Source: Pseudomonadales bacterium (GTDB lineage: Bacteria > Pseudomonadota > Gammaproteobacteria > Pseudomonadales > Azotimanducaceae). From it: 64,000 bases of DNA. A program made the translations under genes and the position numbers. Of the stretch, positions 1 through 64,000 are shown one piece after another (within the stretch, counting starts at the first letter, position 1; the number at the start of each line of letters is the position of its first letter). The DNA lies in contig JANQMF010000031.1 in NCBI GenBank assembly GCA_028280225.1, positions 1 through 64,000 on the forward strand, read 5' to 3'. Under the pieces are notes generated by a model. The model was not told the origin of the DNA. It ran no database searches and saw only the letters and a program-made list of their open reading frames with translations.

Positions 1-760
1 GATTTTTCTGGCCGCGCAGGGTGCGATAGCGGCTGCCCGCGGGACTGTCCAGCATCATAAAACAGTCGATCATATGCTCCAGCACCTTGGGTCCGGCCAA
101 GCCACCTTCCTTGGTGATATGTCCCACCAGGACAACAACGGTATTAGTTTGTTTGGCCAGGCGGGTAAAATAGGCTGCGGTTTCGCGAACCTGGGTGACC
201 GACCCCGGCGTGGAGTCAATCCCCTCCATCTGCAGAACCTGCACAGAGTCCAGGACCACCACATCAGGCTTCAGGGTTTCGATGTGTCCGCCAATCACCT
301 CAGCCCGGGTTTCGCTGGCCACATCCAAACCATCCAGGGGTAATTCCAGCCGTTTTGCCCGCATGGCCAACTGCTGCAGGGATTCTTCCCCGGTCACATA
401 CATGACCCCCCGCTGTTGGGCCAGGCCGGTACACATCTGCAACAACAGCGTGCTTTTGCCCGCACCGGGGTCGCCGCCGATCAACACCACCGAACCGGGC
501 ACCAAACCGCCACCCAACACCCGGTCGAGCTCCGTCAGCCCGGTGCCGATTCTGTGCGCTTCTTCCGCCTCAACGTCCACCAGTTTTTTGATTTGGGCGT
601 TGGTACCGGCAAACCCCACCCGGGCTTCGGGTATGGGCCCAACACTCACCCGGGAGAGGGTATTCCACTGGGCGCAGACACTGCACTGGCCTTGCCATTT
701 GGCATGCTCAGCACCACAGTCACCACACACATAGGCGGACTTTGTTTTGGCTTTGGCCAT
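1..760 (-). CDS. radA: DNA repair protein RadA (Sms), 3' end beyond window
   Basis: RadA is a RecA-like ATPase that helps branch migration during recombinational repair. About 253 residues are visible from the ATG at 760. They begin with a four-cysteine zinc finger (C12, C15, C26, C29, with the N-terminal sequence MAKAKTKSAYVCGDCG). The Walker A motif GDPGAGKST lies near residues 96-104, followed by a Walker B-like VVVLDSVQ. The window edge cuts inside what should be the RadA-specific KNRFG motif: the last codons read RGQKN. The Lon-like C-terminal domain is therefore outside the window. The start lies 8 bp after the dnaB stop, so the gene is probably co-transcribed with dnaB. In Pseudomonas, as I recall, alr rather than radA follows dnaB. 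Identification is firm. Confidence 0.95.
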   Translation of the reverse strand, partial: MAKAKTKSAYVCGDCGAEHAKWQGQCSVCAQWNTLSRVSVGPIPEARVGFAGTNAQIKKLVDVEAEEAHRIGTGLTELDRVLGGGLVPGSVVLIGGDPGAGKSTLLLQMCTGLAQQRGVMYVTGEESLQQLAMRAKRLELPLDGLDVASETRAEVIGGHIETLKPDVVVLDSVQVLQMEGIDSTPGSVTQVRETAAYFTRLAKQTNTVVVLVGHITKEGGLAGPKVLEHMIDCFMMLDSPAGSRYRTLRGQKN

Positions 761-768
761 AAGGGAAA

Positions 769-2151
769 CTACTCGCGGTCTACGTATTCACTGTAAATAT
801 CAGGCGCCAGGTTATCGAACTTGGTGAGTTTGCCGGTAAAGGACAGCCGCACCTTACCAATGGGGCCATTCCGCTGTTTGCCGATAATAATTTCCGCCGT
901 GCCTTTATCTTCACTGTCTTCGTTGTAAACCTCGTCCCGGTAGATAAACAAAATGACATCCGCATCCTGTTCGATGGCCCCGGACTCCCGTAAGTCTGAC
1001 ATCAGCGGACGTTTGTCCGGCCGTTGTTCCAAGGCCCTGTTCAACTGGGAAAGCGCAATCACCGGACAGCGCATTTCCTTGGCCAGGGCTTTTAACGAAC
1101 GGGAAATTTCGGATATTTCGCCCGCGCGGGATTCAGCTTTGTCGGCGGTACGCATAAGCTGGAGATAGTCCACCACAATCAGGTCCAGGCCACCGGCTTC
1201 CCGGGCTACTCTCCTGGCCCGTGAACGCACATCTCCCGGGGTCAGGGCGGGGGTGTCGTCGACATACAGACGTTTATCTCGAAGCTGGCTGACCGCACCG
1301 GTAAAGCGGGTCCAGTCATCGTCCTGCAACTCACCGGTACGCAGCCGGGTTTGATCGATGCGGCCCAGACTGGACAGCATGCGCATGACAATTTGTTCGG
1401 ACGGCATTTCCATGCTGAAGACCAAAACGGCACAGCCGGACATGGCGGCATGTTCCACCATGTTGACGGCAAAAGCGGTTTTGCCCATTGAAGGGCGGGC
1501 CGCCACAATAACAAGGTCTGAGGATTGCAGGCCGGCGGTTTTTTTGTCCAGGTCTGTAAAGCCGGTTTCTACGCCGGTGATGGCACCCTTGGCGTTGTAT
1601 AGAAATTCCACTTTTTCGACCGCCTTGGATAACAGCGGTGCAACTTTCTCCGGCCCCCCTTCCTTGGCGCGGTTCTCCGCAATCTCAAATACCGACTGTT
1701 CCGCCAATTCCACTAAGGCGTCGCTGTCTTTGCCTTCCGGGGTGAACACGGCGTCCGATATCTTGTTAGCCGCACCAACAAGCTGGCGCATGATGGAACG
1801 TTCGCGGACAATTTTGCCGTAAGCTATAACATTGCTTGTACCCAGGGTTGCCTCGGTAATTTCAGCCAGGTAGGTGACGTCCCCGGCCTTGTCCAACTGG
1901 CCCAGCGAGCGCAGCTTTTCCGACACCGTCACCGCGTCCAGGGGTTCATCGTTGTTGGCCAGGCTCATCATGGCTTCGAAAATGATCTGATGCCGGGTTT
2001 GGTAGAAGTCGTTGCCGGAACAGACCTCAACCAGGTCAAACCACGCCTCGTTGTTAAGCATTAAACCGCCCAGCACAGATTGCTCTGCCTCAATGGAATG
2101 TGGCGGTACCTTGAGATTTACCGGCGGGTTGTCAGGGACGTACTCGGACAT
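769..2151 (-). CDS. dnaB: Replicative DNA helicase DnaB
   Basis: DnaB is the hexameric 5'-3' helicase that unwinds DNA at the replication fork and recruits primase. The 460-residue length is normal for the family. The N-terminal primase-interaction domain starts at PHSIEAEQSVLGGLM (residues 17-31). The RecA-like motor domain has Walker A ARPSMGKTAF (218-227), Walker B LDLIVVDYLQLM, and a conserved C-terminal SDLRESGAIEQDAD segment. No intein interrupts the ATPase domain, a common insertion site in this family. The gene is preceded by a 250-bp spacer holding two palindromic repeats that separates it from rplI, and is followed at 8 bp by radA. The ATG at 2151 is the natural family start. Confidence 0.98.
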   Translation of the reverse strand: MSEYVPDNPPVNLKVPPHSIEAEQSVLGGLMLNNEAWFDLVEVCSGNDFYQTRHQIIFEAMMSLANNDEPLDAVTVSEKLRSLGQLDKAGDVTYLAEITEATLGTSNVIAYGKIVRERSIMRQLVGAANKISDAVFTPEGKDSDALVELAEQSVFEIAENRAKEGGPEKVAPLLSKAVEKVEFLYNAKGAITGVETGFTDLDKKTAGLQSSDLVIVAARPSMGKTAFAVNMVEHAAMSGCAVLVFSMEMPSEQIVMRMLSSLGRIDQTRLRTGELQDDDWTRFTGAVSQLRDKRLYVDDTPALTPGDVRSRARRVAREAGGLDLIVVDYLQLMRTADKAESRAGEISEISRSLKALAKEMRCPVIALSQLNRALEQRPDKRPLMSDLRESGAIEQDADVILFIYRDEVYNEDSEDKGTAEIIIGKQRNGPIGKVRLSFTGKLTKFDNLAPDIYSEYVDRE

Positions 2152-2249
2152 ATCAAGCTGAAAGGTTTGGGAACAACAGGTTCCCTAATAGCCGGGCTAT
2201 TTGCAAGGCACAAGCCTGTGTAAATCCTGTGCGAAAAAGCCCGGTAACC

Positions 2250-2280
2250 GCTAACGTTGGGGTCAGACCCCAGCGTAACC
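2250..2280. repeat. Dispersed palindromic repeat, copy 1
   Basis: An imperfect inverted repeat centred on GGGGTCAGACCCC (2259-2271), with arms GCTAACGTT and AGCGTAACC. It belongs to the same short family as 2352-2384 and 49748-49780, and all three copies are intergenic. It lies between rplI and dnaB. GGGGTCAGACCCC-centred palindromes resemble the REP-type elements mobilised by RAYT transposases, but no such transposase is visible here. Confidence 0.75.
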
Positions 2281-2351
2281 GGTTTCTGCGTCTGCGCATC
2301 AACGGCGTACATACCAATGGCACACCCACATAGACCGTTTACGGAAGAATT

Positions 2352-2384
2352 CGCTAACGCTGGGGTCTGACCCCAACGTTAGCG
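2352..2384. repeat. Dispersed palindromic repeat, copy 2
   Basis: A near-perfect palindrome: the left arm CGCTAACGCTGGGGTC and the right arm GACCCCAACGTTAGCG pair with a single mismatch around a one-base centre. It starts 16 bp beyond the rplI stop codon and could fold into a stable hairpin on either strand, so it may also limit read-through from rplI. No clear U-run follows on the rplI side. It is in opposite orientation to copy 1. Confidence 0.8.
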
Positions 2385-2399
2385 GATTATTGAGAGGGG

Positions 2400-2846
2400 T
2401 TATTCCGGGACAACGTGAACTTGGATGTCAACGGAGACATCGGAATGAAATTGCAGGCCAATGCTGTACTCGCCGGCAATGCGGATTACCCCTTCGGGCA
2501 TGCGAACCTCTGAGCGGGCCACCTCTGTGCCTTCTTCGGTCAGGGCGCTGGCAATGTCCTGAGTACCCACGGAGCCGTACAGCCGGCCTTCTTCACCGGT
2601 TTTTACCACCAGGGTCAGGGTGTAGTCTTCCAGCTTGGCTGCCCGCGCCTGGGCAACAGACAATTTGTCGCTGGCAGCTTTTTCCAGTTCTGCCCGGCGT
2701 CCTTCAAACACAGAACGGTTGGCTTCGTTCGCCTGTACCGCCTTGCCTTGAGGAATCAGGAAATTTCGCGCAAAGCCGGGTTTAACCACAACCTCGTCAC
2801 CCAAATCACCCAGATTATTCAGCCGTTCTAATAATATGACGTTCAT
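2400..2846 (-). CDS. rplI: 50S ribosomal protein L9
   Basis: L9 binds 23S rRNA at the base of the L1 stalk. The 148-residue length is standard. The N-terminal RNA-binding domain MNVILLERLNNLGDLGDEVV continues into VKPGFARNFLIPQGKA. A long connecting helix (about 45-75) and the C-terminal domain follow. It is the last gene of the rpsF-rpsR-rplI operon, 13 bp after rpsR, and is followed by the palindromic repeat at 2352-2384. Confidence 0.98.
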   Translation of the reverse strand: MNVILLERLNNLGDLGDEVVVKPGFARNFLIPQGKAVQANEANRSVFEGRRAELEKAASDKLSVAQARAAKLEDYTLTLVVKTGEEGRLYGSVGTQDIASALTEEGTEVARSEVRMPEGVIRIAGEYSIGLQFHSDVSVDIQVHVVPE

Positions 2847-2859
2847 AAACTATCCCCGC

Positions 2860-3069
2860 CTACTTGTGCTGGTCGGTGTACGGCAGCAGTGCCAGGTAAC
2901 GTGCACGCTTAATTTCCCTGGCCAGTGTACGTTGGAACCGTGCTGATGTTCCGGTAATCCGGCTCGGCACAATCTTTCCCGTTTCACCAACAAACTGGCG
3001 CAGTGTGTCCAGATCTTTATAGTCTATTTCAGCCTCTTGTTTGGCCTGCTGTAAACGACGTCTGCTCAT
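2860..3069 (-). CDS. rpsR: 30S ribosomal protein S18, variant N-terminus
   Basis: S18 forms a heterodimer with S6 on the 30S platform. The core is unmistakable: [13 protein letters not shown], then the signature [17 protein letters not shown], then [14 protein letters not shown]. The protein is only 69 residues, against about 75 usually. The usual N-terminal FRRRKFCRF segment is replaced by [14 protein letters not shown], without a cysteine. The start codon overlaps the rpsF stop as ATGA, which implies translational coupling of the S6/S18 pair. I saw no upstream in-frame start that would restore the missing segment. Confidence 0.96.
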
Positions 3070-3548
3070 TCCGCTTGCTCCTCCGCACCAGCTTCGGCAT
3101 CAGCGGATGCCTCGGTCTCAGTTTCCTTAGCACCGCCGCTTTCTGCCTCGTTGGCATTTTCGCTGGCGCGCGCCGCGTATTCTTCTTCCCGGCGCCGATC
3201 GCGTTCCCGTTCTTTCTCCTGATCCCGCAACTCTTCTTCGTAGATCTTGGAATTGCCGGTTTCCGGCCCATCCCGGCGAATCAGCATGCTGCGTATCACC
3301 GCATCGTTAAAACGAAAAGCACTTTCCAGTTCGTCCAGCGTGCCTTGATCAACCTCAATGTTGAACAATATATAGTGGGCTTTGTGGATCTTTGAGATGG
3401 GAAAAGCCAGTTGGCGGCGACCCCAGTCTTCCGTTCGATGAATTTTGCCTTGACCGCGTTCGATCATGGCATGGTAGCGCTCGATCATTCCGGGCACCTG
3501 ATCACTTTGATCCGGGTGCACAAGGAAGACGACTTCGTAGTGTCGCAT
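3066..3548 (-). CDS. rpsF: 30S ribosomal protein S6, long acidic tail
   Basis: S6 pairs with S18 on the small subunit. [19 protein letters not shown] and [18 protein letters not shown] are typical of the family. The protein is 160 residues, against roughly 95-135 in most bacteria. The extra length is a charged, low-complexity C-terminal tail from about residue 120, rich in Glu and Ala and ending EEQAE. In Escherichia coli the S6 C-terminus is glutamylated by RimK; this naturally Glu-rich tail resembles such a modified end, though that is inference. It is the first gene of the operon, with a good promoter upstream at 3632-3660 and a Shine-Dalgarno AAGGAG before the ATG. Confidence 0.97.
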
Positions 3549-3631
3549 GACATCTCCTTATGGTTCACATCAGCAAGCTGACGTTCACCTCCGCAGCAGT
3601 TTGCGTGAGGTAAGGTTTAATTGGGGGCGCG

Positions 3632-3660
3632 ATTGTAGGCCCAGACTACGCCCGGTGCAA
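3632..3660 (-). promoter_or_regulatory. Putative sigma-70 promoter for rpsF-rpsR-rplI
   Basis: On the minus strand, TTGCAC (3655-3660) and TACAAT (3632-3637) are separated by exactly 17 bp. The -35 begins just after the rlmB stop codon, and the pair lies about 85 bp upstream of the rpsF ATG. The -10 matches consensus at five of six positions; the -35 is weaker at three of six. Confidence 0.55.
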
Positions 3661-3663
3661 CCG

Positions 3664-4404
3664 TTAACGGCGTTGCAAGCGCTGCCGCACCACTTCGTAC
3701 AACAGCACACCAGCGGCCACTGAGACGTTTAAGCTGGACACCGCCCCGGCCATGGGAATGGCTGCCAAAATATCACAGTGTTCCCGGGTTAAACGGCGCA
3801 GGCCCCGGCCTTCGCTGCCCATCACCACAGCCATTGGTCCGGACGCGTCAATCTCATGGAACGATCGATCCGCGGCGCCGTCAGCCCCCACTATCCACAC
3901 ACCCTTGTCCTGAAGTTTCTTTAAACTCCGGGCCAAATTAGTGACCGCAACAATCAGCAGGTTTTCAGCACCACCTTGGGCGGTTTTTAACGCCACCGTA
4001 CTCAACGGCGCGCTGTTGCGCTTGGGTACCATCACCGCATGCACCCCCGCCGCCTCTGCGGTGCGCAAACAGGCGCCAAAGTTGCGCGGATCTGTCACAC
4101 CATCAAGGACCAGAATCAGCGGTTGCGCGCCAAAGTCTGACCATCGTTCGTACAATGCCTGTTCATCCGCCATATCCAAGGCATGACATTCCAGCAATAC
4201 ACCCTGATGCACCCCGTCGCTGACCCGCTGCCTGAACCACTGTGGTTCCACGCTTTGATGACGCACTCCCCCCTGCCGAGCCAAGGCAATTAGCTCGTTA
4301 ACCCGGCCATCACGCCTGCCCCGCTGTATGTAAAGGCGGCGGCCGCGCCCCGGGGAATCGGCTAAAACCGCGCGAACCGCCTGGATGCCAATGACATCAG
4401 TCAT
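3664..4404 (-). CDS. rlmB: 23S rRNA (guanosine-2'-O-)-methyltransferase RlmB
   Basis: RlmB is a SPOUT (TrmH-family) methyltransferase that methylates G2251 in the peptidyl-transferase loop of 23S rRNA. The N-terminal substrate-binding domain covers about residues 1-75. The knotted catalytic domain carries the three family motifs: DPRNFGACLRTAEAAG, VVMGSEGRGL, and IPMAGAVSSLNVSVAAG. The 246-residue length is usual. It lies 2 bp after rnr, the same rnr-rlmB pairing found in E. coli and Pseudomonas, so the two are almost certainly co-transcribed. Confidence 0.97.
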   Translation of the reverse strand: MTDVIGIQAVRAVLADSPGRGRRLYIQRGRRDGRVNELIALARQGGVRHQSVEPQWFRQRVSDGVHQGVLLECHALDMADEQALYERWSDFGAQPLILVLDGVTDPRNFGACLRTAEAAGVHAVMVPKRNSAPLSTVALKTAQGGAENLLIVAVTNLARSLKKLQDKGVWIVGADGAADRSFHEIDASGPMAVVMGSEGRGLRRLTREHCDILAAIPMAGAVSSLNVSVAAGVLLYEVVRQRLQRR

Positions 4405-4406
4405 GG

Positions 4407-6626
4407 CTAGGTTGACGACCTGGTGCGTGAACGGCGACCACGCCGCTTTGCCCCGGAGTCGTTGGGTAGTTCCAGGTTGATTCGACCCTGGGCAGGCTCT
4501 ATATCAACGATGCGCACCCGCAATTGATCTCCCAGACGATAGTGTTGTCCGCTGCGCTCGCCGACCAAGGCCAGGCTGCGCGGATGATAATTAAAATAGT
4601 CTGACCCCAGGCTGGAGACATGCAGTAAACCCTGGATGAAATAGCCTTCAATCTCCACAAATAGCCCAAATTCGGTGACCCCTGCCACAATACCATCCAA
4701 CACGTTACCCAGTTCCCGCTGCAGGTAATGGCATTTTAACCAGCCGTCCACTACCCAACCGGCACTCTCTGCCCGCCGCTCATGCTGGGAACACTGGTCG
4801 CCAAGACTGTGCAGCTGATCCACAGTGGGCAGTTTTTGTGGCTTACGACGAGCGGCTGTTTGTCCGGCCAATACAGCCTTGATGGCCCGATGGACCAATA
4901 AATCCGGGTAGCGCCGAATGGGTGAAGTGAAGTGCATATAGCGTTCCAGGGCCAGACCAAAGTGGCCCTGGTTTTGCGGCGTATAAACCGCCTGCTGTAA
5001 GCTGCGCAGGGCCAGTTGGGCGTATATCCATGGGTTGTTGTCTGCCGGCAGACGCAACATGGCCTGCTGCAAGACACGCGGTTCAAGCACACCCGGGCTA
5101 AGCCGCACCCCAACCACGGCAAGGGCTTGGCGCAGTTCTTCAAGCTTGTCCGCATCCGGCGGCTCGTGCACACGGTAAAGACTGGGCTGTTCATGGGCTT
5201 CCAGAAATTGTGCGGCACAGACATTGGCGGCAATCATCATTTCTTCAATCATCTGATGCGCCTGCTGGCGTACCACTGGTTCTATTGCGGTGACGGCACC
5301 GTTGGCGTCCAGTTGAAGGTGTGCCTCCTGGGTATCAAAATCCAAGGCACCCCGTTGTTGCCTGGCTTCACGCAACTTAGCATAGGCCTGCTGCAGAGCC
5401 GTCAGCGAAGCCAAAACCGGGGATTCATAACCCTCAACAATGGGCAAGGGGCCAGCGTCACGCTGTTGGTCGACAAACGCCTGCACCTGAGTATAGGTCA
5501 GCCTCGCCCGGGAATGGATTACCGCCTCGTAAAACTGATGTTGGGCGACCAGGCCCTTGTTGTTCACACGCATGTCGCATACCACCGCCAGGCGGGGGGT
5601 ATCGGGTTTTAACGAGCAGAGCTCGTTGGATATTGCCTCCGGCAGCATGGGGATCACCCGCTGCGGGAAGTAAACCGACGTACCCCGCAACAATGCCTCC
5701 TTGTCCAGGCTGGATCCGGATTTGACATAGTGGGCCACGTCCGCGATGGCCACCACCACCCGCCATTGGCGGCCCACTTTTTCCGCATACACCGCATCGT
5801 CAAAATCTTTGGCGCTTTCCCCGTCGATGGTGACCAGGGGCATGGCGGTAAGATCCACCCGGTGAGGGTAATGGCGGACATAAACACGCTTGGGTAAGCG
5901 GGTTACCGCACGCTCAACCGCCTCAGGCCAGACATGAGGAATTTCACCACCGGCGATGGCAGTTTGAATGGCTTGGTCCAGCACACCCTGGCTGGGCAGA
6001 ACGTCAACCACAACCCCCAGTAAACCCCGGCGATCGCGATCCATAATCTTTACCGCAACGGTGTCACCGTGGTCCAGATCAACTGGTTGTTCCAATAAAC
6101 GAATTTTTCCCCGAAAGGCGCCAATACCCTCAACCGCGGCATACCGGCCCTGCCAATTGAGCACTCCAATGACCGGCTCGGGACTGTGCTCAACTACCTT
6201 AAGCACCTGCATGTGACCGTTGTTCAACACGCCGGCCACCCGATCCCCCGCCCGCAGATTGGCAGCACCAGCGGCTGCAATGATGTGTCCGTCCAACGCC
6301 AGCTCCCGGCCCCGGCGCACCAACACACCCTGTACTTCGCTCCCGGAGCCCGCCAGGTAGTAGTTGCCCTGGTGATCCCGCTGTATTTGTTGATTGCGCT
6401 CCAGCCCTTTGAGCATTTGACGCAATTGAGTGATGCTGCGTGGGGTATCCGCCTGGGCAAGACCCACAAGATCCCGCCAACTTAAAGCCTGTTGGTTGTC
6501 AAAAAGTGCCAGAATGTCCTCTGCCCGGTAACGATTGTTGGCCGGGGTCTTACGCGTAGTTGAGGTTGCTGCTGGTTTGGATCGCCGTCTTGGCAAAATT
6601 TCCGCCTTTTTGTTAATTGACACCAC
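4407..6626 (-). CDS. rnr: Ribonuclease R
   Basis: RNase R is a processive 3'-5' exoribonuclease that degrades structured RNA and takes part in rRNA and tmRNA quality control. The layout is complete. It has an N-terminal winged-helix region (YRAEDILALFDNQQALSWRDL), two cold-shock domains (about 85-240), the RNB catalytic domain with the metal-binding TIDGESAKDFDDAVY segment and a downstream HFTSPIRRYPDLLVHR motif, an S1 domain (about 640-720, DGIVAGVTEFGLFVEIEGY) and a short basic tail ending RRGRRSRTRSST. The 739-residue length is slightly short for the family. The start is GTG at 6626 with only a weak ribosome site. It diverges from tRNA-Leu, and the tRNA promoter overlaps its first codons. 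Confidence 0.97.
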   Translation of the reverse strand: MVSINKKAEILPRRRSKPAATSTTRKTPANNRYRAEDILALFDNQQALSWRDLVGLAQADTPRSITQLRQMLKGLERNQQIQRDHQGNYYLAGSGSEVQGVLVRRGRELALDGHIIAAAGAANLRAGDRVAGVLNNGHMQVLKVVEHSPEPVIGVLNWQGRYAAVEGIGAFRGKIRLLEQPVDLDHGDTVAVKIMDRDRRGLLGVVVDVLPSQGVLDQAIQTAIAGGEIPHVWPEAVERAVTRLPKRVYVRHYPHRVDLTAMPLVTIDGESAKDFDDAVYAEKVGRQWRVVVAIADVAHYVKSGSSLDKEALLRGTSVYFPQRVIPMLPEAISNELCSLKPDTPRLAVVCDMRVNNKGLVAQHQFYEAVIHSRARLTYTQVQAFVDQQRDAGPLPIVEGYESPVLASLTALQQAYAKLREARQQRGALDFDTQEAHLQLDANGAVTAIEPVVRQQAHQMIEEMMIAANVCAAQFLEAHEQPSLYRVHEPPDADKLEELRQALAVVGVRLSPGVLEPRVLQQAMLRLPADNNPWIYAQLALRSLQQAVYTPQNQGHFGLALERYMHFTSPIRRYPDLLVHRAIKAVLAGQTAARRKPQKLPTVDQLHSLGDQCSQHERRAESAGWVVDGWLKCHYLQRELGNVLDGIVAGVTEFGLFVEIEGYFIQGLLHVSSLGSDYFNYHPRSLALVGERSGQHYRLGDQLRVRIVDIEPAQGRINLELPNDSGAKRRGRRSRTRSST

Positions 6627-6646
6627 ATAGAATAGTTCAGTAGAGT
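6617..6646 (+). promoter_or_regulatory. Sigma-70 promoter for tRNA-Leu
   Basis: TTGACA (6617-6622, perfect consensus) and TAGAGT (6641-6646) are separated by 18 bp, and the tRNA starts 22 bp downstream. The bases just after the -10 are GC-rich (GCCCGGCCCC), as in the discriminators of stringently controlled stable-RNA promoters. The element overlaps the start of the divergent rnr gene. Confidence 0.7.
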
Positions 6647-6668
6647 GCCCGGCCCCAAGACCCGCAAT

Positions 6669-6755
6669 GCCCAGGTGGTGAAATTGGTAGACACGCTAGC
6701 TTCAGGTGCTAGTGGGGGTAACCCCGTGGAGGTTCAAGTCCTCTCCTGGGCACCA
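6669..6755 (+). tRNA. tRNA-Leu (anticodon CAG)
   Basis: The 87-nt gene includes an encoded CCA (6753-6755). The acceptor stem GCCCAGG (6669-6675) pairs with CCTGGGC (6745-6751). The anticodon loop TTCAGGT, inside the CTAGC/GCTAG stem, gives anticodon CAG. A long variable arm and GGTTCAAGTCC in the T-arm confirm a class II tRNA-Leu. In Pseudomonas, as I recall, a tRNA-Leu lies at this same place between purA and rnr. Here about 15 kb of other genes separates it from purA, and tRNA genes are common integration sites. I searched by eye for a second copy of its 3' end at the far side and found none. Confidence 0.97.
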
Positions 6756-6932
6756 GGTTTCGGTATCGGCTCTACCCACTTAACGGGGATAGACCATTGT
6801 TCACTAACCCCCTAGACACGGTTGATGATATAGAGGCGAATCTTCTAAATCCGATCTCGTAAGTCATTGATACGCATCAAGAACGGATTCAAGTCTACCT
6901 CAAGGCTAACCCGCGAACAGCTCCGTTTACCC

Positions 6933-6996
6933 ATAACAGGCATTCAGCCCAGCCAAAAAGTAACTTTCTATTCGGGTCCACGCTCAACACCGTTAT
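6933..6996 (-). repeat. attC-like imperfect inverted repeat 1
   Basis: Read on the minus strand, the left arm ATAACGGTGTTGAGC (6996-6982) pairs imperfectly with the right arm GCTGAATGCCTGTTAT (6948-6933). The total length is 64 bp, with AAC at the start and GTT at the end. This is the architecture of an integron attC site: outer AAC/GTT triplets, imperfect pairing with extra bases on one arm, and an unpaired middle. The full consensus boxes RYYYAAC/GTTRRRY are not met. The stop codon of the 6968-7306 reading frame falls inside the element, as is common for gene cassettes. Confidence 0.35.
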
Positions 6997-7306
6997 TTGA
7001 AGGCACATCTAATGAGGAGGATTCAATCGAAGGCGCAGAATTACTCGCGAGGCCCTTGTATTCTTCAAGAAGGCTGATGAATTGCTCATTAGCACGAGCA
7101 TATTTCTTCAACACGTCTCTACACGCATCTGTATCGAAACCACCACGAAGATTGTCAGCACATATGAAGCCCTTTACATTGTGGGTAAGGTCGCCGTGAT
7201 CGGTTCGCTCCGGCGATAGGATTCGCAGTACGTACGTGGCATTGTAATATTCCTGCCAATTCCGAGGAAAACGCGTGTAGCAGATGCACGCACACGAACG
7301 AACCAT
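6968..7306 (-). CDS. Hypothetical protein, possible cassette gene
   Basis: The 112-residue frame is not recognised. It has a cysteine-rich N-terminus (MVRSCACICYTRF), a central part with DACRDVLKKYARANEQF that looks like an amphipathic helix, and a polar tail ending NNGVERGPE. The residue composition is protein-like, but no Shine-Dalgarno sequence precedes the ATG at 7306, and no neighbour supports co-transcription. Its 3' end runs into the attC-like inverted repeat at 6933-6996, which would fit a mobile gene cassette. The real start may be internal, or the frame may not be coding. Confidence 0.35.
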   Translation of the reverse strand: MVRSCACICYTRFPRNWQEYYNATYVLRILSPERTDHGDLTHNVKGFICADNLRGGFDTDACRDVLKKYARANEQFISLLEEYKGLASNSAPSIESSSLDVPSNNGVERGPE

Positions 7307-8045
7307 TGAACTAGGTTACGCATAACTCTCCCCCACAGTTTACAAGCGAAAGTTAACCTTAAACGTGCGGAGTAATGAGAACAAGGTCAACGCCGTGAAT
7401 TTCGGCGGATAGTATCGACATCCTGCGAGCCATCAGAACTTACGCACGTGCGTATCCGTTCCTCATCCCAAGTACTCATCAGTTCAGAGCCATCGCCAGG
7501 ATATACGTAAACTAAAGGGAAAAACTCCGGGTTATCCCCAAGTCTTAGTATGCCGTTTCTAACGCGGAGATTGCGCAGTCAAAGAAGATAAATTTCTGCT
7601 CTGTGGGAAACGACGGGCCGGTTACGAAAACAGGAGTACATTCTTGCACCTGCGCCCAGAAGCCCTAGTACCGGCTAACAATGTCAATCTTCAATTCACC
7701 GCTTGGAGATCAGAGTACCGAAGATGCCGCTTGTGCCGGTATCCACCAGCATCTTTTCAATCGTGCCCAAGCGGCTAACAAACCAACACACCCCCAATCT
7801 AGCCAAGGCATGCACCAGCCGCTTCGATAAATTGGTTAGCGAAATACGCTAATATCGCAAAATATACCTTCCACTTAGCCCTGCCTTGTTCAAGCGCTTT
7901 ATTATATTGGGCTTTAACCCCGGAATGTCAGCTTGAAACTCTGAACCATACCGTATGCGCAAGGTTTGCGCGCAACTTTATTAAAGTTTAGCTCACGCTT
8001 TCCATTTGGCGCCGTCTAGTTTATTCAACTATTGGAATATGTTGG
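7307..8045. other. Gene-poor stretch of about 740 bp
   Basis: No convincing gene is visible on either strand, and the composition is A+T-richer than the flanks. The stretch contains a perfect 14-bp palindrome TACGCACGTGCGTA (7441-7454), the sequence CGGCTAACAA twice (near 7672 and 7772), and an attC-like inverted repeat at 7769-7841. The last 100 bp must hold the promoter of the sigma factor gene at 8046. It may be the remains of inserted cassettes or of an older mobile element. Confidence 0.5.
7769..7841. repeat. attC-like imperfect inverted repeat 2
   Basis: Outer arms GGCTAACAAACCAA (from 7773) and TTGGTTAGC (to 7840) are imperfectly complementary, with AAC/GTT cores about 60 bp apart. 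A second pairing, AAGCGGCT (7769-7776) with AGCCGCTT (7817-7824), competes with the first. Size and symmetry resemble an integron attC site, but the seven-base R boxes deviate from RYYYAAC/GTTRRRY at one or two positions each. Confidence 0.3.
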
Positions 8046-8618
8046 ATGAACGACAACCTTGACAAGAACATTCAGTTTTGGAATACCTGGCAAAAACAAT
8101 CCCACCAATTATCAAAATACTGCCTTAAACTGCTAAACCGGCACACTGAAGATGCCGAGGATGCCCTCAGTTTAGCGGCTATAAAGGCTCATGAGTCTTT
8201 TTGCAGCGGCCAAGTGGAAATTCGCAACATAAACGCGTGGCTTTACACCATTACGCGAAACTGTTGTATGGATGTGCATCGAAGCCGCGACAGGCGATTC
8301 ACCCGCTTTAGCCCGGTTGCGGATTTTGAAGACTTTGCAGAAATGCTGATTGATGAAAACACACCCGAAGAGTCCCTTATCGGAGATGATGTCCGGTCAA
8401 CCTTGTTTTCTACCTACCGGGAGTCTTCCATGTTGCAACAGAAAGTTGTTTACATGCGCCTGGTCCGCGACCGGTCCCACAAAGAAATTGGCACTCTTTT
8501 GGGGATGACATCAGAAAGCTCCCGCAAACATCTTGAGGCCTTTCGTAAACGGTTCAGAATTAATCTTGCCCTGGCCAATACACTAGACACAAAAACCTTC
8601 CCGACCTCAATAATATGA
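8046..8618 (+). CDS. ECF-like RNA polymerase sigma factor
   Basis: This 190-residue protein looks like a sigma-70 family factor of the ECF type. Region 2 covers about residues 20-90, including EDAEDALSLAAIKAHESF and the promoter-melting segment NINAWLYTITRNCCMDVHR. An acidic linker follows, and then region 4 (about 120-180), with QQKVVYMRLVRDRSHKEIG and a helix-turn-helix in LGMTSESSRKHLEAFRKR. ECF factors usually control a few linked genes, so the adjacent unknown cluster is the obvious candidate target. No anti-sigma gene with a membrane segment follows. A 75-codon frame overlaps its stop but looks non-coding. It is convergent with the gene at 8820, with a nested palindrome between. Confidence 0.8.
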   Translation: MNDNLDKNIQFWNTWQKQSHQLSKYCLKLLNRHTEDAEDALSLAAIKAHESFCSGQVEIRNINAWLYTITRNCCMDVHRSRDRRFTRFSPVADFEDFAEMLIDENTPEESLIGDDVRSTLFSTYRESSMLQQKVVYMRLVRDRSHKEIGTLLGMTSESSRKHLEAFRKRFRINLALANTLDTKTFPTSII

Positions 8619-8729
8619 TTGATATTTCTCAGGTTTGCCGATCCGGCATCCCACCCTCAAATATTTTTGCCGGTTTGGTAACAAAACGAAAGGTATCCGC
8701 CGGCACGGAAGAACAAGCTGGATGCGCAA

Positions 8730-8799
8730 GATGGTGCCCGCCACGCCGGATCAATAAAGCGCAATTCGGAAAAGCGCAATCCGGATGTCAGGCACCATC
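8730..8799. repeat. Nested REP-like palindrome
   Basis: Outer arms GATGGTGCC (8730-8738) and GGCACCATC (8791-8799) enclose inner arms CCGGA (8746-8750) and TCCGG (8780-8784), with AAAGCGCAAT repeated directly inside. It lies between two convergent genes, where it could act as a bidirectional terminator. Short nested palindromes of this kind resemble the REP elements spread by RAYT transposases. It is not the same family as the GGGGTCAGACCCC repeat. Confidence 0.65.
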
Positions 8800-8819
8800 A
8801 TCTATGCCTATATCAGACC

Positions 8820-9167
8820 TTACAGGCTTCTTGCCGCCTTAAGAATATCGTCAACCACTTCAACTACCTTAACAAACTTTCGTACATTCTCCACGTTTTT
8901 GTTTAAACTGCTGATTCTGGATCTAAGCTTAGCGTTACTGCCTTTGATATCTTCGCGCAGTTCGTCAAAGGTTCCAACCCAATCCCTAACCATATTGTTA
9001 AGCAACCGGTCTATTTCACGGGAGACCTCGTTAGACATCCTCCTTACTTGTCTGGCATTCTCTTCCTTGCCGTGCAATGTCATACGCGCCTGCAAAAGCT
9101 GCAGCCTGCGCCTGACCAGAATAAGCCTGTCCAGTATATCTTCTTTGTCGCATGTATCTTGAATCAA
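8820..9167 (-). CDS. Small coiled-coil protein of unknown function
   Basis: This 115-residue protein is almost wholly alpha-helical by pattern. It runs from ILDRLILVRRRLQLLQARM through EVSREIDRLLNNMVRDW to SRISSLNKNVENVRKFVKV, with hydrophobic residues at heptad-like spacing. It has no signal peptide, membrane segment or cysteine pair. It is not a family I recognise. It is the last gene of the leftward run, 44 bp after the lipoprotein gene at 9212, and probably shares its transcript. It may be a partner or scaffold for the long helical lipoprotein; that is inference from neighbourhood and shape only. Confidence 0.6.
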   Translation of the reverse strand: MIQDTCDKEDILDRLILVRRRLQLLQARMTLHGKEENARQVRRMSNEVSREIDRLLNNMVRDWVGTFDELREDIKGSNAKLRSRISSLNKNVENVRKFVKVVEVVDDILKAARSL

Positions 9168-9211
9168 CTTAAAGCCCTCACGTCTTGAGAATTGAAAAAC
9201 GGAACAATTAC

Positions 9212-10480
9212 CTAATCCAGGTGATATCGATCAAGGATGACATCCGCCTTCCTGCCGAAATCCGACGCAGCCCGCTCCAGTTCCTTAGCCTGTTCAAGCA
9301 GACGCTCAACCTCTAACTCAGCGTAGTTTGCTTCCTCATCCAACGCGGCCGCATGTTGAAACTTGGTCTTGTCTTGCGGATCGTTCATCGCTTCGATTAA
9401 CGCACTCTTCGCCTCAAACCTGAGCTCTGCGGCATCCGCCGTGGCTATCCGTGACTTAGCGAGCAAAGCTTCAGCCTTTGCACTTAAGCGGCCACCGCGC
9501 GCCCGTAGCGCCTCGGAGCGGCTGATCGCCAGTGACTGGGCGTAAGCCGCTTTGAGTCTTTTACCCACTTCAAATAGGCCGGCAATGCCTGACAGGCTTT
9601 CCTCACCGTTTCCGGCAACGGCAACCAGGTTGCGGTGAGCAACCGGTAGGGTGCTGTAAACGTCCCTAAGCTGCACTAACACTTGAGCTTCGCGAATGTA
9701 TCTGCGATTCAGGATAATCAGGTCTGTCACGGCAGTTTTCCGTTTCGACTTAACCAGTGACTTCTGATACAGCCTGTCGAATGCCTTTTCGTGCTCATTG
9801 AAATTGAGCCTGGCCACCAGATCAATCGCATCCAGCATATTCGTGCAAAACCGTTCTATGCGGGTCTGGTTGTGGCTGAGCGCCTTGTGCAGGTGGGCTC
9901 GCTTGTTTTTTCTTAAATAAGCAGCGGCGGCCTCCATTGCCGCGGCTGAAAAGAACTTGCCTTTTGCCGCTATATCGTCGTGGCCGAGAGTTTTTGCAGC
10001 CGCAGAAACCGCACCATTGAATTCATCCGCCAACTCACGAAATTTCTGCTCCGAAATTCTGTTCGGGTTTGCTAACTCTTGTAACAGTTGCGCGTATTGT
10101 CCCAAAGCAAGGTGTGCCTGGCTTATTCCTAAACGCATTTTTTCTATGGCGAAGAATAGCGGAGAATAGGTTACCGATAATGGATCTCCCAAGTCGGTAG
10201 ATAGGCGCAGGCTTTCCAACTGCTGGAGTGCTGCGTCAATGGCTTCCGGGTTGCGGGAATCCGCATCTTCTAATAACTCGAGTAAGTCTGCCTTAAAGCG
10301 CAGCTCCGACCGTGGTGCCAACTCTGCAAGCGCCTTATTAATTCCTTCTCCCAGCACACGGGTAGACCCGGCAAATTCATCAAACGGTTTGTGCGGAACC
10401 TGGCTGCAAGCCATTAAAAGAAGCGCCGCGGTTAGAGTGCTCAAACCCCTGCACAACAATTGTGTTAGTCTAAAGTTCAA
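9212..10480 (-). CDS. Putative outer-membrane lipoprotein, long helical
   Basis: I chose the TTG at 10480 because an AGGGGGA ribosome site lies 8 nt upstream and the product then starts as a lipoprotein signal (MNFRLTQLLCRGLSTLTAAL), ending in LLLMAC before SQVPHK. This gives 422 residues; a TTG at 10510 would add ten. Serine after the lipidated cysteine, rather than aspartate, fits sorting to the outer membrane. The rest is rich in Ala, Leu, Glu and Lys and looks like long helices, with clear coiled-coil character near the end (EEANYAELEVERLLEQAKEL). No enzyme motif is seen and the family is not recognised. It sits between the SET-domain gene and the small coiled-coil gene in the leftward run. 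Confidence 0.75.
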   Translation of the reverse strand: MNFRLTQLLCRGLSTLTAALLLMACSQVPHKPFDEFAGSTRVLGEGINKALAELAPRSELRFKADLLELLEDADSRNPEAIDAALQQLESLRLSTDLGDPLSVTYSPLFFAIEKMRLGISQAHLALGQYAQLLQELANPNRISEQKFRELADEFNGAVSAAAKTLGHDDIAAKGKFFSAAAMEAAAAYLRKNKRAHLHKALSHNQTRIERFCTNMLDAIDLVARLNFNEHEKAFDRLYQKSLVKSKRKTAVTDLIILNRRYIREAQVLVQLRDVYSTLPVAHRNLVAVAGNGEESLSGIAGLFEVGKRLKAAYAQSLAISRSEALRARGGRLSAKAEALLAKSRIATADAAELRFEAKSALIEAMNDPQDKTKFQHAAALDEEANYAELEVERLLEQAKELERAASDFGRKADVILDRYHLD

Positions 10481-10569
10481 TGGACAAATCCCCCTGAATA
10501 TCAATACCAAATAACTCTTAGACGAGGGGTGCCCAAAGGTGTGAGTACCGGCTTATCGCCGCGCGGATG

Positions 10570-11925
10570 CTATTGCGAATATCGCAGGGGGAGAATGCAA
10601 TCTTCGATATATTTTTCCCAGGCGCTTTGTTCCGAATTACTGATCAGACCCTGGGCAACTTTCCGTTTCAGTACTTCACCGTCCATCTGCAAAAGCCGGA
10701 CACAGAACATTGCGCACCGCCGCGTGAAGTGCAGTACCTCCTTTTCGTGCATTCTTACGCTGATAGCGTTACGAAAGGCAGGAGAAAGACCCTTGCCGTC
10801 AAGTACAAGACGGTCCTCGGAAATAGACGTATCAAATCCATCCAGCGCCCTTTTTGTCAGACGAACCAGCTGAAGCAACGCCAGCCTTTCATTAGCAATA
10901 GAAATGGGCAATTCCGCCACCGGCAGCATACCGGCGCCCGGCCCTTCCTGGGGGGTCATTGAGGAAAGTCTCAACACGGACAACAAGGCGGCATGAGTCT
11001 TGTTAAACCTACGCGAAATGCGATAGTGCCGCGGTCTTGAGTCTTCCCTGAAAGGAGTTTCCCAATGGATTTTCTCACCGGCCAGGGGTAGTCGTATCGA
11101 TGCCAGGTTGGCCGGGTTATCCTCGAGAATAAAGCCATAACTGTTATACAGGCGGCTGTTACATTTGCTGCCATAGCTGATGGTAATTTCGTCACCGGGG
11201 TCCAGCGGGTAAAGGGCGCACAACTGAAACTGGTTCGATGCATCGCAATAACCCCACCTGGCAGAAGGGTTAACGGCATGGTTACACATATCCGCAAGCG
11301 GCACCAACCCCCGGGTGCTTGTTCCATCAACATAAAACCGGAAAATTCGTGAGGTCACCGCCATTCGCGCCCAAATAAATTGCTCCAGGGGAGCAACCCA
11401 TGGCAGGGTAGTGTGCTCGGCATATCGTTCATAGTCCCCCAACAACGCCAGCCGCCTTTCCTTCTGAAGTTCAAGGGCGTGGCTGCCTTTTAACAAGCCG
11501 AGTATTGGGTGGCCCTCCTCGTGGGTCACCGGTATGTGATCGTAACGCTTGGGCAACCCTTCTATATAGGGGCGCCAAAAAGAATGGGTGACCGTTTCTT
11601 GCAGCAAAAATTCGGCAAATAGCGAGTGAACACTACTGAAGTCCGCCTGAGACCGGAGGCTGCGGTCAATCAGTTGTTCGCTGATAATGCACCGCCCGGG
11701 TATTCCAAGCAAAAGTGCGTCTTTGTCCACGCCATTACGCACATGCAGCGCATGGGCGCCATTTTCTTCACCGTGCAAATAAACGTTGTGTGCAATTCCC
11801 CCTGATCCCCTTACCCAGTTTATTAGGTTGTGCGCTGCTTTGTTATAGATCCGACTGTCCTCCAACAGGCTAAACAGGTGTTTAGGGAGGACGCAGAAAG
11901 TGAGAAAACGTGAAGCATCAAGCAC
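10570..11925 (-). CDS. SET-domain protein, predicted protein-lysine methyltransferase
   Basis: This 451-residue protein has the layout of the SETD3/SETD6/Rubisco large-subunit methyltransferase group. It has a glycine-rich first part (VRGSGGIAHNVYL, about 38-50), SFWRPYIEGLP (115-125), LVPLADMCNHA (207-217, the catalytic NH motif), DPGDEITISYG (242-252) and NSRLYNSYGFILEDN (256-270). A helical substrate-binding region follows to the C-terminus. Such enzymes transfer methyl groups from S-adenosylmethionine to lysine (or histidine in SETD3) in proteins. They are typical of eukaryotes and uncommon in bacteria. The start is GTG at 11925 and is uncertain; a later start is possible. Candidate substrates next door are the Lys-rich protein at 13171 or the DUF2589 proteins; this is inference. 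Confidence 0.8.
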   Translation of the reverse strand: MLDASRFLTFCVLPKHLFSLLEDSRIYNKAAHNLINWVRGSGGIAHNVYLHGEENGAHALHVRNGVDKDALLLGIPGRCIISEQLIDRSLRSQADFSSVHSLFAEFLLQETVTHSFWRPYIEGLPKRYDHIPVTHEEGHPILGLLKGSHALELQKERRLALLGDYERYAEHTTLPWVAPLEQFIWARMAVTSRIFRFYVDGTSTRGLVPLADMCNHAVNPSARWGYCDASNQFQLCALYPLDPGDEITISYGSKCNSRLYNSYGFILEDNPANLASIRLPLAGEKIHWETPFREDSRPRHYRISRRFNKTHAALLSVLRLSSMTPQEGPGAGMLPVAELPISIANERLALLQLVRLTKRALDGFDTSISEDRLVLDGKGLSPAFRNAISVRMHEKEVLHFTRRCAMFCVRLLQMDGEVLKRKVAQGLISNSEQSAWEKYIEDCILPLRYSQ

Positions 11926-12083
11926 CTTATCTCAGCCGATGAAGCAACCAATTTCCCGATGTATTTGGACCGGATACAAAGACCGGAAGCCCACAACAAC
12001 GTGGGAAGGGTGTGACCGGTGGCTACGTCTGAGAATCTACAAAGGGGAGGATTACCCACCGAAGCAGGTTAATCCAAAATTGC

Positions 12084-12620
12084 TTATAGGGATTCGTCTA
12101 CCGGAATGTGTCTGGGCTCCACCGAAGTACAAAGAATGTCCACCAGTTTTTTCCAACCCTCACCTACGTCTGCCCCTTTGGCTAACAAGTTCACTTTGTA
12201 GGTAGCGGAAGTACTGCTTTCTCTAAGCATATCGTTGCTGGTGGTTACACGGCCGTAGAAGACCGTTTGGTTGGTGTTTTCTTCCGCAGAGTCCTTCGAC
12301 CCGCGTTTGCGCTGTTCGCTGATTTCAACCGTGAATTCCACAGATAGATCTTCGATTTGCAGTTGCGCAAAGGAAATAAAGGAAAGCAGCGGCACGCTGA
12401 TCTGCACCTCATGATTGCGCAGTTGTCCCCCGGCTTCAACAATGGGCCGTTCCATGACCACATCGAGGGTACGTGTTTTTCCACCTTTTTTAAAACCAAA
12501 GGTGCGCATGGTACCCAGCAAAGAGCTTGCTGAGCGAGTCTGCGCCTCCTGGGCCGCTTCTAAAGGCGCGCCGATCAGACTGGCCAGAGGTAATGAAGAT
12601 AAAGTCTGCCTAACCGCCAT
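12084..12620 (-). CDS. DUF2589-family protein, paralog A
   Basis: The 178-residue protein matches the pattern I know for DUF2589. It has an N-terminal LPLASLIGAPLEAAQEAQT helix, a strand-rich centre with ISVPLLSFISFAQLQIEDL followed by SVEFTVEIS, a polar variable loop, and a conserved end TYKVNLLAKGADVGEGWKKL leading to a short helix. The function is unknown. A clear AGGAGA site precedes the ATG at 12620. It is 62 bp downstream of paralog B and 158 bp upstream of the SET-domain gene in the leftward run. A third paralog (15076) is on the opposite strand. There is no signal peptide, so it is presumably cytoplasmic. Confidence 0.8.
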   Translation of the reverse strand: MAVRQTLSSLPLASLIGAPLEAAQEAQTRSASSLLGTMRTFGFKKGGKTRTLDVVMERPIVEAGGQLRNHEVQISVPLLSFISFAQLQIEDLSVEFTVEISEQRKRGSKDSAEENTNQTVFYGRVTTSNDMLRESSTSATYKVNLLAKGADVGEGWKKLVDILCTSVEPRHIPVDESL

Positions 12621-12682
12621 GGATATTCTCCTTTAACGAGCGCAAACAGGATTGCATCTATTTGTACGTCTTATACCAGGGG

Positions 12683-13114
12683 TTAGAGAGTACCCTGCAC
12701 CAGTTTCCCGTTCAGCCGTATCAGCGCCTCGGGTGGTGTTGCCGCTGCCAGTTCCAGTTTCAGTTTTACGGAACTGGAAGTGCCGGCTTCCGCCGGGGTA
12801 CGCCCGCCCATGTTCAGAACAAGCTCACCGGTTTCATCACCATCAGCATCAACCTCCGCCTCAATGTCCAGCAATATCCGGTCAAGCTGAACCGACTTCA
12901 TGGGGATCAAACTCATAAGCGGCACCTGCACGGTTGCACTTTCCGCCCCGTCGGGGCCGGGGAGTGAAACGGTTAAGTAGCGCGGTTCATAAACCCCATC
13001 CTTTTCATCAAACAGATTTCTCAGATCCTTTAAGTGTTGGGCCTTGGTCTGTTCGGTTGCCGCCACCACGGCGTCGGTGATGGTTGTCGCCAACTCTTTG
13101 AGGCCTTTTTTCAT
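12683..13114 (-). CDS. DUF2589-like protein, paralog B (divergent)
   Basis: I chose the ATG at 13114 (MKKGLKELATTITDAVV) because GGGGGA precedes it at 4 nt; an ATG at 13126 adds four residues but has no ribosome site. The 143-residue product has an N-terminal helix followed by RYLTVSLPGP and the strand pair VQVPLMSLIPMKSVQLD/RILLDIEAEVD. The pair aligns with the VPLLSFI.../PPLLSLV... core of paralogs A and C. It lacks their LPLASLIGAPL-type N-terminus and ends after NGKLVQGTL. I take it to be a divergent member of the same family. It sits between the gene at 13171 and paralog A in the leftward run. Function unknown. Confidence 0.65.
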   Translation of the reverse strand: MKKGLKELATTITDAVVAATEQTKAQHLKDLRNLFDEKDGVYEPRYLTVSLPGPDGAESATVQVPLMSLIPMKSVQLDRILLDIEAEVDADGDETGELVLNMGGRTPAEAGTSSSVKLKLELAAATPPEALIRLNGKLVQGTL

Positions 13115-13170
13115 TTGATCCCCCATACAAAGGTGTATTTTTTACGCCTGCAAATCGCAGGGCTATCTAT

Positions 13171-13827
13171 TTATCTTTTCTTCTTTTTAGCGGATTTTGA
13201 GACACCTTTGTCATCTGCCCCAGCCGCTTTGTTCGCCATGGTTTTAGGTTGATTCATTGCCGCCAGCTTAGACCCTTGAACAGAGTTGCGGATCATCTGA
13301 TCCCTGCGAATGGTATCTTCACTCAACGCATTGGATAGAATGGCAAAGTGCTCACGCACTACCATCACAAGTTCGGAGGACATCTCCCCGGAAATTGCGT
13401 TCATTACATCCTCAAAATGGCTCAAGTTGTGTACCGAAGAGCGAAGAAAGTCTTCAAACGAATCAAACCCTTCTTGAGCTTTCTTTTTTGCCAGGCTTGC
13501 GCGGCCTCTTGAGCCGATGAGTTGTTCAAACTCCAACCAATACTCTCTGTGTGAAGCCAGCAATATACGCGCATCACCCTCTTCATCTTCATTGATCTTT
13601 CCATCAGCGGACTGCGCCTTAAGCATGCTCATATCGATTAATTTCAACGACTGATCCACCTTTCTTTTCAGCTTGCTGACTACTGACGATTGTGCTTTCT
13701 CGAGCTTACTCTTACCCTTGATCGCATCCTCATCCATCCGATCGAGCACATAGGCCACAACCAGAACCTCCTTAAGCTTAATATGCATTTCCAGCAAGGT
13801 TTGATATTTGTCCACATAAACTGACAT
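13171..13827 (-). CDS. Hypothetical helical protein with Lys-rich tail
   Basis: The ATG at 13827 (MSVYVDKYQTLLEMHIKLK) is preceded by GGAGA at good spacing; an upstream in-frame ATG at 13923 lacks one. The 218-residue product is predominantly helical and highly charged. It contains KSKLEKAQSSVVSKLKRKV, SHREYWLEFEQLIGSRG and a segment FEDFLRSSVHNLSHFEDVM, then an Ala/Lys-rich tail ending KSAKKKKR. No known domain is recognised. It is the first gene of the leftward run and is divergent from the membrane protein gene at 14004, with 176 bp between the starts. The tail would be a natural methylation target for the SET protein encoded downstream, but that is conjecture. Confidence 0.65.
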   Translation of the reverse strand: MSVYVDKYQTLLEMHIKLKEVLVVAYVLDRMDEDAIKGKSKLEKAQSSVVSKLKRKVDQSLKLIDMSMLKAQSADGKINEDEEGDARILLASHREYWLEFEQLIGSRGRASLAKKKAQEGFDSFEDFLRSSVHNLSHFEDVMNAISGEMSSELVMVVREHFAILSNALSEDTIRRDQMIRNSVQGSKLAAMNQPKTMANKAAGADDKGVSKSAKKKKR

Positions 13828-14003
13828 GTCTTCTCCGATTCCGTGACTATTAGATAAAGTTGAGACGCGGTCAGATGCAACGTGTGAGGTGTGCCAGACA
13901 TTTCCATAAACCCGCCGGTTCACGCTAAAAACCGTACTCCGTCATTAATCAACCTCAACCTACTAACTTGTACCACACCCAAAAGTGGAGCGGAGAAATC
14001 AGC
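13828..14003. promoter_or_regulatory. Divergent control region of the two cluster halves
   Basis: The 176 bp between the two divergent start codons must hold the promoters of both gene runs. Leftward, TTGCAT is followed at about 18 bp by TATCTA, a weak sigma-70-like pair. Rightward, TTCACG precedes the A+T-rich CATTAAT by 18 bp. Neither is convincing. I did not find an obvious motif shared with the region before the sigma factor gene that could be an ECF promoter. Confidence 0.35.
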
Positions 14004-14885
14004 ATGGACAAACAAGACCGGAGCGGAAACATAAAACTGAACAGGCAGGGGCTTGGTGGGCCTACACACCAGTCCCGTAAAAGTCACTTGTTGGCAGCAT
14101 TCAGGAAAAACAAGAAAGCTAAAAAACAAACAACATCCCTGGATGTCTGCGAAGTAGAGACGCTGGTGTTGTGGGCCACCGACCGCGGCATTGCCGGTGA
14201 TGAGAAACCTGGTGTCATCGAAAGAATCATTAACCAGCTTACCGAATTCGAAGAGGCAACAACGCCGGACAAACAAAAAGCCTGCATTAAGGCCTTGATG
14301 CCTCTGTACGTAGAGCTGATAGAACTGGTTAGACAACGGGAGAAACGTGACATCAACGGCAAGCGCATCCTGCAATGCCGCAACCGTTTCCGATATTTAT
14401 GGGGCATCTACTCCGTATCCATCTTATCGTTATTGGCCGCGTTATTCGTCGAGGGAGGCCTGCATTTGACACAGGTTTATCCCAACAGTCTGTATCACAT
14501 CGATATACACGGAGTATCTTTGCCCGTGGACTTTAATCTGGCCGCCCACGTTCTGAATATGATTGGGCCGTTTTTCTGGGGTGCACTTGGATCCTGCGTC
14601 TACCTGTTAAAGAGAATCTCCGATAAAGTTAACAACTTAACTTTCGACCAGGATCAACTACCCGGCTGGCGTACCAGAGTACTGTTGGGGTCCTTGTTAG
14701 GCGGTGCGGTTACTTATCTGTTCAGTCCTGCCATACCCTATTCAGTGGTAAGCGAGGGTGTAGTCAGAGAACTTGGACCTAATGTTATCGCCTTCACCGC
14801 AGGCATTGGTACAAAGGTCATTTACACCGCAATAGAAACCGTTATCGAGTCTGCTGCCAGGAAGATCCGAAAGTACAGGATTTAG
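14004..14885 (+). CDS. Hypothetical membrane protein with basic cytoplasmic domain
   Basis: The ATG at 14004 follows GGAGA at 7 nt and gives 293 residues. The first 125 residues are soluble, with a strongly basic start (HQSRKSHLLAAFRKNKKAKK) and a helical part containing VIERIINQLTEFEEA. Four probable membrane segments follow: about 131-150 (YLWGIYSVSILSLLAALF), 179-203 (AAHVLNMIGPFFWGALGSCV), 225-241 (RVLLGSLLGGAVTYLF) and 259-281 (VIAFTAGIGTKVIYTAIETV). The C-terminus is basic. The family is not recognised. It heads the rightward run and is likely to be the inner-membrane anchor of whatever the cluster builds. Confidence 0.7.
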   Translation: MDKQDRSGNIKLNRQGLGGPTHQSRKSHLLAAFRKNKKAKKQTTSLDVCEVETLVLWATDRGIAGDEKPGVIERIINQLTEFEEATTPDKQKACIKALMPLYVELIELVRQREKRDINGKRILQCRNRFRYLWGIYSVSILSLLAALFVEGGLHLTQVYPNSLYHIDIHGVSLPVDFNLAAHVLNMIGPFFWGALGSCVYLLKRISDKVNNLTFDQDQLPGWRTRVLLGSLLGGAVTYLFSPAIPYSVVSEGVVRELGPNVIAFTAGIGTKVIYTAIETVIESAARKIRKYRI

Positions 14886-15075
14886 CCGGTTGGAAAATCT
14901 TAGTCTAAGGCATCAACCCGAGCGCGTCGTCAACCAGCCATCTACTTGATAACAGCCACATACAACACACTTAGTACGCGGCTTATTCTCACACCATATC
15001 GGCAGCGTCGTCATAGCTATGAGCCCGGCTGCATGCCGGAGCTAACCTCCCCCTCCAATTTATAAAGGATTTCAC

Positions 15076-15657
15076 ATGGCAAAGAAAAGAGACAAAGACC
15101 CATTCAGGCATATCAGCGCCATCCCAATTGGGCAGCTGATTTATCAGCCACTAAAGGCGATTCATGAGTCCAACGAACTGTTGGTTGATCATTACCTGGA
15201 TTCCGTGCGAACCCTGGCATATCGTAAGGACTCAAAGGGTAGACGAACCAAGGTTAGAACCCTGGACATGGAGTTAGAACGGCCCATAGTGCGGGGCAAC
15301 GGAACCCAGGGTACCCAGACCATTGAAGTTAAGCCTCCGCTGCTAAGCCTGGTCACTATCAATTCGTTGATGGTCGAAGAAGCAACCATCGATTTTAATA
15401 TCGAAGTTACCACCATGGATGAAAAAACCACCTTGAACGAAGCTGCACTCAGCACGAGTGCTGGCTACGGGGCTTACTCCATGACCGGCAAACTGACAAC
15501 CCGTACGGAAAAAACAAGAAAAACGGATATGACCGCCAAGTACACAGTGAATGTTGTAGCAAAACAGCAAGAACCCGCTGAAGGTATGGGCAAGTTGACC
15601 GAACTATTGTCTTCCGCAGTAGAACCGGTAGAAATAGGCATGGTTGAACTAACCTAG
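15076..15657 (+). CDS. DUF2589-family protein, paralog C
   Basis: The 193-residue protein has the full DUF2589 pattern: ISAIPIGQLIYQPLKAIHES near the N-terminus, TLDMELERPIV, the core PPLLSLVTINSLMVEEATI followed by DFNIEVTT, then a Ser/Thr/Gly-rich loop and the end KYTVNVVAKQQEPAEGMGKL with TELLSSAVEPVEIG. It aligns with paralog A over its whole length. AAAGGA precedes the ATG. It lies 190 bp after the membrane protein gene and is followed by a strong hairpin terminator at 15669-15691. The function of the family is unknown. There is no signal peptide. Confidence 0.82.
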   Translation: MAKKRDKDPFRHISAIPIGQLIYQPLKAIHESNELLVDHYLDSVRTLAYRKDSKGRRTKVRTLDMELERPIVRGNGTQGTQTIEVKPPLLSLVTINSLMVEEATIDFNIEVTTMDEKTTLNEAALSTSAGYGAYSMTGKLTTRTEKTRKTDMTAKYTVNVVAKQQEPAEGMGKLTELLSSAVEPVEIGMVELT

Positions 15658-15668
15658 CCGATTTTCCT

Positions 15669-15691
15669 GGGGCTGTTTCTCAGCCCCTTTT
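15669..15691 (+). terminator. Rho-independent terminator after DUF2589 paralog C
   Basis: The stem GGGGCTG/CAGCCCC has seven base pairs around the loop TTTCT and is followed directly by TTTTCCC. It lies 12 bp beyond the stop codon of the gene at 15076. The next gene starts only 24 bp further on, so it may be expressed by partial read-through. Confidence 0.8.
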
Positions 15692-15714
15692 CCCATTAAA
15701 GGACCGCAACAACG

Positions 15715-16194
15715 GTGGAAAAATCCAACCCCGCATCTCCCCCTGACGAAGTTTGCCAGAAAATTCTGGAAGCACTTGTACCCTATATTCACCGCTGCCT
15801 GAACAAGTGGAAATACTTCCCACCCAAGGCGGTCTATCTCAGTGAACCGGACGTCACAACGGAACTGCTTGCTGATGGCCAGGCACTGGTTGACAACTGG
15901 TCGGCAGAGGTGGATAGCTTAAGGAACAAGCTGGCGGAAATATGCCGGCAAACACAGGTGATCGCCGGCGGTTATACCTATTTTGGTCAAAGCACGGATT
16001 CCAGGAAGAAGGTCAACAAAGGTGTTATTGTTATAATGGTTGAGCAACGCAATGGCCCTTGTTGGCTGCTGACACAAGAAGTTCGCGGGATAGCGGGCAA
16101 AAAACGCCTATCCTATGCGGACTTGGAAACCAGTGAAGCTGAACCTCACCTCTTTGTTAAATCGCTTGAGGAAAAAGCATCAAAAACTAAGTGA
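15715..16194 (+). CDS. Hypothetical protein in DUF2589 cluster
   Basis: The start is GTG at 15715 with AAAGGA 11 nt upstream, giving 159 residues. The N-terminal half is helical (DEVCQKILEALVPYIHRCLN, then ADGQALVDNWSAEVDSLRNK). The second half looks strand-rich (VIAGGYTYFG, KGVIVIMVEQRNGPCWLLTQ), and the tail is charged. There is no signal peptide or membrane segment, and the family is not recognised. It follows the terminator of paralog C closely and is the last gene of the rightward run, so it is probably a component or regulator of the same system. Confidence 0.65.
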   Translation: MEKSNPASPPDEVCQKILEALVPYIHRCLNKWKYFPPKAVYLSEPDVTTELLADGQALVDNWSAEVDSLRNKLAEICRQTQVIAGGYTYFGQSTDSRKKVNKGVIVIMVEQRNGPCWLLTQEVRGIAGKKRLSYADLETSEAEPHLFVKSLEEKASKTK

Positions 16195-16298
16195 AAAACG
16201 GTGTTTCCCGGATTGCGGGTGTATGCAGTTTAGATTTACTTAGATGCAAAACAGGCGCACTTAAGCGCCCGTCTTAAAGGTCGTCAAAGGCATCCGCC

Positions 16299-16664
16299 TC
16301 AGGGTTGGTGGATCTTGATAGGGCCGCGGCAACTGATGGTTATGGTCACTTCTTCGTCAGTACCTTCACCACTGGTTAACACCAAGTCGCCCTGGTCCAG
16401 CTGAATAGAGTTTGAAGCTGATTTTTCCGAAACCAGTTCGTCTCTATTACTGACAACATCCCCAGTGCGCTGCAATGGTTCTTCGGACACCCCGGTCAAT
16501 TCATAATCCATATCAACGTCAGTGTGGCGCCCCACCGGCGCTTCGTCCGGTTGGAATGGTTCTTCAACGTCCACGCTTATGTTGCTAAGGTCTTGGTTCT
16601 CCTTTGGGTTAGTATCCGCTTTACCCTTGTTAGGCTTGAATGGGTTGCTCTTTTTGTTAATCAT
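16299..16664 (-). CDS. Hypothetical acidic, probably disordered protein
   Basis: The 121-residue protein starts at an ATG with GGAG at 6 nt. It begins with a basic MINKKSNPFKPNKGKAD and continues into a polar, Asp/Glu-rich stretch with few hydrophobic residues (VDVEEPFQPDEAPVGRH, then TDVDMDYELTGVSEEP), suggesting disorder. Only the end looks foldable (LVLTSGEGTDEEVTITISC). The family is not recognised. It is convergent with the gene ending at 16194 and 132 bp downstream of the DUF1353-like gene on the same strand. The good ribosome site supports a real gene. Confidence 0.55.
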   Translation of the reverse strand: MINKKSNPFKPNKGKADTNPKENQDLSNISVDVEEPFQPDEAPVGRHTDVDMDYELTGVSEEPLQRTGDVVSNRDELVSEKSASNSIQLDQGDLVLTSGEGTDEEVTITISCRGPIKIHQP

Positions 16665-16796
16665 CTATTACTCCTATTCGGTTTGTATAAGTGGCGGCAA
16701 CAAGGCCCCACTACACCTGACGAGTAGAAACTTAGAATGTGAGGCAGGCAGCGCTCACACGTATCCGGCGCGCACAAAACAACCTTAGAAGGCCTG

Positions 16797-17192
16797 TTAG
16801 GATTGCCTGTGATTTCTCAAGCCAAAACGGCGCACAGCCCAGTAGTGGTACCAGGCGCGGATGGGGTGCATACCATATTCTCTGCATAACTCGTAAAACA
16901 ACCTGTCCGCAAAAGCTTTACCGGGGCCCATGGGCATGGCTCCGGTATGAATAGCCTGATAACAGGCGTCATGAACACAGGACGGCAGGATATTGGTATG
17001 GGTATCAATGCTGGGGGCATCCGTGCCATTCCAGTGATAGTTCTCCGGTATACGCAGGATTGAGTTAATTATCGTCACCCACGGATGTATAACGTCCTGA
17101 CCCGTCCATTCAACCCGTCTTGAATAGTCTCGAGTCAAACGCCATTTCCACCGCGGGTGGTTCGTGCGTGTGTAGATGCGGCCTTCAGCCAT
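16797..17192 (-). CDS. DUF1353-like protein
   Basis: The 131-residue protein resembles DUF1353, a small family often found in phages and mobile regions. The telling segment is YHWNGTDAPSIDTHTNILPS followed by CVHDACYQAI, which matches the family's G-x-DGAS...HD-x-LY core (with TDAPS here for TDGAS), then ADRLFYELCREYG. It is rich in Trp, Tyr and Arg. The ATG at 17192 has no clear ribosome site. It lies at the right edge of the accessory region. Family assignment is tentative, and the molecular function is unknown even for the family. Confidence 0.6.
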   Translation of the reverse strand: MAEGRIYTRTNHPRWKWRLTRDYSRRVEWTGQDVIHPWVTIINSILRIPENYHWNGTDAPSIDTHTNILPSCVHDACYQAIHTGAMPMGPGKAFADRLFYELCREYGMHPIRAWYHYWAVRRFGLRNHRQS

Positions 17193-17321
17193 GGTGCAAA
17201 GTTGTAAACATTAATACACGTTGGAGTTAGGCATTAACTGAACCTGCCGGTTTGGGTCTGGCTTATACTACCACAGTTGGTCAATCCAGAGTCTTAATCA
17301 AACCGTTTTCTTTTGCAAGAT

Positions 17322-17348
17322 ATGCAAAGCCTGTATCCGGCTTTGCAT
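17322..17348 (-). terminator. Hairpin downstream of the DUF2269 gene
   Basis: A perfect 10-bp stem, ATGCAAAGCC (17322-17331) with GGCTTTGCAT (17339-17348), and a 7-nt loop, 12 bp past the stop of the leftward gene at 17360. No good U-run follows, so it is either a weak terminator or a transcript-stabilising hairpin. It marks the boundary between the accessory cluster and the next leftward group. Confidence 0.5.
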
Positions 17349-17359
17349 CATGGCATCTA

Positions 17360-17833
17360 TCAAAGTACCGGCAGCGGCTTAAATAGCATTAACCAGAAGA
17401 TCGCTACAATGGCACACAAGGCGGCCGCACCCAGCCCGGTCCACAAGCGCATCAGTTTTCTGCAGCGGGGGTCCAACTCACTCTTGTCCAATGCCAAAAC
17501 AGCCAGGTTACGTAACTTATACTGAATGAATATAACCGGTACCCAGCACAACCCAACAAATAGAAATAGGCCCGCCACCAGCAGAAACCAGGGAGACTGG
17601 AACGAATAACCCAGACGCAACATCAACAAAACCCCGGTGACCGCCTGGACGATTATTGCCGGCGTGGTAAATAACCAATCCGCCAGGACAACATGCCGTG
17701 TGGTGACCGCAAACGCGGCCGGATTCCCAACCCGATATGCCATGAACATAAAGAAGGCAATGCCGGTGCCGGTTCCCGCGACAACAACCGCACTGCCGAT
17801 ATGCAAGAGCTTTAAAAGGAGATAGCTATCCAC
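17360..17833 (-). CDS. DUF2269-family integral membrane protein
   Basis: The GTG at 17833 gives MDSYLLLKLLHIGSAVVVAG, the usual beginning of DUF2269 proteins; an upstream TTG at 17857 adds eight unlikely residues. The 157-residue product has four membrane segments: LLKLLHIGSAVVVAGTGTGI, the region around WLFTTPAIIVQAVTGVLLML, FLLVAGLFLFVGLCWVPVIF, and GLGAAALCAIVAIFWLMLF. The function of the family is unknown. It overlaps the end of the saccharopine-dehydrogenase-like gene by 8 bp, which implies translational coupling and a shared job. Confidence 0.8.
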   Translation of the reverse strand: MDSYLLLKLLHIGSAVVVAGTGTGIAFFMFMAYRVGNPAAFAVTTRHVVLADWLFTTPAIIVQAVTGVLLMLRLGYSFQSPWFLLVAGLFLFVGLCWVPVIFIQYKLRNLAVLALDKSELDPRCRKLMRLWTGLGAAALCAIVAIFWLMLFKPLPVL

Positions 17834-18959
17834 CTGACTCGCTGAGGTGGTAAACAATACCTAGTTTTGCAGCCTCTTCATCAAATTCATCCATCGTATA
17901 CAGGCCCAAACAAGGATAAGCACCGGTTTTTGGCAAACTTCCCATAATGATCTTCTTAGCCAGGATAATGGCCGACAAGGTTGGAATATAGGGACCAACC
18001 CCATGTTTTGCCAGCAACGTCCACTCCAGCATCTTCCTTCCCCCGTAGGAGTCTTGTCCTACCAGGCGCATCTGCATGCCGCCAATATCGCTTCCACAAC
18101 GATCAAACAAGGTACTGAATCTGGTAATGGGGCCGGTCCACTTCGACCAATCCTTAACCCAGCCCCACTTGGCCAGATAAGCCATGGCCACCATTCCCAG
18201 ATGCAGCAGCGGCACCTCCAGACCCGCTTGAAAGGAGACCGTTTGCACCGGTTGATATCGCTGGGGAAACAATTGCAGGTCCGGGACGTCGACGTTGGCC
18301 AGCCAGCGTTTACCCAGCACCTCACCAAAGTTACGCCGGCGCGGCGACATCCAGCCACGCATATCCCGCCAGCAGCCCCCGAAAAATACCGGATAAGCGT
18401 GCCCGGTATAAGACAAGATGCCACGCACCGTGGCCTCACCCCGCTCCGCCCGGTTACCCGGCACTATGGCGGTATCAATTTCCTCCAGACGAGCAAAACA
18501 GGACAAATAGTGTTCAACCACAACTGAAGACAGACCCGGCACCGAACTTGCGCCGGAAACCACCAGCACATTCTTTTCACGGGCTTGCGAATTCAGGTTG
18601 CCGATATTACTGACAAACCGGCGGTCATCCGCCAGGTCAATATAGTGACACCCCACATCAATACAGGCCAGGGGCACACGATAGTTCTGGCCCTGAAACG
18701 GACCTGCGGTGTGGATTAACAAATCCGGCCTCAATGCCCGCAGCCGGTGCGCAAATCCGCGGTGGTCAACATTAACCGCTGCCGCTTCCAATCCCGCCTG
18801 AACACCCTGCTCCAGCAATGCGCGGCATAACAACTGTGCCTTTGCATGATTGCGGCCCGCGACGATCAGGGTGATTTTGGCAATATCCGCCAATTGCTGA
18901 ACAATGCGTTTGCCGAAGTTGCCGTAGCCGCCAAGAATAAGCACCCTGCTAACTGTCAT
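17826..18959 (-). CDS. Saccharopine dehydrogenase-like oxidoreductase
   Basis: The 377-residue protein begins with a Rossmann nucleotide-binding loop, VLILGGYGNFGKRIVQQLAD (about 6-25). A strand with LLIHTAGPFQGQNY and CIDVGCHYIDLADDR follows, as in the saccharopine dehydrogenase NADP-binding family. The C-terminal half is poorly conserved and includes LTILAKHG-like segments. The true substrate is not lysine metabolism by default; family members in this group are generic NAD(P)-dependent oxidoreductases. It lies between the ketoacyl-synthase-like gene (59 bp upstream) and the DUF2269 gene (overlapping), so it may act on a lipid-derived intermediate; that is inference. Confidence 0.8.
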   Translation of the reverse strand: MTVSRVLILGGYGNFGKRIVQQLADIAKITLIVAGRNHAKAQLLCRALLEQGVQAGLEAAAVNVDHRGFAHRLRALRPDLLIHTAGPFQGQNYRVPLACIDVGCHYIDLADDRRFVSNIGNLNSQAREKNVLVVSGASSVPGLSSVVVEHYLSCFARLEEIDTAIVPGNRAERGEATVRGILSYTGHAYPVFFGGCWRDMRGWMSPRRRNFGEVLGKRWLANVDVPDLQLFPQRYQPVQTVSFQAGLEVPLLHLGMVAMAYLAKWGWVKDWSKWTGPITRFSTLFDRCGSDIGGMQMRLVGQDSYGGRKMLEWTLLAKHGVGPYIPTLSAIILAKKIIMGSLPKTGAYPCLGLYTMDEFDEEAAKLGIVYHLSESGG

Positions 18960-19018
18960 TATCCACCCTGGATTGGCTCATTCCGGGTAAACATCCCGGG
19001 GGTATCAGACGGTATGTG

Positions 19019-20140
19019 TCATCGTTTTTTAACAACAAGCGAACCAATGGAGTAACCGGCACCAAAGGAACAGATCACGCCAAGGTCACCCGGTTGGAGG
19101 TCCTTGTTGTACAAGTGAAAGGCAATCATTGAACCCGCCGAGGCTGTGTTGGCGTATTCGTCCAGAACAATAGGGGCCTCCAGAAATTCCGGATCCCGGC
19201 CCAGCAGGCGCCGTGCAATCAGCTCGTTCATATTAATGTTAGCCTGGTGCAGCCACCACCGCTTTACATCAGATACCGCAACACCGGCTTTTTCCACCTG
19301 TTGGGTCAAATGTTCAGCCGCCATGGGGCAGACTTCCTTAAACACTTTGCGCCCATTCTGGCGGAACAATTTGTCGTCAGCAAAAGGCTGCGCATCCTCA
19401 GCATAGGACAGGTAACCAAAATTGGAGCGTATATTGTTTGAATACTGTGTTAACGCCTGTGTACTGAGCACTTCGTAGCTGTGTACCGAAGTACAGGTAT
19501 CCGCCCGTTCCATAATCGCAGCGGTGCTGACGTCACCAAAAATAAAGTGGCCGTCCCGATCGGTAAAGTTAACCTGAGGCGTGGTGAGTTCAGGATTGAT
19601 CACCAAGACACAGTCCGCAGACCCGGCGGCAACGGCATCATAGGCACGGTGGAGGGCAAATGTGGCCGCGGAACAAGCCACCAGCATATCAAAGCCAAAT
19701 CCCTGAATACCCAACGCCTGTTGCACTTCAATGGCTATGGCGGGATAAGCCCGCTGGGTATAGGCACATGAGACCACAACCATGGCGATATCCGCCGCAG
19801 ATTTCCCGGCTGCATCCATGGCGTCCCGGGCTGCCCTCACCGCCATCTCGGCTTGATGTGACAGCTCGTCATCCGCCCGGGGGGGAATCTTCGGCCGCAT
19901 CCTGTCAACATCCAGAATACCCTCTTTGCAATAGGTATAACGGCGCTTGATACCACTGGCTTTTTCAATAAATTCCGCACTAGACAATGGTTTTTCAGCA
20001 ACTTCGCCGCGTTCAATGGCCTGCGCGTTTTCCTTATTGTATCGCTGAGCGTAAGCATTGTAGGCGATCACCAACTCTTCATTGGTGACATATTCCTGCG
20101 GTTTCCACAGGCCCGATCCACTGATAACTGCCGTTGGCAT
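19019..20140 (-). CDS. Beta-ketoacyl-ACP synthase III-like protein (FabH-like)
   Basis: This is a thiolase-fold condensing enzyme of 373 residues. The catalytic triad is in place: Cys156 in LVACSAATFA, His298 in WWLHQANINMN, and Asn331 in EYANTASAGS. A SGIKRRY segment near residue 62 is typical of KAS III. FabH condenses acetyl-CoA with malonyl-ACP to begin fatty acid synthesis. This protein is longer than canonical FabH (about 317) and belongs to a branch whose members often make specialised acyl chains. It stands without other fab genes, so I do not give a symbol. It is likely in one transcript with the saccharopine-dehydrogenase-like and DUF2269 genes. Confidence 0.88.
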   Translation of the reverse strand: MPTAVISGSGLWKPQEYVTNEELVIAYNAYAQRYNKENAQAIERGEVAEKPLSSAEFIEKASGIKRRYTYCKEGILDVDRMRPKIPPRADDELSHQAEMAVRAARDAMDAAGKSAADIAMVVVSCAYTQRAYPAIAIEVQQALGIQGFGFDMLVACSAATFALHRAYDAVAAGSADCVLVINPELTTPQVNFTDRDGHFIFGDVSTAAIMERADTCTSVHSYEVLSTQALTQYSNNIRSNFGYLSYAEDAQPFADDKLFRQNGRKVFKEVCPMAAEHLTQQVEKAGVAVSDVKRWWLHQANINMNELIARRLLGRDPEFLEAPIVLDEYANTASAGSMIAFHLYNKDLQPGDLGVICSFGAGYSIGSLVVKKR

Positions 20141-20169
20141 TAACTCCCCCCTGATCTTGGCTGCCGGCG

Positions 20170-21120
20170 CTAAGGGATGGGCAGGTATCCTTTGTCTTCA
20201 CCCTTGGTGAAAACCCCAACCGCATCGTGGGCGTGCAGGCTTTCGTGATGCTCTATACGCACCCAGAAGTCACGCCAACGCTCATCGCTGCACAGGATGG
20301 ACTTCAGTTTACGGCCTGCGTCTTCCACAAACATGAGATTTGCACCGTTCAGGCGGGCAAACTCCTGTTCATCCTCGCGTTTAACCGCACTTTGTACCGG
20401 CGTTTTAAGGACACCCTCAACCTGATCAATCAGATCGGTGAGCGGAAACTCATCCAAGTCATTGGCCAGTTGCACCAGAATTTTGGCGGTGCTGCGCTGG
20501 CTGTGCGGGGTGGCCATAATACCTTCTTCTGTCCCCAACCAGGCTTTTACGTCACTGAACTTAAGATCACCCCGCCCTTCGAAGTCGGTCTCAAATTGTT
20601 TCTGGATGAGTTGGCGCGCCAAAGCTGCTGAGCAGGGACAGGTAGAGGAGTATTGGACTTCAACCGAAAGCTCCAGGACCACCTTCCCCTCGACAAGCGT
20701 GCCTTTTACCATAACCGGATAGGACGACCATCCCTCATTATCGCTGATCAGGGCACCGCGCCGGATGAAATGGTCAAACTCAAATTGCACAAACGCATTG
20801 GTACTCAAATCATGGTGAGACTCTAAGATAGAGCCCAGCAGCAGCTTTAAGCCTGCGGCGGTCAGCGGACGTGTTTCGGCATGTTCATCCAGAATCAGGT
20901 ACAACCGGGACATGTGTATACCCTTGGCCAGCGGATCCGCAAGGTTGACATAAACTTGCACCTTGGCTTGAACGGCTTTGGAAGTTTCGCCGTCCTTAAC
21001 CAGCAAGGGTTGGTGGACATGGCTCATACCCACCCAGTCCAGGGTTGCCTGAGCCTCGTTCATCGACCGCCGTGCAACATCGGGCATGTTCTGGCTGGAA
21101 ACCAGTGTAGGTTTGGTCAT
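20170..21120 (-). CDS. folE2: GTP cyclohydrolase I, type IB
   Basis: FolE2 makes 7,8-dihydroneopterin triphosphate from GTP, the first step to folate and queuosine. The ATG at 21120 gives MTKPTLVSSQNMPDVARRSM, 316 residues; upstream in-frame codons look non-coding. The metal-site segment STCPCSAALA (Cys161, Cys163) is diagnostic, with SHHDLSTNAF upstream and HDAVGVF near the end. Type IB enzymes can use metals other than zinc and in many bacteria are induced by Zur under zinc limitation; I saw no clear Zur box here. No folE was seen in the window, so it may be the only enzyme of this step or a paralog. Confidence 0.95.
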   Translation of the reverse strand: MTKPTLVSSQNMPDVARRSMNEAQATLDWVGMSHVHQPLLVKDGETSKAVQAKVQVYVNLADPLAKGIHMSRLYLILDEHAETRPLTAAGLKLLLGSILESHHDLSTNAFVQFEFDHFIRRGALISDNEGWSSYPVMVKGTLVEGKVVLELSVEVQYSSTCPCSAALARQLIQKQFETDFEGRGDLKFSDVKAWLGTEEGIMATPHSQRSTAKILVQLANDLDEFPLTDLIDQVEGVLKTPVQSAVKREDEQEFARLNGANLMFVEDAGRKLKSILCSDERWRDFWVRIEHHESLHAHDAVGVFTKGEDKGYLPIP

Positions 21121-21275
21121 ACAGGACCTAATTGTGTTTTTGGGCCTGGCATTGTACACATTGAACGTGAAAATCGCTTGTTGACCACAAATTTGAGCTA
21201 TGGCTAACAAACCGGCCCCAGAACAGGCTGACGGGGGAGCACAATGCCCGCACGGGTATTGGCCACCCAGGCATT

Positions 21276-21461
21276 TTACAGGCTTTTAACTTCCTCGTCG
21301 GACAACTCCCGGGCCTGCGCCTCCAGCATAACCGGAATATCGTCCACTATGGGATAAGCCAAGCGGCTTGCCTTACACCAAAGTTCGTTTTTATCACGTT
21401 TAAGCTGCAGTGCCGCCTTGGTAACCGGACAAACCAGAACCTCTAACAATTTGGCATCCAA
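21276..21461 (-). CDS. Trm112-like protein (YcaR/UPF0434 family)
   Basis: Homology to the YcaR family begins at LDAKLLEVLVCPVTKAALQL. I therefore prefer the TTG at 21461, which has GGGAGA upstream and gives about 61 residues, the usual family length. An ATG at 21503 would add 14 residues. The end has AYPIVDDIPVMLEAQAREL, as in YcaR. In bacteria these proteins resemble the eukaryotic methyltransferase activator Trm112. The second zinc-binding CxxC-type position is only partly kept: CPVT and one later Cys. It lies between folE2 and the divergent pilin gene. Confidence 0.88.
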   Translation of the reverse strand: MDAKLLEVLVCPVTKAALQLKRDKNELWCKASRLAYPIVDDIPVMLEAQARELSDEEVKSL

Positions 21462-21593
21462 TAACCTTTCTCCCACACTATCTAGCTTTACCAGCAACGA
21501 CAATTACACATTTTTTAACGAGAACTGGTTCACAACCACCCGCCTTACCCTGTCCTATTATCACAACAGGCATACAAGGAAAGCTATAGGCAG

Positions 21594-22040
21594 ATGCATT
21601 CAACTCGAGGCTTTACACTCCTGGAACTGATAATCGTGGTACTCATATTAGGCATTATCGCGTCCATCAGCCTGGTTGCCTACTCTGACTATATCGATAC
21701 CGCCCAGGAGGCCTCCATCAACGCGAATTTTGAGGCTGCGGTGAGCACCGCCCGGGGCAATTACCTCAACGCTGAAAACCTCACCACCCTGGGTGTAAAC
21801 GTGTCCAGCGTTATTCCCCCTAATTCAACCGGTTGGGTGGATTTGATGAACCGGCTACCTTCCCAGGCGCCCGGAGGCGGGGTTGCCTTTGAAACGGGAG
21901 CCGGAAATCCCGCGGTGGGCACCATCGGGCTGGTTTATTCCGGAGATTACAGCAACAAAGATTCAACGCTGACCATCAACCGGCCCGCTTTTAACAGCTT
22001 GCCCGCCACCTCCGCCATGATAGCTCAGGCGGATCTGTAA
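21594..22040 (+). CDS. Type IV pilin-like protein, orphan
   Basis: The 148-residue protein has a classic prepilin leader: a six-residue MHSTRG, then FTLLELIIVVLILGIIASIS, with glutamate at position 5 of the mature protein. PilD would cleave after Gly6 and N-methylate Phe. The globular domain is short and rich in Gly, Asn and Ser, and has no cysteine, so it lacks the C-terminal disulfide loop of major PilA. It could be a minor pilin, a pseudopilin or a solitary pilin. There are no pilus assembly genes nearby, but fimX (a regulator of type IV pili) is in the same window. A 12-bp palindrome GGGCTTAAGCCC follows it at 22065. Confidence 0.88.
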   Translation: MHSTRGFTLLELIIVVLILGIIASISLVAYSDYIDTAQEASINANFEAAVSTARGNYLNAENLTTLGVNVSSVIPPNSTGWVDLMNRLPSQAPGGGVAFETGAGNPAVGTIGLVYSGDYSNKDSTLTINRPAFNSLPATSAMIAQADL

Positions 22041-22076
22041 GAGCTGGCATAGCTTATTGAGACCGGGCTTAAGCCC

Positions 22077-23378
<1,302 letters not shown>

Positions 23379-23393
23379 TTAACCTCTACGAAT

Positions 23394-24578
23394 CTATTTA
23401 TTCTCATATGCTTCAGCTTCCACCACCTCCCAGTGGTTAGACACCAGCACAAGCCGACGCGCCCCCTCCGGCGGTTCGTCTTCGCCCAGCCCACAACGTA
23501 CCCTTTCACCCTCAGCCCGCAACGCCCTAACCGCCACATCCAGCTTTTCCTGCAGTTGTGGTTCCACCGCCGGTGCAAAGATCGGCGGTTGACTGACACC
23601 GTCCGGAATTAAATTTTTCAGATTCACATCAAACCCCGTGGCTGGGCGGGCACGTCCAAATAAGGCGCCAATGCCATCATATCGGCCACCCTGAGCCAGG
23701 GCGCTGCCGTGTTGCGGATGATAAACCGCAAAGACGGGTCCGTTGTGGTAGCCATAACCTGACAACTCAGAAACATCAACCCGCATGGTGCAGGGAGAAT
23801 GATCCAGCAACTTGATCAGGTCTTGCAGTTGGTCAAAGGCTTTCAGCACCTGCCCCGGCAGTTGTTCCAGCTGCCGCCGCAGTTCCGGCAGCAGTTGCGC
23901 GGGGTCGTCCACCTGGGCCATCTGGGTGGGCAACGTAGCCATCAGATCCGACAGCGCTGAAGGCTTAAGTAAGTTGCGAATATCGGACTCGGACTTGCGT
24001 TGCACACACTTGAACAGCCTTTTTTCGTTGTCTTCGGACAAGTCACCCCCGGCAATCAGGGCCTGGACCAGGGAGCGGTAGATGCCCATATGCCCCAATA
24101 ACAGCACCGGCTGCTCAACCTCTGCCGTTTCCAGGGTCGCCAGCATCATTTTGATGACTTCAGCATCCGCGTGCAGGCTTGCAACACCAAATATTTCCGC
24201 ACCGGCTTTTACCGGTACTCTTGAGGCCTGGGCAATCTGCGGGTTGGCAAATACCACCGGACCGGCATAACACAACCGCTGCACCCCATCCGTGGCCAGG
24301 CTGTGCGCGTCAATCCGCACTGCCTGGCTGGTCATATCCGCACGCACCCCCATCTGCCGACCACTGGCCTGGTCAACAACCTTAAGGGTCTGCAGGTCCA
24401 GGTCTTCCCCGGTCCCGACCAATAGAGATTCGAGGTACTCGATGATCGGGGGTTCCACATAGTCAAAACCCCAGGCCACAAAGACATCCAGGACCTGCCT
24501 GCGCAGCAACTCCAAAGCCCAGGCTTTGGGCGGCAACAATTCGTCCACGCCACGCGGCAAACGCCAGTGTGTTTTCAT
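23394..24578 (-). CDS. hisZ: ATP phosphoribosyltransferase regulatory subunit
   Basis: HisZ is a catalytically inactive relative of histidyl-tRNA synthetase that makes an octamer with short-form HisG and confers histidine feedback control on the first step of histidine synthesis. The protein (394 residues) starts MKTHWRLPRGVDELLPPKAW. It keeps class II synthetase features, such as VRADMTSQAVRIDAH, and ends with a typical RRLVLVSNHWE segment. It lies between hflC (59 bp) and purA (18 bp), a location also known in Pseudomonas. Its presence predicts a short HisG elsewhere in the genome. Confidence 0.95.
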   Translation of the reverse strand: MKTHWRLPRGVDELLPPKAWALELLRRQVLDVFVAWGFDYVEPPIIEYLESLLVGTGEDLDLQTLKVVDQASGRQMGVRADMTSQAVRIDAHSLATDGVQRLCYAGPVVFANPQIAQASRVPVKAGAEIFGVASLHADAEVIKMMLATLETAEVEQPVLLLGHMGIYRSLVQALIAGGDLSEDNEKRLFKCVQRKSESDIRNLLKPSALSDLMATLPTQMAQVDDPAQLLPELRRQLEQLPGQVLKAFDQLQDLIKLLDHSPCTMRVDVSELSGYGYHNGPVFAVYHPQHGSALAQGGRYDGIGALFGRARPATGFDVNLKNLIPDGVSQPPIFAPAVEPQLQEKLDVAVRALRAEGERVRCGLGEDEPPEGARRLVLVSNHWEVVEAEAYENK

Positions 24579-24637
24579 TTGGCTACTTTCGTCTTGTTTT
24601 TAGCTGTCAGGTAACAGGGTGTTTGGACACAACCTGG

Positions 24638-25507
24638 TCAGGTCCCGTCACCGCTTTCGAGGAATTTGAAGAACTCACTGTTAGGGTCCAGCACCAACAA
24701 ATCACCTTTGTTGTTAAAAACATTGATGTAGGCGTTAATACTGCGATAGAACTCGTAAAATTCCGGGTCCCGGTTGTAAGCGGCGGCATACACCGCTGCT
24801 GATGTAGCGTCGCCGTCACCCCGGATTTGCTCACTTTCCCGGTATGCTTCAGCTTCGATGACCACAGCATCCCGGTCTGCTTTTGCCCGTATGGCCAACG
24901 CTTGTTCCTGGCCTTCGGCGCGAAACTGCCGGGCTTCGATTTCACGTTCGGAGTTCATTCGCTCGTATACCGAATCGGATACCCGGGCCGGGAGGTCAAT
25001 ACGTTTTACCCGCACGTCAATGACTTCAACCCCATAACGGCGCATAACCTTGTCCAGATCGTCGCGCAGCTCACCCATAAGCTGATCGCGTTCTCCGGAA
25101 ACCACTTCGTGCATATCCCGCCGGCTGATCTGGTTGCGCAACCCTTCATTAACCCGCTCCTGAATCAGTCTCTGTGCCCGGACCAGATCAAATGACGCAC
25201 TTTCATAAAACTTCGACACGTCCGATACCCGCCACTTAACAAAAGAGTCAACTTCCAGGGGTTTCTTCTCCAGGGTGTAATAGGTCTCCGGATTGGAATC
25301 CAGGGACAAGACCCGCCCGTCGAATTTCTTCGCTTCCTGGGCAACCGGCAGCTTAAAATGTAAGCCGGGTTTGACATCCGCCTGAACCATTTCGCCAAAC
25401 TCCAGCACAATGGCACGTTCGGTTTCCCGCACCTGGAAAATCGCCTGACTGCCAAGGACAACCACCACCAACAAGATCGCCAAAACAATTGTTGTTCGCA
25501 TGGACAT
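24638..25507 (-). CDS. hflC: HflC, SPFH-family modulator of FtsH protease
   Basis: HflC forms the HflKC membrane complex that encloses FtsH and restrains its degradation of membrane proteins. The 289 residues begin with a single N-terminal membrane anchor (TIVLAILLVVVVLGSQAIF). The SPFH/band-7 domain follows, starting RETERAIVLEFGE. The coiled-coil region has REIEARQFRAEGQEQALAIR and the flotillin-like AYRESEQIRGDGDATSAAVY. Its start is 9 bp after hflK. The length is slightly shorter than in E. coli. Confidence 0.97.
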   Translation of the reverse strand: MSMRTTIVLAILLVVVVLGSQAIFQVRETERAIVLEFGEMVQADVKPGLHFKLPVAQEAKKFDGRVLSLDSNPETYYTLEKKPLEVDSFVKWRVSDVSKFYESASFDLVRAQRLIQERVNEGLRNQISRRDMHEVVSGERDQLMGELRDDLDKVMRRYGVEVIDVRVKRIDLPARVSDSVYERMNSEREIEARQFRAEGQEQALAIRAKADRDAVVIEAEAYRESEQIRGDGDATSAAVYAAAYNRDPEFYEFYRSINAYINVFNNKGDLLVLDPNSEFFKFLESGDGT

Positions 25508-25516
25508 AACGTTCTC

Positions 25517-26659
25517 CTAGTTTCCGCGAATCCGACCGCCGCTGTTTCGGGCGGCGTTCACTTCTCGCAATATTCTTTCCACGGCATTATCCATCAATGC
25601 CTGATCAATTTCCGAATCGCCGGTGCCCCGTTGCTTGGTGAGCTGATCCAAAGGCAGGTACATCATATTGTTACCCCCCTCCACGTCGATCATGACCTTG
25701 CTGGAATTGGAGAAAACCGACTCCAGAGCGTCCAGATAAAGACGGTCCCGGGTAACCCGCTTGGCCTGGCTGTATTCAGCCAACAGCTTTTGAAATCTCT
25801 GCGCCTCACCTTCGGACTGCGCCACCACCCGGTCACGGTAGGCATTGGCTTCTTCAATCTGACGCTGGGCCCGTCCCCGGGCTTCCGGCACAACCTGCTC
25901 CAAGTAGGCTGTGGCCTGGTTGATAAAACGCTGGCGATCCTCCTTGGCCTTCTGTACGTCGTTAAACGCATCTTCCACCTGGCTCGGCGGCGCGCTGCGG
26001 TCAATATTTACCTTGCTGATCAAAATGCCGGTGCCGTAATTGTTCAGATATGACTGCAAACGATCCTGCACTTCCACTGCAATGGCTTCCCGGCCATCCG
26101 TGATGACCTGATCCATGGTTGAGCTGCCCACCACATGCCGCAGCGCACTTTCCGTTGCGTGGGTGAGACTGACAATGGGGTTTTTTACATTCACCCGATA
26201 GTCCCTGGCGTTATCCACCAGCCACTGTACGGTGAGGCTCACATCCACAATGTTCTCGTCCCGGGTCAGCATCAGCGATTGATGACTGTGGGACTGAACC
26301 TGGGTGACGTTAACAATATCAACCTCATCAATGATGGGCGGATTCCAGTGTAAGCCGGGACCTTCGAGTTCTTGCAGGGCTGCGCCAAAGCGGAAGATTA
26401 CCGCCCGCTCCTGCTGGTCTACCTGGTAAATGCCCATAAACAGGTACACTACAATAATCGCAAAAAGTCCCAGCCCCAGCACACCACCGGACAAACCCGT
26501 GCCGCTGCGGCCGCCGCCACCACCTTTGCCACCGCCGAAAATACCGGACAGCTGCGCCTGTAGTTTGCGGATGGCCTCGTCAAGGTCCGGTGGACCCTGG
26601 TCACCCCGGTTACCCCAGGGATCTTTGTTATCACCACCACCCGGCTCATTCCACGCCAT
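25517..26659 (-). CDS. hflK: HflK, SPFH-family modulator of FtsH protease
   Basis: HflK is the partner of HflC. The N-terminus is a Gly/Asp/Pro-rich cytoplasmic stretch (MAWNEPGGGDNKDPWGNRGD, then GIFGGGKGGGGGRSG). A membrane segment follows (GLGLFAIIVVYLFMGIY, about 60-76), then the band-7 domain with DQQERAVIFRFG. The coiled coil carries PEARGRAQRQIEEANAYRDR, and the C-terminus has MYLPLDQL. The 380-residue length fits. A CGGAG site precedes the ATG. It is separated from hflX by 156 bp, so an internal promoter is possible, though I see no convincing one. Confidence 0.97.
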   Translation of the reverse strand: MAWNEPGGGDNKDPWGNRGDQGPPDLDEAIRKLQAQLSGIFGGGKGGGGGRSGTGLSGGVLGLGLFAIIVVYLFMGIYQVDQQERAVIFRFGAALQELEGPGLHWNPPIIDEVDIVNVTQVQSHSHQSLMLTRDENIVDVSLTVQWLVDNARDYRVNVKNPIVSLTHATESALRHVVGSSTMDQVITDGREAIAVEVQDRLQSYLNNYGTGILISKVNIDRSAPPSQVEDAFNDVQKAKEDRQRFINQATAYLEQVVPEARGRAQRQIEEANAYRDRVVAQSEGEAQRFQKLLAEYSQAKRVTRDRLYLDALESVFSNSSKVMIDVEGGNNMMYLPLDQLTKQRGTGDSEIDQALMDNAVERILREVNAARNSGGRIRGN

Positions 26660-26815
26660 AAATTACTCCGAAATTGATCATTAGCCGCATACATCGATGA
26701 ATCAGGCTAGATTCTACTGTGTTGTATTGTGAATGCACTTTTCCATGCCGGTTATCTGCGGACCCGCACTTGCCGCCCGCAAGCCCACGGTGGGTTAATT
26801 GAGTGCGTTTGTGCA

Positions 26816-28120
26816 TCAGAGCGCGGCACTGCCATTGGAAATTTTAGGCAGCGCGCCTTGAACACGCAACTCTACCCGGGGCTTCTTACTCAACTGGCCT
26901 AATAGATACTCATCTGCCTGTAAGGTCAACAATAACCGTCCATCCGCCAGACAACGCTCGCCCAGTACCGCCCCGGAACGGTACAGCCAGGCCCGGGTAC
27001 CGCCATCTTGTGCCGGCAAAATCGCCTCGTGCGGTGCGGCAACCCCCAAAGTATCGCCAACACCTTTAAGCAATGCATCCATTCCCTGGCCGGTGAGCGC
27101 ACTCACTTTGAGAGGTGTGCCGCCCAAGGCACAATCCAGGGAGTTGTGGCCCGTGACCAGATCAACTTTGTTTAATACCACTTGTTCCGGCACTTTATCC
27201 GCGCCAATCTCCCGTAATACCTCACGCACCTGAGCAATATGCTCCTCGGCACGGTTGTCGGCCGCGTCTACCACGTGCAGCAGCAGATCTGCATAAACCA
27301 CCTCTTCCAGGGTTGCTTTAAAGGCTTCGATCAAGGCATGAGGCAGCAAGCTGACAAAACCAACGGTATCCGTGAGCACAACATCGTTCAGGCCGGGAAT
27401 CGGCATTCTCCGCATGGTTGGATCCAGGGTGGCAAATAGCTGATCTTCAGCATAAACAGCAGCATTGGTCAGGCGGTTAAACAGCGTCGATTTACCGGCA
27501 TTGGTATAACCCACCAAGACCACCGTTGGCGTGCCCCGCCGGTCCCGGCCGCGCCTGCTCTGTTTACGCCGTTTTTCCACCTGGGTGAGTCTTTTTTCCG
27601 CCGCCTTGATGCGGCTGCTCAACATCCGCTGATCCAGCTCGATCTGCTTTTCACCCGCGCCACGCATGCCAATGCCACCCTTCTGCCGGTCCAGGTGAGT
27701 CCATCCCCGCACCAGCCGGGTTTGCGCATGTTTGAGCTGGGCAAGCTCCACCTGAAGCTGGCCTTCGTGACTCCTGGCCCGGGCTGCGAAAATAGTCAGA
27801 ATAAGCTCTGTGCGAGTGATTATCCGGCAATCCAAGGTCTGTTCTAAATTTCGCTGCTGACCCGGCGTAACCTCGTGATTCACCAATACCAGATCAGCCT
27901 TGTGCCGGTGCACCAGGCGCCGCAGTTCTTCAGCCTTGCCCGCGCCGATGAACAAACGGGGATGAGGCGCGCTACGCCGGGCGGTCAGCGTTTCAACCAC
28001 ATCAATTTCCGCGGACGCCGCAAGTTCCACAAACTCGCTCAGATCCGGGTTTTGTTGCTGGTCCAACTCTATATGCAGCACTACCGCTGCCCGGCCAGCT
28101 TCAGGTCTTTCGAACAGCAT
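26816..28120 (-). CDS. hflX: GTPase HflX
   Basis: HflX is a ribosome-splitting GTPase that rescues stalled 70S ribosomes, notably under heat stress. The N-terminal nucleotide-binding domain contains LFIGAGKAEELR and GWTHLDRQKGGIGMRGAGE, a diagnostic linker. The G domain has the P-loop GYTNAGKSTLFN, the switch region DPTMRRM, DTVGF (G3) and NKVD (G4). The 434-residue length is normal. It lies downstream of hfq (137 bp) in the conserved miaA-hfq-hflX-hflK-hflC order. Confidence 0.98.
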   Translation of the reverse strand: MLFERPEAGRAAVVLHIELDQQQNPDLSEFVELAASAEIDVVETLTARRSAPHPRLFIGAGKAEELRRLVHRHKADLVLVNHEVTPGQQRNLEQTLDCRIITRTELILTIFAARARSHEGQLQVELAQLKHAQTRLVRGWTHLDRQKGGIGMRGAGEKQIELDQRMLSSRIKAAEKRLTQVEKRRKQSRRGRDRRGTPTVVLVGYTNAGKSTLFNRLTNAAVYAEDQLFATLDPTMRRMPIPGLNDVVLTDTVGFVSLLPHALIEAFKATLEEVVYADLLLHVVDAADNRAEEHIAQVREVLREIGADKVPEQVVLNKVDLVTGHNSLDCALGGTPLKVSALTGQGMDALLKGVGDTLGVAAPHEAILPAQDGGTRAWLYRSGAVLGERCLADGRLLLTLQADEYLLGQLSKKPRVELRVQGALPKISNGSAAL

Positions 28121-28257
28121 GCGTTAAACCGTCTTTTAGATGATCCAGTGTATTAACCCGCCTTGCAGCCCGGTGCATCTTGCAGGATGCCCAAGGGACC
28201 GGACCCAGGCAAAATACCCATAAAATGCAACGGCCAACGAGTTGTAAGGCCCCGGGG

Positions 28258-28491
28258 TTACTCTTCTTCCGCCGCGGTGGCAAATTTGACATTTCGAGCA
28301 GGCACCACTGTTGAGATGGCATGTTTGTACACCATTTGGCTGACCGAATTCTTTAACAGCACAACAAACTGGTCAAAAGATTCGATTTGGCCCTGCAATT
28401 TTATGCCGTTAACCAAATAAATCGATACCGGTACCCGTTCTTTACGTAGTGCATTTAAATAAGGGTCTTGTAAGCTTTGCCCCTTTGACAT
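28258..28491 (-). CDS. hfq: RNA chaperone Hfq
   Basis: Hfq is the Sm-like hexamer that pairs small RNAs with mRNAs. The ATG at 28491 with AAGGAG upstream gives [18 protein letters not shown]; a start at 28509 would add MKGERT, which is really the ribosome-binding region. The Sm1 motif is [19 protein letters not shown]; the Sm2 motif is [10 protein letters not shown]. The product is only 77 residues. The C-terminal tail is limited to [13 protein letters not shown], as short as in Pseudomonas, not the long disordered tail of enterobacteria. A 297-bp spacer separates it from miaA. Confidence 0.98.
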
Positions 28492-28788
28492 CGTGCGTTC
28501 TCCTTTCACCCAGCCGGGTGCAACACTTATTGTTCTGTCTACTATTTTTGATCTTCTTGCTTATTCGCGTGTTCTTTTGCAGGGCCCATGGTTGGCCGCA
28601 GATAAATATTGGAGCACCGGTCAACAAAAACGTTCCCGATGAAAACGCTCTGCTCCTAAAGACCCTTACGGTAATTCAAGGCACGTCAAGTGTCCTGTCT
28701 CTTTAGGCTCATCATAACTCAATGAACAATGAGACAGCACACTAGTGATACCAAGAGTAACACGGAATCGGACAAGGCGATATCTGAC

Positions 28789-29777
<989 letters not shown>

Positions 29778-29781
<4 letters not shown>

Positions 29782-31595
29782 TGGCCCCGATAAAACAACC
29801 GGTCCAGCTCATCCATGCTGCGCATGAAGTACGTTGGACGCCCGTGGTTACACAAGCCCGCATTTTCCGTGGTTTCCATCTCCCGCAGCAGGGCATTCAT
29901 TTCCGGCAGGGTAAGGTGGCGATTGGCCCGCACCGAACCGTGACAGGCCATGCTGGAAAGGATATCCAAGTGCCGCCGGCCAATTTCATCACTGCTGCCG
30001 TAAGCTGCTAACTCGGACAGGAAATCCTGTAGTACCTCTTCTATGCGCGCAAGATTCAGCAACACCGGAATTTCACGTACGCAAACAGTTTGCGGCGCCG
30101 TCCGGTCCACCCACAAACCCACCTTTTTTAGTTCAGCCTGGGCATCCTCCACCAGATCCGCTTCAGCCACACTCACCTCAACCGTCAGGGGAACCAGCAA
30201 GGGTTGGCAGGGGATGCCGTCCGCAGCCATTTGCGCCTTCAACTTTTCATAGGTGATCCGTTCATGGGCAGCGTGCATGTCCACAATCACCAGGCCCTGA
30301 TCGTTTTGCGCCAGAATATAAATCCCATGCAGTTGGGCAATGGCGTAACCTAAGGGTGGGGTCGCCTGTTCCTCATCCGGGTTGCCCGTCCATTGGGGCG
30401 CTTCTTCCGCAATAATCTGGGACAACCCACCCGGCGGCACAGTACCGGCCGCTGTCCTGGCCGGCCCCACCGGACCAGCGGGTGGGTCAGGCAAGGGGCT
30501 CGCCGAGCCGGACAAACCCAGGGTGTTTTGTCCCGGGACCGGCTGGGCAACCCGTTCCACCCCAAGATTAACATCCACCACCCGGTCCGCCGCTGGGCGC
30601 ACGTCCTGTAACGCACGTCTTAAGGACGCAAAAATAAAATCATGTACCTGCCTGTTTTCACGAAACCGCACTTCATGTTTGGTGGGGTGAACGTTAACGT
30701 CCACGGCTTCAGCCGGCAGTTCCAGAAACAAGACAAATACCGGGTGGCGACCGTGGAACATGACATCTTGATACGCCTGCCGAATGGCATGTCCAACCAG
30801 TTTGTCGCGAATGCTACGGCCGTTTACATAAAAATATTGCTGGTCCGTCTGCCGGCGGTTGTGCTGGGGCAAACCCACCCAGCCCCATAGACGCAACGCA
30901 TCCCAGCTTTCTTCGATGTAGACGTTTTGTTGGAGAAAGTCCCGGCTTAGAACCTTGCCCAGACGTTCTTCAACCTGCCCCGCAGGTAACACAAATTGGC
31001 GCGCCCGTGCTGCCTGGGCAGCCGCCTGCTGCAAACTGAACCCCACATCCATATGAGCAAGACTTAAACGGCGCACCACCTGATCAATGGCCGCCATTTC
31101 CGCCCGGGCACTCTTCAGGAATTTACGCCGCGCCGGGGTGTTGTAAAACAGGTCACGAACTTCCACCGTGGTCCCCCGATTGTGTGCCGAGGGCCCATCA
31201 CGCAACAATTCACCGCCGTGCACTTCGCGCAGGGCGCCGTTTTCGCCATGTACCGCGGAAGTTAACGTCACCCGCGACACGGAACAGACACTGGCCAGCG
31301 CCTCACCACGAAAACCCAGGCTTTGTATGCCAATCAAATCATCCGCGCCGGATATTTTGCTGGTGGCATGCCGCTCCATGGCCAGGGCCAGATCATCCGC
31401 CGGTATGCCGCTGCCGTTGTCCTGCACCCACAGCAAGTCAACCCCGCCACCCTCGGTGCGCACGTCTATCTGTTTGGCACCGGCATCGAGGCTGTTTTCA
31501 ATCAATTCTTTGACAATGGAAGCCGGCCGTTCCACAACTTCGCCAGCAGCAATCTGATCCGCAACAAAACCGGCAAGTTTTTCGATCCGTTTAAC
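29778..31595 (-). CDS. mutL: DNA mismatch repair protein MutL, anomalous start codon
   Basis: MutL links mismatch recognition by MutS to strand removal. Homology extends upstream of any standard start codon. The frame reads KRIEKLAGFVADQIAAGEVV before ERPASIVKELIENSLDAGA, and these first residues are part of the ATPase fold. The only well-placed initiation site is GTT at 31593-31595, six nt after GGAGG (31602-31606), so I set the start there (605 residues). A GTG further in would lose the QIAAGEVV motif. The C-terminal region keeps endonuclease-type motifs: DMHAAHERITYE (family DQHA, with Met for Gln), SSMACHGSVRA and CNHGRPT. It lies between amiB (26 bp) and miaA (4-bp overlap). The start codon could be mutated, non-canonical or a sequence error. 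Confidence 0.88.
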
Positions 31596-31621
31596 TTTGC
31601 GCCTCCATCAACTGTTCAACG

Positions 31622-32968
31622 TTAGCCCGCCCTGGGGATGAACAACACCTGGCCAACCTTAATTTTATCGTTTGAAAGCCCGTTGCGGCTACGCAGCGAC
31701 TTAGAACTGACACCATACCGCTGGGCAATTTTCGACAGCGTATCGCCGCGCACAATGGTATATCGAAGTTCACCCCCCAGCTTGGCAAGCAGGGTATCCG
31801 GCGGCGGATTGCTGCGCATGAATTGTTCTATACCCCGGGCAATGGCCCGGGCAATATTGCTCTGATGCTCAGCCTGAGACAACCGCCGGGCTTCGTCCGG
31901 GTTGGAGATAAACCCTGTTTCAACCAATATCGACGGCATATCCGGAGATTTTAAAACCACAAAGGCTGCTTGCTCCACCCGCTGTTTATGCAGCCCGGTT
32001 ACCTTGCCCAGGTTGGCCAGAACCGCAGCACCCGCTTCAATACTCTGGGAACGGTTGGCATCCATGCTCAAATCCAACAGTACATGCGCCAGCACCGGGT
32101 CCCGGTCGGTTAATCGGACGTCCCCCACACCACCCAACAAATCTGATCTGTTTTCACGTTCAGCCAGCCACTTAGCGGTTTCGCTAGTGGCACCCCGGTC
32201 AGACAGAGTATAAACCGAGGCACCCTTAACATTGGCTTGCCGGAAAGCATCCGCGTGAATGGAAACAAATAGATCTGCCCGCTTGGCCCGCGCAAGATCC
32301 GTTCGTTTACGGTGGGCAAGATAGTAATCCCCGGTACGGATCAGCACCGCCTCAAAACCCTTGAGCGCGTCGATTCGCTTCTTCACCCGGCGCGCAATCT
32401 GCAGGACCACATGTTTCTCCTGAATCCGCCGCGGGCCAATGGCCCCGGGATCATCACCGCCATGCCCCGCATCCAGAGCAATCACCACATTACGATCCTT
32501 CTTGCGCGCTACCTGTGGAGGAGGTTGCGCCTTTTGCTGTTCGTAAAGATCCACAACCAGACGGTGGCCGTAAGGCTTTATCGGCTGCAGCGTAAACGCC
32601 TGGGGGTTGAGACGTTGTTTGGTGTCGATAACCACCCGATAGCTGCCTTGGCGGTGTGCCGCCCGCAGCTTGCTGACCCGTTCCCGGCCCACCGCAACTA
32701 CACCGGGATCAAAGCCTTTGCGGGGCTGAACACCCTTCAGGTCAACAACTATCCGGTGGGGTTTGTCCAGGGTAAACACGTTGTAGGTTACCCGTGCGTC
32801 GATATCAAAGACCACACGAGTAGAGTCCGGCGCCTCGTGCATGCGGATACCCTGCAGGGTTGCACCACTTGCCGGCAAGGAGAACAGCAACCCCGGGACA
32901 AATGCAAACAAAAATGCAAACACTATTCCAAAGACACGGGAATGGCCTTGCTTAACCATACTGAACAT
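31622..32968 (-). CDS. amiB: N-acetylmuramoyl-L-alanine amidase AmiB/AmiC type
   Basis: This is a periplasmic amidase that cleaves septal peptidoglycan to separate daughter cells. I use the ATG at 32968 (MFSMVKQGHSRVFG, GAGAG upstream), 448 residues; the frame is open further. The signal peptide is FGIVFAFLFAFVPGLLFSLP, cut after ASG-A. An AMIN domain follows (about 35-150, FTLDKPHRIVVDLKGVQPRK). The Amidase_3 domain has VIALDAGHGGDDPGAIGP, the zinc ligand SIHADAF and SILVETGFISN. The C-terminal LysM domain (IVRGDTLSKIAQRYG) binds glycan. Activation by EnvC/NlpD-type proteins is known for the family. It overlaps the tsaE stop. Confidence 0.95.
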   Translation of the reverse strand: MFSMVKQGHSRVFGIVFAFLFAFVPGLLFSLPASGATLQGIRMHEAPDSTRVVFDIDARVTYNVFTLDKPHRIVVDLKGVQPRKGFDPGVVAVGRERVSKLRAAHRQGSYRVVIDTKQRLNPQAFTLQPIKPYGHRLVVDLYEQQKAQPPPQVARKKDRNVVIALDAGHGGDDPGAIGPRRIQEKHVVLQIARRVKKRIDALKGFEAVLIRTGDYYLAHRKRTDLARAKRADLFVSIHADAFRQANVKGASVYTLSDRGATSETAKWLAERENRSDLLGGVGDVRLTDRDPVLAHVLLDLSMDANRSQSIEAGAAVLANLGKVTGLHKQRVEQAAFVVLKSPDMPSILVETGFISNPDEARRLSQAEHQSNIARAIARGIEQFMRSNPPPDTLLAKLGGELRYTIVRGDTLSKIAQRYGVSSKSLRSRNGLSNDKIKVGQVLFIPRAG

Positions 32969-33404
32969 GGGCCACTCTCGATTCACCGGCAACTTCCAGT
33001 TTGACGTCTACCGTTGGCTCAGGCAGCCACCCGGCCGCCCTTTCAGGCCACTCGAATAGCTTAATTCCCGCTGTGTCGATAATTTCGTCTATCCCCACAA
33101 ATTCTAATTCCTGAGGATCGTGTACTCGATAGAGATCAAAATGAAATAGTTCCTGACCATCTATATTGTAGGGTTCGAGCAAAGTATACGTTGGACTCTT
33201 AACCACCCCTGTATAACCCAGGTGTTTGAGCATCCCGCGCACCAGGGTGGTTTTACCCGCACCGAGTTCGCCGCGCAAAAATACCAGGCTGCTGCGGCCA
33301 TAGCGACCTAAAATTTCATCTATCAGTTGGCCACCTAACGCCATCGTGGCGGTTTCATCAGGCAAGTGATGCTGAATGCGCAAATCAGTCACAAAGCTTA
33401 CCAT
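32952..33404 (-). CDS. tsaE: tRNA threonylcarbamoyladenosine synthesis ATPase TsaE
   Basis: TsaE is the ATPase that resets the TsaBD complex during t6A37 synthesis in tRNAs. The P-loop is LRGELGAGKTTLVRG (about 44-58), then VKSPTYTLLEPY and LFHFDLYRVHDPQELEFVG, and a late EWPERAAGWLPEP. The 150-residue length is typical. It overlaps nnr upstream by 20 bp and amiB downstream by about 17 bp, a packed nnr-tsaE-amiB arrangement that is conserved widely. Confidence 0.96.
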   Translation of the reverse strand: MVSFVTDLRIQHHLPDETATMALGGQLIDEILGRYGRSSLVFLRGELGAGKTTLVRGMLKHLGYTGVVKSPTYTLLEPYNIDGQELFHFDLYRVHDPQELEFVGIDEIIDTAGIKLFEWPERAAGWLPEPTVDVKLEVAGESRVAHVQYG

Positions 33405-34905
33405 TTAGTAATTGAGGTAACCTTGTGATGACATCCGTGGCGGTTAAACTGCGGTAACCCAGCTCTTCTGCAGCCAAGTCCGCAGCCGCGCTGTGGGCCA
33501 TGACCGCCAAGTCAAAACAGTTGCCGCGTAGTTCAACATCATCAGCCCCGGCCATAAACCCGGCGATGATGCCGCTGAGCACATCCCCCATACCCGCTGT
33601 TGCCATGCCCGGATTGCCGTGGGCACACAGGCTTAACCCCGCTGCGCTGAACATGACGCTGCCGGCGCCCTTGAGCACACCCGCACATTGAAATTTGCCG
33701 GCTAACTGTTCAGCAGCCGCCAGCCGGTCGTCAACTACCCCGGCGGTATTCACATTCAGCAAACGTGCCGCTTCTGCCGCGTGGGGTGTAATGTACAGAT
33801 TCCCACCCTCCCAGCGTTGTTTCATGGCCAACCAATATAGTCCATCTGCATCCAGCACAACCGGTACACCAGCGGGCATCTGTGTGTCGCCGGAACTGAA
33901 TTGCTGAACCAGATCGTAAAGCGCCTCACCCCAGGCCCGGCGCCCCAGACCCGGCCCCAGAACAAATAGATCAGCGCGCCGCAGAATATCGCTGAGTTGC
34001 TCAGCCTGAGCGTCCACAACCATGACCTCTGGAGTGCGCGCAATAATGGCATTGGTGTGTTGTCCCTGAGTGACCACCGTCACCATCCCCGCGCCACTGC
34101 GCAGCGCTGCTTCCGCGGACATGGTCACCGCGCCGGGCATGCCGATGTCCGACCCCACCACCACTACATGGCCTTGGCGGTGTTTGTGGGTATTGATGCC
34201 GGGTATTGGCACCCGTGCGGGATCAAACCGCCTGAGGGGTACACCGGCTTCGCAATATATATGGCCGGGCACAGCCAGATCATCAAAGCAGCGTTCCCCA
34301 ACCTGGGCTACCCCCGGACCGCTGAACAAGCCTATTTTTTGCGTAATAAAAGAAACCGTCAGATCCGCCCGAATTGCGTTATCACACACGGCTCCGGTAC
34401 TGGCGTTAACACCCGAAGGTACATCGATGCTGACAATGGGACAGGCCACCGCGTTGAGAAAAGCCAGAGCCCTTGCGATCTCAGCCCGGGGCTGTCCCTT
34501 AAAACCGGTCCCTAACAAACCGTCCACCACCAGCTCACCGGATACCACCGTGCGCGCCTCATCAAAAGACTCCACCACCAGACCCGCGGCGGCAACCTGC
34601 TGATAAGCTGTTGCCGCGTCCCCGGACAGATGCTCGGGACCGTACAGAGCAACCAGCTGTACCCGCAGACCGTAGTGGTGTGCCAAAGCCGCGACGAGGT
34701 AAGCATCACCGGCGTTATTACCCTTGCCGCACCATACCGATAACCCCGTAACCCGGGGGTATTTTTTGAGCAAACACTGCCAGGCAAAACCGGCAGCCCG
34801 CTGCATGAGGGTAAATCCCGATACCGGAATTTGCGTAATCGCCCGGGCGTCGATGGCCCGGGATGCCTGCGCGTCAAAAACGTGGCTGCTGGCTTTACTG
34901 GTCAT
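33385..34905 (-). CDS. nnr: Bifunctional NAD(P)H-hydrate repair enzyme Nnr
   Basis: Nnr repairs damaged NAD(P)H hydrates. The N-terminal epimerase domain (about 1-215) has VWCGKGNNAGDAYLVAALAH and IVSIDVPSGVNASTGA. The C-terminal ADP-dependent dehydratase domain includes GHVVVVGSDIGMPGAVTMSA, FVLGPGLGRRAWG and HGNPGMATAGMGDVLSGIIA. I use the ATG at 34905 (MTSKASSHVFDAQ), giving 506 residues; a TTG at 34926 is possible, with no good ribosome site for either. It is divergent from queG and first in the leftward block nnr-tsaE-amiB-mutL-miaA-hfq. Confidence 0.95.
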   Translation of the reverse strand: MTSKASSHVFDAQASRAIDARAITQIPVSGFTLMQRAAGFAWQCLLKKYPRVTGLSVWCGKGNNAGDAYLVAALAHHYGLRVQLVALYGPEHLSGDAATAYQQVAAAGLVVESFDEARTVVSGELVVDGLLGTGFKGQPRAEIARALAFLNAVACPIVSIDVPSGVNASTGAVCDNAIRADLTVSFITQKIGLFSGPGVAQVGERCFDDLAVPGHIYCEAGVPLRRFDPARVPIPGINTHKHRQGHVVVVGSDIGMPGAVTMSAEAALRSGAGMVTVVTQGQHTNAIIARTPEVMVVDAQAEQLSDILRRADLFVLGPGLGRRAWGEALYDLVQQFSSGDTQMPAGVPVVLDADGLYWLAMKQRWEGGNLYITPHAAEAARLLNVNTAGVVDDRLAAAEQLAGKFQCAGVLKGAGSVMFSAAGLSLCAHGNPGMATAGMGDVLSGIIAGFMAGADDVELRGNCFDLAVMAHSAAADLAAEELGYRSLTATDVITRLPQLLNGKLCD

Positions 34906-34947
34906 GTCGTGCATTATACTTGGCAAACCGCTGAAGCAGCTATCCTA

Positions 34948-36078
34948 GTGCTACCCACAACCCAACAAATTGCCGCCTGGGCCCAAGCCATGGGGTTTGC
35001 CGACATCGGCATCACCGATGTGGATTTATCCGCACAATCCCACCATGTCCGGGCCTGGCTGGCGGCGGGGTTTGCGGGGGAGATGGGTTATCTGCACAAA
35101 AATCTGGACAAGCGCCTGGACCCGTCTTTACTGGAACCGGGTACCTGCCGGGTCATTTCCGCCCGCATGGACTATCAGACTCATGCTGCTGACGCGCTGC
35201 AAGTGCTGGACGATCCAAGCAAGGCATTTATCTCCCGCTACGCACTGGGCAGGGACTATCACAAAGTGCTTCGACGCCGGTTGGCAAAATTGGCCAAGCA
35301 AATAGACGATTGCCTGCAAGGCACCGTTGATGGCAGAGCCCATCGCTACCGCGCCTTTACCGATTCCGCGCCGGTGCTTGAGAAAGCGCTGGGGGAGAAG
35401 GCGGGGCTGGGGTGGATCGGCAAACATACCCTGCTGCTAAACGAACATGCCGGTTCGTGGTTTTTTGTTGGCGAAATTTTCACCAACGCGCCCCTTGAGC
35501 TGAACACCCATACCGCGCAGGACAACTGCGGCAAATGTAATGCCTGCATGACCGTTTGCCCCACCCAGGCCATCCTGGGCCCACAACAACTGGACGCCAG
35601 GCGCTGTATTTCCTACCTGACCATTGAACACCGGGGCGCCATACCGGAGTCCCTGCGCGGAAAAATGGGTAACCGGATTTATGGCTGCGACGACTGTCAA
35701 CTGTACTGCCCATGGAATCGCCATGCACCCTTAAGTCAGGAGCCTGATTTTGCGGTGCGCAATAATCTGGACCAGGCGGATCTGCTGAGTCTGTTTGCGT
35801 TGACCGAAGCGGAATTTCTAAAACTGACCGAAGGCAGCGCCATGCGGCGCATCAGCTACGATCAATGGCAGCGCAATATTGCCGTGGCCATTGGCAACGG
35901 CCCCAACACCGAACCGGCCCGCCGGAGTCTGGAACGGCAACTGCATCTGGCCAACACCCGGGGCCGGGCCATGGTGGCTGAGCATATCTGCTGGGCACTG
36001 GAGCAGCTTGCGGGCAAACCCACCCTGGTGGCCGTACAGAGTTCCCACATCCACGGCATTGAGGATCAGCCCGGCTAG
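34948..36078 (+). CDS. queG: Epoxyqueuosine reductase QueG
   Basis: QueG performs the last step of queuosine synthesis in tRNA, reducing epoxyqueuosine with cobalamin and two 4Fe-4S clusters. The GTG at 34948 gives MLPTTQQIAAWAQAMGFADI, 376 residues; longer in-frame openings run back into nnr. Cluster ligands are CGKCNACMTVCP (Cys194, 197, 200, 204) and GCDDCQLYCPWNRHA (Cys247, 250, 254). The catalytic Asp139 lies in FTDSAPVLEKALGEKAGLGW. It starts 42 bp from the divergent nnr start and overlaps the convergent orn stop by 4 bp. Confidence 0.96.
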   Translation: MLPTTQQIAAWAQAMGFADIGITDVDLSAQSHHVRAWLAAGFAGEMGYLHKNLDKRLDPSLLEPGTCRVISARMDYQTHAADALQVLDDPSKAFISRYALGRDYHKVLRRRLAKLAKQIDDCLQGTVDGRAHRYRAFTDSAPVLEKALGEKAGLGWIGKHTLLLNEHAGSWFFVGEIFTNAPLELNTHTAQDNCGKCNACMTVCPTQAILGPQQLDARRCISYLTIEHRGAIPESLRGKMGNRIYGCDDCQLYCPWNRHAPLSQEPDFAVRNNLDQADLLSLFALTEAEFLKLTEGSAMRRISYDQWQRNIAVAIGNGPNTEPARRSLERQLHLANTRGRAMVAEHICWALEQLAGKPTLVAVQSSHIHGIEDQPG

Positions 36079-36638
36079 TGGTCCGGCCGCGGCGGATCAT
36101 CCGGCAATTGAAAAAAATGTTCCCGGTAGTAACGCAGTTCGCCAATGGATTCGCGGATATCCGCCAGCGCGGTATGTTCGTTCTTTTTGCTGAAACCTTC
36201 CGCCATCTTCGGATACCAGCGCCGGGCGAGTTCCTTAACAGTACTGACGTCGATCATTCGATAGTGCAGATAGTTTTCCAGGGTCGGCATGTAGCGGCTC
36301 AAAAAACGCCGGTCCTGCCAGATGGTATTGCCACACAGGGGCGCTTCTCCGGATTCCACGTGTTTTTCGATAAAGGCTAAACTCACCGCTTCCGCCTCCC
36401 GCTCGGCCACACCCTCCCGGGCGATACGGTCCAGCAGTCCCGAGGCACTGTGGTGACTTTGATTCCACTCGTCCATTCCATCCAGCAGGGATTTGGCCTG
36501 AGTGATCGCCAGCACCGGACCTTCTTCAATAACGTTAAGATCTCCATCAGTAACAATGGTGGCCATTTCAATTATCCGGTCCACCTCGGGGTTAAGACCC
36601 GTCATTTCCAGATCGATCCAGACAAGCTTTGTAGTCAA
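36075..36638 (-). CDS. orn: Oligoribonuclease Orn
   Basis: Orn degrades dinucleotides, including pGpG from c-di-GMP breakdown. It is a DEDDh exonuclease. The conserved acids are in KLVWIDLEMTGLNPEVDRII (DLE), DEWNQSHHSASGL, and the final NEHTALADIRESI with the catalytic His and Asp. I use the TTG at 36638 (MTTKLVWIDLEM), since homology begins there and GGGG lies 7 nt upstream; this gives 187 residues. The frame is open to 36758 but that part is not conserved. It is convergent with queG and divergent from the rhodanese gene. With FimX and a PilZ-like protein encoded nearby, it is part of a c-di-GMP-rich neighbourhood. Confidence 0.96.
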   Translation of the reverse strand: MTTKLVWIDLEMTGLNPEVDRIIEMATIVTDGDLNVIEEGPVLAITQAKSLLDGMDEWNQSHHSASGLLDRIAREGVAEREAEAVSLAFIEKHVESGEAPLCGNTIWQDRRFLSRYMPTLENYLHYRMIDVSTVKELARRWYPKMAEGFSKKNEHTALADIRESIGELRYYREHFFQLPDDPPRPDH

Positions 36639-36710
36639 ACCAATACCCCGGCACACAGCAGTTTCGGATATTATGCGCTGCTTAGCCCGGTAATGTAGAG
36701 ACCAAATAAA

Positions 36711-37538
36711 GTGAAGACCGCTGCACACGTGGGTGTGATCGAACCTGAAGCGCTGCAAAGCCTGATGCTTGAGCCCAACACCAACTTACTGCTGGTGCAA
36801 GTCACCTCACCTGAAGTGTTCTGGCAGGCCCACATCCGGGGGGCTGTTCTGGTGACCCCGGCGGATCTGGTTTGTGGTATTCCCCCGGCCACCGGGAAGT
36901 TACCCGGCAAGGCACAACTGGAGGCGTTGTTCAGCCGGATTGGCTATACCCCGGATCGTCAAATTGTGGTTTATGACGACGAAGGCGGCGGCTGGGCCGG
37001 ACGCTTCGCGTGGACCCTGGATGTCATCGGCCACCGGAGCTGGCAGTACCTGAACGGCGGACTACACGCCTGGCCGGGTGCTCTTGAACAGGGTGATACC
37101 GGTGCCGTCCCCAGCAGGGCGAGCCAGGTTACCCTGAATCTGGACTCAGCACCCATCGCCGAACTGGAAGATGTCTTGCAAGCCATAAACGACGACAGCC
37201 AGATTATCTGGGACGTCAGGTCCGCCGCAGAATACGCGGGGACCCGTCAGGCAGCAGCGCGTTGCGGACATATTCCCGGGGCCATTAATTTTGACTGGAT
37301 GGGTTTAAAGGATGCGGTCAACAAACAACGTATTCCGGAGAATATCGAGGCTGAACTGGCACACCTTGGACTGGCGGACAAAGCGGTGATTACCCACTGC
37401 CAAACCCACCATAGATCCGGCCTGTCATATATGCTCGGCCGGGTATTTGGCTACAATATCCGCGCTTACCACGGTTCCTGGTCAGAGTGGGGGAACCGGG
37501 AGGATACCCCCGTAGAAACCGGAGCCCGCGGTGAGTGA
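36711..37538 (+). CDS. rhdA: Thiosulfate sulfurtransferase, two-domain rhodanese (RhdA-like)
   Basis: Rhodaneses move sulfane sulfur from thiosulfate to cyanide or other acceptors. Two rhodanese domains are visible in 275 residues: an inactive N-terminal one (IVVYDDEGGGWAGRFAWTLD) and a C-terminal one with the active-site loop THCQTHHRSGLSY. The catalytic Cys230 and the CQTHHR loop match RhdA of Azotobacter and Pseudomonas as I remember it. DVRSAAEYAGT and CGHIPGAINFDW are further domain signatures. The stop overlaps the start of psd by 8 bp, the same rhdA-psd order as in Pseudomonas. Confidence 0.92.
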   Translation: MKTAAHVGVIEPEALQSLMLEPNTNLLLVQVTSPEVFWQAHIRGAVLVTPADLVCGIPPATGKLPGKAQLEALFSRIGYTPDRQIVVYDDEGGGWAGRFAWTLDVIGHRSWQYLNGGLHAWPGALEQGDTGAVPSRASQVTLNLDSAPIAELEDVLQAINDDSQIIWDVRSAAEYAGTRQAAARCGHIPGAINFDWMGLKDAVNKQRIPENIEAELAHLGLADKAVITHCQTHHRSGLSYMLGRVFGYNIRAYHGSWSEWGNREDTPVETGARGE

Positions 37539-38370
37539 TTGGTTTGCCCATCTGCAAAAGCTCGTACCCCAGCATGGCTTATCACGGCTGGTGGGGGCTA
37601 TTGCCCAGTCCGAGCAACCCTGGATAAAACGCCTCTTTATCGAGCAATTTGCCAGGGTTTACGGTGTGTCCCTGGCGGAAGCCCAGGCGGAACATTTTGC
37701 AGACTATAAGAATTTTAACGACTTCTTTACCCGGGCACTGAAGCCGGATGCCCGGCCCCTGCCCGGGGACACCTCCATCATCGTCAGCCCGGCGGACGGT
37801 GCGGTCAGTCAAATGGGACCCATCAGCCGGGGGCAGTTGTGACAGGCCAAGGGTAACCGGTATTCCTTAACGGGTCTGGCAGGCGGTTTGGCCGAGGGTT
37901 TGCAGGGCGGCAACTTTTGCACTATTTACCTGGCACCCAGCGACTACCACCGGGTGCACCTGCCTTATCGCGGTGAACTGACCACCAGCCTGGCCGTGCC
38001 CGGCGCCCTGTTTTCCGTCAACGGCACCACCGAAAACGCCATTGAAGGTCTGTTCTGCCGCAACGAACGTCTCGTTTGCCGCTTCACCACGGAATTTGGG
38101 CCCATGCTGGTGATCCTGGTGGGTGCGATGATTGTGGCTTCCATAGAAACGGATTGGCTGGGGCCCGCGTCACCCTATACCAGTGAAGAACTGACCCGGC
38201 ACCAGCTCAGCTACGAAACCGGGGACGAAATAGGCCGTTTTCTGCTGGGATCAACCGTCATTTGCTGTTTTCCCAAGGGTGCGGTGACGTTGAATCCGGA
38301 TTGGCGGACCGGGACCCAGGTCCGCATGGGGGAGGGTATGGCCACCCTGAACGGTGCGGGTACTACTTAG
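37531..38370 (+). pseudogene. psd: Phosphatidylserine decarboxylase with in-frame TGA stop
   Basis: Psd converts phosphatidylserine to phosphatidylethanolamine in the inner membrane and uses a self-made pyruvoyl group. The full-length frame covers 279 codons of family-like sequence, broken only by TGA at codon 104 (37840-37842). Before it comes FADYKNFNDFFTRALKPDAR and SPADGAVSQMGPISRGQL. After it the same frame continues QAKGNRYSLTGLAGG, SDYHRVHLPYRGEL (His140, His143), GAMIVASIETDW and the self-cleavage site LLGSTVICCF (Gly240-Ser241). No other lesion is visible, so the stop is recent, suppressed, or an error. Family members have a hydrophobic residue at this position. TGA is followed by C, the weakest termination context known in bacteria. 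The gene overlaps the rhodanese gene by 8 bp. Confidence 0.88.
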
Positions 38371-38384
38371 CTTAGCGCCGGGTG

Positions 38385-39254
38385 TCAGGTGTGGGGGAAG
38401 GTGAGGACCTCGTCAATATGACTTGCACCTTGGGCCAGCATCAACAGACGATCAAAGCCAACCGCCACACCGGCGCAGCTGGGCAAACCATGCGCCAGGG
38501 CAGCCAGAAAATGGGCATCCGGAGTCACCATGCCCAGCCCACGGGCAGCGCGGACTTCATTGTCGCGGGCAAAACGGTGCTCATGTTCCTCGCCCGCCAA
38601 TAGTTCCCAGTACCCATTCGCCAGCTCAATACCCTCCACAACCAGCTCAAACCGGGCGGCGGCCGGACCATCCGCCGTGTGCCGCAGCCGGGCCAGGGCA
38701 GCCTGGTCCGGCGGATAGTCCACCACAAAGTACCGCCCCGGCAATTGCGCACAGCCTTCCGCAAAAGCCAGATCCAACTCGGCCCGGGGAGCGGACCGGG
38801 AACATCCCTGGCGCCCGGCAACAATGTCCCAATAGGTAATTTGACGGTATTCCCCCGCCCCTAAAACCATGTCCACCAGCACCTTCACCTCTGACATGAG
38901 TTGTTGGTCGTCATAGTCCAGCCGGTACCATTCCAGCAGGGTAAATTCCGGGTTGTGCAGGCGCCCTCGTTCCGCGTGGCGAAATACCGGACCCAATTGA
39001 TAACAGGATGGCATGCCGGCCGCCAGAAGCCGCTTTATGAAATACTCCGGGGAAGTTTGGAGATAGCCGTAACCGGGCACCGGAATGCTGTTGATATCCG
39101 GATCGGTGACGGTACAACGCCCCAACAAAGGGGTTTGAACTTCAACAACGTTTTGTTGCTGAAAGTAGTTGCGCACCCGGTGCAGCAACTGCGCCCGGGT
39201 AACCAGGGCGGGGATTGACGCGCCGGGTTGCCAGTCACTTGGCCCGGCTGACAT
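38385..39254 (-). CDS. epmA: EF-P--(R)-beta-lysine ligase EpmA
   Basis: EpmA is a lysyl-tRNA-synthetase paralog that attaches (R)-beta-lysine to a lysine of elongation factor P. The 289-residue length, with only the class II catalytic core and no anticodon-binding domain, is typical. Motif 2 is [20 protein letters not shown], preceded by [18 protein letters not shown]; motif 3 lies in [17 protein letters not shown]. It overlaps the efp 3' end by 20 bp, so efp and epmA form one operon. It is convergent with psd, 14 bp away. With epmB divergent next door, the whole modification pathway is grouped here. Confidence 0.96.
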
Positions 39255-39807
39255 ATTCTCCGGTACGGGTGTCGATTCTCAAGACATCACCAATATTAAT
39301 GAACAACGGCACACCCTTAATGATGGCTCCCGTGGACAGGGTTGCAGGTTTGGTGCCCCCACTGGCGGTATCACCCTTCAGACCCGGGTCCGTTTCCGTC
39401 ACCTCCAATTCCACAAAGTTCGGCGGGGTCACGGCGATGGGATCGTCGTTCCACAAAGTAACCTGGCAGACATCCTGCTCCTTGAGCCAGTCCTTGGCAT
39501 CACCCACCGCGGTTGCCGCTGCCGCTACCTGCTCAAAGGAGCCATCCGTACGCATAAAGTGCCAGAACTCACCATCAGCGTAGAGGTACTCCATATCCAA
39601 ATCCAAGACGTCCGCCGCTTCGATAGACTCCCCGGATTTGAAGGTACGCTCCCAAACCCGCCCGGATTTTAAATTTCGGAATTTCACCCGGTTGAAGGCT
39701 TGCCCCTTGCCGGGTTTGACAAATTCGTTTTCCAGAATGGTACAAGGATCTCCTTCCAACAGCACTTTCAATCCCGAACGGAATTCATTGGTAGAATAGC
39801 TGGCCAT
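39235..39807 (-). CDS. efp: Elongation factor P
   Basis: EF-P relieves ribosome stalling at proline stretches. It has three OB-like domains in 190 residues. The modification loop is [11 protein letters not shown], with target Lys34, which is expected to be beta-lysylated by the EpmA and EpmB encoded on either side. [19 protein letters not shown] and the C-terminal [16 protein letters not shown] motif are typical. The beta-lysylation type differs from the rhamnosyl-arginine type of Pseudomonas aeruginosa, which has Arg at this position; this is a real difference from that backbone. Confidence 0.98.
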
Positions 39808-39821
39808 AATTCTCGCTAGTA

Positions 39822-40886
39822 GTGTTTAATCCCGCGCGCATGATACCTGTGAATCCGACACCTTGGGAGTCCAACCTGTGGCAGCAGAGCCTGAAAGAGG
39901 CTTATCGTTCCAGCCATGCTCTGCTGCAAGCCCTGGGCACACAACATCCCGCCAGTATTGAACCGGCAGACTTTCCAATTCTGGTGCCCAAAAGTTTTGC
40001 CGCCAGAATTCAGCCCGGCCAGCCGCAGGACCCCTTGCTGCGCCAGGTACTGGCGCTGGCGGCGGAAGAGGAAAGCCGGCCCGGTTTTGTGGCTGATCCT
40101 CTTTTGGAAACCGCTTTAGACGCACCTTTGGAAACATCCACCCACCCCACTACCGCGGCAGAAGCTGACAAAGTTGTACCCGGCTTGCTGCAGAAATATC
40201 AGGGCCGGGTGTTGCTCATCACCACCGGTGGTTGTGCCATCAACTGCAGATATTGTTTCCGCCGGCATTTTCCTTACCAGGCACATCGTGACCGGGATTT
40301 GCGCACCGCCCTGGACGCCATCGCCGGCGACAATTCCATTGAAGAGGTCATCTTGTCCGGTGGCGATCCGCTGATCTTAAGCGACCCGGCACTGGCGCAA
40401 CTGATCAACCGGCTTGCCCGGATACCCCACGTGCGCCGGGTGCGTATTCACACCCGGCTGCCCGTGGTCCTGCCGCAAAGGATAACCGCCGAGCTAGTGA
40501 CCCTGTTGACCGCAACCCCCCTGGATGTGGTTGTGGTCGTACACGCCAACCATCCCCAGGAGCTGAACGCAGACACTCTGCGCGCTTTCACATGCCTGAA
40601 ATCCACCGGTGCCTGGTTGTTTAATCAGGCGGTCCTGCTTAACACCGTGAATGCGGACCCTTTGATCCAAATCGCTTTGGCTAAGGGGCTATTTGCGCAA
40701 GGGGTGATCCCCTATTACCTGCATCTGCCGGATCCCGTGGCGGGCACCCATCACTTTTATGTGGACAGCCCCCAGGCCCTGGCGATTTATGCAGAAATGC
40801 AAGCCCGGTTGCCGGGTTACCTGCTGCCTAAGCTGGTCCGGGAAGTGCCAAAAAAGGCAAGTAAAATGATTGTTAGCAGCCCCTAA
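39822..40886 (+). CDS. epmB: EF-P beta-lysylation protein EpmB (lysine 2,3-aminomutase type)
   Basis: EpmB is a radical-SAM, PLP-dependent aminomutase that turns (S)-alpha-lysine into (R)-beta-lysine for EpmA. The radical-SAM cluster is [17 protein letters not shown] (Cys138, 142, 145). [10 protein letters not shown] and [10 protein letters not shown] are aminomutase signatures. The start is GTG at 39822 (354 residues) or ATG at 39840. It diverges from efp with only 14 bp between starts, so promoters must overlap the coding ends. The next gene follows at 44 bp. Confidence 0.96.
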
Positions 40887-40930
40887 AGCGACTTGCCTTT
40901 CACCCTCCTAGTCATCGACAATTTGCGCTT

Positions 40931-42619
40931 ATGAGTGAAGCCTACGAAGTGCGCCTGGATGCGCCAGATTCCAACCTCGACCACCTCAGCTTTGCTGACG
41001 CCAATCCCGGCGCCATATCGGACTGGGTGAGTGGTTTACCCCTGGCCAATACCCACGAAACGGCCTCCCAACTCAAGGGTGCAACAGCAGAACTGGCCCT
41101 GCTGGACGCCCCCGGCGTTGTCAAAATGGAAAGTCTGGAAGCGGTGCGGCCGGTGGTCCATTACATTTGTTCCCGGCTGGATCGCAATACCAACCCCACC
41201 CAAGCTACCGCTTCGGCGTCTGATCTATTGTTAAACCTGTGCACGGGCTACAAGTCCATTGTGCTCAGCACCTTACCCGCCGTTGGCGACAAATCCGTAC
41301 CCAGGGATATTCTGCCCAAGGCCATGCATCGCCTGTTGTCGGACTTATCCCGGGTATTGTTGCGCGCCTTGCAAACTTATTCCCACCCACCACAAAATTT
41401 CTGGTGGGAGCTGAACGAGATTTATCGCCTGGCGGAAACCCTGGACCTCACGGAATTTAAGTGTACGGACGATGAAAACAGTTCTGTGCGCACCAATACC
41501 ATCAGCACCGTTTACATTCGCTCACTGCTGCTGGCGTCCTGCAAGTCGAACCAGTTGCAACAACATCACATCAAGGCGGTATTCGGGGCATTGGAACATT
41601 GGGGTTCGCATGTCATGCTGGACAGAGAAACCCACGATGCCTTGTTAGTGGTGGACCTGTTGGCTAACAAGGGGCCCCAATATGCACAATTTGCGCCCAA
41701 GCTGGCTGAACCCCGGGCCTTGCGCACCGAAGTTCTGACCTATGATATCGAAGCCTATCTGAAGGAGATCAGCACCAATATTGTGGTGCCTGAAGCGTTA
41801 TCTAACGGGCTGTTGTCTCATCTGGTGGAAGCCTGGAGTGTTCTGAAACCACGCACCTTTAAGCGGATGCAGGGGGATTCTGCGTTGCGGGTATGTGTAG
41901 GTTTACGCGCGGCACACTATTTTCTGTCCGGCGGTATCGATTTTGCTGAACAACTCAGCAGCACCGAAGCACTGTTGCGCCGGGAGGTGAATCCCTTTCT
42001 GGACGTGGACTATGAGGCTGCCACCCCTGCTGAATCCGATGACCCCTGGTCCCAGGCCCACGACCTGAAAATACGTATTCCGGAAAATCCCAATATCGAA
42101 ACCCCCGAAAAGATATTGCTGGAAGCAAACACGCCCAACCTGGACAAACCCACCGAACATTATGAAACCCAGGTCGCGGATACCAGCCCGGCTGGTTATC
42201 GTCTGGAATGGTCAGACCAGGCACCGCCAAAAATTATCGTCGGCGAAATTGTCGCTTTACGTGAGGAAAAGGACACCCGTTGGTGTGTTGCCGCCGTGCG
42301 CTGGATTCAAAGTAAAAACGGCACCCTGGGCATGGGTGTCGAATTGCTTGCACCCCGGGCCATTCCCGTGGCGCTGCGCATTATTCAAAAGAAAGGGGGC
42401 CCGACGGACTATACCCGCGGGTTGTTGTTGCCGGAAATTAAAGCCATAAAACAGCCGGCCACCCTGATCACCCCAAAAGTGCCTTTTGCCCCGGGCCAGA
42501 AACTCAATGTGCAGCGCCAGGGACTGCATGCCACCGCGCAACTGCTGGAAAGTACACAAAACACCGAGAGTTTTAACCAGTTCACATTTCGTATGTTGGA
42601 TGGTTACTTGGAAAACTAG
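40931..42619 (+). CDS. PilZ-like protein, related to the gene before fimX in Pseudomonas
   Basis: The 562-residue protein has a long helical N-terminal region (about 1-410) of unknown fold, then a C-terminal domain that looks like a degenerate PilZ domain. This has DTSPAGYRLEW, which fits the PilZ DxSxxG motif, followed by IIVGEIVALRE, WCVAAVRWIQSKNGTLGMGV and ELLAPRAIPVAL. The RxxxR half of a c-di-GMP site is not evident, so binding is uncertain. It lies directly before fimX, like the large unnamed gene at that place in Pseudomonas aeruginosa (PA4958, from memory). It probably works with FimX in c-di-GMP control of pili or surface behaviour. Confidence 0.75.
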   Translation: MSEAYEVRLDAPDSNLDHLSFADANPGAISDWVSGLPLANTHETASQLKGATAELALLDAPGVVKMESLEAVRPVVHYICSRLDRNTNPTQATASASDLLLNLCTGYKSIVLSTLPAVGDKSVPRDILPKAMHRLLSDLSRVLLRALQTYSHPPQNFWWELNEIYRLAETLDLTEFKCTDDENSSVRTNTISTVYIRSLLLASCKSNQLQQHHIKAVFGALEHWGSHVMLDRETHDALLVVDLLANKGPQYAQFAPKLAEPRALRTEVLTYDIEAYLKEISTNIVVPEALSNGLLSHLVEAWSVLKPRTFKRMQGDSALRVCVGLRAAHYFLSGGIDFAEQLSSTEALLRREVNPFLDVDYEAATPAESDDPWSQAHDLKIRIPENPNIETPEKILLEANTPNLDKPTEHYETQVADTSPAGYRLEWSDQAPPKIIVGEIVALREEKDTRWCVAAVRWIQSKNGTLGMGVELLAPRAIPVALRIIQKKGGPTDYTRGLLLPEIKAIKQPATLITPKVPFAPGQKLNVQRQGLHATAQLLESTQNTESFNQFTFRMLDGYLEN

Positions 42620-42738
42620 CCCCCACCCCGCAACATGTGTCTGTTCGCCATGACTAGAGAGGACACTAGCCAAGGTTCTTAGCCTCGTTCTTACCTTTGG
42701 GTCGAGGAAGCTGTAGCACTTTGGAGTTAAAAAAGGAT

Positions 42739-44850
42739 ATGTCGGCACAGCTTTCACAGCAGGCTACCACGCGCTTACTCATCGCCGAAAAATCGGAGAA
42801 CTCAGCTTACGAACTAGACTCCGCGCTACGGGACGCCGGTATCGCCACCAAACTCAGCATCAGCGACGATCTGGCACACATCGCGCATATGGTGGGTCAG
42901 GGGGAAACCGACATTGCCGTGTTGACTGACAAGATCGACGGCCTGGAAACACTGATTCCGCAAATCCGGGAAAATGCCCCCCATACCCCGGTGATACTAT
43001 TGACCGATGACAGTCAGGAAAGTCCCTGGTCGGTGGCCAATGCCCTGAATCTGGGGGCCACCGATGCGGTCCCCGCCAGTTGCCCGGATCAGTTAGCCCT
43101 GGTGATTAAACGGGAGCTTGAAAACGTTTGTCAGCGGCAGAACTTTTCTCAGATCAGGCGTGCGCTCAAGGAAGCGGAAGAGCGCTGCCAACTGTTGCTG
43201 CAAGGTGCCAAATCCGCCATCGCCTACGTTCATGAGGGCATGCACATCCATGCCAACGAACACTATTTGGACCTGTTTGGATATACCGACATCGACGAAC
43301 TCTGCGGCGAGTCCCTGGCTGACATTTTGTGTGCGGACAGCGTGCAGGCCTTGAAACAGCAGTTGAAGGCTTTGCGTCCAAGCAGCAACAATCCGGCCGA
43401 CGGCGAAGATACCGAGCGCAGGGTGGCAACCTCCAGCTTTGAATTTGTCAGCGCCCCCAGGAACGACAATCAGCAAGCCATTAGCGGCACAATGTCCCTG
43501 ACCAATTCGTTGTACGAGGGGGAAGAATGTCTGCAGGTGACGGTAAAAGTCAGCGACGAAGGCAAGCCGGAAGAAAAACCGGCAACATCCCCCACCGCCA
43601 AAACAGAGGAGCTGGAACTGCCGGGTTTTGTCAAAGCCGCAGATAGCTTTTTTGCCAACGAGACAAATAGCTGTTTTGTCATGGTGGCCGGCATAGACAA
43701 TTTTAATAACCTGCAGCAGGCTTACGGCCTGGTGGGCACCGAAACCATTTGCCGCAAGGTGTGGCAAAAATTTGTGGAATTAACTACGGACTTTCCGGTC
43801 ATTCGCCTCAGCCACCACCAGTTTGCCTTAGCCATGGTGGCCGACTCCCGGGAACAGATTTTCGAAATATCGGACAATATCCGCCGCACCGTGGCCGATT
43901 ATATATTTGAGGTACAGGACAAGACCGTGCGGCCCAGCGTCACCCTGGCCGGCATCCCCTACGATAACGAGACCGGAGTGAGCCAATGCCTGGATGCTGC
44001 CCACGTCCTGTTGTTAGACAGCTTTGAAAGCGAAGCCTCAAATACCGTTGTCTTGCCGCAGGAGGCGGCTCAAGACGACGGCATCGACGGCGCCAAGGTC
44101 ATCTTGCGGCAAATTACCGACGCCATTGAAAACAAGACCTTTATCACGCTGTTCCAGCCCATCATCAGTCTGCGCGGCGATTCGGATGAACACTACGAGG
44201 TATTCTTGCGGATGGCCGGCGAAGAAGGGGAGCAAATTGAGCCTGCACAATTTCTACAAACCGCCATCGACAATAATGTAGCGGGCAAAATTGACCGCTG
44301 GGTGATTTTGCAATCCATCAAGATGCTCAGCGTGCACCGGGCAAAGGGCCATGCAACGCGGCTGACCATCAACCTGACCAGCAACAGCGTGACCGATCCG
44401 GAGTTTTTACAATGGCTGGGGGTTGCCATCAAGGCGGCGCGCTTGCCCAGCGATGCGGTGATTTTCCAGATCACGGAAAAAGACGCCACAACCTACCTGC
44501 GGCAAACCCGGGAATTTGTTGAAGGTTTGCGCAACATGCACTGCCGGGCTTCCTTGTCCCGCTTCGGCCTGATTGAGGACCCTTTTGAAACGCTGCGCCA
44601 CATCCCCGTGGACATGGTGAAGCTGGATGGGGCCTGTGTGGCGGACAATAGTGAAGACGAAGAAGGTAAGGACAAACTCGTCAGCACTATTCAACAGCTG
44701 CAGAACGCGGGCAAGTTGACCATTGTGCCCATGGTGGAAAACGCCAACATACTCTCCACGCTGTGGCAAGCGGGTGCCAACTATATTCAGGGGCACTACC
44801 TGCAGGAACCCAGCACCGAAATGGACTACGACTTCAGTACGGAAGACTAA
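42739..44850 (+). CDS. fimX: FimX-like REC-PAS-GGDEF-EAL protein (degenerate)
   Basis: FimX is a polar c-di-GMP effector that regulates type IV pilus assembly and twitching. The ATG at 42739 follows AAAGGAT and gives 703 residues. Domains in order are a receiver-like domain (about 1-125) with TRLLIAEKSENSAYELDSAL, a PAS domain (about 150-260, AIAYVHEGMHIHANEHYLDL), a degenerate GGDEF domain (IRLSHHQFALAM in place of GGDEF) and an EAL-type domain with LFQPIISLRGDSDEHYEVFL. EVF replaces EAL, and SRFGLIEDP replaces the usual DDFG-type metal site. It should therefore bind but not make or break c-di-GMP. It sits after the PilZ-like gene and before serB, as in Pseudomonas. Confidence 0.92.
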   Translation: MSAQLSQQATTRLLIAEKSENSAYELDSALRDAGIATKLSISDDLAHIAHMVGQGETDIAVLTDKIDGLETLIPQIRENAPHTPVILLTDDSQESPWSVANALNLGATDAVPASCPDQLALVIKRELENVCQRQNFSQIRRALKEAEERCQLLLQGAKSAIAYVHEGMHIHANEHYLDLFGYTDIDELCGESLADILCADSVQALKQQLKALRPSSNNPADGEDTERRVATSSFEFVSAPRNDNQQAISGTMSLTNSLYEGEECLQVTVKVSDEGKPEEKPATSPTAKTEELELPGFVKAADSFFANETNSCFVMVAGIDNFNNLQQAYGLVGTETICRKVWQKFVELTTDFPVIRLSHHQFALAMVADSREQIFEISDNIRRTVADYIFEVQDKTVRPSVTLAGIPYDNETGVSQCLDAAHVLLLDSFESEASNTVVLPQEAAQDDGIDGAKVILRQITDAIENKTFITLFQPIISLRGDSDEHYEVFLRMAGEEGEQIEPAQFLQTAIDNNVAGKIDRWVILQSIKMLSVHRAKGHATRLTINLTSNSVTDPEFLQWLGVAIKAARLPSDAVIFQITEKDATTYLRQTREFVEGLRNMHCRASLSRFGLIEDPFETLRHIPVDMVKLDGACVADNSEDEEGKDKLVSTIQQLQNAGKLTIVPMVENANILSTLWQAGANYIQGHYLQEPSTEMDYDFSTED

Positions 44851-44888
44851 CGGTCTGCTTACCGGCACTGCCCCTACCGGGCAATGAA

Positions 44889-46130
44889 CTAACGATGCTC
44901 GGATTGTGCCTTAAGCGCCTGGCTGATATCCCGGTCGCTGAAACCAATTAAGTACAACACCGCGTCCAGACCAAAGTTGGAAATGGCGTGACTGGCGGTT
45001 TCCCGCACAACAGCCTTGGCGTGAAAGGCAACCCCCAGGCCTGCCGCATCCAGCATGGGCAGGTCGTTGGCGCCGTCCCCGATGGCAATGGTCTGCGGTA
45101 AGCTAATGCCTTCTTTTAAGGCAATCTCGCGCAACAGTTCTGCCTTGCGCGCGGCATCCACTATTGGGCCATCCACTTCTCCGGTCATCAATCCATCCTT
45201 GGACACCAGGGCATTGGCATAGACATAGTCGATCCCCATGCGCGTTTGCAGGTGTTCACCTACATATTGAAAACCTCCGGAAATCACGGCTGTTTTGTAG
45301 CCGAAGTGCTGCAGTGCCTGAATGAGACGCATGGCCCCGGCATTAAGCTGTACGGCGCAGGCCACATCGGCCAGCGTCGCCACCGGCATACCTTGCAGCA
45401 GTTTTGCCCGCTGGCGGAAGCTCTCCTGAAAGTCAATTTCCCCAGCCATGGCCCGGCTGGTGATCCGGCTGACTTGATCACCCACACCATGGCGTTTGGC
45501 CAACTCATCCATCACCTCTTCGGTAATCAAGGTGGAGTCCATATCAAAGGCCACCAATCTTCTGGTGCGTCTGAATACCGTGTCTTCCTGCAGAGAAAAA
45601 TCAAATACCAGTTCCTCAGCCACGCCCATTAACTTGTGCCTGAGTTCAGCCAATTCCGCATCCCTTCCGCGCAGACGCATTTCCACACACAGCCGTTCGC
45701 TGCGGCCACCCAATTCAGCATCCCCGCGGTCGGTGAGCCGGCGCACGGTATCGATATTAAGGCCAAATTCATGGGTGAGGGTGGACACCGCGTGCATGGG
45801 TTTGCTGCCGTCACCATTGGCCAGCAAAGTCAGGATGTACCGGGTTTGTCCCGATGCTTCGAGCCAAGCTCCATAGTTGGAATTGGTGATTTGCGATACC
45901 CGCACCGTTGAACCCGCCGCGTTGGCGCGAAACATAACTTGCTTGATCAGCGGTCCCGTGTTGGCGGCATCCACCCTGACCAACATGCCGAGCGCCAGCT
46001 CATCGTGAATGACCGCCTGGCCAACATCCAGAATATGCGCTTCAAATTCAGACAGTGACTGGGTGAGTTCGGACATCAACCCGGGTTTGTCCTGCCCGGA
46101 GACGTTAATCAAAATGATCTCGTGTGCCAT
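44889..46130 (-). CDS. serB: Phosphoserine phosphatase SerB, two ACT domains
   Basis: SerB dephosphorylates phosphoserine in the last step of serine synthesis. I use the ATG at 46130 (MAHEIILINVSGQDKPGLMS), giving 413 residues; the frame is open further upstream. Two ACT domains (about 1-80 and 95-170) precede the HAD phosphatase. The nucleophile motif is LVAFDMDSTLITEEVMDELA, motif 2 is AVISGGFQYVG, and the motif 4 region is IAIGDGANDLPML. The two-ACT form is longer than the E. coli enzyme and common in Pseudomonas and mycobacteria. It diverges from the AhpA-like gene, the same serB-ytjB pairing as in E. coli. Confidence 0.96.
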   Translation of the reverse strand: MAHEIILINVSGQDKPGLMSELTQSLSEFEAHILDVGQAVIHDELALGMLVRVDAANTGPLIKQVMFRANAAGSTVRVSQITNSNYGAWLEASGQTRYILTLLANGDGSKPMHAVSTLTHEFGLNIDTVRRLTDRGDAELGGRSERLCVEMRLRGRDAELAELRHKLMGVAEELVFDFSLQEDTVFRRTRRLVAFDMDSTLITEEVMDELAKRHGVGDQVSRITSRAMAGEIDFQESFRQRAKLLQGMPVATLADVACAVQLNAGAMRLIQALQHFGYKTAVISGGFQYVGEHLQTRMGIDYVYANALVSKDGLMTGEVDGPIVDAARKAELLREIALKEGISLPQTIAIGDGANDLPMLDAAGLGVAFHAKAVVRETASHAISNFGLDAVLYLIGFSDRDISQALKAQSEHR

Positions 46131-46325
46131 AAAATTTGTTGCCGAGGGTGGCGAGCCTTCTTGTCGTGAAATGTAGTGAAATAATTGTTGCCCTTGCCGG
46201 GACAGTATTCTACGTATAAACGCCGAGGATATCCGCGCGGATTTCAGCGTAAACTCGTCCGGCAAAATGTTGCGCCAGCAGATTTTGTGGTAAATTGCCC
46301 AACCGTTATTGGATCTGGAGGCACG

Positions 46326-47453
46326 TTGTCCTGGTGGACCTCTAGCCGCTTTTCACCCCGTCCGGGTATGTGGGCTGCCGCTATTTTAAGCAGCAGCCTG
46401 CTGGCCGTTGGGCTGTTACCCATCTGGCTGCCCAATGCTGACAAGCAGACTGAGCTGGCCCGCTACGGCAACGCATTGGCGCACAGCCTGGCGCTGTCCA
46501 GTGCCGGCCATCTGTTGCACAAAGACCGTATTGAACTGGCTGTGGTTGCCAACCGGGTAGTGGCCCTGGAAGAGGTTGCCGGAGTGATGTTTTTTGATAC
46601 CGGCAACGAAATAATTGCCATCAGCGGCAATAGTGAAGGCAGCCGCTACTATACGGCCCCCGCAACCCTGGACGACACCATCACCGGCTATACCCGGGTG
46701 ATTCTCAATCCCCAGGCCTTCCTTGAACCTGCCGCCTGGTGGCAGTGGCTCTTAAGCTTGTTGCTGGTTGTGATCTGCCCGTTGATCAGCCTGTTGCTGC
46801 TGCAATTGTCTGCCAAGGGAAATCGATCCTTACCCATTGTGTCGGTGCCGGAAATACCGGTTGTGCCGCAGACTTCGTTATGCCTGGTGGCCAACCTGCA
46901 CAATCAAATGGCGCTGGATCAGCAGCAAAAACGGCAATCCATCGAAGATGCTCTGGATATGGCCCGGGAAGTATGCGCCATCCATCAGGGTCTGGTTGTT
47001 GAGGTACCGCTCAGGGGTGTATTCGTATTGCTCGACCGCGACAGCTTGAATACTACTGAAACACTAAGCACCGCCTTCTTGTTCAGCGAGTTGCTTAGTC
47101 AATACGAAACGGATGGAGAATTTCGTTGCCTGGTCTCTCAGACTACCTGCCCGGGCTCGCCAACGGAATTACAGGGTTTGTCCCGGGAGGAATTGGCCCA
47201 AACCACGGACATCGATACGTCCCTGACCCTGGCCACTCTGGCCAAGCCGGGCAGTCTGCTACTGACCGCCGCGGTCTACAGCACCTTGTCCGGCGAAGAA
47301 CAAGCCTTGTGCGAACCCTACAGCCACCCGTTGTTGGCGGATTTAACCGAATCGCCGGTTTACCAATGCGCACAAGTGCACCCACAGCAGCAGCAGTGGG
47401 TGGACACTCAGGCAAAACTTATCCTCGGATTTAATCAGGCGTCTGCGTCCTGA
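46326..47453 (+). CDS. AhpA/YtjB-like membrane protein
   Basis: I use the TTG at 46326 (MSWWTSSRFSPRPGMWAAAI), with GGAGG four nt upstream; this gives 375 residues. The upstream open frame runs into the serB promoter. It has a first membrane segment (WAAAILSSSLLAVGLLPIWL, about 15-34), then a periplasmic region with LALSSAGHLLHKDRIELAVV and GVMFFDTGNEIIAISGN, typical of the SMP_2 domain of YtjB/AhpA. A second membrane segment follows (WLLSLLLVVICPLISLLLLQ), then a cytoplasmic domain with remnants of an adenylate-cyclase-like fold. Its role is unclear; the family is defined next to serB. It is 6 bp from the convergent parC stop. Confidence 0.75.
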   Translation: MSWWTSSRFSPRPGMWAAAILSSSLLAVGLLPIWLPNADKQTELARYGNALAHSLALSSAGHLLHKDRIELAVVANRVVALEEVAGVMFFDTGNEIIAISGNSEGSRYYTAPATLDDTITGYTRVILNPQAFLEPAAWWQWLLSLLLVVICPLISLLLLQLSAKGNRSLPIVSVPEIPVVPQTSLCLVANLHNQMALDQQQKRQSIEDALDMAREVCAIHQGLVVEVPLRGVFVLLDRDSLNTTETLSTAFLFSELLSQYETDGEFRCLVSQTTCPGSPTELQGLSREELAQTTDIDTSLTLATLAKPGSLLLTAAVYSTLSGEEQALCEPYSHPLLADLTESPVYQCAQVHPQQQQWVDTQAKLILGFNQASAS

Positions 47454-47459
47454 CTGCTG

Positions 47460-49724
47460 CTAGCTGACCGACAGGGCATCAACCTTCTGAAAACCCCGGG
47501 GTAACTTACGGCCCCGGCGTGCCCGCTCACCCATATAATTGTCCAGATCTTTGTGCTTTAAACGCAAGTGGCGCTGGCCGGCCCGAACCACCAGTTCCTG
47601 ATCTTCGCTCAGGACAACCGCCGCAATCATCTGTTCTTCACCGGCTTTAAATGCCGCGGTGGGCACGTTGATGAGTTTGTTTCCCTTACCCTTGGCCAGC
47701 TCCGGCAATTCCTTTAAGGGGAAGACCAGCAGGCGGCCCTGGTCAGTGACGGCGGCAACCCACTGCTGGGCGTCCGCCGTATGGGTAATGGGACTGGGCG
47801 GCAACGCCACCCCACCCGCGGGCACCGTGAGAGAAGCTTTGCCGGCCTTGTTCTTGGTAACCAAGTCGGACAGCTTGCCGACATAGCCGAACCCGGCACT
47901 GGACGCCATCAGTACCTGGGTTTCCGCCGTGCCCATGGCAACACCAATAAACTTGGACCCGGCCGGTGGTTTTAACCGCCCGGTCAGCGGTTCCCCCTGG
48001 CCCCGGGCCGACGGCAGACTGTGTGGCGCAATGTTATACGTGCGTCCACTGGTATCTACAAATATCAGGGTTTCGTTGGTCCGCCCACGTGCCGCCTGAG
48101 CAAAACTGTCTCCTCCCCGGTAGTTGAGTTCCTGGGGGTCCAGTTCATGCCCCTTGGCCGCCCGCGCCCAACCCTTGGTCGACAACACTACCGTAATGGG
48201 GTCGTTGGTTAGTAGATCCTCATCACTGAAGGCCTGTGCTTCGCCGGCCACTTCCTTGTCACCCGTAACTACCGGTGAACGCCGCTCGTCACCGTATTCT
48301 TCCGCAACAGCCAGCAACTCCTTTTTGACCAGCGTTTTCAGGCGCGCCTTTGACTTGAGAATTTTTTCAAGGTCCGCTTTTTCCGCACTGAGTTCGTTCT
48401 GTTCCGTGGTGAGCTTGATCTCTTCCAGCTTGGCCAATTGCCGCAACCGCAGATCCAGAATGGCGTTGGCCTGTATCTCGCTGAGCTTGTAACGTTTCAT
48501 CAGCTCCTGTTTCGGCTGCTCCTCTTCACGGATGATGCGGATGACCTCATCGATGTTCAGATAGGCAACCAGGAGGCCTTCCAGGATATGCAGTCGTTCG
48601 TTGATTTTCTCCAGACGGAAATTCAACCGGCGGGTCACCGTATCCTGGCGGCACGTGAGCCATTCCTTGAGGATGGTCACCAGACTCTTAACCTGGGGCC
48701 GCTGGTCCAGACCAATAATGTTCAGGTTCACCCGGTAACTGCGCTCTAAATCCGTGGTGGCAAATAAATGGCTCATGAGCCGCTCCAGATCCACCCGATT
48801 AGAGCGGGGTACCAGGACCAGGCGCGTGGGATTTTCATGATCCGATTCGTCGCGCAAATCCACCAGCATGGGTAGCTTTTTGGCGTGCATCTGCTGGGCA
48901 ATCTGCTCCAGAACCTTGGCGGGAGAGGTTTGGTGGGGCAAGGCGGTAATAATTATTTCTCCACTTTCCACCTGGTAAACGGCTCTGGCCTTGATGCTGC
49001 CCCGGCCGGTTTCGTAAACGCTGCGAATGTCCGCCGGGGGGGTAATAATTTGTGCGTCGGTGGGAAAGTCCGGCGCCTTGATGTGCGTCATCAGATCCGC
49101 TACCGACGCCTTGGGTGAATCCAACAGGTGGATACAGGCGGATATGACTTCGTTCATGTTGTGGGGTGGGATGTCTGTGGCCATGCCCACGGCAATGCCT
49201 GTGCTGCCGTTTAAAAGCACAAAGGGGAGTTGTGCCGGCAGCAACTTAGGCTCATCAACGGTGCCGTCAAAGTTGGCAACATAGTCCACCGTGCCCTGGC
49301 GAATTTCTCCCAGCAAAAGCTCCGCATAACGGGACAAACGCGCTTCGGTATAACGCATGGCAGCAAAGGACTTGGGGTCATCCGGCGCCCCCCAGTTGCC
49401 TTGTCCGTCCACCAGGGGATAGCGGAAGGAAAAGGATTGGGCCATGTGCACCATGGCTTCATAACACGCGGAATCCCCATGCGGGTGGAATTTGCCCAAT
49501 ACATCACCCACGGTTCTGGCGGACTTGGCAAATTTTGCCTGATTGTTAAGGCCCAGCTCGCTCATGGCATAAATGATGCGGCGCTGCACCGGCTTGAGGC
49601 CGTCAGCAATATGGGGTAAGGCGCGATCATTGATCACATACATGGAGTAATCGAGGTAGGCGCGTTCCGTATAGGTGGCTAGTGGGATGCGCTCTACGTC
49701 AGCGTCTTGGATTTCTTCGGTCAT
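47460..49724 (-). CDS. parC: DNA topoisomerase IV subunit A
   Basis: ParC is the DNA-cleaving subunit of topoisomerase IV, which decatenates sister chromosomes. The 754-residue length is normal. The catalytic Tyr125 lies in [19 protein letters not shown]. The quinolone-resistance region reads [15 protein letters not shown], with Ser85 and Glu89, the wild-type (drug-sensitive) residues. The C-terminal part shows the beta-pinwheel repeats. It is downstream of parE, separated by 56 bp with a palindromic repeat (copy 3). The 3' end is convergent with the AhpA-like gene. Confidence 0.97.
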
Positions 49725-49747
49725 TGTGTACTTGCTCTAAATAATCT

Positions 49748-49780
49748 GCTTACGTTGGGGTCTGACCCCAGCGTTAGCGG
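49748..49780. repeat. Dispersed palindromic repeat, copy 3
   Basis: The third copy of the family at 2250-2280 and 2352-2384, with core GGGGTCTGACCCC and arms TTACGTT and AGCGTTAGCGG. It fills most of the 56-bp gap between the parE stop (49781) and the parC start. It could partly separate the two cistrons or reduce parC expression relative to parE, but no effect can be read from sequence. Confidence 0.8.
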
Positions 49781-51688
<1,908 letters not shown>

Positions 51689-51801
51689 TTACCTATACTG
51701 GGTTAATTGCTTGATCTGGGCTTGTCAGGGTGCATCATAACTCTTGAGCCGTTTCAGGGAGAGTTCATTTTTGCCTGTGTGCGTAGCTTAACCGGCATTA
51801 G

Positions 51802-52593
51802 TCAGGCGGTAACCCCGCTGAGGTCCGGGTTGATCTTGAAGGACGCCACCCGCCACAAGCGGGTGTGAACCTCGCCGTTGTCCCCCAACGTCAGCCACCG
51901 GTATCCGGGTGCCTGCTTATCCAAGGCAAATTTTTGGCTGTGCGGCTGAAACTGAAAACAGGTAGACGGTACACCATAAACCGGTACCTGTGCACAATGG
52001 CCCTCCACTGCCTGGTGAACGTGACCAAATACGCAGGCACGCAGACGGGTCTGTCCATTGGATATTGGGCTATGTTCTTGAATCCAGGTGATCAGCTGGT
52101 CGGGTTCGCCAATGCGGTCACAGTCCAACCAGGGGCAGCCTACCATCACCAGCGGGTGATGCGTGGCCAACAACAGATGTGGCTGAGTGCTGCGCGCCAC
52201 GGCCTTGAGCAACGCCGAGCGATCCGCCTCGGTGACCAATGCCCGGGGCAACTCGTCTTCGTGTGAGTCCAGGGGCACCAAGGTCCAAGGCGCAATATCC
52301 ACCGGCGCCATGGGCAAGCCTGCTGCCGTCATCACCCCCAGGACATCGTGATTGCCGGGCAGACAAAGCAAGGGTCCGGCAAAGCGTTGCCGCACCGTTT
52401 GCAGAAAGCGTGCATAAACCGGCAGGCTGGGATCGTGGGCTAAATCTCCCGAGGCGATTATGGCATCCGGTACTTGCTCACCCAGGGCCTGATCCAGCAC
52501 CGCCGCCAGGGAGGCCTGGGTATCCACGCCAATCAGCTCAGTGCCGGATACCACCAGATGGCAATCGGAAATGTGCAAAACCGTGCGGGACAT
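51802..52593 (-). CDS. cpdA: 3',5'-cyclic AMP phosphodiesterase CpdA
   Basis: CpdA hydrolyses cAMP and so modulates CRP/Vfr-type control. It is a calcineurin-like metallophosphoesterase with the full set of metal ligands: ISDCHLVVSG, ASGDLAHDPSLP, LCLPGNHDVLG, LLLATHHPLVMVG and CVFGHVHQAV. The 263-residue length is usual. It follows the DUF1249 gene by 8 bp and precedes parE, as in Pseudomonas aeruginosa (PA4969, from memory). Confidence 0.93.
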   Translation of the reverse strand: MSRTVLHISDCHLVVSGTELIGVDTQASLAAVLDQALGEQVPDAIIASGDLAHDPSLPVYARFLQTVRQRFAGPLLCLPGNHDVLGVMTAAGLPMAPVDIAPWTLVPLDSHEDELPRALVTEADRSALLKAVARSTQPHLLLATHHPLVMVGCPWLDCDRIGEPDQLITWIQEHSPISNGQTRLRACVFGHVHQAVEGHCAQVPVYGVPSTCFQFQPHSQKFALDKQAPGYRWLTLGDNGEVHTRLWRVASFKINPDLSGVTA

Positions 52594-52601
52594 GGGGTCG
52601 T

Positions 52602-53189
52602 TCAGAATTTAATCGGTTGACTACTCGCGCCATGTTCCAGACAAAGATTGAGGAATTCCCCCAAAAAACGATTAACCTGGACCTTTTCATCACGCTGACG
52701 CATCCGCGTATTAGGGTATTCATAAACACCGTGAAAGCGGTTGTGGTTGTGGTAAGAAACAACCTCAGCACTTTGTGCGTCATGGTATACCCGGATGGTC
52801 ATGTCCGGGGCGGCAGCCAATGTCATCCAGCCGCTTGGGCTGCGTACACACACTCTCAACAGCGTGGTATAGGGTCCCTTTTCCACCACCTCGAACAAAA
52901 CCCCCGGTTCGGCGGCGTCCTGCTTGTCCGCCTCTGCGCCGGGGTTTTCCTCACGGTCCGCGTGCTCGCCAAAAATACGAATAAACGGCAGCGTGATATC
53001 CATTTCCGCCTGTTCCCGCAATTGGGGAAATAACCTGATCAGCTTGTGATAATTGGCATCACACTCCGCCATATGCGCAGACAAGTCGACACTGTAGCGG
53101 TTGCGCTGCCCACGGCGCAGCTGCGCCTGGCTTACCGGCGTTGAGCGGCTGACAATATCAGCGGTTGTTTCTGGTCGCTTTTCTGACAA
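52602..53189 (-). CDS. DUF1249-family protein (YqiB-like)
   Basis: The family is found next to cpdA and nudF in many gammaproteobacteria, and its function is not known. The protein (195 residues from a TTG at 53189; the true start may be later) carries VDLSAHMAECDANYHKLIRL, the typical APDMTIRVYHDAQSAEVVSY, and HNRFHGVYEYPNTRMRQRDE. An acidic insert with EENPGAEADKQDAAEPG is unusual in length. It probably shares a transcript with cpdA. No nudF is seen upstream, where the tolC upstream region begins. Confidence 0.88.
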   Translation of the reverse strand: MSEKRPETTADIVSRSTPVSQAQLRRGQRNRYSVDLSAHMAECDANYHKLIRLFPQLREQAEMDITLPFIRIFGEHADREENPGAEADKQDAAEPGVLFEVVEKGPYTTLLRVCVRSPSGWMTLAAAPDMTIRVYHDAQSAEVVSYHNHNRFHGVYEYPNTRMRQRDEKVQVNRFLGEFLNLCLEHGASSQPIKF

Positions 53190-53566
53190 AGGAAACCTGC
53201 TTGTGATTCGCTATCTTATTGTGAACTGCTTTTTTACTTATATCGTCTTGTTTTTTTACTAGCAGTCTGCTTTTTGCGCAGAATGCCGGATCATTTTGCG
53301 CCCGGTGCTCAGGCGTTGCCAGGCGTGAATATACCCCCCACAATCGTCACGGTCACCCCCACAACGCGCAAAGTATAAACATTTCCACCACAACACCCTA
53401 CACCCGGGTAGAAACTAGACCTACAGCACAAAATTCCCGGACGTACAAAACTGTTTTGTCACCTGCTACGACTTAATTGTGCAAGGTGGTGTAAACTACC
53501 CTTAAGAAAATGTTAGAAGACTGACCCAGCAAGATAAGATGCTGTAATACAAGATGTAAGCGCTTT
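53190..53566. other. Intergenic region between DUF1249 and tolC
   Basis: The 377 bp hold no gene. The left part is T-rich (53219-53275, several T runs) and could include a promoter for the leftward DUF1249-cpdA pair. The right part should hold the tolC promoter; a weak CTGACC and TAATAC pair lies close to the ATG, but I am not confident of it. No riboswitch fold was recognised. Confidence 0.5.
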
Positions 53567-55051
53567 ATGACTACCAAACTTTCTTTCACGGCAGGCCCGT
53601 TAAGCCCAATTTACCAGTCAGCCAACCCGCCTTGTCCAGGCGAGGTTTATCCAGCAGGGAAGGGCGTTAAGAAGCTGTGGTGCCTGATGTGGGTAGGGCT
53701 GTTGGCTGGATTATCCGGCAACCCGGCCCTGGCCACCAACTTAGAAGACGTCTACAACGCCGCAAAAACCAATGACGCCCAGGTTGGTGCAGCCCGGGCG
53801 GGTTATCTGGCCACCCGGCAAGCGGTTCCCCAGGCCCGCTCAGCGCTGCTACCCTCGGTAAATGCCAGCGCGGACACCTCCTGGACCGAAAGAGAATTTC
53901 CCGGCGCCATCAGCCCTATAAACGGCCAACCCATCCCCCGCGAAGAATTCAACGAACACGGCTGGAATGCCCAGTTGCGCGCGCCGCTGTTGAATATGAG
54001 CAGCTGGCACCAGGTGCGCTCCGCCAAGGCCAACGTTTCCGCTGCCGGGCATGACCTGTCCCGAACCGAACAGGATCTTATTGTTAGAGTGGTCCAGGCT
54101 TATCTCAACGTACTGCGCGCACAGGACTTGCTGGACACTACCCAAGCTGAAGAAGCGGCCGTAAAGCGACAGTTAGAACAGGTTCAACAACGGTTCGACG
54201 TGGGCCTGGTCGCCATAACCGATGTGCTGGAATCTCAGGCGGCCTACGACGCGGCGGTGGTCAGGCGAATTCAAGCAGATGGGGATCACAGCATCTTTTT
54301 CGAAACCCTCACCACCCTCAGTGGTGAATACTACGAACGCCTTGACCGGCTATCGGAAAAACTGCCCATCGTAAACCCGGATCCCACCACTGAACAAACC
54401 TGGGTCGACACCGCGCTGGCCACAAACCTGGGTATCCTCACCGCCCAGGAGCAACTGTCTGCCGCCACAAGAACCGTTAAAGCTCGGCGTTCGGGGCATC
54501 TGCCCACCATTGATGCAACGGTTACCGAGGTGCATTCAGTGACCGGTTCAACCAATTTTTTTAACGCGGATGTGACTGATCAAACGGTCTACGCCTTGCA
54601 GTTTAACCTGCCTATTTATTCGGGTGGATTAATCCGCGCCCAAGCCAAGGAAGCCAGGGCCCTGGAAACTCAAGCCAGGGAAAACCTGCTGAACCAACAA
54701 CGCACGGTGATCCGCGATACGCGCAATTTGTACCAAGCCGTGGCCACGGATGTTGTGCGGGTGCGGGCCCGGGTTAAGGCCATCAAGTCTGCCCAATCCG
54801 CACTGGAGGCTACCGAGACCGGTTACGAGGTAGGCACCCGTAATATTGTCGACGTGCTGCAGGCCCAGCAGCGGCTTTTTTCCTCACAATTTGATTACGC
54901 AGATTCCCGTTACAACTACGTGATCAACCTGATGCGCCTCAAACAGACCGCAGGCACCCTGGAAGATGCTGACCTGTACGAACTGAATACCTATACCGAT
55001 CCGAACGATCAGGTGGTCCGTTTGGTATCGTTAAAGTCCACTAATCCTTGA
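53567..55051 (+). CDS. tolC: TolC-family outer membrane efflux/secretion protein
   Basis: TolC-type proteins form trimeric channels through the outer membrane for type I secretion and drug efflux. The 494-residue frame has a hydrophobic signal KKLWCLMWVGLLAGLSGNP, cut near ALA before TNLEDVYNAAKTNDAQV. It is preceded by an unusually long N-terminal stretch of about 35 residues, so the real start may differ; no better in-frame start with a ribosome site was found. The two OEP repeats are clear: QAYLNVLRAQDLLDTTQAEE and YQAVATDVVRVRARVKAIKS. EVGTRNIVDVLQAQQRLF is diagnostic. No inner-membrane pump is next to it, so it is probably shared by several exporters. Confidence 0.95.
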   Translation: MTTKLSFTAGPLSPIYQSANPPCPGEVYPAGKGVKKLWCLMWVGLLAGLSGNPALATNLEDVYNAAKTNDAQVGAARAGYLATRQAVPQARSALLPSVNASADTSWTEREFPGAISPINGQPIPREEFNEHGWNAQLRAPLLNMSSWHQVRSAKANVSAAGHDLSRTEQDLIVRVVQAYLNVLRAQDLLDTTQAEEAAVKRQLEQVQQRFDVGLVAITDVLESQAAYDAAVVRRIQADGDHSIFFETLTTLSGEYYERLDRLSEKLPIVNPDPTTEQTWVDTALATNLGILTAQEQLSAATRTVKARRSGHLPTIDATVTEVHSVTGSTNFFNADVTDQTVYALQFNLPIYSGGLIRAQAKEARALETQARENLLNQQRTVIRDTRNLYQAVATDVVRVRARVKAIKSAQSALEATETGYEVGTRNIVDVLQAQQRLFSSQFDYADSRYNYVINLMRLKQTAGTLEDADLYELNTYTDPNDQVVRLVSLKSTNP

Positions 55052-55079
55052 CCTGTCGAAAATGCCCGCCCCGGGTTGA

Positions 55080-56393
55080 CTAGCGAGCTCCCCCAGGCCC
55101 GTCGAGCGCCTGCAGAAAATCCGTGATGCGATTGTGGATCCGCCGGGTAGCCCCCCGGTTGCGTTCAACCACCTGCAATGCCGCCTCACCCATGACTTGC
55201 CTGGACGATACCTCGGACAGCAGCCGTTCTACCTGTGCCGCCAGTTCCGCAGCACAGGTGACAGTACTCAAGGCACCGGCTTCGGCAAACTGATCAAAGA
55301 CGTCGGCAAAATTAAACTGCCGGGGGCCGGATATTACCGGCAGGGCAAACAGCGCCGGTTCAATGGGATTGTGGCCACCCACGTCAACCAGACTGCCGCC
55401 GACAAAGGCCACATCCGCCAGACCGTAGAGTTGCAACAGGGTACCCATGACGTCCCCAATCAGCACGTCCACCGGCTCTGCCCGAGTGGTACTTTGTAAG
55501 CCGCTGGTAAAGCCGCGCTGCTCGACAAGGTCAACCACGGACAGAGTCCGGTTAGGGTGACGGGGTACCAGAATAAGCAACAGCGTGGGGCAGGCTTGCC
55601 TGATTTGCGCAAAACTGTCCAGGACAATTTCTTCCTCGCCGGGGTGGGTGGAGGCGGCAATCCATACCGGTGGTCCATGAGCAGCCTTGTTAAGCCGGGG
55701 TTGAACCCCCAGCCGCCGGCCCAAGTCGCGCACCTGGGTGGCCAGATCCGGGGACAGCCCAATGTCAAACTTGACGCTGCCCAAAGCCTGAATACGTGGC
55801 TCGGGCACACCCAGGCGAATAAATCTATGCCGGTGGACCTCGGTTTGACAAGCCACAAAGTTTATCTGTTCGAGCATAACTTTGCTTAAACCGGCAATTT
55901 TTGCATAACCCCTGGCCGAGCGTTCAGACAGGCGGGCATTAATTAACAAGATGGGGATATCCCGTTGCGCCGCCGCGGCAATTAAATTTGGCCACAGCTC
56001 GGTTTCCATCAGCACCAGCAGTCGCGGTTGCACCTTGGCAAAAAACCGCTCCACGGCAAAAGAAAAATCATACGGTGCATAACAATGGTCCACCCACTCA
56101 CCCAGCCGGCTTTGCACCTGCTGTGACCCGGTGGGGGTCATGGTGGTCACCAGAAAGGGCAGCGCGGGCCATTCTTCAGCCAACTGTTGAATCATTGGGG
56201 CGGCGGCTATGGTCTCCCCGGCGGAGACGGTATGAAACCATATGGCCCCGGTACGGACCCGGTCGGGCACCCCCCCAAAACGTTCTCCCTGGCGGTCCCG
56301 ATAGGCGGGATCTTTGCGGCCGCGCCATTGTAAACGCAACCACACCAGGGGCAGCCCAAGCCACAAAATTACCGGATAAATCCATCTGATCAT
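55080..56393 (-). CDS. waaA: 3-deoxy-D-manno-octulosonic acid transferase WaaA
   Basis: WaaA adds Kdo to lipid IVA at the inner membrane. The ATG at 56393 (MIRWIYPVILWLGLPLVWLR) is the family start and gives 438 residues. The N-terminal membrane anchor is followed by IWFHTVSAGETIAAAPMIQ and PFLVTTMTPTGSQQV. The active-site region is LMETELWPNLI, and the Kdo-binding C-lobe has FVGGSLVDVGGHNPIEPALF. It is convergent with tolC and divergent from the FAD oxidoreductase gene, as in Pseudomonas (PA4988 region, from memory). Confidence 0.96.
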   Translation of the reverse strand: MIRWIYPVILWLGLPLVWLRLQWRGRKDPAYRDRQGERFGGVPDRVRTGAIWFHTVSAGETIAAAPMIQQLAEEWPALPFLVTTMTPTGSQQVQSRLGEWVDHCYAPYDFSFAVERFFAKVQPRLLVLMETELWPNLIAAAAQRDIPILLINARLSERSARGYAKIAGLSKVMLEQINFVACQTEVHRHRFIRLGVPEPRIQALGSVKFDIGLSPDLATQVRDLGRRLGVQPRLNKAAHGPPVWIAASTHPGEEEIVLDSFAQIRQACPTLLLILVPRHPNRTLSVVDLVEQRGFTSGLQSTTRAEPVDVLIGDVMGTLLQLYGLADVAFVGGSLVDVGGHNPIEPALFALPVISGPRQFNFADVFDQFAEAGALSTVTCAAELAAQVERLLSEVSSRQVMGEAALQVVERNRGATRRIHNRITDFLQALDGPGGAR

Positions 56394-56449
56394 ATTTGCA
56401 GGTTGCGGTGTCGCCGCTACACTGTCAATCCTCAGGCCAGACATCCAGC

Positions 56450-57616
56450 ATGATTCAGACATCCGGTACAGCAAAATCAACCATCGACGTTGCCATTGTG
56501 GGCGGCGGCATTGCCGGTACCTGGCTTTATTATCTGTTGAACAAACGAGGCTACGGAGTTGCTTTGTTTGAGTCCCGGGCTTTGGGTACAGACCAGACAC
56601 TGGCCTCCCAGGGCATGATTCACGGTGGCCTGAAGTATGCGCTCAGCGGGTCCACTACCCGCGCCTCCGAAGCCATTGCCAGCATGCCCACCCGTTGGCG
56701 TGCTTGTTTGAAAGGTGAGGACGATGTTGACCTTCGCGGCCTGCCCATGGTGGCGGACAAGTACTATATGTTTGCCAATAATTCCGCCCTGGGTAAGCTG
56801 ACCTCCTTTTTTGCCAGCCGGGCATTGCGAGGGCGGATTGAAAAAGTGTCCGATGTGCAGGCCCTGCCCCAGTTTTGTGGTTTTAACGGTGTGGTTTATG
56901 CCCTCAACGATTTTGTTATCGATCCCGCTGCACTGCTGGAGCACCTTGTGGCCGCCAATCGCAACCATGCCTTCCGGCTGAACGTCGACAGCTCCAACCT
57001 GCGCCGTGCTGAAGACGGCTTTTACGAAATTGATCTGGCGGATACCCAGGTACGTGCCCGGTATCTGATCAGTTGCGCCGGTAATGGCAGCAGCCACTTG
57101 CTTAAGCAGCTGAAAATTCCCAACATCACCGTCCAACAAAGGCCGTTGTGCCAGATTATTGTTTCTCCCCGTCACGATACACCCCTGTACGCTCACTGCC
57201 TGACCGGCGTGAGCACCGGTGAGCCCCGACTCACCATTACCAGCCACCCGGGTAAACAGGGCATGATCTGGTATGTGGGCGGGTTAATTGCAAGTAAGGG
57301 GGTGACCTTGAGCGACGATCAACAGAAGGCAAAGGCAGCCCGGGAACTTGAAACCTGTATTCCCTGGTTGGACTGGCAGGGGGCCCATTACCGTATTTTT
57401 CGCGTCAACCGGGCGGAACCCACACAAGTTAGCGGACGGCGTCCCGATGAGGCTTATGCCGCTATCGAGGGCAATTTTATCCAGTGTTTTCCAACCAAGC
57501 TGACCCTGGCACCGGACCTGGGTGACCGTGTGCTGAAACTCCTGGATCCGCCCCGCTATCCGGGCTCTTTTGCCAGCACACATCAAAAAATAACCGTTGG
57601 CGCCCCCCCGTGGTAA
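56450..57616 (+). CDS. FAD-dependent oxidoreductase (DAO family)
   Basis: This is a D-amino-acid-oxidase-type flavoprotein of 388 residues from the ATG at 56450 (MIQTSGTAKST). The nucleotide-binding motif is DVAIVGGGIAGTWLYYLLNK, followed by VALFESRALGTDQTLASQGM and the FAD-contact segment ARYLISCAGNGS. The substrate is unknown; members next to waaA in Pseudomonas are also unnamed. Its stop overlaps the aldo-keto reductase start by 7 bp, so the two are translationally coupled and may act in sequence. Confidence 0.85.
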   Translation: MIQTSGTAKSTIDVAIVGGGIAGTWLYYLLNKRGYGVALFESRALGTDQTLASQGMIHGGLKYALSGSTTRASEAIASMPTRWRACLKGEDDVDLRGLPMVADKYYMFANNSALGKLTSFFASRALRGRIEKVSDVQALPQFCGFNGVVYALNDFVIDPAALLEHLVAANRNHAFRLNVDSSNLRRAEDGFYEIDLADTQVRARYLISCAGNGSSHLLKQLKIPNITVQQRPLCQIIVSPRHDTPLYAHCLTGVSTGEPRLTITSHPGKQGMIWYVGGLIASKGVTLSDDQQKAKAARELETCIPWLDWQGAHYRIFRVNRAEPTQVSGRRPDEAYAAIEGNFIQCFPTKLTLAPDLGDRVLKLLDPPRYPGSFASTHQKITVGAPPW

Positions 57617-58377
57617 AGCTTCCCCACCATCCCCTTGGACAAACCGGCATGCACACCGCTGCCCTGAGCCTGGGCACGGTAAAGTTGGGCCGGGCTACCG
57701 GGGTCAAATATCCGACCCCGGTGCGTATTCCGGACGATCAACAAGCTGCGGCCTTGCTGGCCCACGCTGCCAGCCTGGGGATTAATCTGCTGGATACCGC
57801 GCCGGCTTATGGGGAAAGCGAAATCCGTCTGGGCAGATTGTTACAAGGTCAGCGTGACCAATGGCTGATCTGTACCAAGGTGGGGGAAGAGTTTGACGGC
57901 CGGAACTCGACCCATAATTTTACCCCTGAGCACTGCCGCTACAGCATCACCCGCTCGCTGGAACGGCTGCAAACCGACTATCTGGATATTGCCCTGATCC
58001 ACTCAGACGGCGCAGACCTGCACATTTTGAATCACTGCGGCACCCTGGATATGCTGATTAAGCTTAAACAGGAGGGTTTAGTGCGTGCGGTGGGTATTTC
58101 CCATAAGAGTGTTGAAGGTGCTGAACTGGCCCTCACCAAGGGTGCGGACGTGATCATGGCCACGCTGAATCAGGATGAACAGCAAGACCGGCAGGTGATT
58201 GCCAAGGCGGCACAAGCCGGCTGTGGGGTGATGATCAAAAAAGCCCTGCGCAGCGGACACGGCAATGCCGCAGATCTGACCTGGGTAGCGGCCCAACCCG
58301 GCGTGCACACCATTGTTGTGGGCACCACTAACCCGGCACACTTAACCGCCAACGCGGCGTGCATCAACCAGGCTTAA
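57610..58377 (+). CDS. Aldo/keto reductase family oxidoreductase
   Basis: Aldo-keto reductases reduce carbonyls with NADPH. The 255-residue protein has NLLDTAPAYGESEIRLGRLL, the typical Asp-Tyr of the active site (D and Y), then WLICTKVGEEFDG, with Lys of the tetrad, and a late VHTIVVGTTNPAHL. It starts with GTG at 57610, overlapping the FAD oxidoreductase gene. It is shorter than most members (about 280-330), missing part of the C-terminal loop. The substrate cannot be told from sequence. It is convergent with hldE. Confidence 0.88.
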   Translation: MVKLPHHPLGQTGMHTAALSLGTVKLGRATGVKYPTPVRIPDDQQAAALLAHAASLGINLLDTAPAYGESEIRLGRLLQGQRDQWLICTKVGEEFDGRNSTHNFTPEHCRYSITRSLERLQTDYLDIALIHSDGADLHILNHCGTLDMLIKLKQEGLVRAVGISHKSVEGAELALTKGADVIMATLNQDEQQDRQVIAKAAQAGCGVMIKKALRSGHGNAADLTWVAAQPGVHTIVVGTTNPAHLTANAACINQA

Positions 58378-58417
58378 ACGCTTGTTTGTTTAAATCGAGC
58401 ACAGGTTGTTTTGCCCA

Positions 58418-59878
58418 TCAGGTTTGTTTTATCCGCTGCACAATGGCACTGGTGGATACATCCTGAATCAAACTCAGCACCTGGACCTCACCACCATAAC
58501 CTTGCACGATGTCTGCCCCAACCACTTCGCTGGTTGAGGCATAATCGCCACCCTTAACCAGCACGTGGGGCTGTAGCAGCTCAAGCAGCGGTTCCGGGGT
58601 GTCTTCGGCAAAGCTGACCACCCAGTCAACACAGGCCAGCCCGGACAACACCTGACTGCGGCCGTCCACGGGAATGACCGGCCGGCCTTCCCCCTTGAGG
58701 CGGGTAACGGAAGCATCGTCATTAATGGCAACAATCAGCCGGTCACCCAGGGCTGCGGCTTCTTCCAGGTAAGCCACATGTCCAGCATGCAAAATATCAA
58801 AACAACCGTTGGTAAAGACCACCCGTTCTCCCACCGCCTTGGCATCAGCTACCGCCAGGGCCAGCTCCGCCCGGGTGAGTTTGCCCCGGTCTGCAGCACC
58901 ACTGTGCAACGCCTGGCGGAGTTCCGGACCGGTCACCGGAGAGGTGCCCAATTTGGATACCGCAATACTGGCCGCAATATTGGCAATGCGGGCACTGTCC
59001 AGCAACGGCCAACCCAGGGCCATGCCGATGGCCAGCCCCGCGGCCGTGGTATCGCCGGCGCCGGTGACATCAAATACCTCTACTGCCCGTGCCGGGATAT
59101 GCCGGGTTTCAGCCTGGGTACAAACCTCCATACCTTGGCCACCACGGGTGACAACCACACCCTGTAGCTGGTGTTCACGCGCCAGGGCCTGGCCCTGCAA
59201 GCCGGTTTCGCCGGCGGTGATACCCGCCTCGGCAACAGCGTACAAAAATTCTTTTTCGTTTGGCTTCAGCACCGTTGCACCGGCATAAGCCGCCACGGGT
59301 TTCATTTTTGGATCAACCAGCACCGGAACTCCGGCGTTCACCGCAGCATGGATAAAACCGCGCGGGTCTTCGATGGCGCCTTTGTCGTAGTCTTCCAGGA
59401 TCAGGGCATGAGCATTCTGCAAATGTTTTTCCACCTTATTTTGCAGGGTGGCTACCCGCTCGCTGGCGACAAAGTCGGGCACCGGTTGCTCGAAGTCAGC
59501 GCGCAACAACTGTTGCTGCTGGGCCAGCATGCGCAGCTTAACAATGGTGGGCCAGTCCGGTACTTTAACAAAGTCGCAAACAACCCCCGCAGCGGTGAGG
59601 GTTGTGGCCAGGGCTTGCCCGGGCTCATCATCCCCCACCAGGCCAATTAACGTACACTGCGCACCCAGACTGACCAGATTCAGAGCCACATTGGCGGCAC
59701 CGCCGGGACGTTGCTCCTCGTGCTGAACGTTAATCACCGGCACCGGCGCTTCCGGCGAAACCCGGTCCGTGCTGCCGGCCCAATACCGGTCGAGCATCAC
59801 ATCCCCCAAAACCAGGATATGCAGATCGATCACTGAGGGTAATTCCAAACCGGTTGTAGGGTCGGTCAAATTATGCAC
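58418..59878 (-). CDS. hldE: Bifunctional heptose kinase/adenylyltransferase HldE
   Basis: HldE makes ADP-activated heptose for the LPS inner core. The PfkB-type kinase domain (about 1-330) has ILVLGDVMLDRYWAGSTDRV, RPGGAANVALNLVSLG and VEVFDVTGAGDTTAAGLAIG. The nucleotidyltransferase domain (about 345-486) has VVFTNGCFDILHAGHVAYLE with the HxGH site and VIPVDGRSQVL. The 486-residue length matches the fused form. It diverges from the acyltransferase gene by 77 bp and is convergent with the aldo-keto reductase gene. Confidence 0.97.
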   Translation of the reverse strand: MHNLTDPTTGLELPSVIDLHILVLGDVMLDRYWAGSTDRVSPEAPVPVINVQHEEQRPGGAANVALNLVSLGAQCTLIGLVGDDEPGQALATTLTAAGVVCDFVKVPDWPTIVKLRMLAQQQQLLRADFEQPVPDFVASERVATLQNKVEKHLQNAHALILEDYDKGAIEDPRGFIHAAVNAGVPVLVDPKMKPVAAYAGATVLKPNEKEFLYAVAEAGITAGETGLQGQALAREHQLQGVVVTRGGQGMEVCTQAETRHIPARAVEVFDVTGAGDTTAAGLAIGMALGWPLLDSARIANIAASIAVSKLGTSPVTGPELRQALHSGAADRGKLTRAELALAVADAKAVGERVVFTNGCFDILHAGHVAYLEEAAALGDRLIVAINDDASVTRLKGEGRPVIPVDGRSQVLSGLACVDWVVSFAEDTPEPLLELLQPHVLVKGGDYASTSEVVGADIVQGYGGEVQVLSLIQDVSTSAIVQRIKQT

Positions 59879-59955
59879 TCACAAAGGTGGCAAAGTGAGC
59901 GGCATATTAGCATCTCTTATGCCAGGCGGGGATAAACCGGATATCATCACCCACC

Positions 59956-60888
59956 GTGAACACCAAACGACATCGCAAGGCAAAACGCCGGCTGTTTGAA
60001 CCCTCTGTATGGCCCACCTGGTGCCTGGTCGGCCTGGCCTGGTGCATCGCCCGGCTACCTCTGACATGGATCGAGAAACTGGGTGGTGTTGTGGGCCGGT
60101 TGATGCAACGTTTTGCCGCTTCCCGACGCGTGATTACCGAAACGAATATTGCCCGGTGTTTTCCGGAACTGGACACCCCGGCCCAACAAGCCATGGTCAG
60201 ACGCGTATTCGAGCAAGTCAGCATCGGCGCGTTGGAATTGATGGTCCCATGGCTTGCCCCCCATCGAGACCTTTCCGCCCGTTTTACCCTGGAAGGGGTG
60301 GAACACCTGCACGCAGCCCACCGCCAGGGGCGGGGGGTTATTCTGGTCGGGGGCCACTTCGCGGTAATGGATGCGATCAGTCAACCGCTGAGTGAGTTGG
60401 GGATCATCGATGTGATGTACCGATTTAACAAGAATCCGGTGTGGGAGTGGTTACAGGTCCAAGGCCGCCGCCGCTACTTTGAGGGTGTGATCGAGCGCGA
60501 AGATACCCGGCAAACCCTCCGGCGGCTAAAACAAGGGCGCGTTATCTGGTATGCAGCGGATCAGGACTACGGCAAAAAGCATTCGGTGTTTGCACCCTTT
60601 TTTGGTATCAATGCCGCCACCATTGTCGCCACCCAACGTTTTGCGCGCCTGAACAATTCCCCGGTGCTGCTGATGCGTCAGACCCGGCACCCGGGCATGA
60701 CCTGGACCATCACGTTTTCCCCAATTGTCGGGGACTTTCCAAGCGGGGATGATCTGGCTGACGCCACGCGTATGAATCGTTTGCTGGAAGCTGAGATTCG
60801 CCTTTATCCGGATCAATACCTGTGGCTACACAAACGTTTTAAAACCCGTCCTGAGGGTGAGCCGCCTTTTTATCCCCGCAAAAGCTGA
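59956..60888 (+). CDS. Lipid A acyltransferase, LpxL/LpxM (HtrB/MsbB) family
   Basis: These enzymes add secondary acyl chains to Kdo2-lipid IVA. The 310-residue protein has an N-terminal anchor (WCLVGLAWCIARLPLTWIE) and the catalytic HX4D motif VILVGGHFAVMDA (His134, Asp139). GRVIWYAADQDYGKKHSVFA and FFGINAATIVATQRFA are family signatures. I cannot tell lauroyl (LpxL) from myristoyl (LpxM) specificity, so I give no symbol. It lies between hldE and the LPS-core glycosyltransferase gene. Confidence 0.93.
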   Translation: MNTKRHRKAKRRLFEPSVWPTWCLVGLAWCIARLPLTWIEKLGGVVGRLMQRFAASRRVITETNIARCFPELDTPAQQAMVRRVFEQVSIGALELMVPWLAPHRDLSARFTLEGVEHLHAAHRQGRGVILVGGHFAVMDAISQPLSELGIIDVMYRFNKNPVWEWLQVQGRRRYFEGVIEREDTRQTLRRLKQGRVIWYAADQDYGKKHSVFAPFFGINAATIVATQRFARLNNSPVLLMRQTRHPGMTWTITFSPIVGDFPSGDDLADATRMNRLLEAEIRLYPDQYLWLHKRFKTRPEGEPPFYPRKS

Positions 60889-60897
60889 GCACCGACC

Positions 60898-61950
60898 TTA
60901 CCCCCCGGAGACAATCGCGTCGTTTAACGCCCGGGCAACCGCCGCCACGGAAAAATGCCGGTCCACGCGCCGGCGGCCCCGGACCCGCAAATCGGTTCGC
61001 TCTTCCGGGGCAAGCTGGTGTATCCGGGTCAGGCAAGCGCTATAACCCCGGGCGGTGTCCTGTTGTACATAAAACCCTAACTCACCCAGAACTTCCGCAG
61101 GGCCGTGTTCGGCTTTGCATACCACCGGCACCCCCGCGTCCATGGCTTCCAGTGCCACCATTCCAAAGGAGTCGGCTACCGCCGGATAAAGAATGGCATC
61201 AAAAGCAGCCAGAAAATGCCGGGCATTGCTGACCACCCCGGCAAAGGTGGCCTGTTCCCCCGCCCATGCGGCCAGATCCTCCCGGGCCTCTCCCGCACCG
61301 ACAAAAACCAGGTGAACACCGTTGATTTGAGCGGCAAAGTGCTGGAAAGCCGCCAGCGCCAGATCCGGGCGTTTTTTATAATGCAGCCGGCCCACCACAC
61401 CCACCACAAAGTCCTCAGCATCCAGGCCCAGGTCCTGCCTGGCTTGTGCCCGGGTGCGCTGGGCGGCCCGGTTTTCAGCCGCATCCAAGCCGTTGGGCAG
61501 GATCAGCGTTTCCCCGGTTACGGCGGCAAGCTCTTGCGCAACACAGCGCGACACACCGGCAAACCGGACCCGGCGGGCAAACAGGCGGCGATTCATACGG
61601 CGCCGCCAGCGCGCCAGCATATTGTATTCGTGGGCCACAGCCACACATTTTGCGTTGGGCAGGGCAGAGCGTACCGCAGCCCAATAACTCCGGTAACGAT
61701 GACAGATCACCAGCACATGATCGTCCCGCGCATAACCATCCAGCGCCGCGCTGATTGCTGACGTATCACTTAAATCAGCACAATTCAGATAGCTCACCCC
61801 GGCAATGGGGTGGTCACTGGGTGAACCCAGGATAACCGTCTGCATGGTCAAACCCAGTGACTCAGCCGCTCTCTCATACAGCAGAACCAGATCCGCAAAG
61901 GGAGCGCTGTCGTGGGGGCAAAGCTGCAAGATCCGTTTGGGTTCGTTCAA
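60898..61950 (-). CDS. Glycosyltransferase family 4, LPS core type
   Basis: A GT-B fold sugar transferase of 350 residues. The N-terminal lobe begins RILQLCPHDSAPFADLVLLY. The C-lobe has VVGVVGRLHYKKRPDLALAA, HLVFVGAGEAREDLAAWA and the nucleotide-sugar site DSFGMVALEAMDAGVPVVCK with the conserved E-x7-E region. The sugar donor and acceptor are unknown, but the neighbours (double kinase, WaaP) suggest outer- or inner-core LPS assembly. It starts at ATG 61950, overlapping the kinase stop by 4 bp, so the kinase and transferase are co-translated. Confidence 0.9.
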   Translation of the reverse strand: MNEPKRILQLCPHDSAPFADLVLLYERAAESLGLTMQTVILGSPSDHPIAGVSYLNCADLSDTSAISAALDGYARDDHVLVICHRYRSYWAAVRSALPNAKCVAVAHEYNMLARWRRRMNRRLFARRVRFAGVSRCVAQELAAVTGETLILPNGLDAAENRAAQRTRAQARQDLGLDAEDFVVGVVGRLHYKKRPDLALAAFQHFAAQINGVHLVFVGAGEAREDLAAWAGEQATFAGVVSNARHFLAAFDAILYPAVADSFGMVALEAMDAGVPVVCKAEHGPAEVLGELGFYVQQDTARGYSACLTRIHQLAPEERTDLRVRGRRRVDRHFSVAAVARALNDAIVSGG

Positions 61951-63389
61951 ATTTCAGACATCCTGTTGCCGGTGGCGGTTTTGCCGCGCTCCAGCAAACT
62001 TTTCCACGCCTGGTACAACTCCGGCTGCGCCTCCCAATTGCGCAAAAAACGCTGACGATCCGTTTCCGCTCCGCCCAAACGCAGGCCATCATAGTCGATC
62101 AGCGCCAGCCGTTGGTCATGTACAACAAAATTAGTCGCCTTGGTATCGCCGTGCTGCAAACCCGCAGCCCGCAGATGCTCGAGGATGGTCAGCGCCTGGG
62201 GCGCAAGCTCGGCAAAACGGCTGCTGTGCGGGGCATCTTTTAAAGCCAGAAGCTCACCAAGGTGGTGTTCCCCAACATCTGGCATAACAAGATAACAAAC
62301 GCCAGTAAACCAGCCCCATTGCCGCTCCAGCAGGGCAACCGGCTTAGCTGTTGGAATACCCAAAAAGTCCAACCAGTGCCCATTGCGCCAGGCATTGCGG
62401 CCCCGGCGTTTGACCCAGCGCCGCAGCCGATGACCCAAACCCTTAATGTTATAGCGCTTGACAATATAACCCTCACCTTCAATGTCCACCCGGACCACCG
62501 TTGAGCTGTTACCTAATTTCAGGGGAGTTCCGGCGCTGACATATTCCTCGGGAAACAGCATAAAACGCTGCAATACCGGCCAACGCCGGCGTTCACAAAG
62601 CCAGTTGTGCCGCCAGCTTTTCCTGTGCACAAATTCGGTACACTCGCGCATGGTTTTGTTGAGGTAACGTCTGACCCGGCGCGCCCTCTGCAACTGGGTA
62701 AGGTGCATCAGCTGCTCTGCCGAGCCCATCTTGCTGACGTATTCACCTCGTTGGGCAGCATAGTCTTGCCAGATTTGCGGCACTTCCACATCGTACCACG
62801 GTGAACGCTGAGCCAATAACATGGCCAGATTGGCAAACTGTTGCCGCAACAAGTGTCCGGGACGAATACCATCCGCGTCAACGGCATATACCACCCCCTG
62901 GCTGACAACAAAGTTGTTGAGGTGTACATCCGTTTGCATACAGTTGACCTCGTGCAACCCGGCCAGGATAGCCACAGCCTGGGAAATTCCGGGGCCGTCA
63001 TCTTCGCGCAGGTTTTCCGCCCCCGGCAAGAGCTGATAAAGAACCACATAACCCAGGTTGTCCGCACTGGATCCGCGCAACAATACGCTTGGGGTTGTTA
63101 CCTGGGCACGTTGCAGGCGTTGTGCACCGGTGAGTTCGCGTTGCCAATAACGCCGCGCTCCTTCGCCGTAGAATATTTTTGCAAAATACACGGTGGTTTT
63201 GTCCACTTCCGCCACCCCGCTGAGGCGGCGTCCGGGCAGGATACGGGATATACTCCTGAAGGTGAGCGTACGATGTTGTTCCGCAAGACGCTGCCGGTCT
63301 TCCAGGGTGGGATCAAGAATCACCTCCACTGAAAACGGAGGTGTCAGGTCAAGGCCTGCCTTGGTCAGGCCCTGGGTACTAAATTTCAA
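61947..63389 (-). CDS. LPS core kinase with two kinase-like domains
   Basis: The 480-residue protein has two Kdo/WaaP-type kinase-like domains. The first (about 20-220) has a catalytic-loop-like MQTDVHLNNFVVSQGVVYAV followed by DADGIRPG. The second (about 280-460) has the clearer LQHGDTKATNFVVHD and LALIDYDGLRLG. WaaP-type kinases phosphorylate core heptose. The overall size and place recall a large kinase gene near waaP in Pseudomonas aeruginosa (PA5006, from memory). It overlaps the waaP stop by 11 bp and the glycosyltransferase start by 4 bp. Whether both domains are active is not clear: the first lacks the HGD form. Confidence 0.82.
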   Translation of the reverse strand: MKFSTQGLTKAGLDLTPPFSVEVILDPTLEDRQRLAEQHRTLTFRSISRILPGRRLSGVAEVDKTTVYFAKIFYGEGARRYWQRELTGAQRLQRAQVTTPSVLLRGSSADNLGYVVLYQLLPGAENLREDDGPGISQAVAILAGLHEVNCMQTDVHLNNFVVSQGVVYAVDADGIRPGHLLRQQFANLAMLLAQRSPWYDVEVPQIWQDYAAQRGEYVSKMGSAEQLMHLTQLQRARRVRRYLNKTMRECTEFVHRKSWRHNWLCERRRWPVLQRFMLFPEEYVSAGTPLKLGNSSTVVRVDIEGEGYIVKRYNIKGLGHRLRRWVKRRGRNAWRNGHWLDFLGIPTAKPVALLERQWGWFTGVCYLVMPDVGEHHLGELLALKDAPHSSRFAELAPQALTILEHLRAAGLQHGDTKATNFVVHDQRLALIDYDGLRLGGAETDRQRFLRNWEAQPELYQAWKSLLERGKTATGNRMSEI

Positions 63390-64000
63390 GGAAAGCCCCG
63401 GTAACCAACCCTTTCCTTAAGCCCTTTTTGTACAAAGCCATGGCCCGTTTGTACACCGAGCGCCAGAGCCGGCCGTTAAGCTGCATTTCTTCGCGTAGCG
63501 GTCGGCCTGAGTAGACCCGCACAAAACGCAGCCAATCCCGGACCGAATAGCCCAGATCCAGGGTGGAAAACAAGAGCGCCGCCAGGTCTCTTTTCAGCCA
63601 ACGTGCAGGGACCACGTTAAACCGGCGGGCACGGTGTAAATCCAATACCGCCAACGGCACCCCGGCCAGCGGTTGCGGGCCGGCAACCCGTTGCAGATCG
63701 TCCCGGGAAATCAGCAGGTGACAGATGTAAAAATCCCGGTGAATAAAACCGGCGTGATGGAACTGGCCGGCAAAGCGGGCCACCGCCTCTAACAGACGCA
63801 GCCGGGTGATGCCGTTGGGTGGATGTGTTGTCCAGGCCAGGCCAACGTCTTCCAGCGTTTCGAAGTTGTGCAGCGCCTCACACAAAATAAAAGACGCACG
63901 CCGGGCCATATTGCCCGGACCGCAGCCATAAGCTGCCGGCACCGGTGCGGGAATACCCGCCGCCTGGAGTCCGCGACACGCAACAAATTCATTATCCGCA
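63379..64000 (-). CDS. waaP: LPS core heptose(I) kinase WaaP (RfaP), start beyond window
   Basis: WaaP phosphorylates the first heptose of the LPS inner core. The open frame runs off the window at 64000, so the N-terminal part is missing. The visible part begins with DNEFVACRGLQAAGIPAPVP, then ARRASFILCEALHNFETLED. The catalytic loop is HHAGFIHRDFYICHLLISRD; the magnesium-binding segment is LAVLDLHRARRF. RDLAALLFSTLDLGYSVRDW follows. About 207 residues are present of an expected 265 or so. It overlaps the double kinase gene by 11 bp, one operon running leftward through waaP, the kinase and the glycosyltransferase. Confidence 0.9.
   Translation of the reverse strand, partial: ADNEFVACRGLQAAGIPAPVPAAYGCGPGNMARRASFILCEALHNFETLEDVGLAWTTHPPNGITRLRLLEAVARFAGQFHHAGFIHRDFYICHLLISRDDLQRVAGPQPLAGVPLAVLDLHRARRFNVVPARWLKRDLAALLFSTLDLGYSVRDWLRFVRVYSGRPLREEMQLNGRLWRSVYKRAMALYKKGLRKGLVTGAFLEI

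Follow-up and report, generated by a model that had tools for sequence, protein, structure and literature searches.

A horizontally acquired mosaic island combines neighbouring DUF2589 genes with a SETD3-like methyltransferase in a Pseudomonadales bacterium

The genome of a Pseudomonadales bacterium (Azotimanducaceae; assembly GCA_028280225.1) carries, next to a tRNA-Leu(CAG) gene, a horizontally acquired, mosaic accessory island of 10-12 kb containing three DUF2589 genes, a SET-domain enzyme and an envelope gene pair. The recurrent element of this locus is the DUF2589 pair, and the remaining genes form a combination met only here. The window analysed, a stretch of 64,000 nucleotides (contig JANQMF010000031.1, positions 1 to 64,000), had previously been interpreted from its letters and open reading frames, and this sequence-only reading had proposed an undescribed locus made up of an ECF sigma factor, a SET protein, three DUF2589 proteins, a lipoprotein and a membrane protein. 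All of these components do lie on one island, and the reading frames, strands and families assigned to them agree with our own calls (Table 1), the three DUF2589 proteins, the SET domain and Sigma70_r2 all scoring above their Pfam cut-offs.

The island is variable, poor in GC and flanked by tRNA-Leu(CAG) and a FabH-like gene, with a GC content of 46-53% at about 7-18 kb of the window compared to 54-60% on either side. Between RNase R with tRNA-Leu(CAG) and the orthologue of the window gene at 19019-20140 there are only 1.1-1.8 kb in three congeners (L131, L132 and L129), whereas the same distance in the window is 12.3 kb. DUF2589 was found in none of 36 congeners and the island in none of 39, the genes for the SET protein, the membrane protein, hyp218 and hyp159 being each absent from all 39, while in one congener (G030) the lipoprotein has a distant relative. 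It is the empty site in three congeners, together with the low GC content and the absence of the island from congeners, that identifies the island as horizontally acquired. A search for a repeat of the tRNA 3' end marking the far boundary found none, and the stretch at 17360-18959 may or may not form part of the insert. At the same tRNA-Leu site a further congener holds about 4.2 kb of other content (L133:8928-13162), suggesting an insertion hotspot.

Table 1. Features of the island and its left edge, in window coordinates
Feature	Coordinates	Strand	Basis
tRNA-Leu(CAG)	6669..6755	+	Left edge of variable site; kept beside RNase R in 7/7 congeners fetched
ECF-type sigma factor, 190 aa	8046..8618	+	Sigma70_r2 above Pfam cut-off; TIGR02937 (NCBIfam, ECF superfamily) above cut-off
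115-aa helical protein, lipoprotein partner	8820..9167	-	Homologues directly downstream of lipoprotein homologue in L144, weakly in L140
Lipoprotein, 432 aa	9212..10510	-	Lipobox LLLMAC; homologues in L144 and L140
SETD3-like methyltransferase, SET + Rubis-subs-bind	10570..11925	-	Pfam; F195, A211, N215-H216, Y251
DUF2589 class A, D2	12084..12620	-	Pfam, 83.6 bits; tree
DUF2589 class B, D1	12683..13126	-	Pfam, 37.3 bits; tree
hyp218, 218 aa, no known family, first gene of leftward run	13171..13827	-	ORF call
Candidate ECF-like promoter TGAACC-17-GTCT, before leftward run	13896..13922	-	Motif match, weak
Membrane protein, 293 aa	14004..14885	+	Relatives in 9/340 gammaproteobacterial genomes
DUF2589 class A, D3, sister of D2	15076..15657	+	Pfam, 94.6 bits; tree; structure model
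hyp159, 159 aa, no known family	15715..16194	+	ORF call
121-aa acidic protein, no known family; locus membership uncertain	16299..16664	-	ORF call
DUF1353 protein, phage-associated family; locus membership uncertain	16797..17192	-	Family match; CVHDACY stretch

Within the island, a leftward run of six genes (13827 to 8820; intergenic gaps of about 44-158 bp) and a rightward run of three (14004 to 16194; gaps of 190 and 57 bp) diverge from one another, each containing DUF2589, and the two genes at 16299-16664 and 16797-17192 are more loosely placed. By eye alone, the CVHDACY stretch of the DUF1353 protein recalls phospholipase A2 motifs. In the sigma factor, region 2 and the ECF superfamily model score above their cut-offs and Sigma70 region 4 falls below its own. 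A weak candidate for an ECF-like promoter of the leftward run is the motif listed in Table 1, its only match in the window, where 0.31 would be expected by chance. Good ribosome sites had been ascribed to most of the genes, which holds for about half: they are clear and purine-rich for hyp218, the membrane gene, D2, D3 and the gene starting at 16664, whereas D1, the lipoprotein and the sigma gene have a weak site or none. Searches of Pfam, NCBIfam, PADLOC and PHROGs bore out the absence of any known function for the lipoprotein, hyp218, the membrane protein and hyp159. The lipoprotein also lacked a PDB match, hyp218 had no relatives in 20 DUF2589 loci, 39 congeners or the searches of viral contigs and plasmids, and the defence-protein models of PADLOC returned nothing beyond weak coiled-coil matches to the 115-aa protein.

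DUF2589 (Pfam PF11655; cut-off 23 bits) is essentially unstudied, being mentioned by one paper of the literature searched, and is rare, occurring in three of 370 gammaproteobacterial genomes, all three of which hold at least two copies. Copies are adjacent and on the same strand, with gaps of at most 1.3 kb, in 18 of the 19 genomes and plasmid records, where a further genome that was listed twice counts once; the sole exception lies on a 4.9-kb contig, and such neighbouring copies are found in proteobacteria, Streptomyces and SAR324. The DUF2589 tree, in which long branches leave fine placement unsure, separates a class A from a class B group, with D2 and D3 as sisters in A (support 96/96) and D1 in B (100/99), nearest to Smac51 and Stenotrophomonas. 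The island follows a rule of adjacent A and B copies that emerged from this analysis and stands outside the Pfam definition: D1 (B) lies beside D2 (A), with D3 as an extra A copy. There is also a second set, of weaker copies: those of Streptomyces, SAR324, Woeseiaceae and two further gammaproteobacteria share a separate branch on the A side. Class B may therefore have had more than one origin. Elsewhere, an Oxalobacter genome retains a DUF2589 copy with two stops (G479:C1:1228505-1229032), 0.7 Mb from an intact adjacent pair.

Structure models of two DUF2589 proteins, one of them D3, begin with a long N-terminal helix, continue with about six strands and end in a C-terminal helix, all at low confidence (mean pLDDT 67.5 and 63.5). 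A search of solved folds with these low-confidence models gave nothing significant, and a profile search of the PDB with DUF2589 gave no match. A match in BFVD, A0A516MP19, gave no clue to function; with 28% identity along the full length, it seems to be a further DUF2589 protein. The neighbouring-copy rule itself predicts a heteromeric complex.

In scans of chosen neighbours elsewhere, five different families of peptidoglycan hydrolase turned up around DUF2589, most of them no more than about 2 kb away. On a Vibrio plasmid (L008) an SLT transglycosylase domain and a solute-binding domain are fused in one protein; other Vibrionaceae loci have relatives of it, the one in Veronia lying 7 kb from DUF2589. 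Further loci hold an N-acetylmuramidase (L010), an amidase_3 together with a Tle1-like phospholipase (L018), a GH24-type phage lysozyme (L016), and an M15 peptidase with a patatin (L134). This company suggests envelope-active partners for DUF2589, as a lead noticed after the fact rather than a demonstrated enrichment, and as the island itself contains no peptidoglycan hydrolase, the link from these loci to the island runs via DUF2589 alone. Following DUF2589 in nine loci (e.g. L008:10902-11174) is F1, a conserved protein of about 91 aa with no Pfam family, which was not found in the window. Three other settings are of note in their own right: a viral-contig record in which, by our own reading of its frames, a DUF2589 gene accompanies a contractile-tail-like run (L134:1-10576); a contig of the Oceanospirillaceae that also carries ParB and KfrA genes, where DUF2589 lies directly upstream of sheath, gp19 tube, CIS tube and spike genes (L022:8711-20011); and Pseudoalteromonas luteoviolacea, in which a RebB (R-body) gene lies about 0.4 kb from DUF2589 (L020:9318-9596).

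Among solved structures, the SET protein is closest to SETD3, and it has the features of the SETD3/LSMT type, namely SET and Rubis-subs-bind domains, the NH motif and a catalytic Tyr. By residue numbers counted from the SETD3 alignment, N215-H216 and Y251 are conserved, F195 falls at N255 (where SETD3, an actin-histidine methyltransferase, has its histidine-recognition Asn, a residue absent here) and A211 at W273. Its best structure match, ahead of other SETD3 entries, is PDB 6V62, which is SETD3 N255F/W273A crystallised with an actin peptide whose His73 was replaced by lysine (PMC10819646), and exchange of N255 for A or V is known to raise the lysine activity of SETD3 (PMC6684798). From the F and A at these two positions, which are pocket residues of the lysine type, and the literature on SETD3 variants we predict that the island's enzyme is a lysine rather than a histidine methyltransferase. 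The statement that SET proteins are rare in bacteria finds support for the SETD3 type, the Rubis-subs-bind family being present in one of 342 gammaproteobacteria sampled, with the island's gene as its only member.

Do the genes of the island travel together? The sequence-only reading had taken them for one system and had named, as the outcome that would speak against it, DUF2589 genes never co-occurring with the other families. Within DUF2589 neighbourhoods that is what we found: in 20 other loci, searched over as much as about 10 kb to either side (less on short contigs), there was no homologue at E 0.01 of the sigma factor, the 115-aa protein, the lipoprotein, the SET protein, hyp218, the membrane protein or hyp159. 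The lipoprotein/115-aa pair and the membrane protein also occur separately, so that a single conserved system is not upheld. The lipoprotein and 115-aa genes are a gene pair of their own, present in two other genomes and without DUF2589 nearby in either: L144, from another family of the order, has both in the same order (E 1e-35 and 5e-10), and L140, from a congener, has a lipoprotein homologue (E 1e-9) with a weak 115-aa partner. These loci (L144:8905-10569 and L140:3230-4522) thereby outline a conserved pair of a lipoprotein and a helical protein of about 113 aa, of no known family; an immunity-type gene suspected beside the former was not confirmed by Pfam. Relatives of the membrane protein occur in nine of 340 gammaproteobacterial genomes, and the neighbourhoods fetched contain none of the other locus genes, DUF2589 included, although the joined-query search scored no more than two candidates per genome and absence of weaker parts is therefore not firm. 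These relatives (L040-L048) belong to an unnamed family, scattered among gammaproteobacteria, of membrane proteins of about 310 aa whose C-terminal part is conserved. Viral contigs and plasmids yielded no SET, lipoprotein, membrane protein or hyp218 match.

Our preferred reading, held tentatively, is of a mosaic accessory island in which a DUF2589 A/B core, an envelope module and a SETD3-type enzyme would act together toward antagonism or release across the cell envelope. D1 and D2 would make up the class A and class B unit at the core, to which D3 adds another copy of class A. Chains of the two classes would co-assemble, probably via the long N-terminal helix, and the resulting structural complex would lie in the cytoplasm or close to the membrane. 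From lineage to lineage, this core may be equipped with differing envelope-active partners, such as peptidoglycan hydrolases, lipases or contractile-tail genes; in the island the partners would be an envelope module of the lipoprotein, the 115-aa helical protein and the membrane protein. The SETD3-type enzyme would find its substrate within the locus, methylating a lysine of one of the encoded proteins; expression would probably be limited by the ECF sigma gene; and antagonism or release across the envelope is the most likely purpose. A bolder formulation, which we regard as improbable, would see here a new envelope-active assembly: obligate DUF2589 A/B heteromers as a scaffold shared across phyla, fitted with interchangeable lytic or membrane partners and, in the island, tuned by a SETD3-type lysine methyltransferase that acts on the assembly.

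The main rival to this mechanism, doubtful but to be taken seriously, is that an insertion hotspot has gathered independent accessory genes through repeated insertion, with DUF2589, the lipoprotein pair, the SET protein and the membrane protein doing separate jobs. Their cargo would then be unlinked, as the separate distributions of DUF2589, the lipoprotein pair and the membrane protein would lead one to expect, and other content does follow the tRNA in some congeners; however, the six codirectional genes with their short gaps look like one operon, inside which the SET gene and the lipoprotein pair follow D1-D2, and both divergent runs carry DUF2589. The integrated machine proposed from sequence, in which all products build one envelope-spanning assembly under the ECF factor, draws on the compact divergent layout and the promoter candidate before the leftward run, but appears unlikely given that the combination was not found again in 20 DUF2589 loci, in 39 congeners or, searched by the lipoprotein, in 392 genomes of the order.

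Two further explanations derive from what accompanies DUF2589 elsewhere. That contractile injection particles include DUF2589 proteins as accessory parts, the island being a decayed or minimal form of such a phage-tail-derived or associated unit, seems quite unlikely: the tail genes of L022, the tail-like genes with M15 peptidase of L134 and the phage association of DUF1353 point that way, yet tail genes occur in only two of about 20 loci, D3 had no match in 50,697 phage records, viral contigs gave one DUF2589 locus, and no gp19-type tube protein was matched in the host genome, although control genomes gave no match either and its absence is not fully shown. We give very little credence to an R-body-like ribbon system in which DUF2589 would polymerise or accompany R-bodies and the sigma factor would act like FecI2 of the Pseudomonas aeruginosa reb cluster. 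The RebB gene of L020 and the sigma factor gene included in reb clusters (PMC8322103) recall such an arrangement, but a profile comparison finds RebB and DUF2589 unrelated (probability 0.2), on which basis homology between the two was rejected, and RebB-family structural genes gave no match in the host genome, nor in 15 of the 19 DUF2589 genomes or records.

The island resembles several known systems in part. With the R-body cluster of P. aeruginosa PA14 it shares its accessory nature, a sigma factor gene and small structural proteins, but it is without RebB. One DUF2589 locus (L022) adjoins the sheath, tube and spike genes of an extracellular contractile injection system, genes which the island itself does not have. 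The DUF2589 loci of Vibrionaceae, Stenotrophomonas, Mariprofundus and Smac51 share with the island their neighbouring class A and class B genes, D2 and D3 being nearest to Vibrionaceae members by tree path; they have the 91-aa F1 partner and a peptidoglycan hydrolase nearby, neither of which was found in the island, and the island, unlike them, carries the set of SET protein, lipoprotein and membrane protein. Finally, its methyltransferase shares its two domains, NH motif and catalytic Tyr with the eukaryotic SETD3 and Rubisco LSMT, but is bacterial, sits in an apparent operon and has F and A at the positions of N255 and W273. A bacterial SETD3-type enzyme naturally bearing a specificity swap that was engineered in SETD3 would offer a useful natural test of the choice between histidine and lysine.

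Follow-up and report, generated by a model that had tools for sequence, protein, structure and literature searches.

Does a lone in-frame TGA within an otherwise ordinary phosphatidylserine decarboxylase gene (psd) mark a broken gene, a recoded one or a fault in the record? The gene lies in the window analyzed here, a 64,000-nucleotide stretch (C173:1-64000) of a 4.44 Mb draft genome of the Pseudomonadales, which comprises 242 contigs and is 96.7% complete. An earlier note on this DNA had offered sequence error, a recent null, a second psd gene or stop read-through as explanations for the stop. The list was a sensible one, and all but the second gene are weighed below.

An intact psd gene interrupted by one codon

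Translation of psd yields exactly one internal stop, as the earlier note had claimed: the product reads VSDWF...RGQL up to the TGA and QAKGNRYS...FLLGST...NGAGTT from there to the terminal stop, so that the uninterrupted reading frame of Psd family members is broken at this one codon (Table 1). The GTG start of psd overlaps the TGA stop of the upstream rhodanese-like gene by 8 bases. The accompanying claim, that the frame is conserved on both sides of the TGA through the LLGST motif, is borne out by family matches that span the stop: the protein obtained by reading through it scores 199.1 bits against TIGR00163 (cut-off 111.75) and 188.8 bits against PF02666 (cut-off 22), and it matches the solved Psd chains 7cnw and 6l06 with E ~1e-58. 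The codon-usage coding score per codon is about equal on the two sides (0.26 before the stop, 0.29 after it). We take the LLGST motif, on established knowledge of the family, to be the self-cleavage site that yields the pyruvoyl cofactor.

Table 1. Locations of psd, its neighbors and the other in-frame TGA codons considered in this work.
Feature	Location	Strand	Basis
psd, phosphatidylserine decarboxylase proenzyme gene, one in-frame TGA	37531..38370	+	translation; TIGR00163 and PF02666 across the stop
In-frame TGA, codon 104, next base C; homologues have Phe/Leu/Ile/Met	37840..37842	+	translation, alignment
LLGST processing site, intact	38242..38256	+	translation
Rhodanese-like sulfurtransferase gene upstream of psd	36711..37538	+	ORF; name from sequence reading
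EpmA/GenX-like lysyl-tRNA synthetase homologue, convergent, downstream of psd	38385..39254	-	ORF; name from sequence reading
In-frame TGA codons of at least five probable selenoprotein genes, on further contigs of this genome	L047:4340; L124:6062; L146:13210; L167:5383; L136:19472		

The 96.7%-complete assembly holds a single copy of psd, which removes the second gene from the candidates. The gene pssA, whose product supplies the substrate of Psd, is intact (L094; TIGR00473, 116 bits, cut-off 107). With psd unique and pssA intact, true loss of Psd should cause phosphatidylserine to build up and phosphatidylethanolamine (PE) to disappear. A search of the genome for a replacement route to PE, a check proposed in the earlier note, identified none; the other CDP-alcohol transferases look PgsA-type or are without assignment, and there are also several PLD-type matches and one PF13444 protein.

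Constraint on the gene and on the interrupted codon

Sixty aligned homologues have phenylalanine (34), leucine (13), isoleucine (7) or methionine (6) at the site of the TGA, and none of the 60 has cysteine, tryptophan or a stop there. Only one of the nine single-base neighbors of TGA, a leucine codon, encodes a residue seen at the site, and it is the codon used by three relatives (L015, L019 and L020); a single base call would thus suffice to account for the stop. The psd gene is kept in 381 of 387 good genomes of the order and in 385 of all 391 sampled, and no internal stop occurs in its other copies among the matches listed. Its nearest relatives are ~60-66% identical in protein, and neither a DNA search of the genus genomes nor the plasmids provided a near-identical sister sequence.

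Six genomes of the order, with completeness of 91-96%, have no detectable psd. Two of these (G272 and G338, 95-96% complete) belong to the same family as the window, and the other four (G059, G095, G123 and G147) are all of the sampled members of family f24, suggesting a lineage-level loss of the Psd route to PE in the latter. In another genome, of the same genus as the window, there is only a short C-terminal psd fragment (G031:C331:3492-3632, family positions 152-197), possibly because the contig is split or the gene broken.

The window copy retains all 56 residues that are near-invariant across the order, including the 42 that lie after the stop, and differs at 2 of the 101 columns that are invariant in the genus, as against 0-14 for intact relatives when each is left out in turn. 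In simulations the probability that none of the 56 residues is lost falls from 0.32 at 1% neutral divergence to 0.09 at 2% and 0.03 at 3%, and hence any real inactivation must be very recent (less than ~3% neutral divergence). An old pseudogene is rejected, given that constraint is not relaxed past the stop. A two-part gene that restarts after the stop, for which the frame offers its first start at a TTG (37888), is not supported, as no relative is split. The pattern of constraint fits a recent mutation, an error or continued function by read-through alike.

UGA elsewhere in the genome

Using a coding score, we scanned 1.26 of the 4.44 Mb, sampled by stretches, for stops with coding sequence on both sides in one frame. 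This gave 114 candidates, nearly all of which proved, on inspection by eye, to be normal gene termini with another gene following in the same frame. The psd TGA is the sole unexplained interior stop recognized in the sampled sequence, and no interior TAA or TAG was recognized there. The remaining interior stops are all TGA and all occur in selenoprotein-type settings, in at least five genes. These include a UGSC family member (NF041046, just below the cut-off), two GrdB-like genes with the motif UPVCHQS, a carboxymuconolactone decarboxylase/AhpD-like gene with DCGYUK (a CxxU motif) and an AhpC/redoxin-like gene. In all five a hairpin of 4-7 bp with G as the first or second base of the loop lies ~17-24 nt past the UGA, with energies of -3.7 to -9.8 kcal/mol. 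The genome also has selA, selB (truncated by the contig end) and selD, and some of its UGA codons are very probably decoded as selenocysteine. No tRNA-Sec exceeds the cut-off in the draft assembly, for which the gap at the selB contig end is perhaps responsible; selC is possibly missing, of unusual form or within an assembly gap.

The selA-selB operon lies at L110:8433-10936 and runs to the contig edge, and selD (L182; G000:C181:5021-5923) is part of a 753-residue open frame, which suggests a fusion with another domain. For a gammaproteobacterial draft the selenoproteome is unusually visible, and several of the hairpin loops are of the kind xGUxx.

A general reassignment of UGA to tryptophan is rejected. 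The release factor gene prfB is intact (489.5 bits), and TGA terminates 271 of the 814 long coding ORFs sampled from the genome, about a third, in agreement with the earlier statement that TGA is a normal stop in neighboring genes. The tRNA-Trp gene (A9, G24, a five-pair anticodon stem) is unaltered at positions 9, 24 and 27-43, and the tRNA-Trp changes linked to UGA read-through (PMC13092985) have no counterpart in it. The view that the code is not reassigned therefore stands for tryptophan, but it overlooked the apparent recoding to selenocysteine elsewhere in the genome.

Weighing the explanations of the psd stop

The presence of selA, selB, selD and at least five genes with selenoprotein-type TGA codons raises the prospect that the psd UGA is itself read as selenocysteine, which would make Psd a new selenoprotein. 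Against this, none of the 60 homologues has the cysteine that might betray such a site, there is neither a neighboring cysteine nor a redox motif, and Psd is a pyruvoyl enzyme rather than a redox enzyme. Moreover, psd has no SECIS-like hairpin ~17-24 nt past its UGA; the only hairpin of fitting geometry lies further out, at -0.2 kcal/mol, and in the minimum-energy fold the apical loop has 10 bases, the first two of them UA, contrary to the published bSECIS rules (PMC13188914). The absence of a hairpin is by itself mild evidence, since ~80% of random coding sites also have none (~8% reach the weakest of the five hairpins). Taken together with the missing cysteines and the absence of redox chemistry, it makes selenocysteine in Psd very unlikely. 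Low-level read-through by a near-cognate tRNA, mostly that for tryptophan, would mean that the TGA is real and that enough Psd is made from it, Psd being a low-abundance enzyme. The base after the TGA is indeed a C, and the earlier description of this as a leaky context agrees with the inefficient termination reported for UGA followed by C (PMC5289835). In E. coli reporters TGA is the leakiest stop, with tryptophan usually inserted; read-through reaches ~6% at one position tested, against a cited maximum of 14%, and amounts to a few percent at most leaking positions (PMC11126739). The site is hydrophobic in homologues, so tryptophan might be tolerated, and the coding sequence past the stop is conserved. 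Weighing against read-through are the tryptophan-free column of the alignment, the lack of the stop in relatives among the matches listed, the intact prfB and a tRNA-Trp gene with none of the known changes, and on balance we consider it unlikely. It is highly improbable that a genuine, fixed UGA is translated here (as tryptophan by leaky termination, or as selenocysteine) such that the amount of Psd and the PE content track the efficiency of termination. Were this the case, synthesis of the main membrane lipid would be under stop-codon read-through control, of which we found no report; searches of the literature for selenocysteine in Psd, or for UGA read-through in its gene, gave nothing that bears on this case.

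Two readings in which the stop is not decoded are left. One is a real and very recent nonsense mutation, with psd dead or crippled and the strain either living without PE or belonging to a dying lineage. The simulated 0.03 at 3% divergence bounds such an event as recent, the six of 391 genomes of the order without detectable psd, two of them from the same family, hint that loss may be tolerated, and synthesis of the ornithine-lipid type might involve the PF13444 protein. Yet pssA is intact, no replacement PE route was identified, and the genome exhibits neither wider gene decay nor a recognized interior TAA or TAG in the sampled 1.26 Mb; we regard this reading as possible but doubtful. We favor, as somewhat the likelier account, a base-call or consensus error, or a captured minor-strain allele, with the cell making normal Psd. 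Here, psd would be an ordinary gammaproteobacterial gene with a single erroneous or unrepresentative codon in its record: the TGA would have entered the draft as such an error or allele, while the cell would carry a sense codon at this position, and we infer that most cells lack the stop. The gene is unique, is intact apart from the stop and shows no trace of decay; nothing at the site points to recoding, and the source is a 242-contig draft. A single unexplained interior stop recognized in 1.26 Mb is the pattern that scattered consensus errors, and not a system, would produce; together with the expected cost of losing psd while pssA works, this makes an error or minor allele the likeliest explanation. 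On the other hand, the near absence of other false stops from the sampled part speaks for good assembly quality, which counts against an error, and a genuine mutation of recent date would look no different. The ranking, error or minor allele ahead of recent null and the latter ahead of read-through, is a matter of judgement. Although the stop does stand in the recorded sequence, we see no indication that it has a function. The case illustrates that a single codon of a draft assembly can look like the knockout of an essential gene, and that in a genome recoding UGA elsewhere a site-by-site test is needed before any stop is called recoded.

Comparison with known systems

The window gene resembles E. 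coli Psd (7cnw, 6l06; TIGR00163/PF02666) in its full-length homology, LLGST motif and order-wide near-invariant residues, and differs from it in the in-frame TGA at codon 104. It shares with the UGSC, GrdB and AhpD-like probable selenoprotein genes of the same genome a TGA inside the coding frame, but unlike them has no SECIS-like hairpin, cysteine homologue or redox motif. As in the programmed frameshift site of prfB, the TGA is followed by C; in psd, however, the same frame continues past the stop, and a programmed frameshift is accordingly rejected. Finally, we found no difference to distinguish psd from a pseudogene with one nonsense codon or from a draft-assembly error, with which it has in common an isolated stop in a conserved gene that is unshared by relatives.
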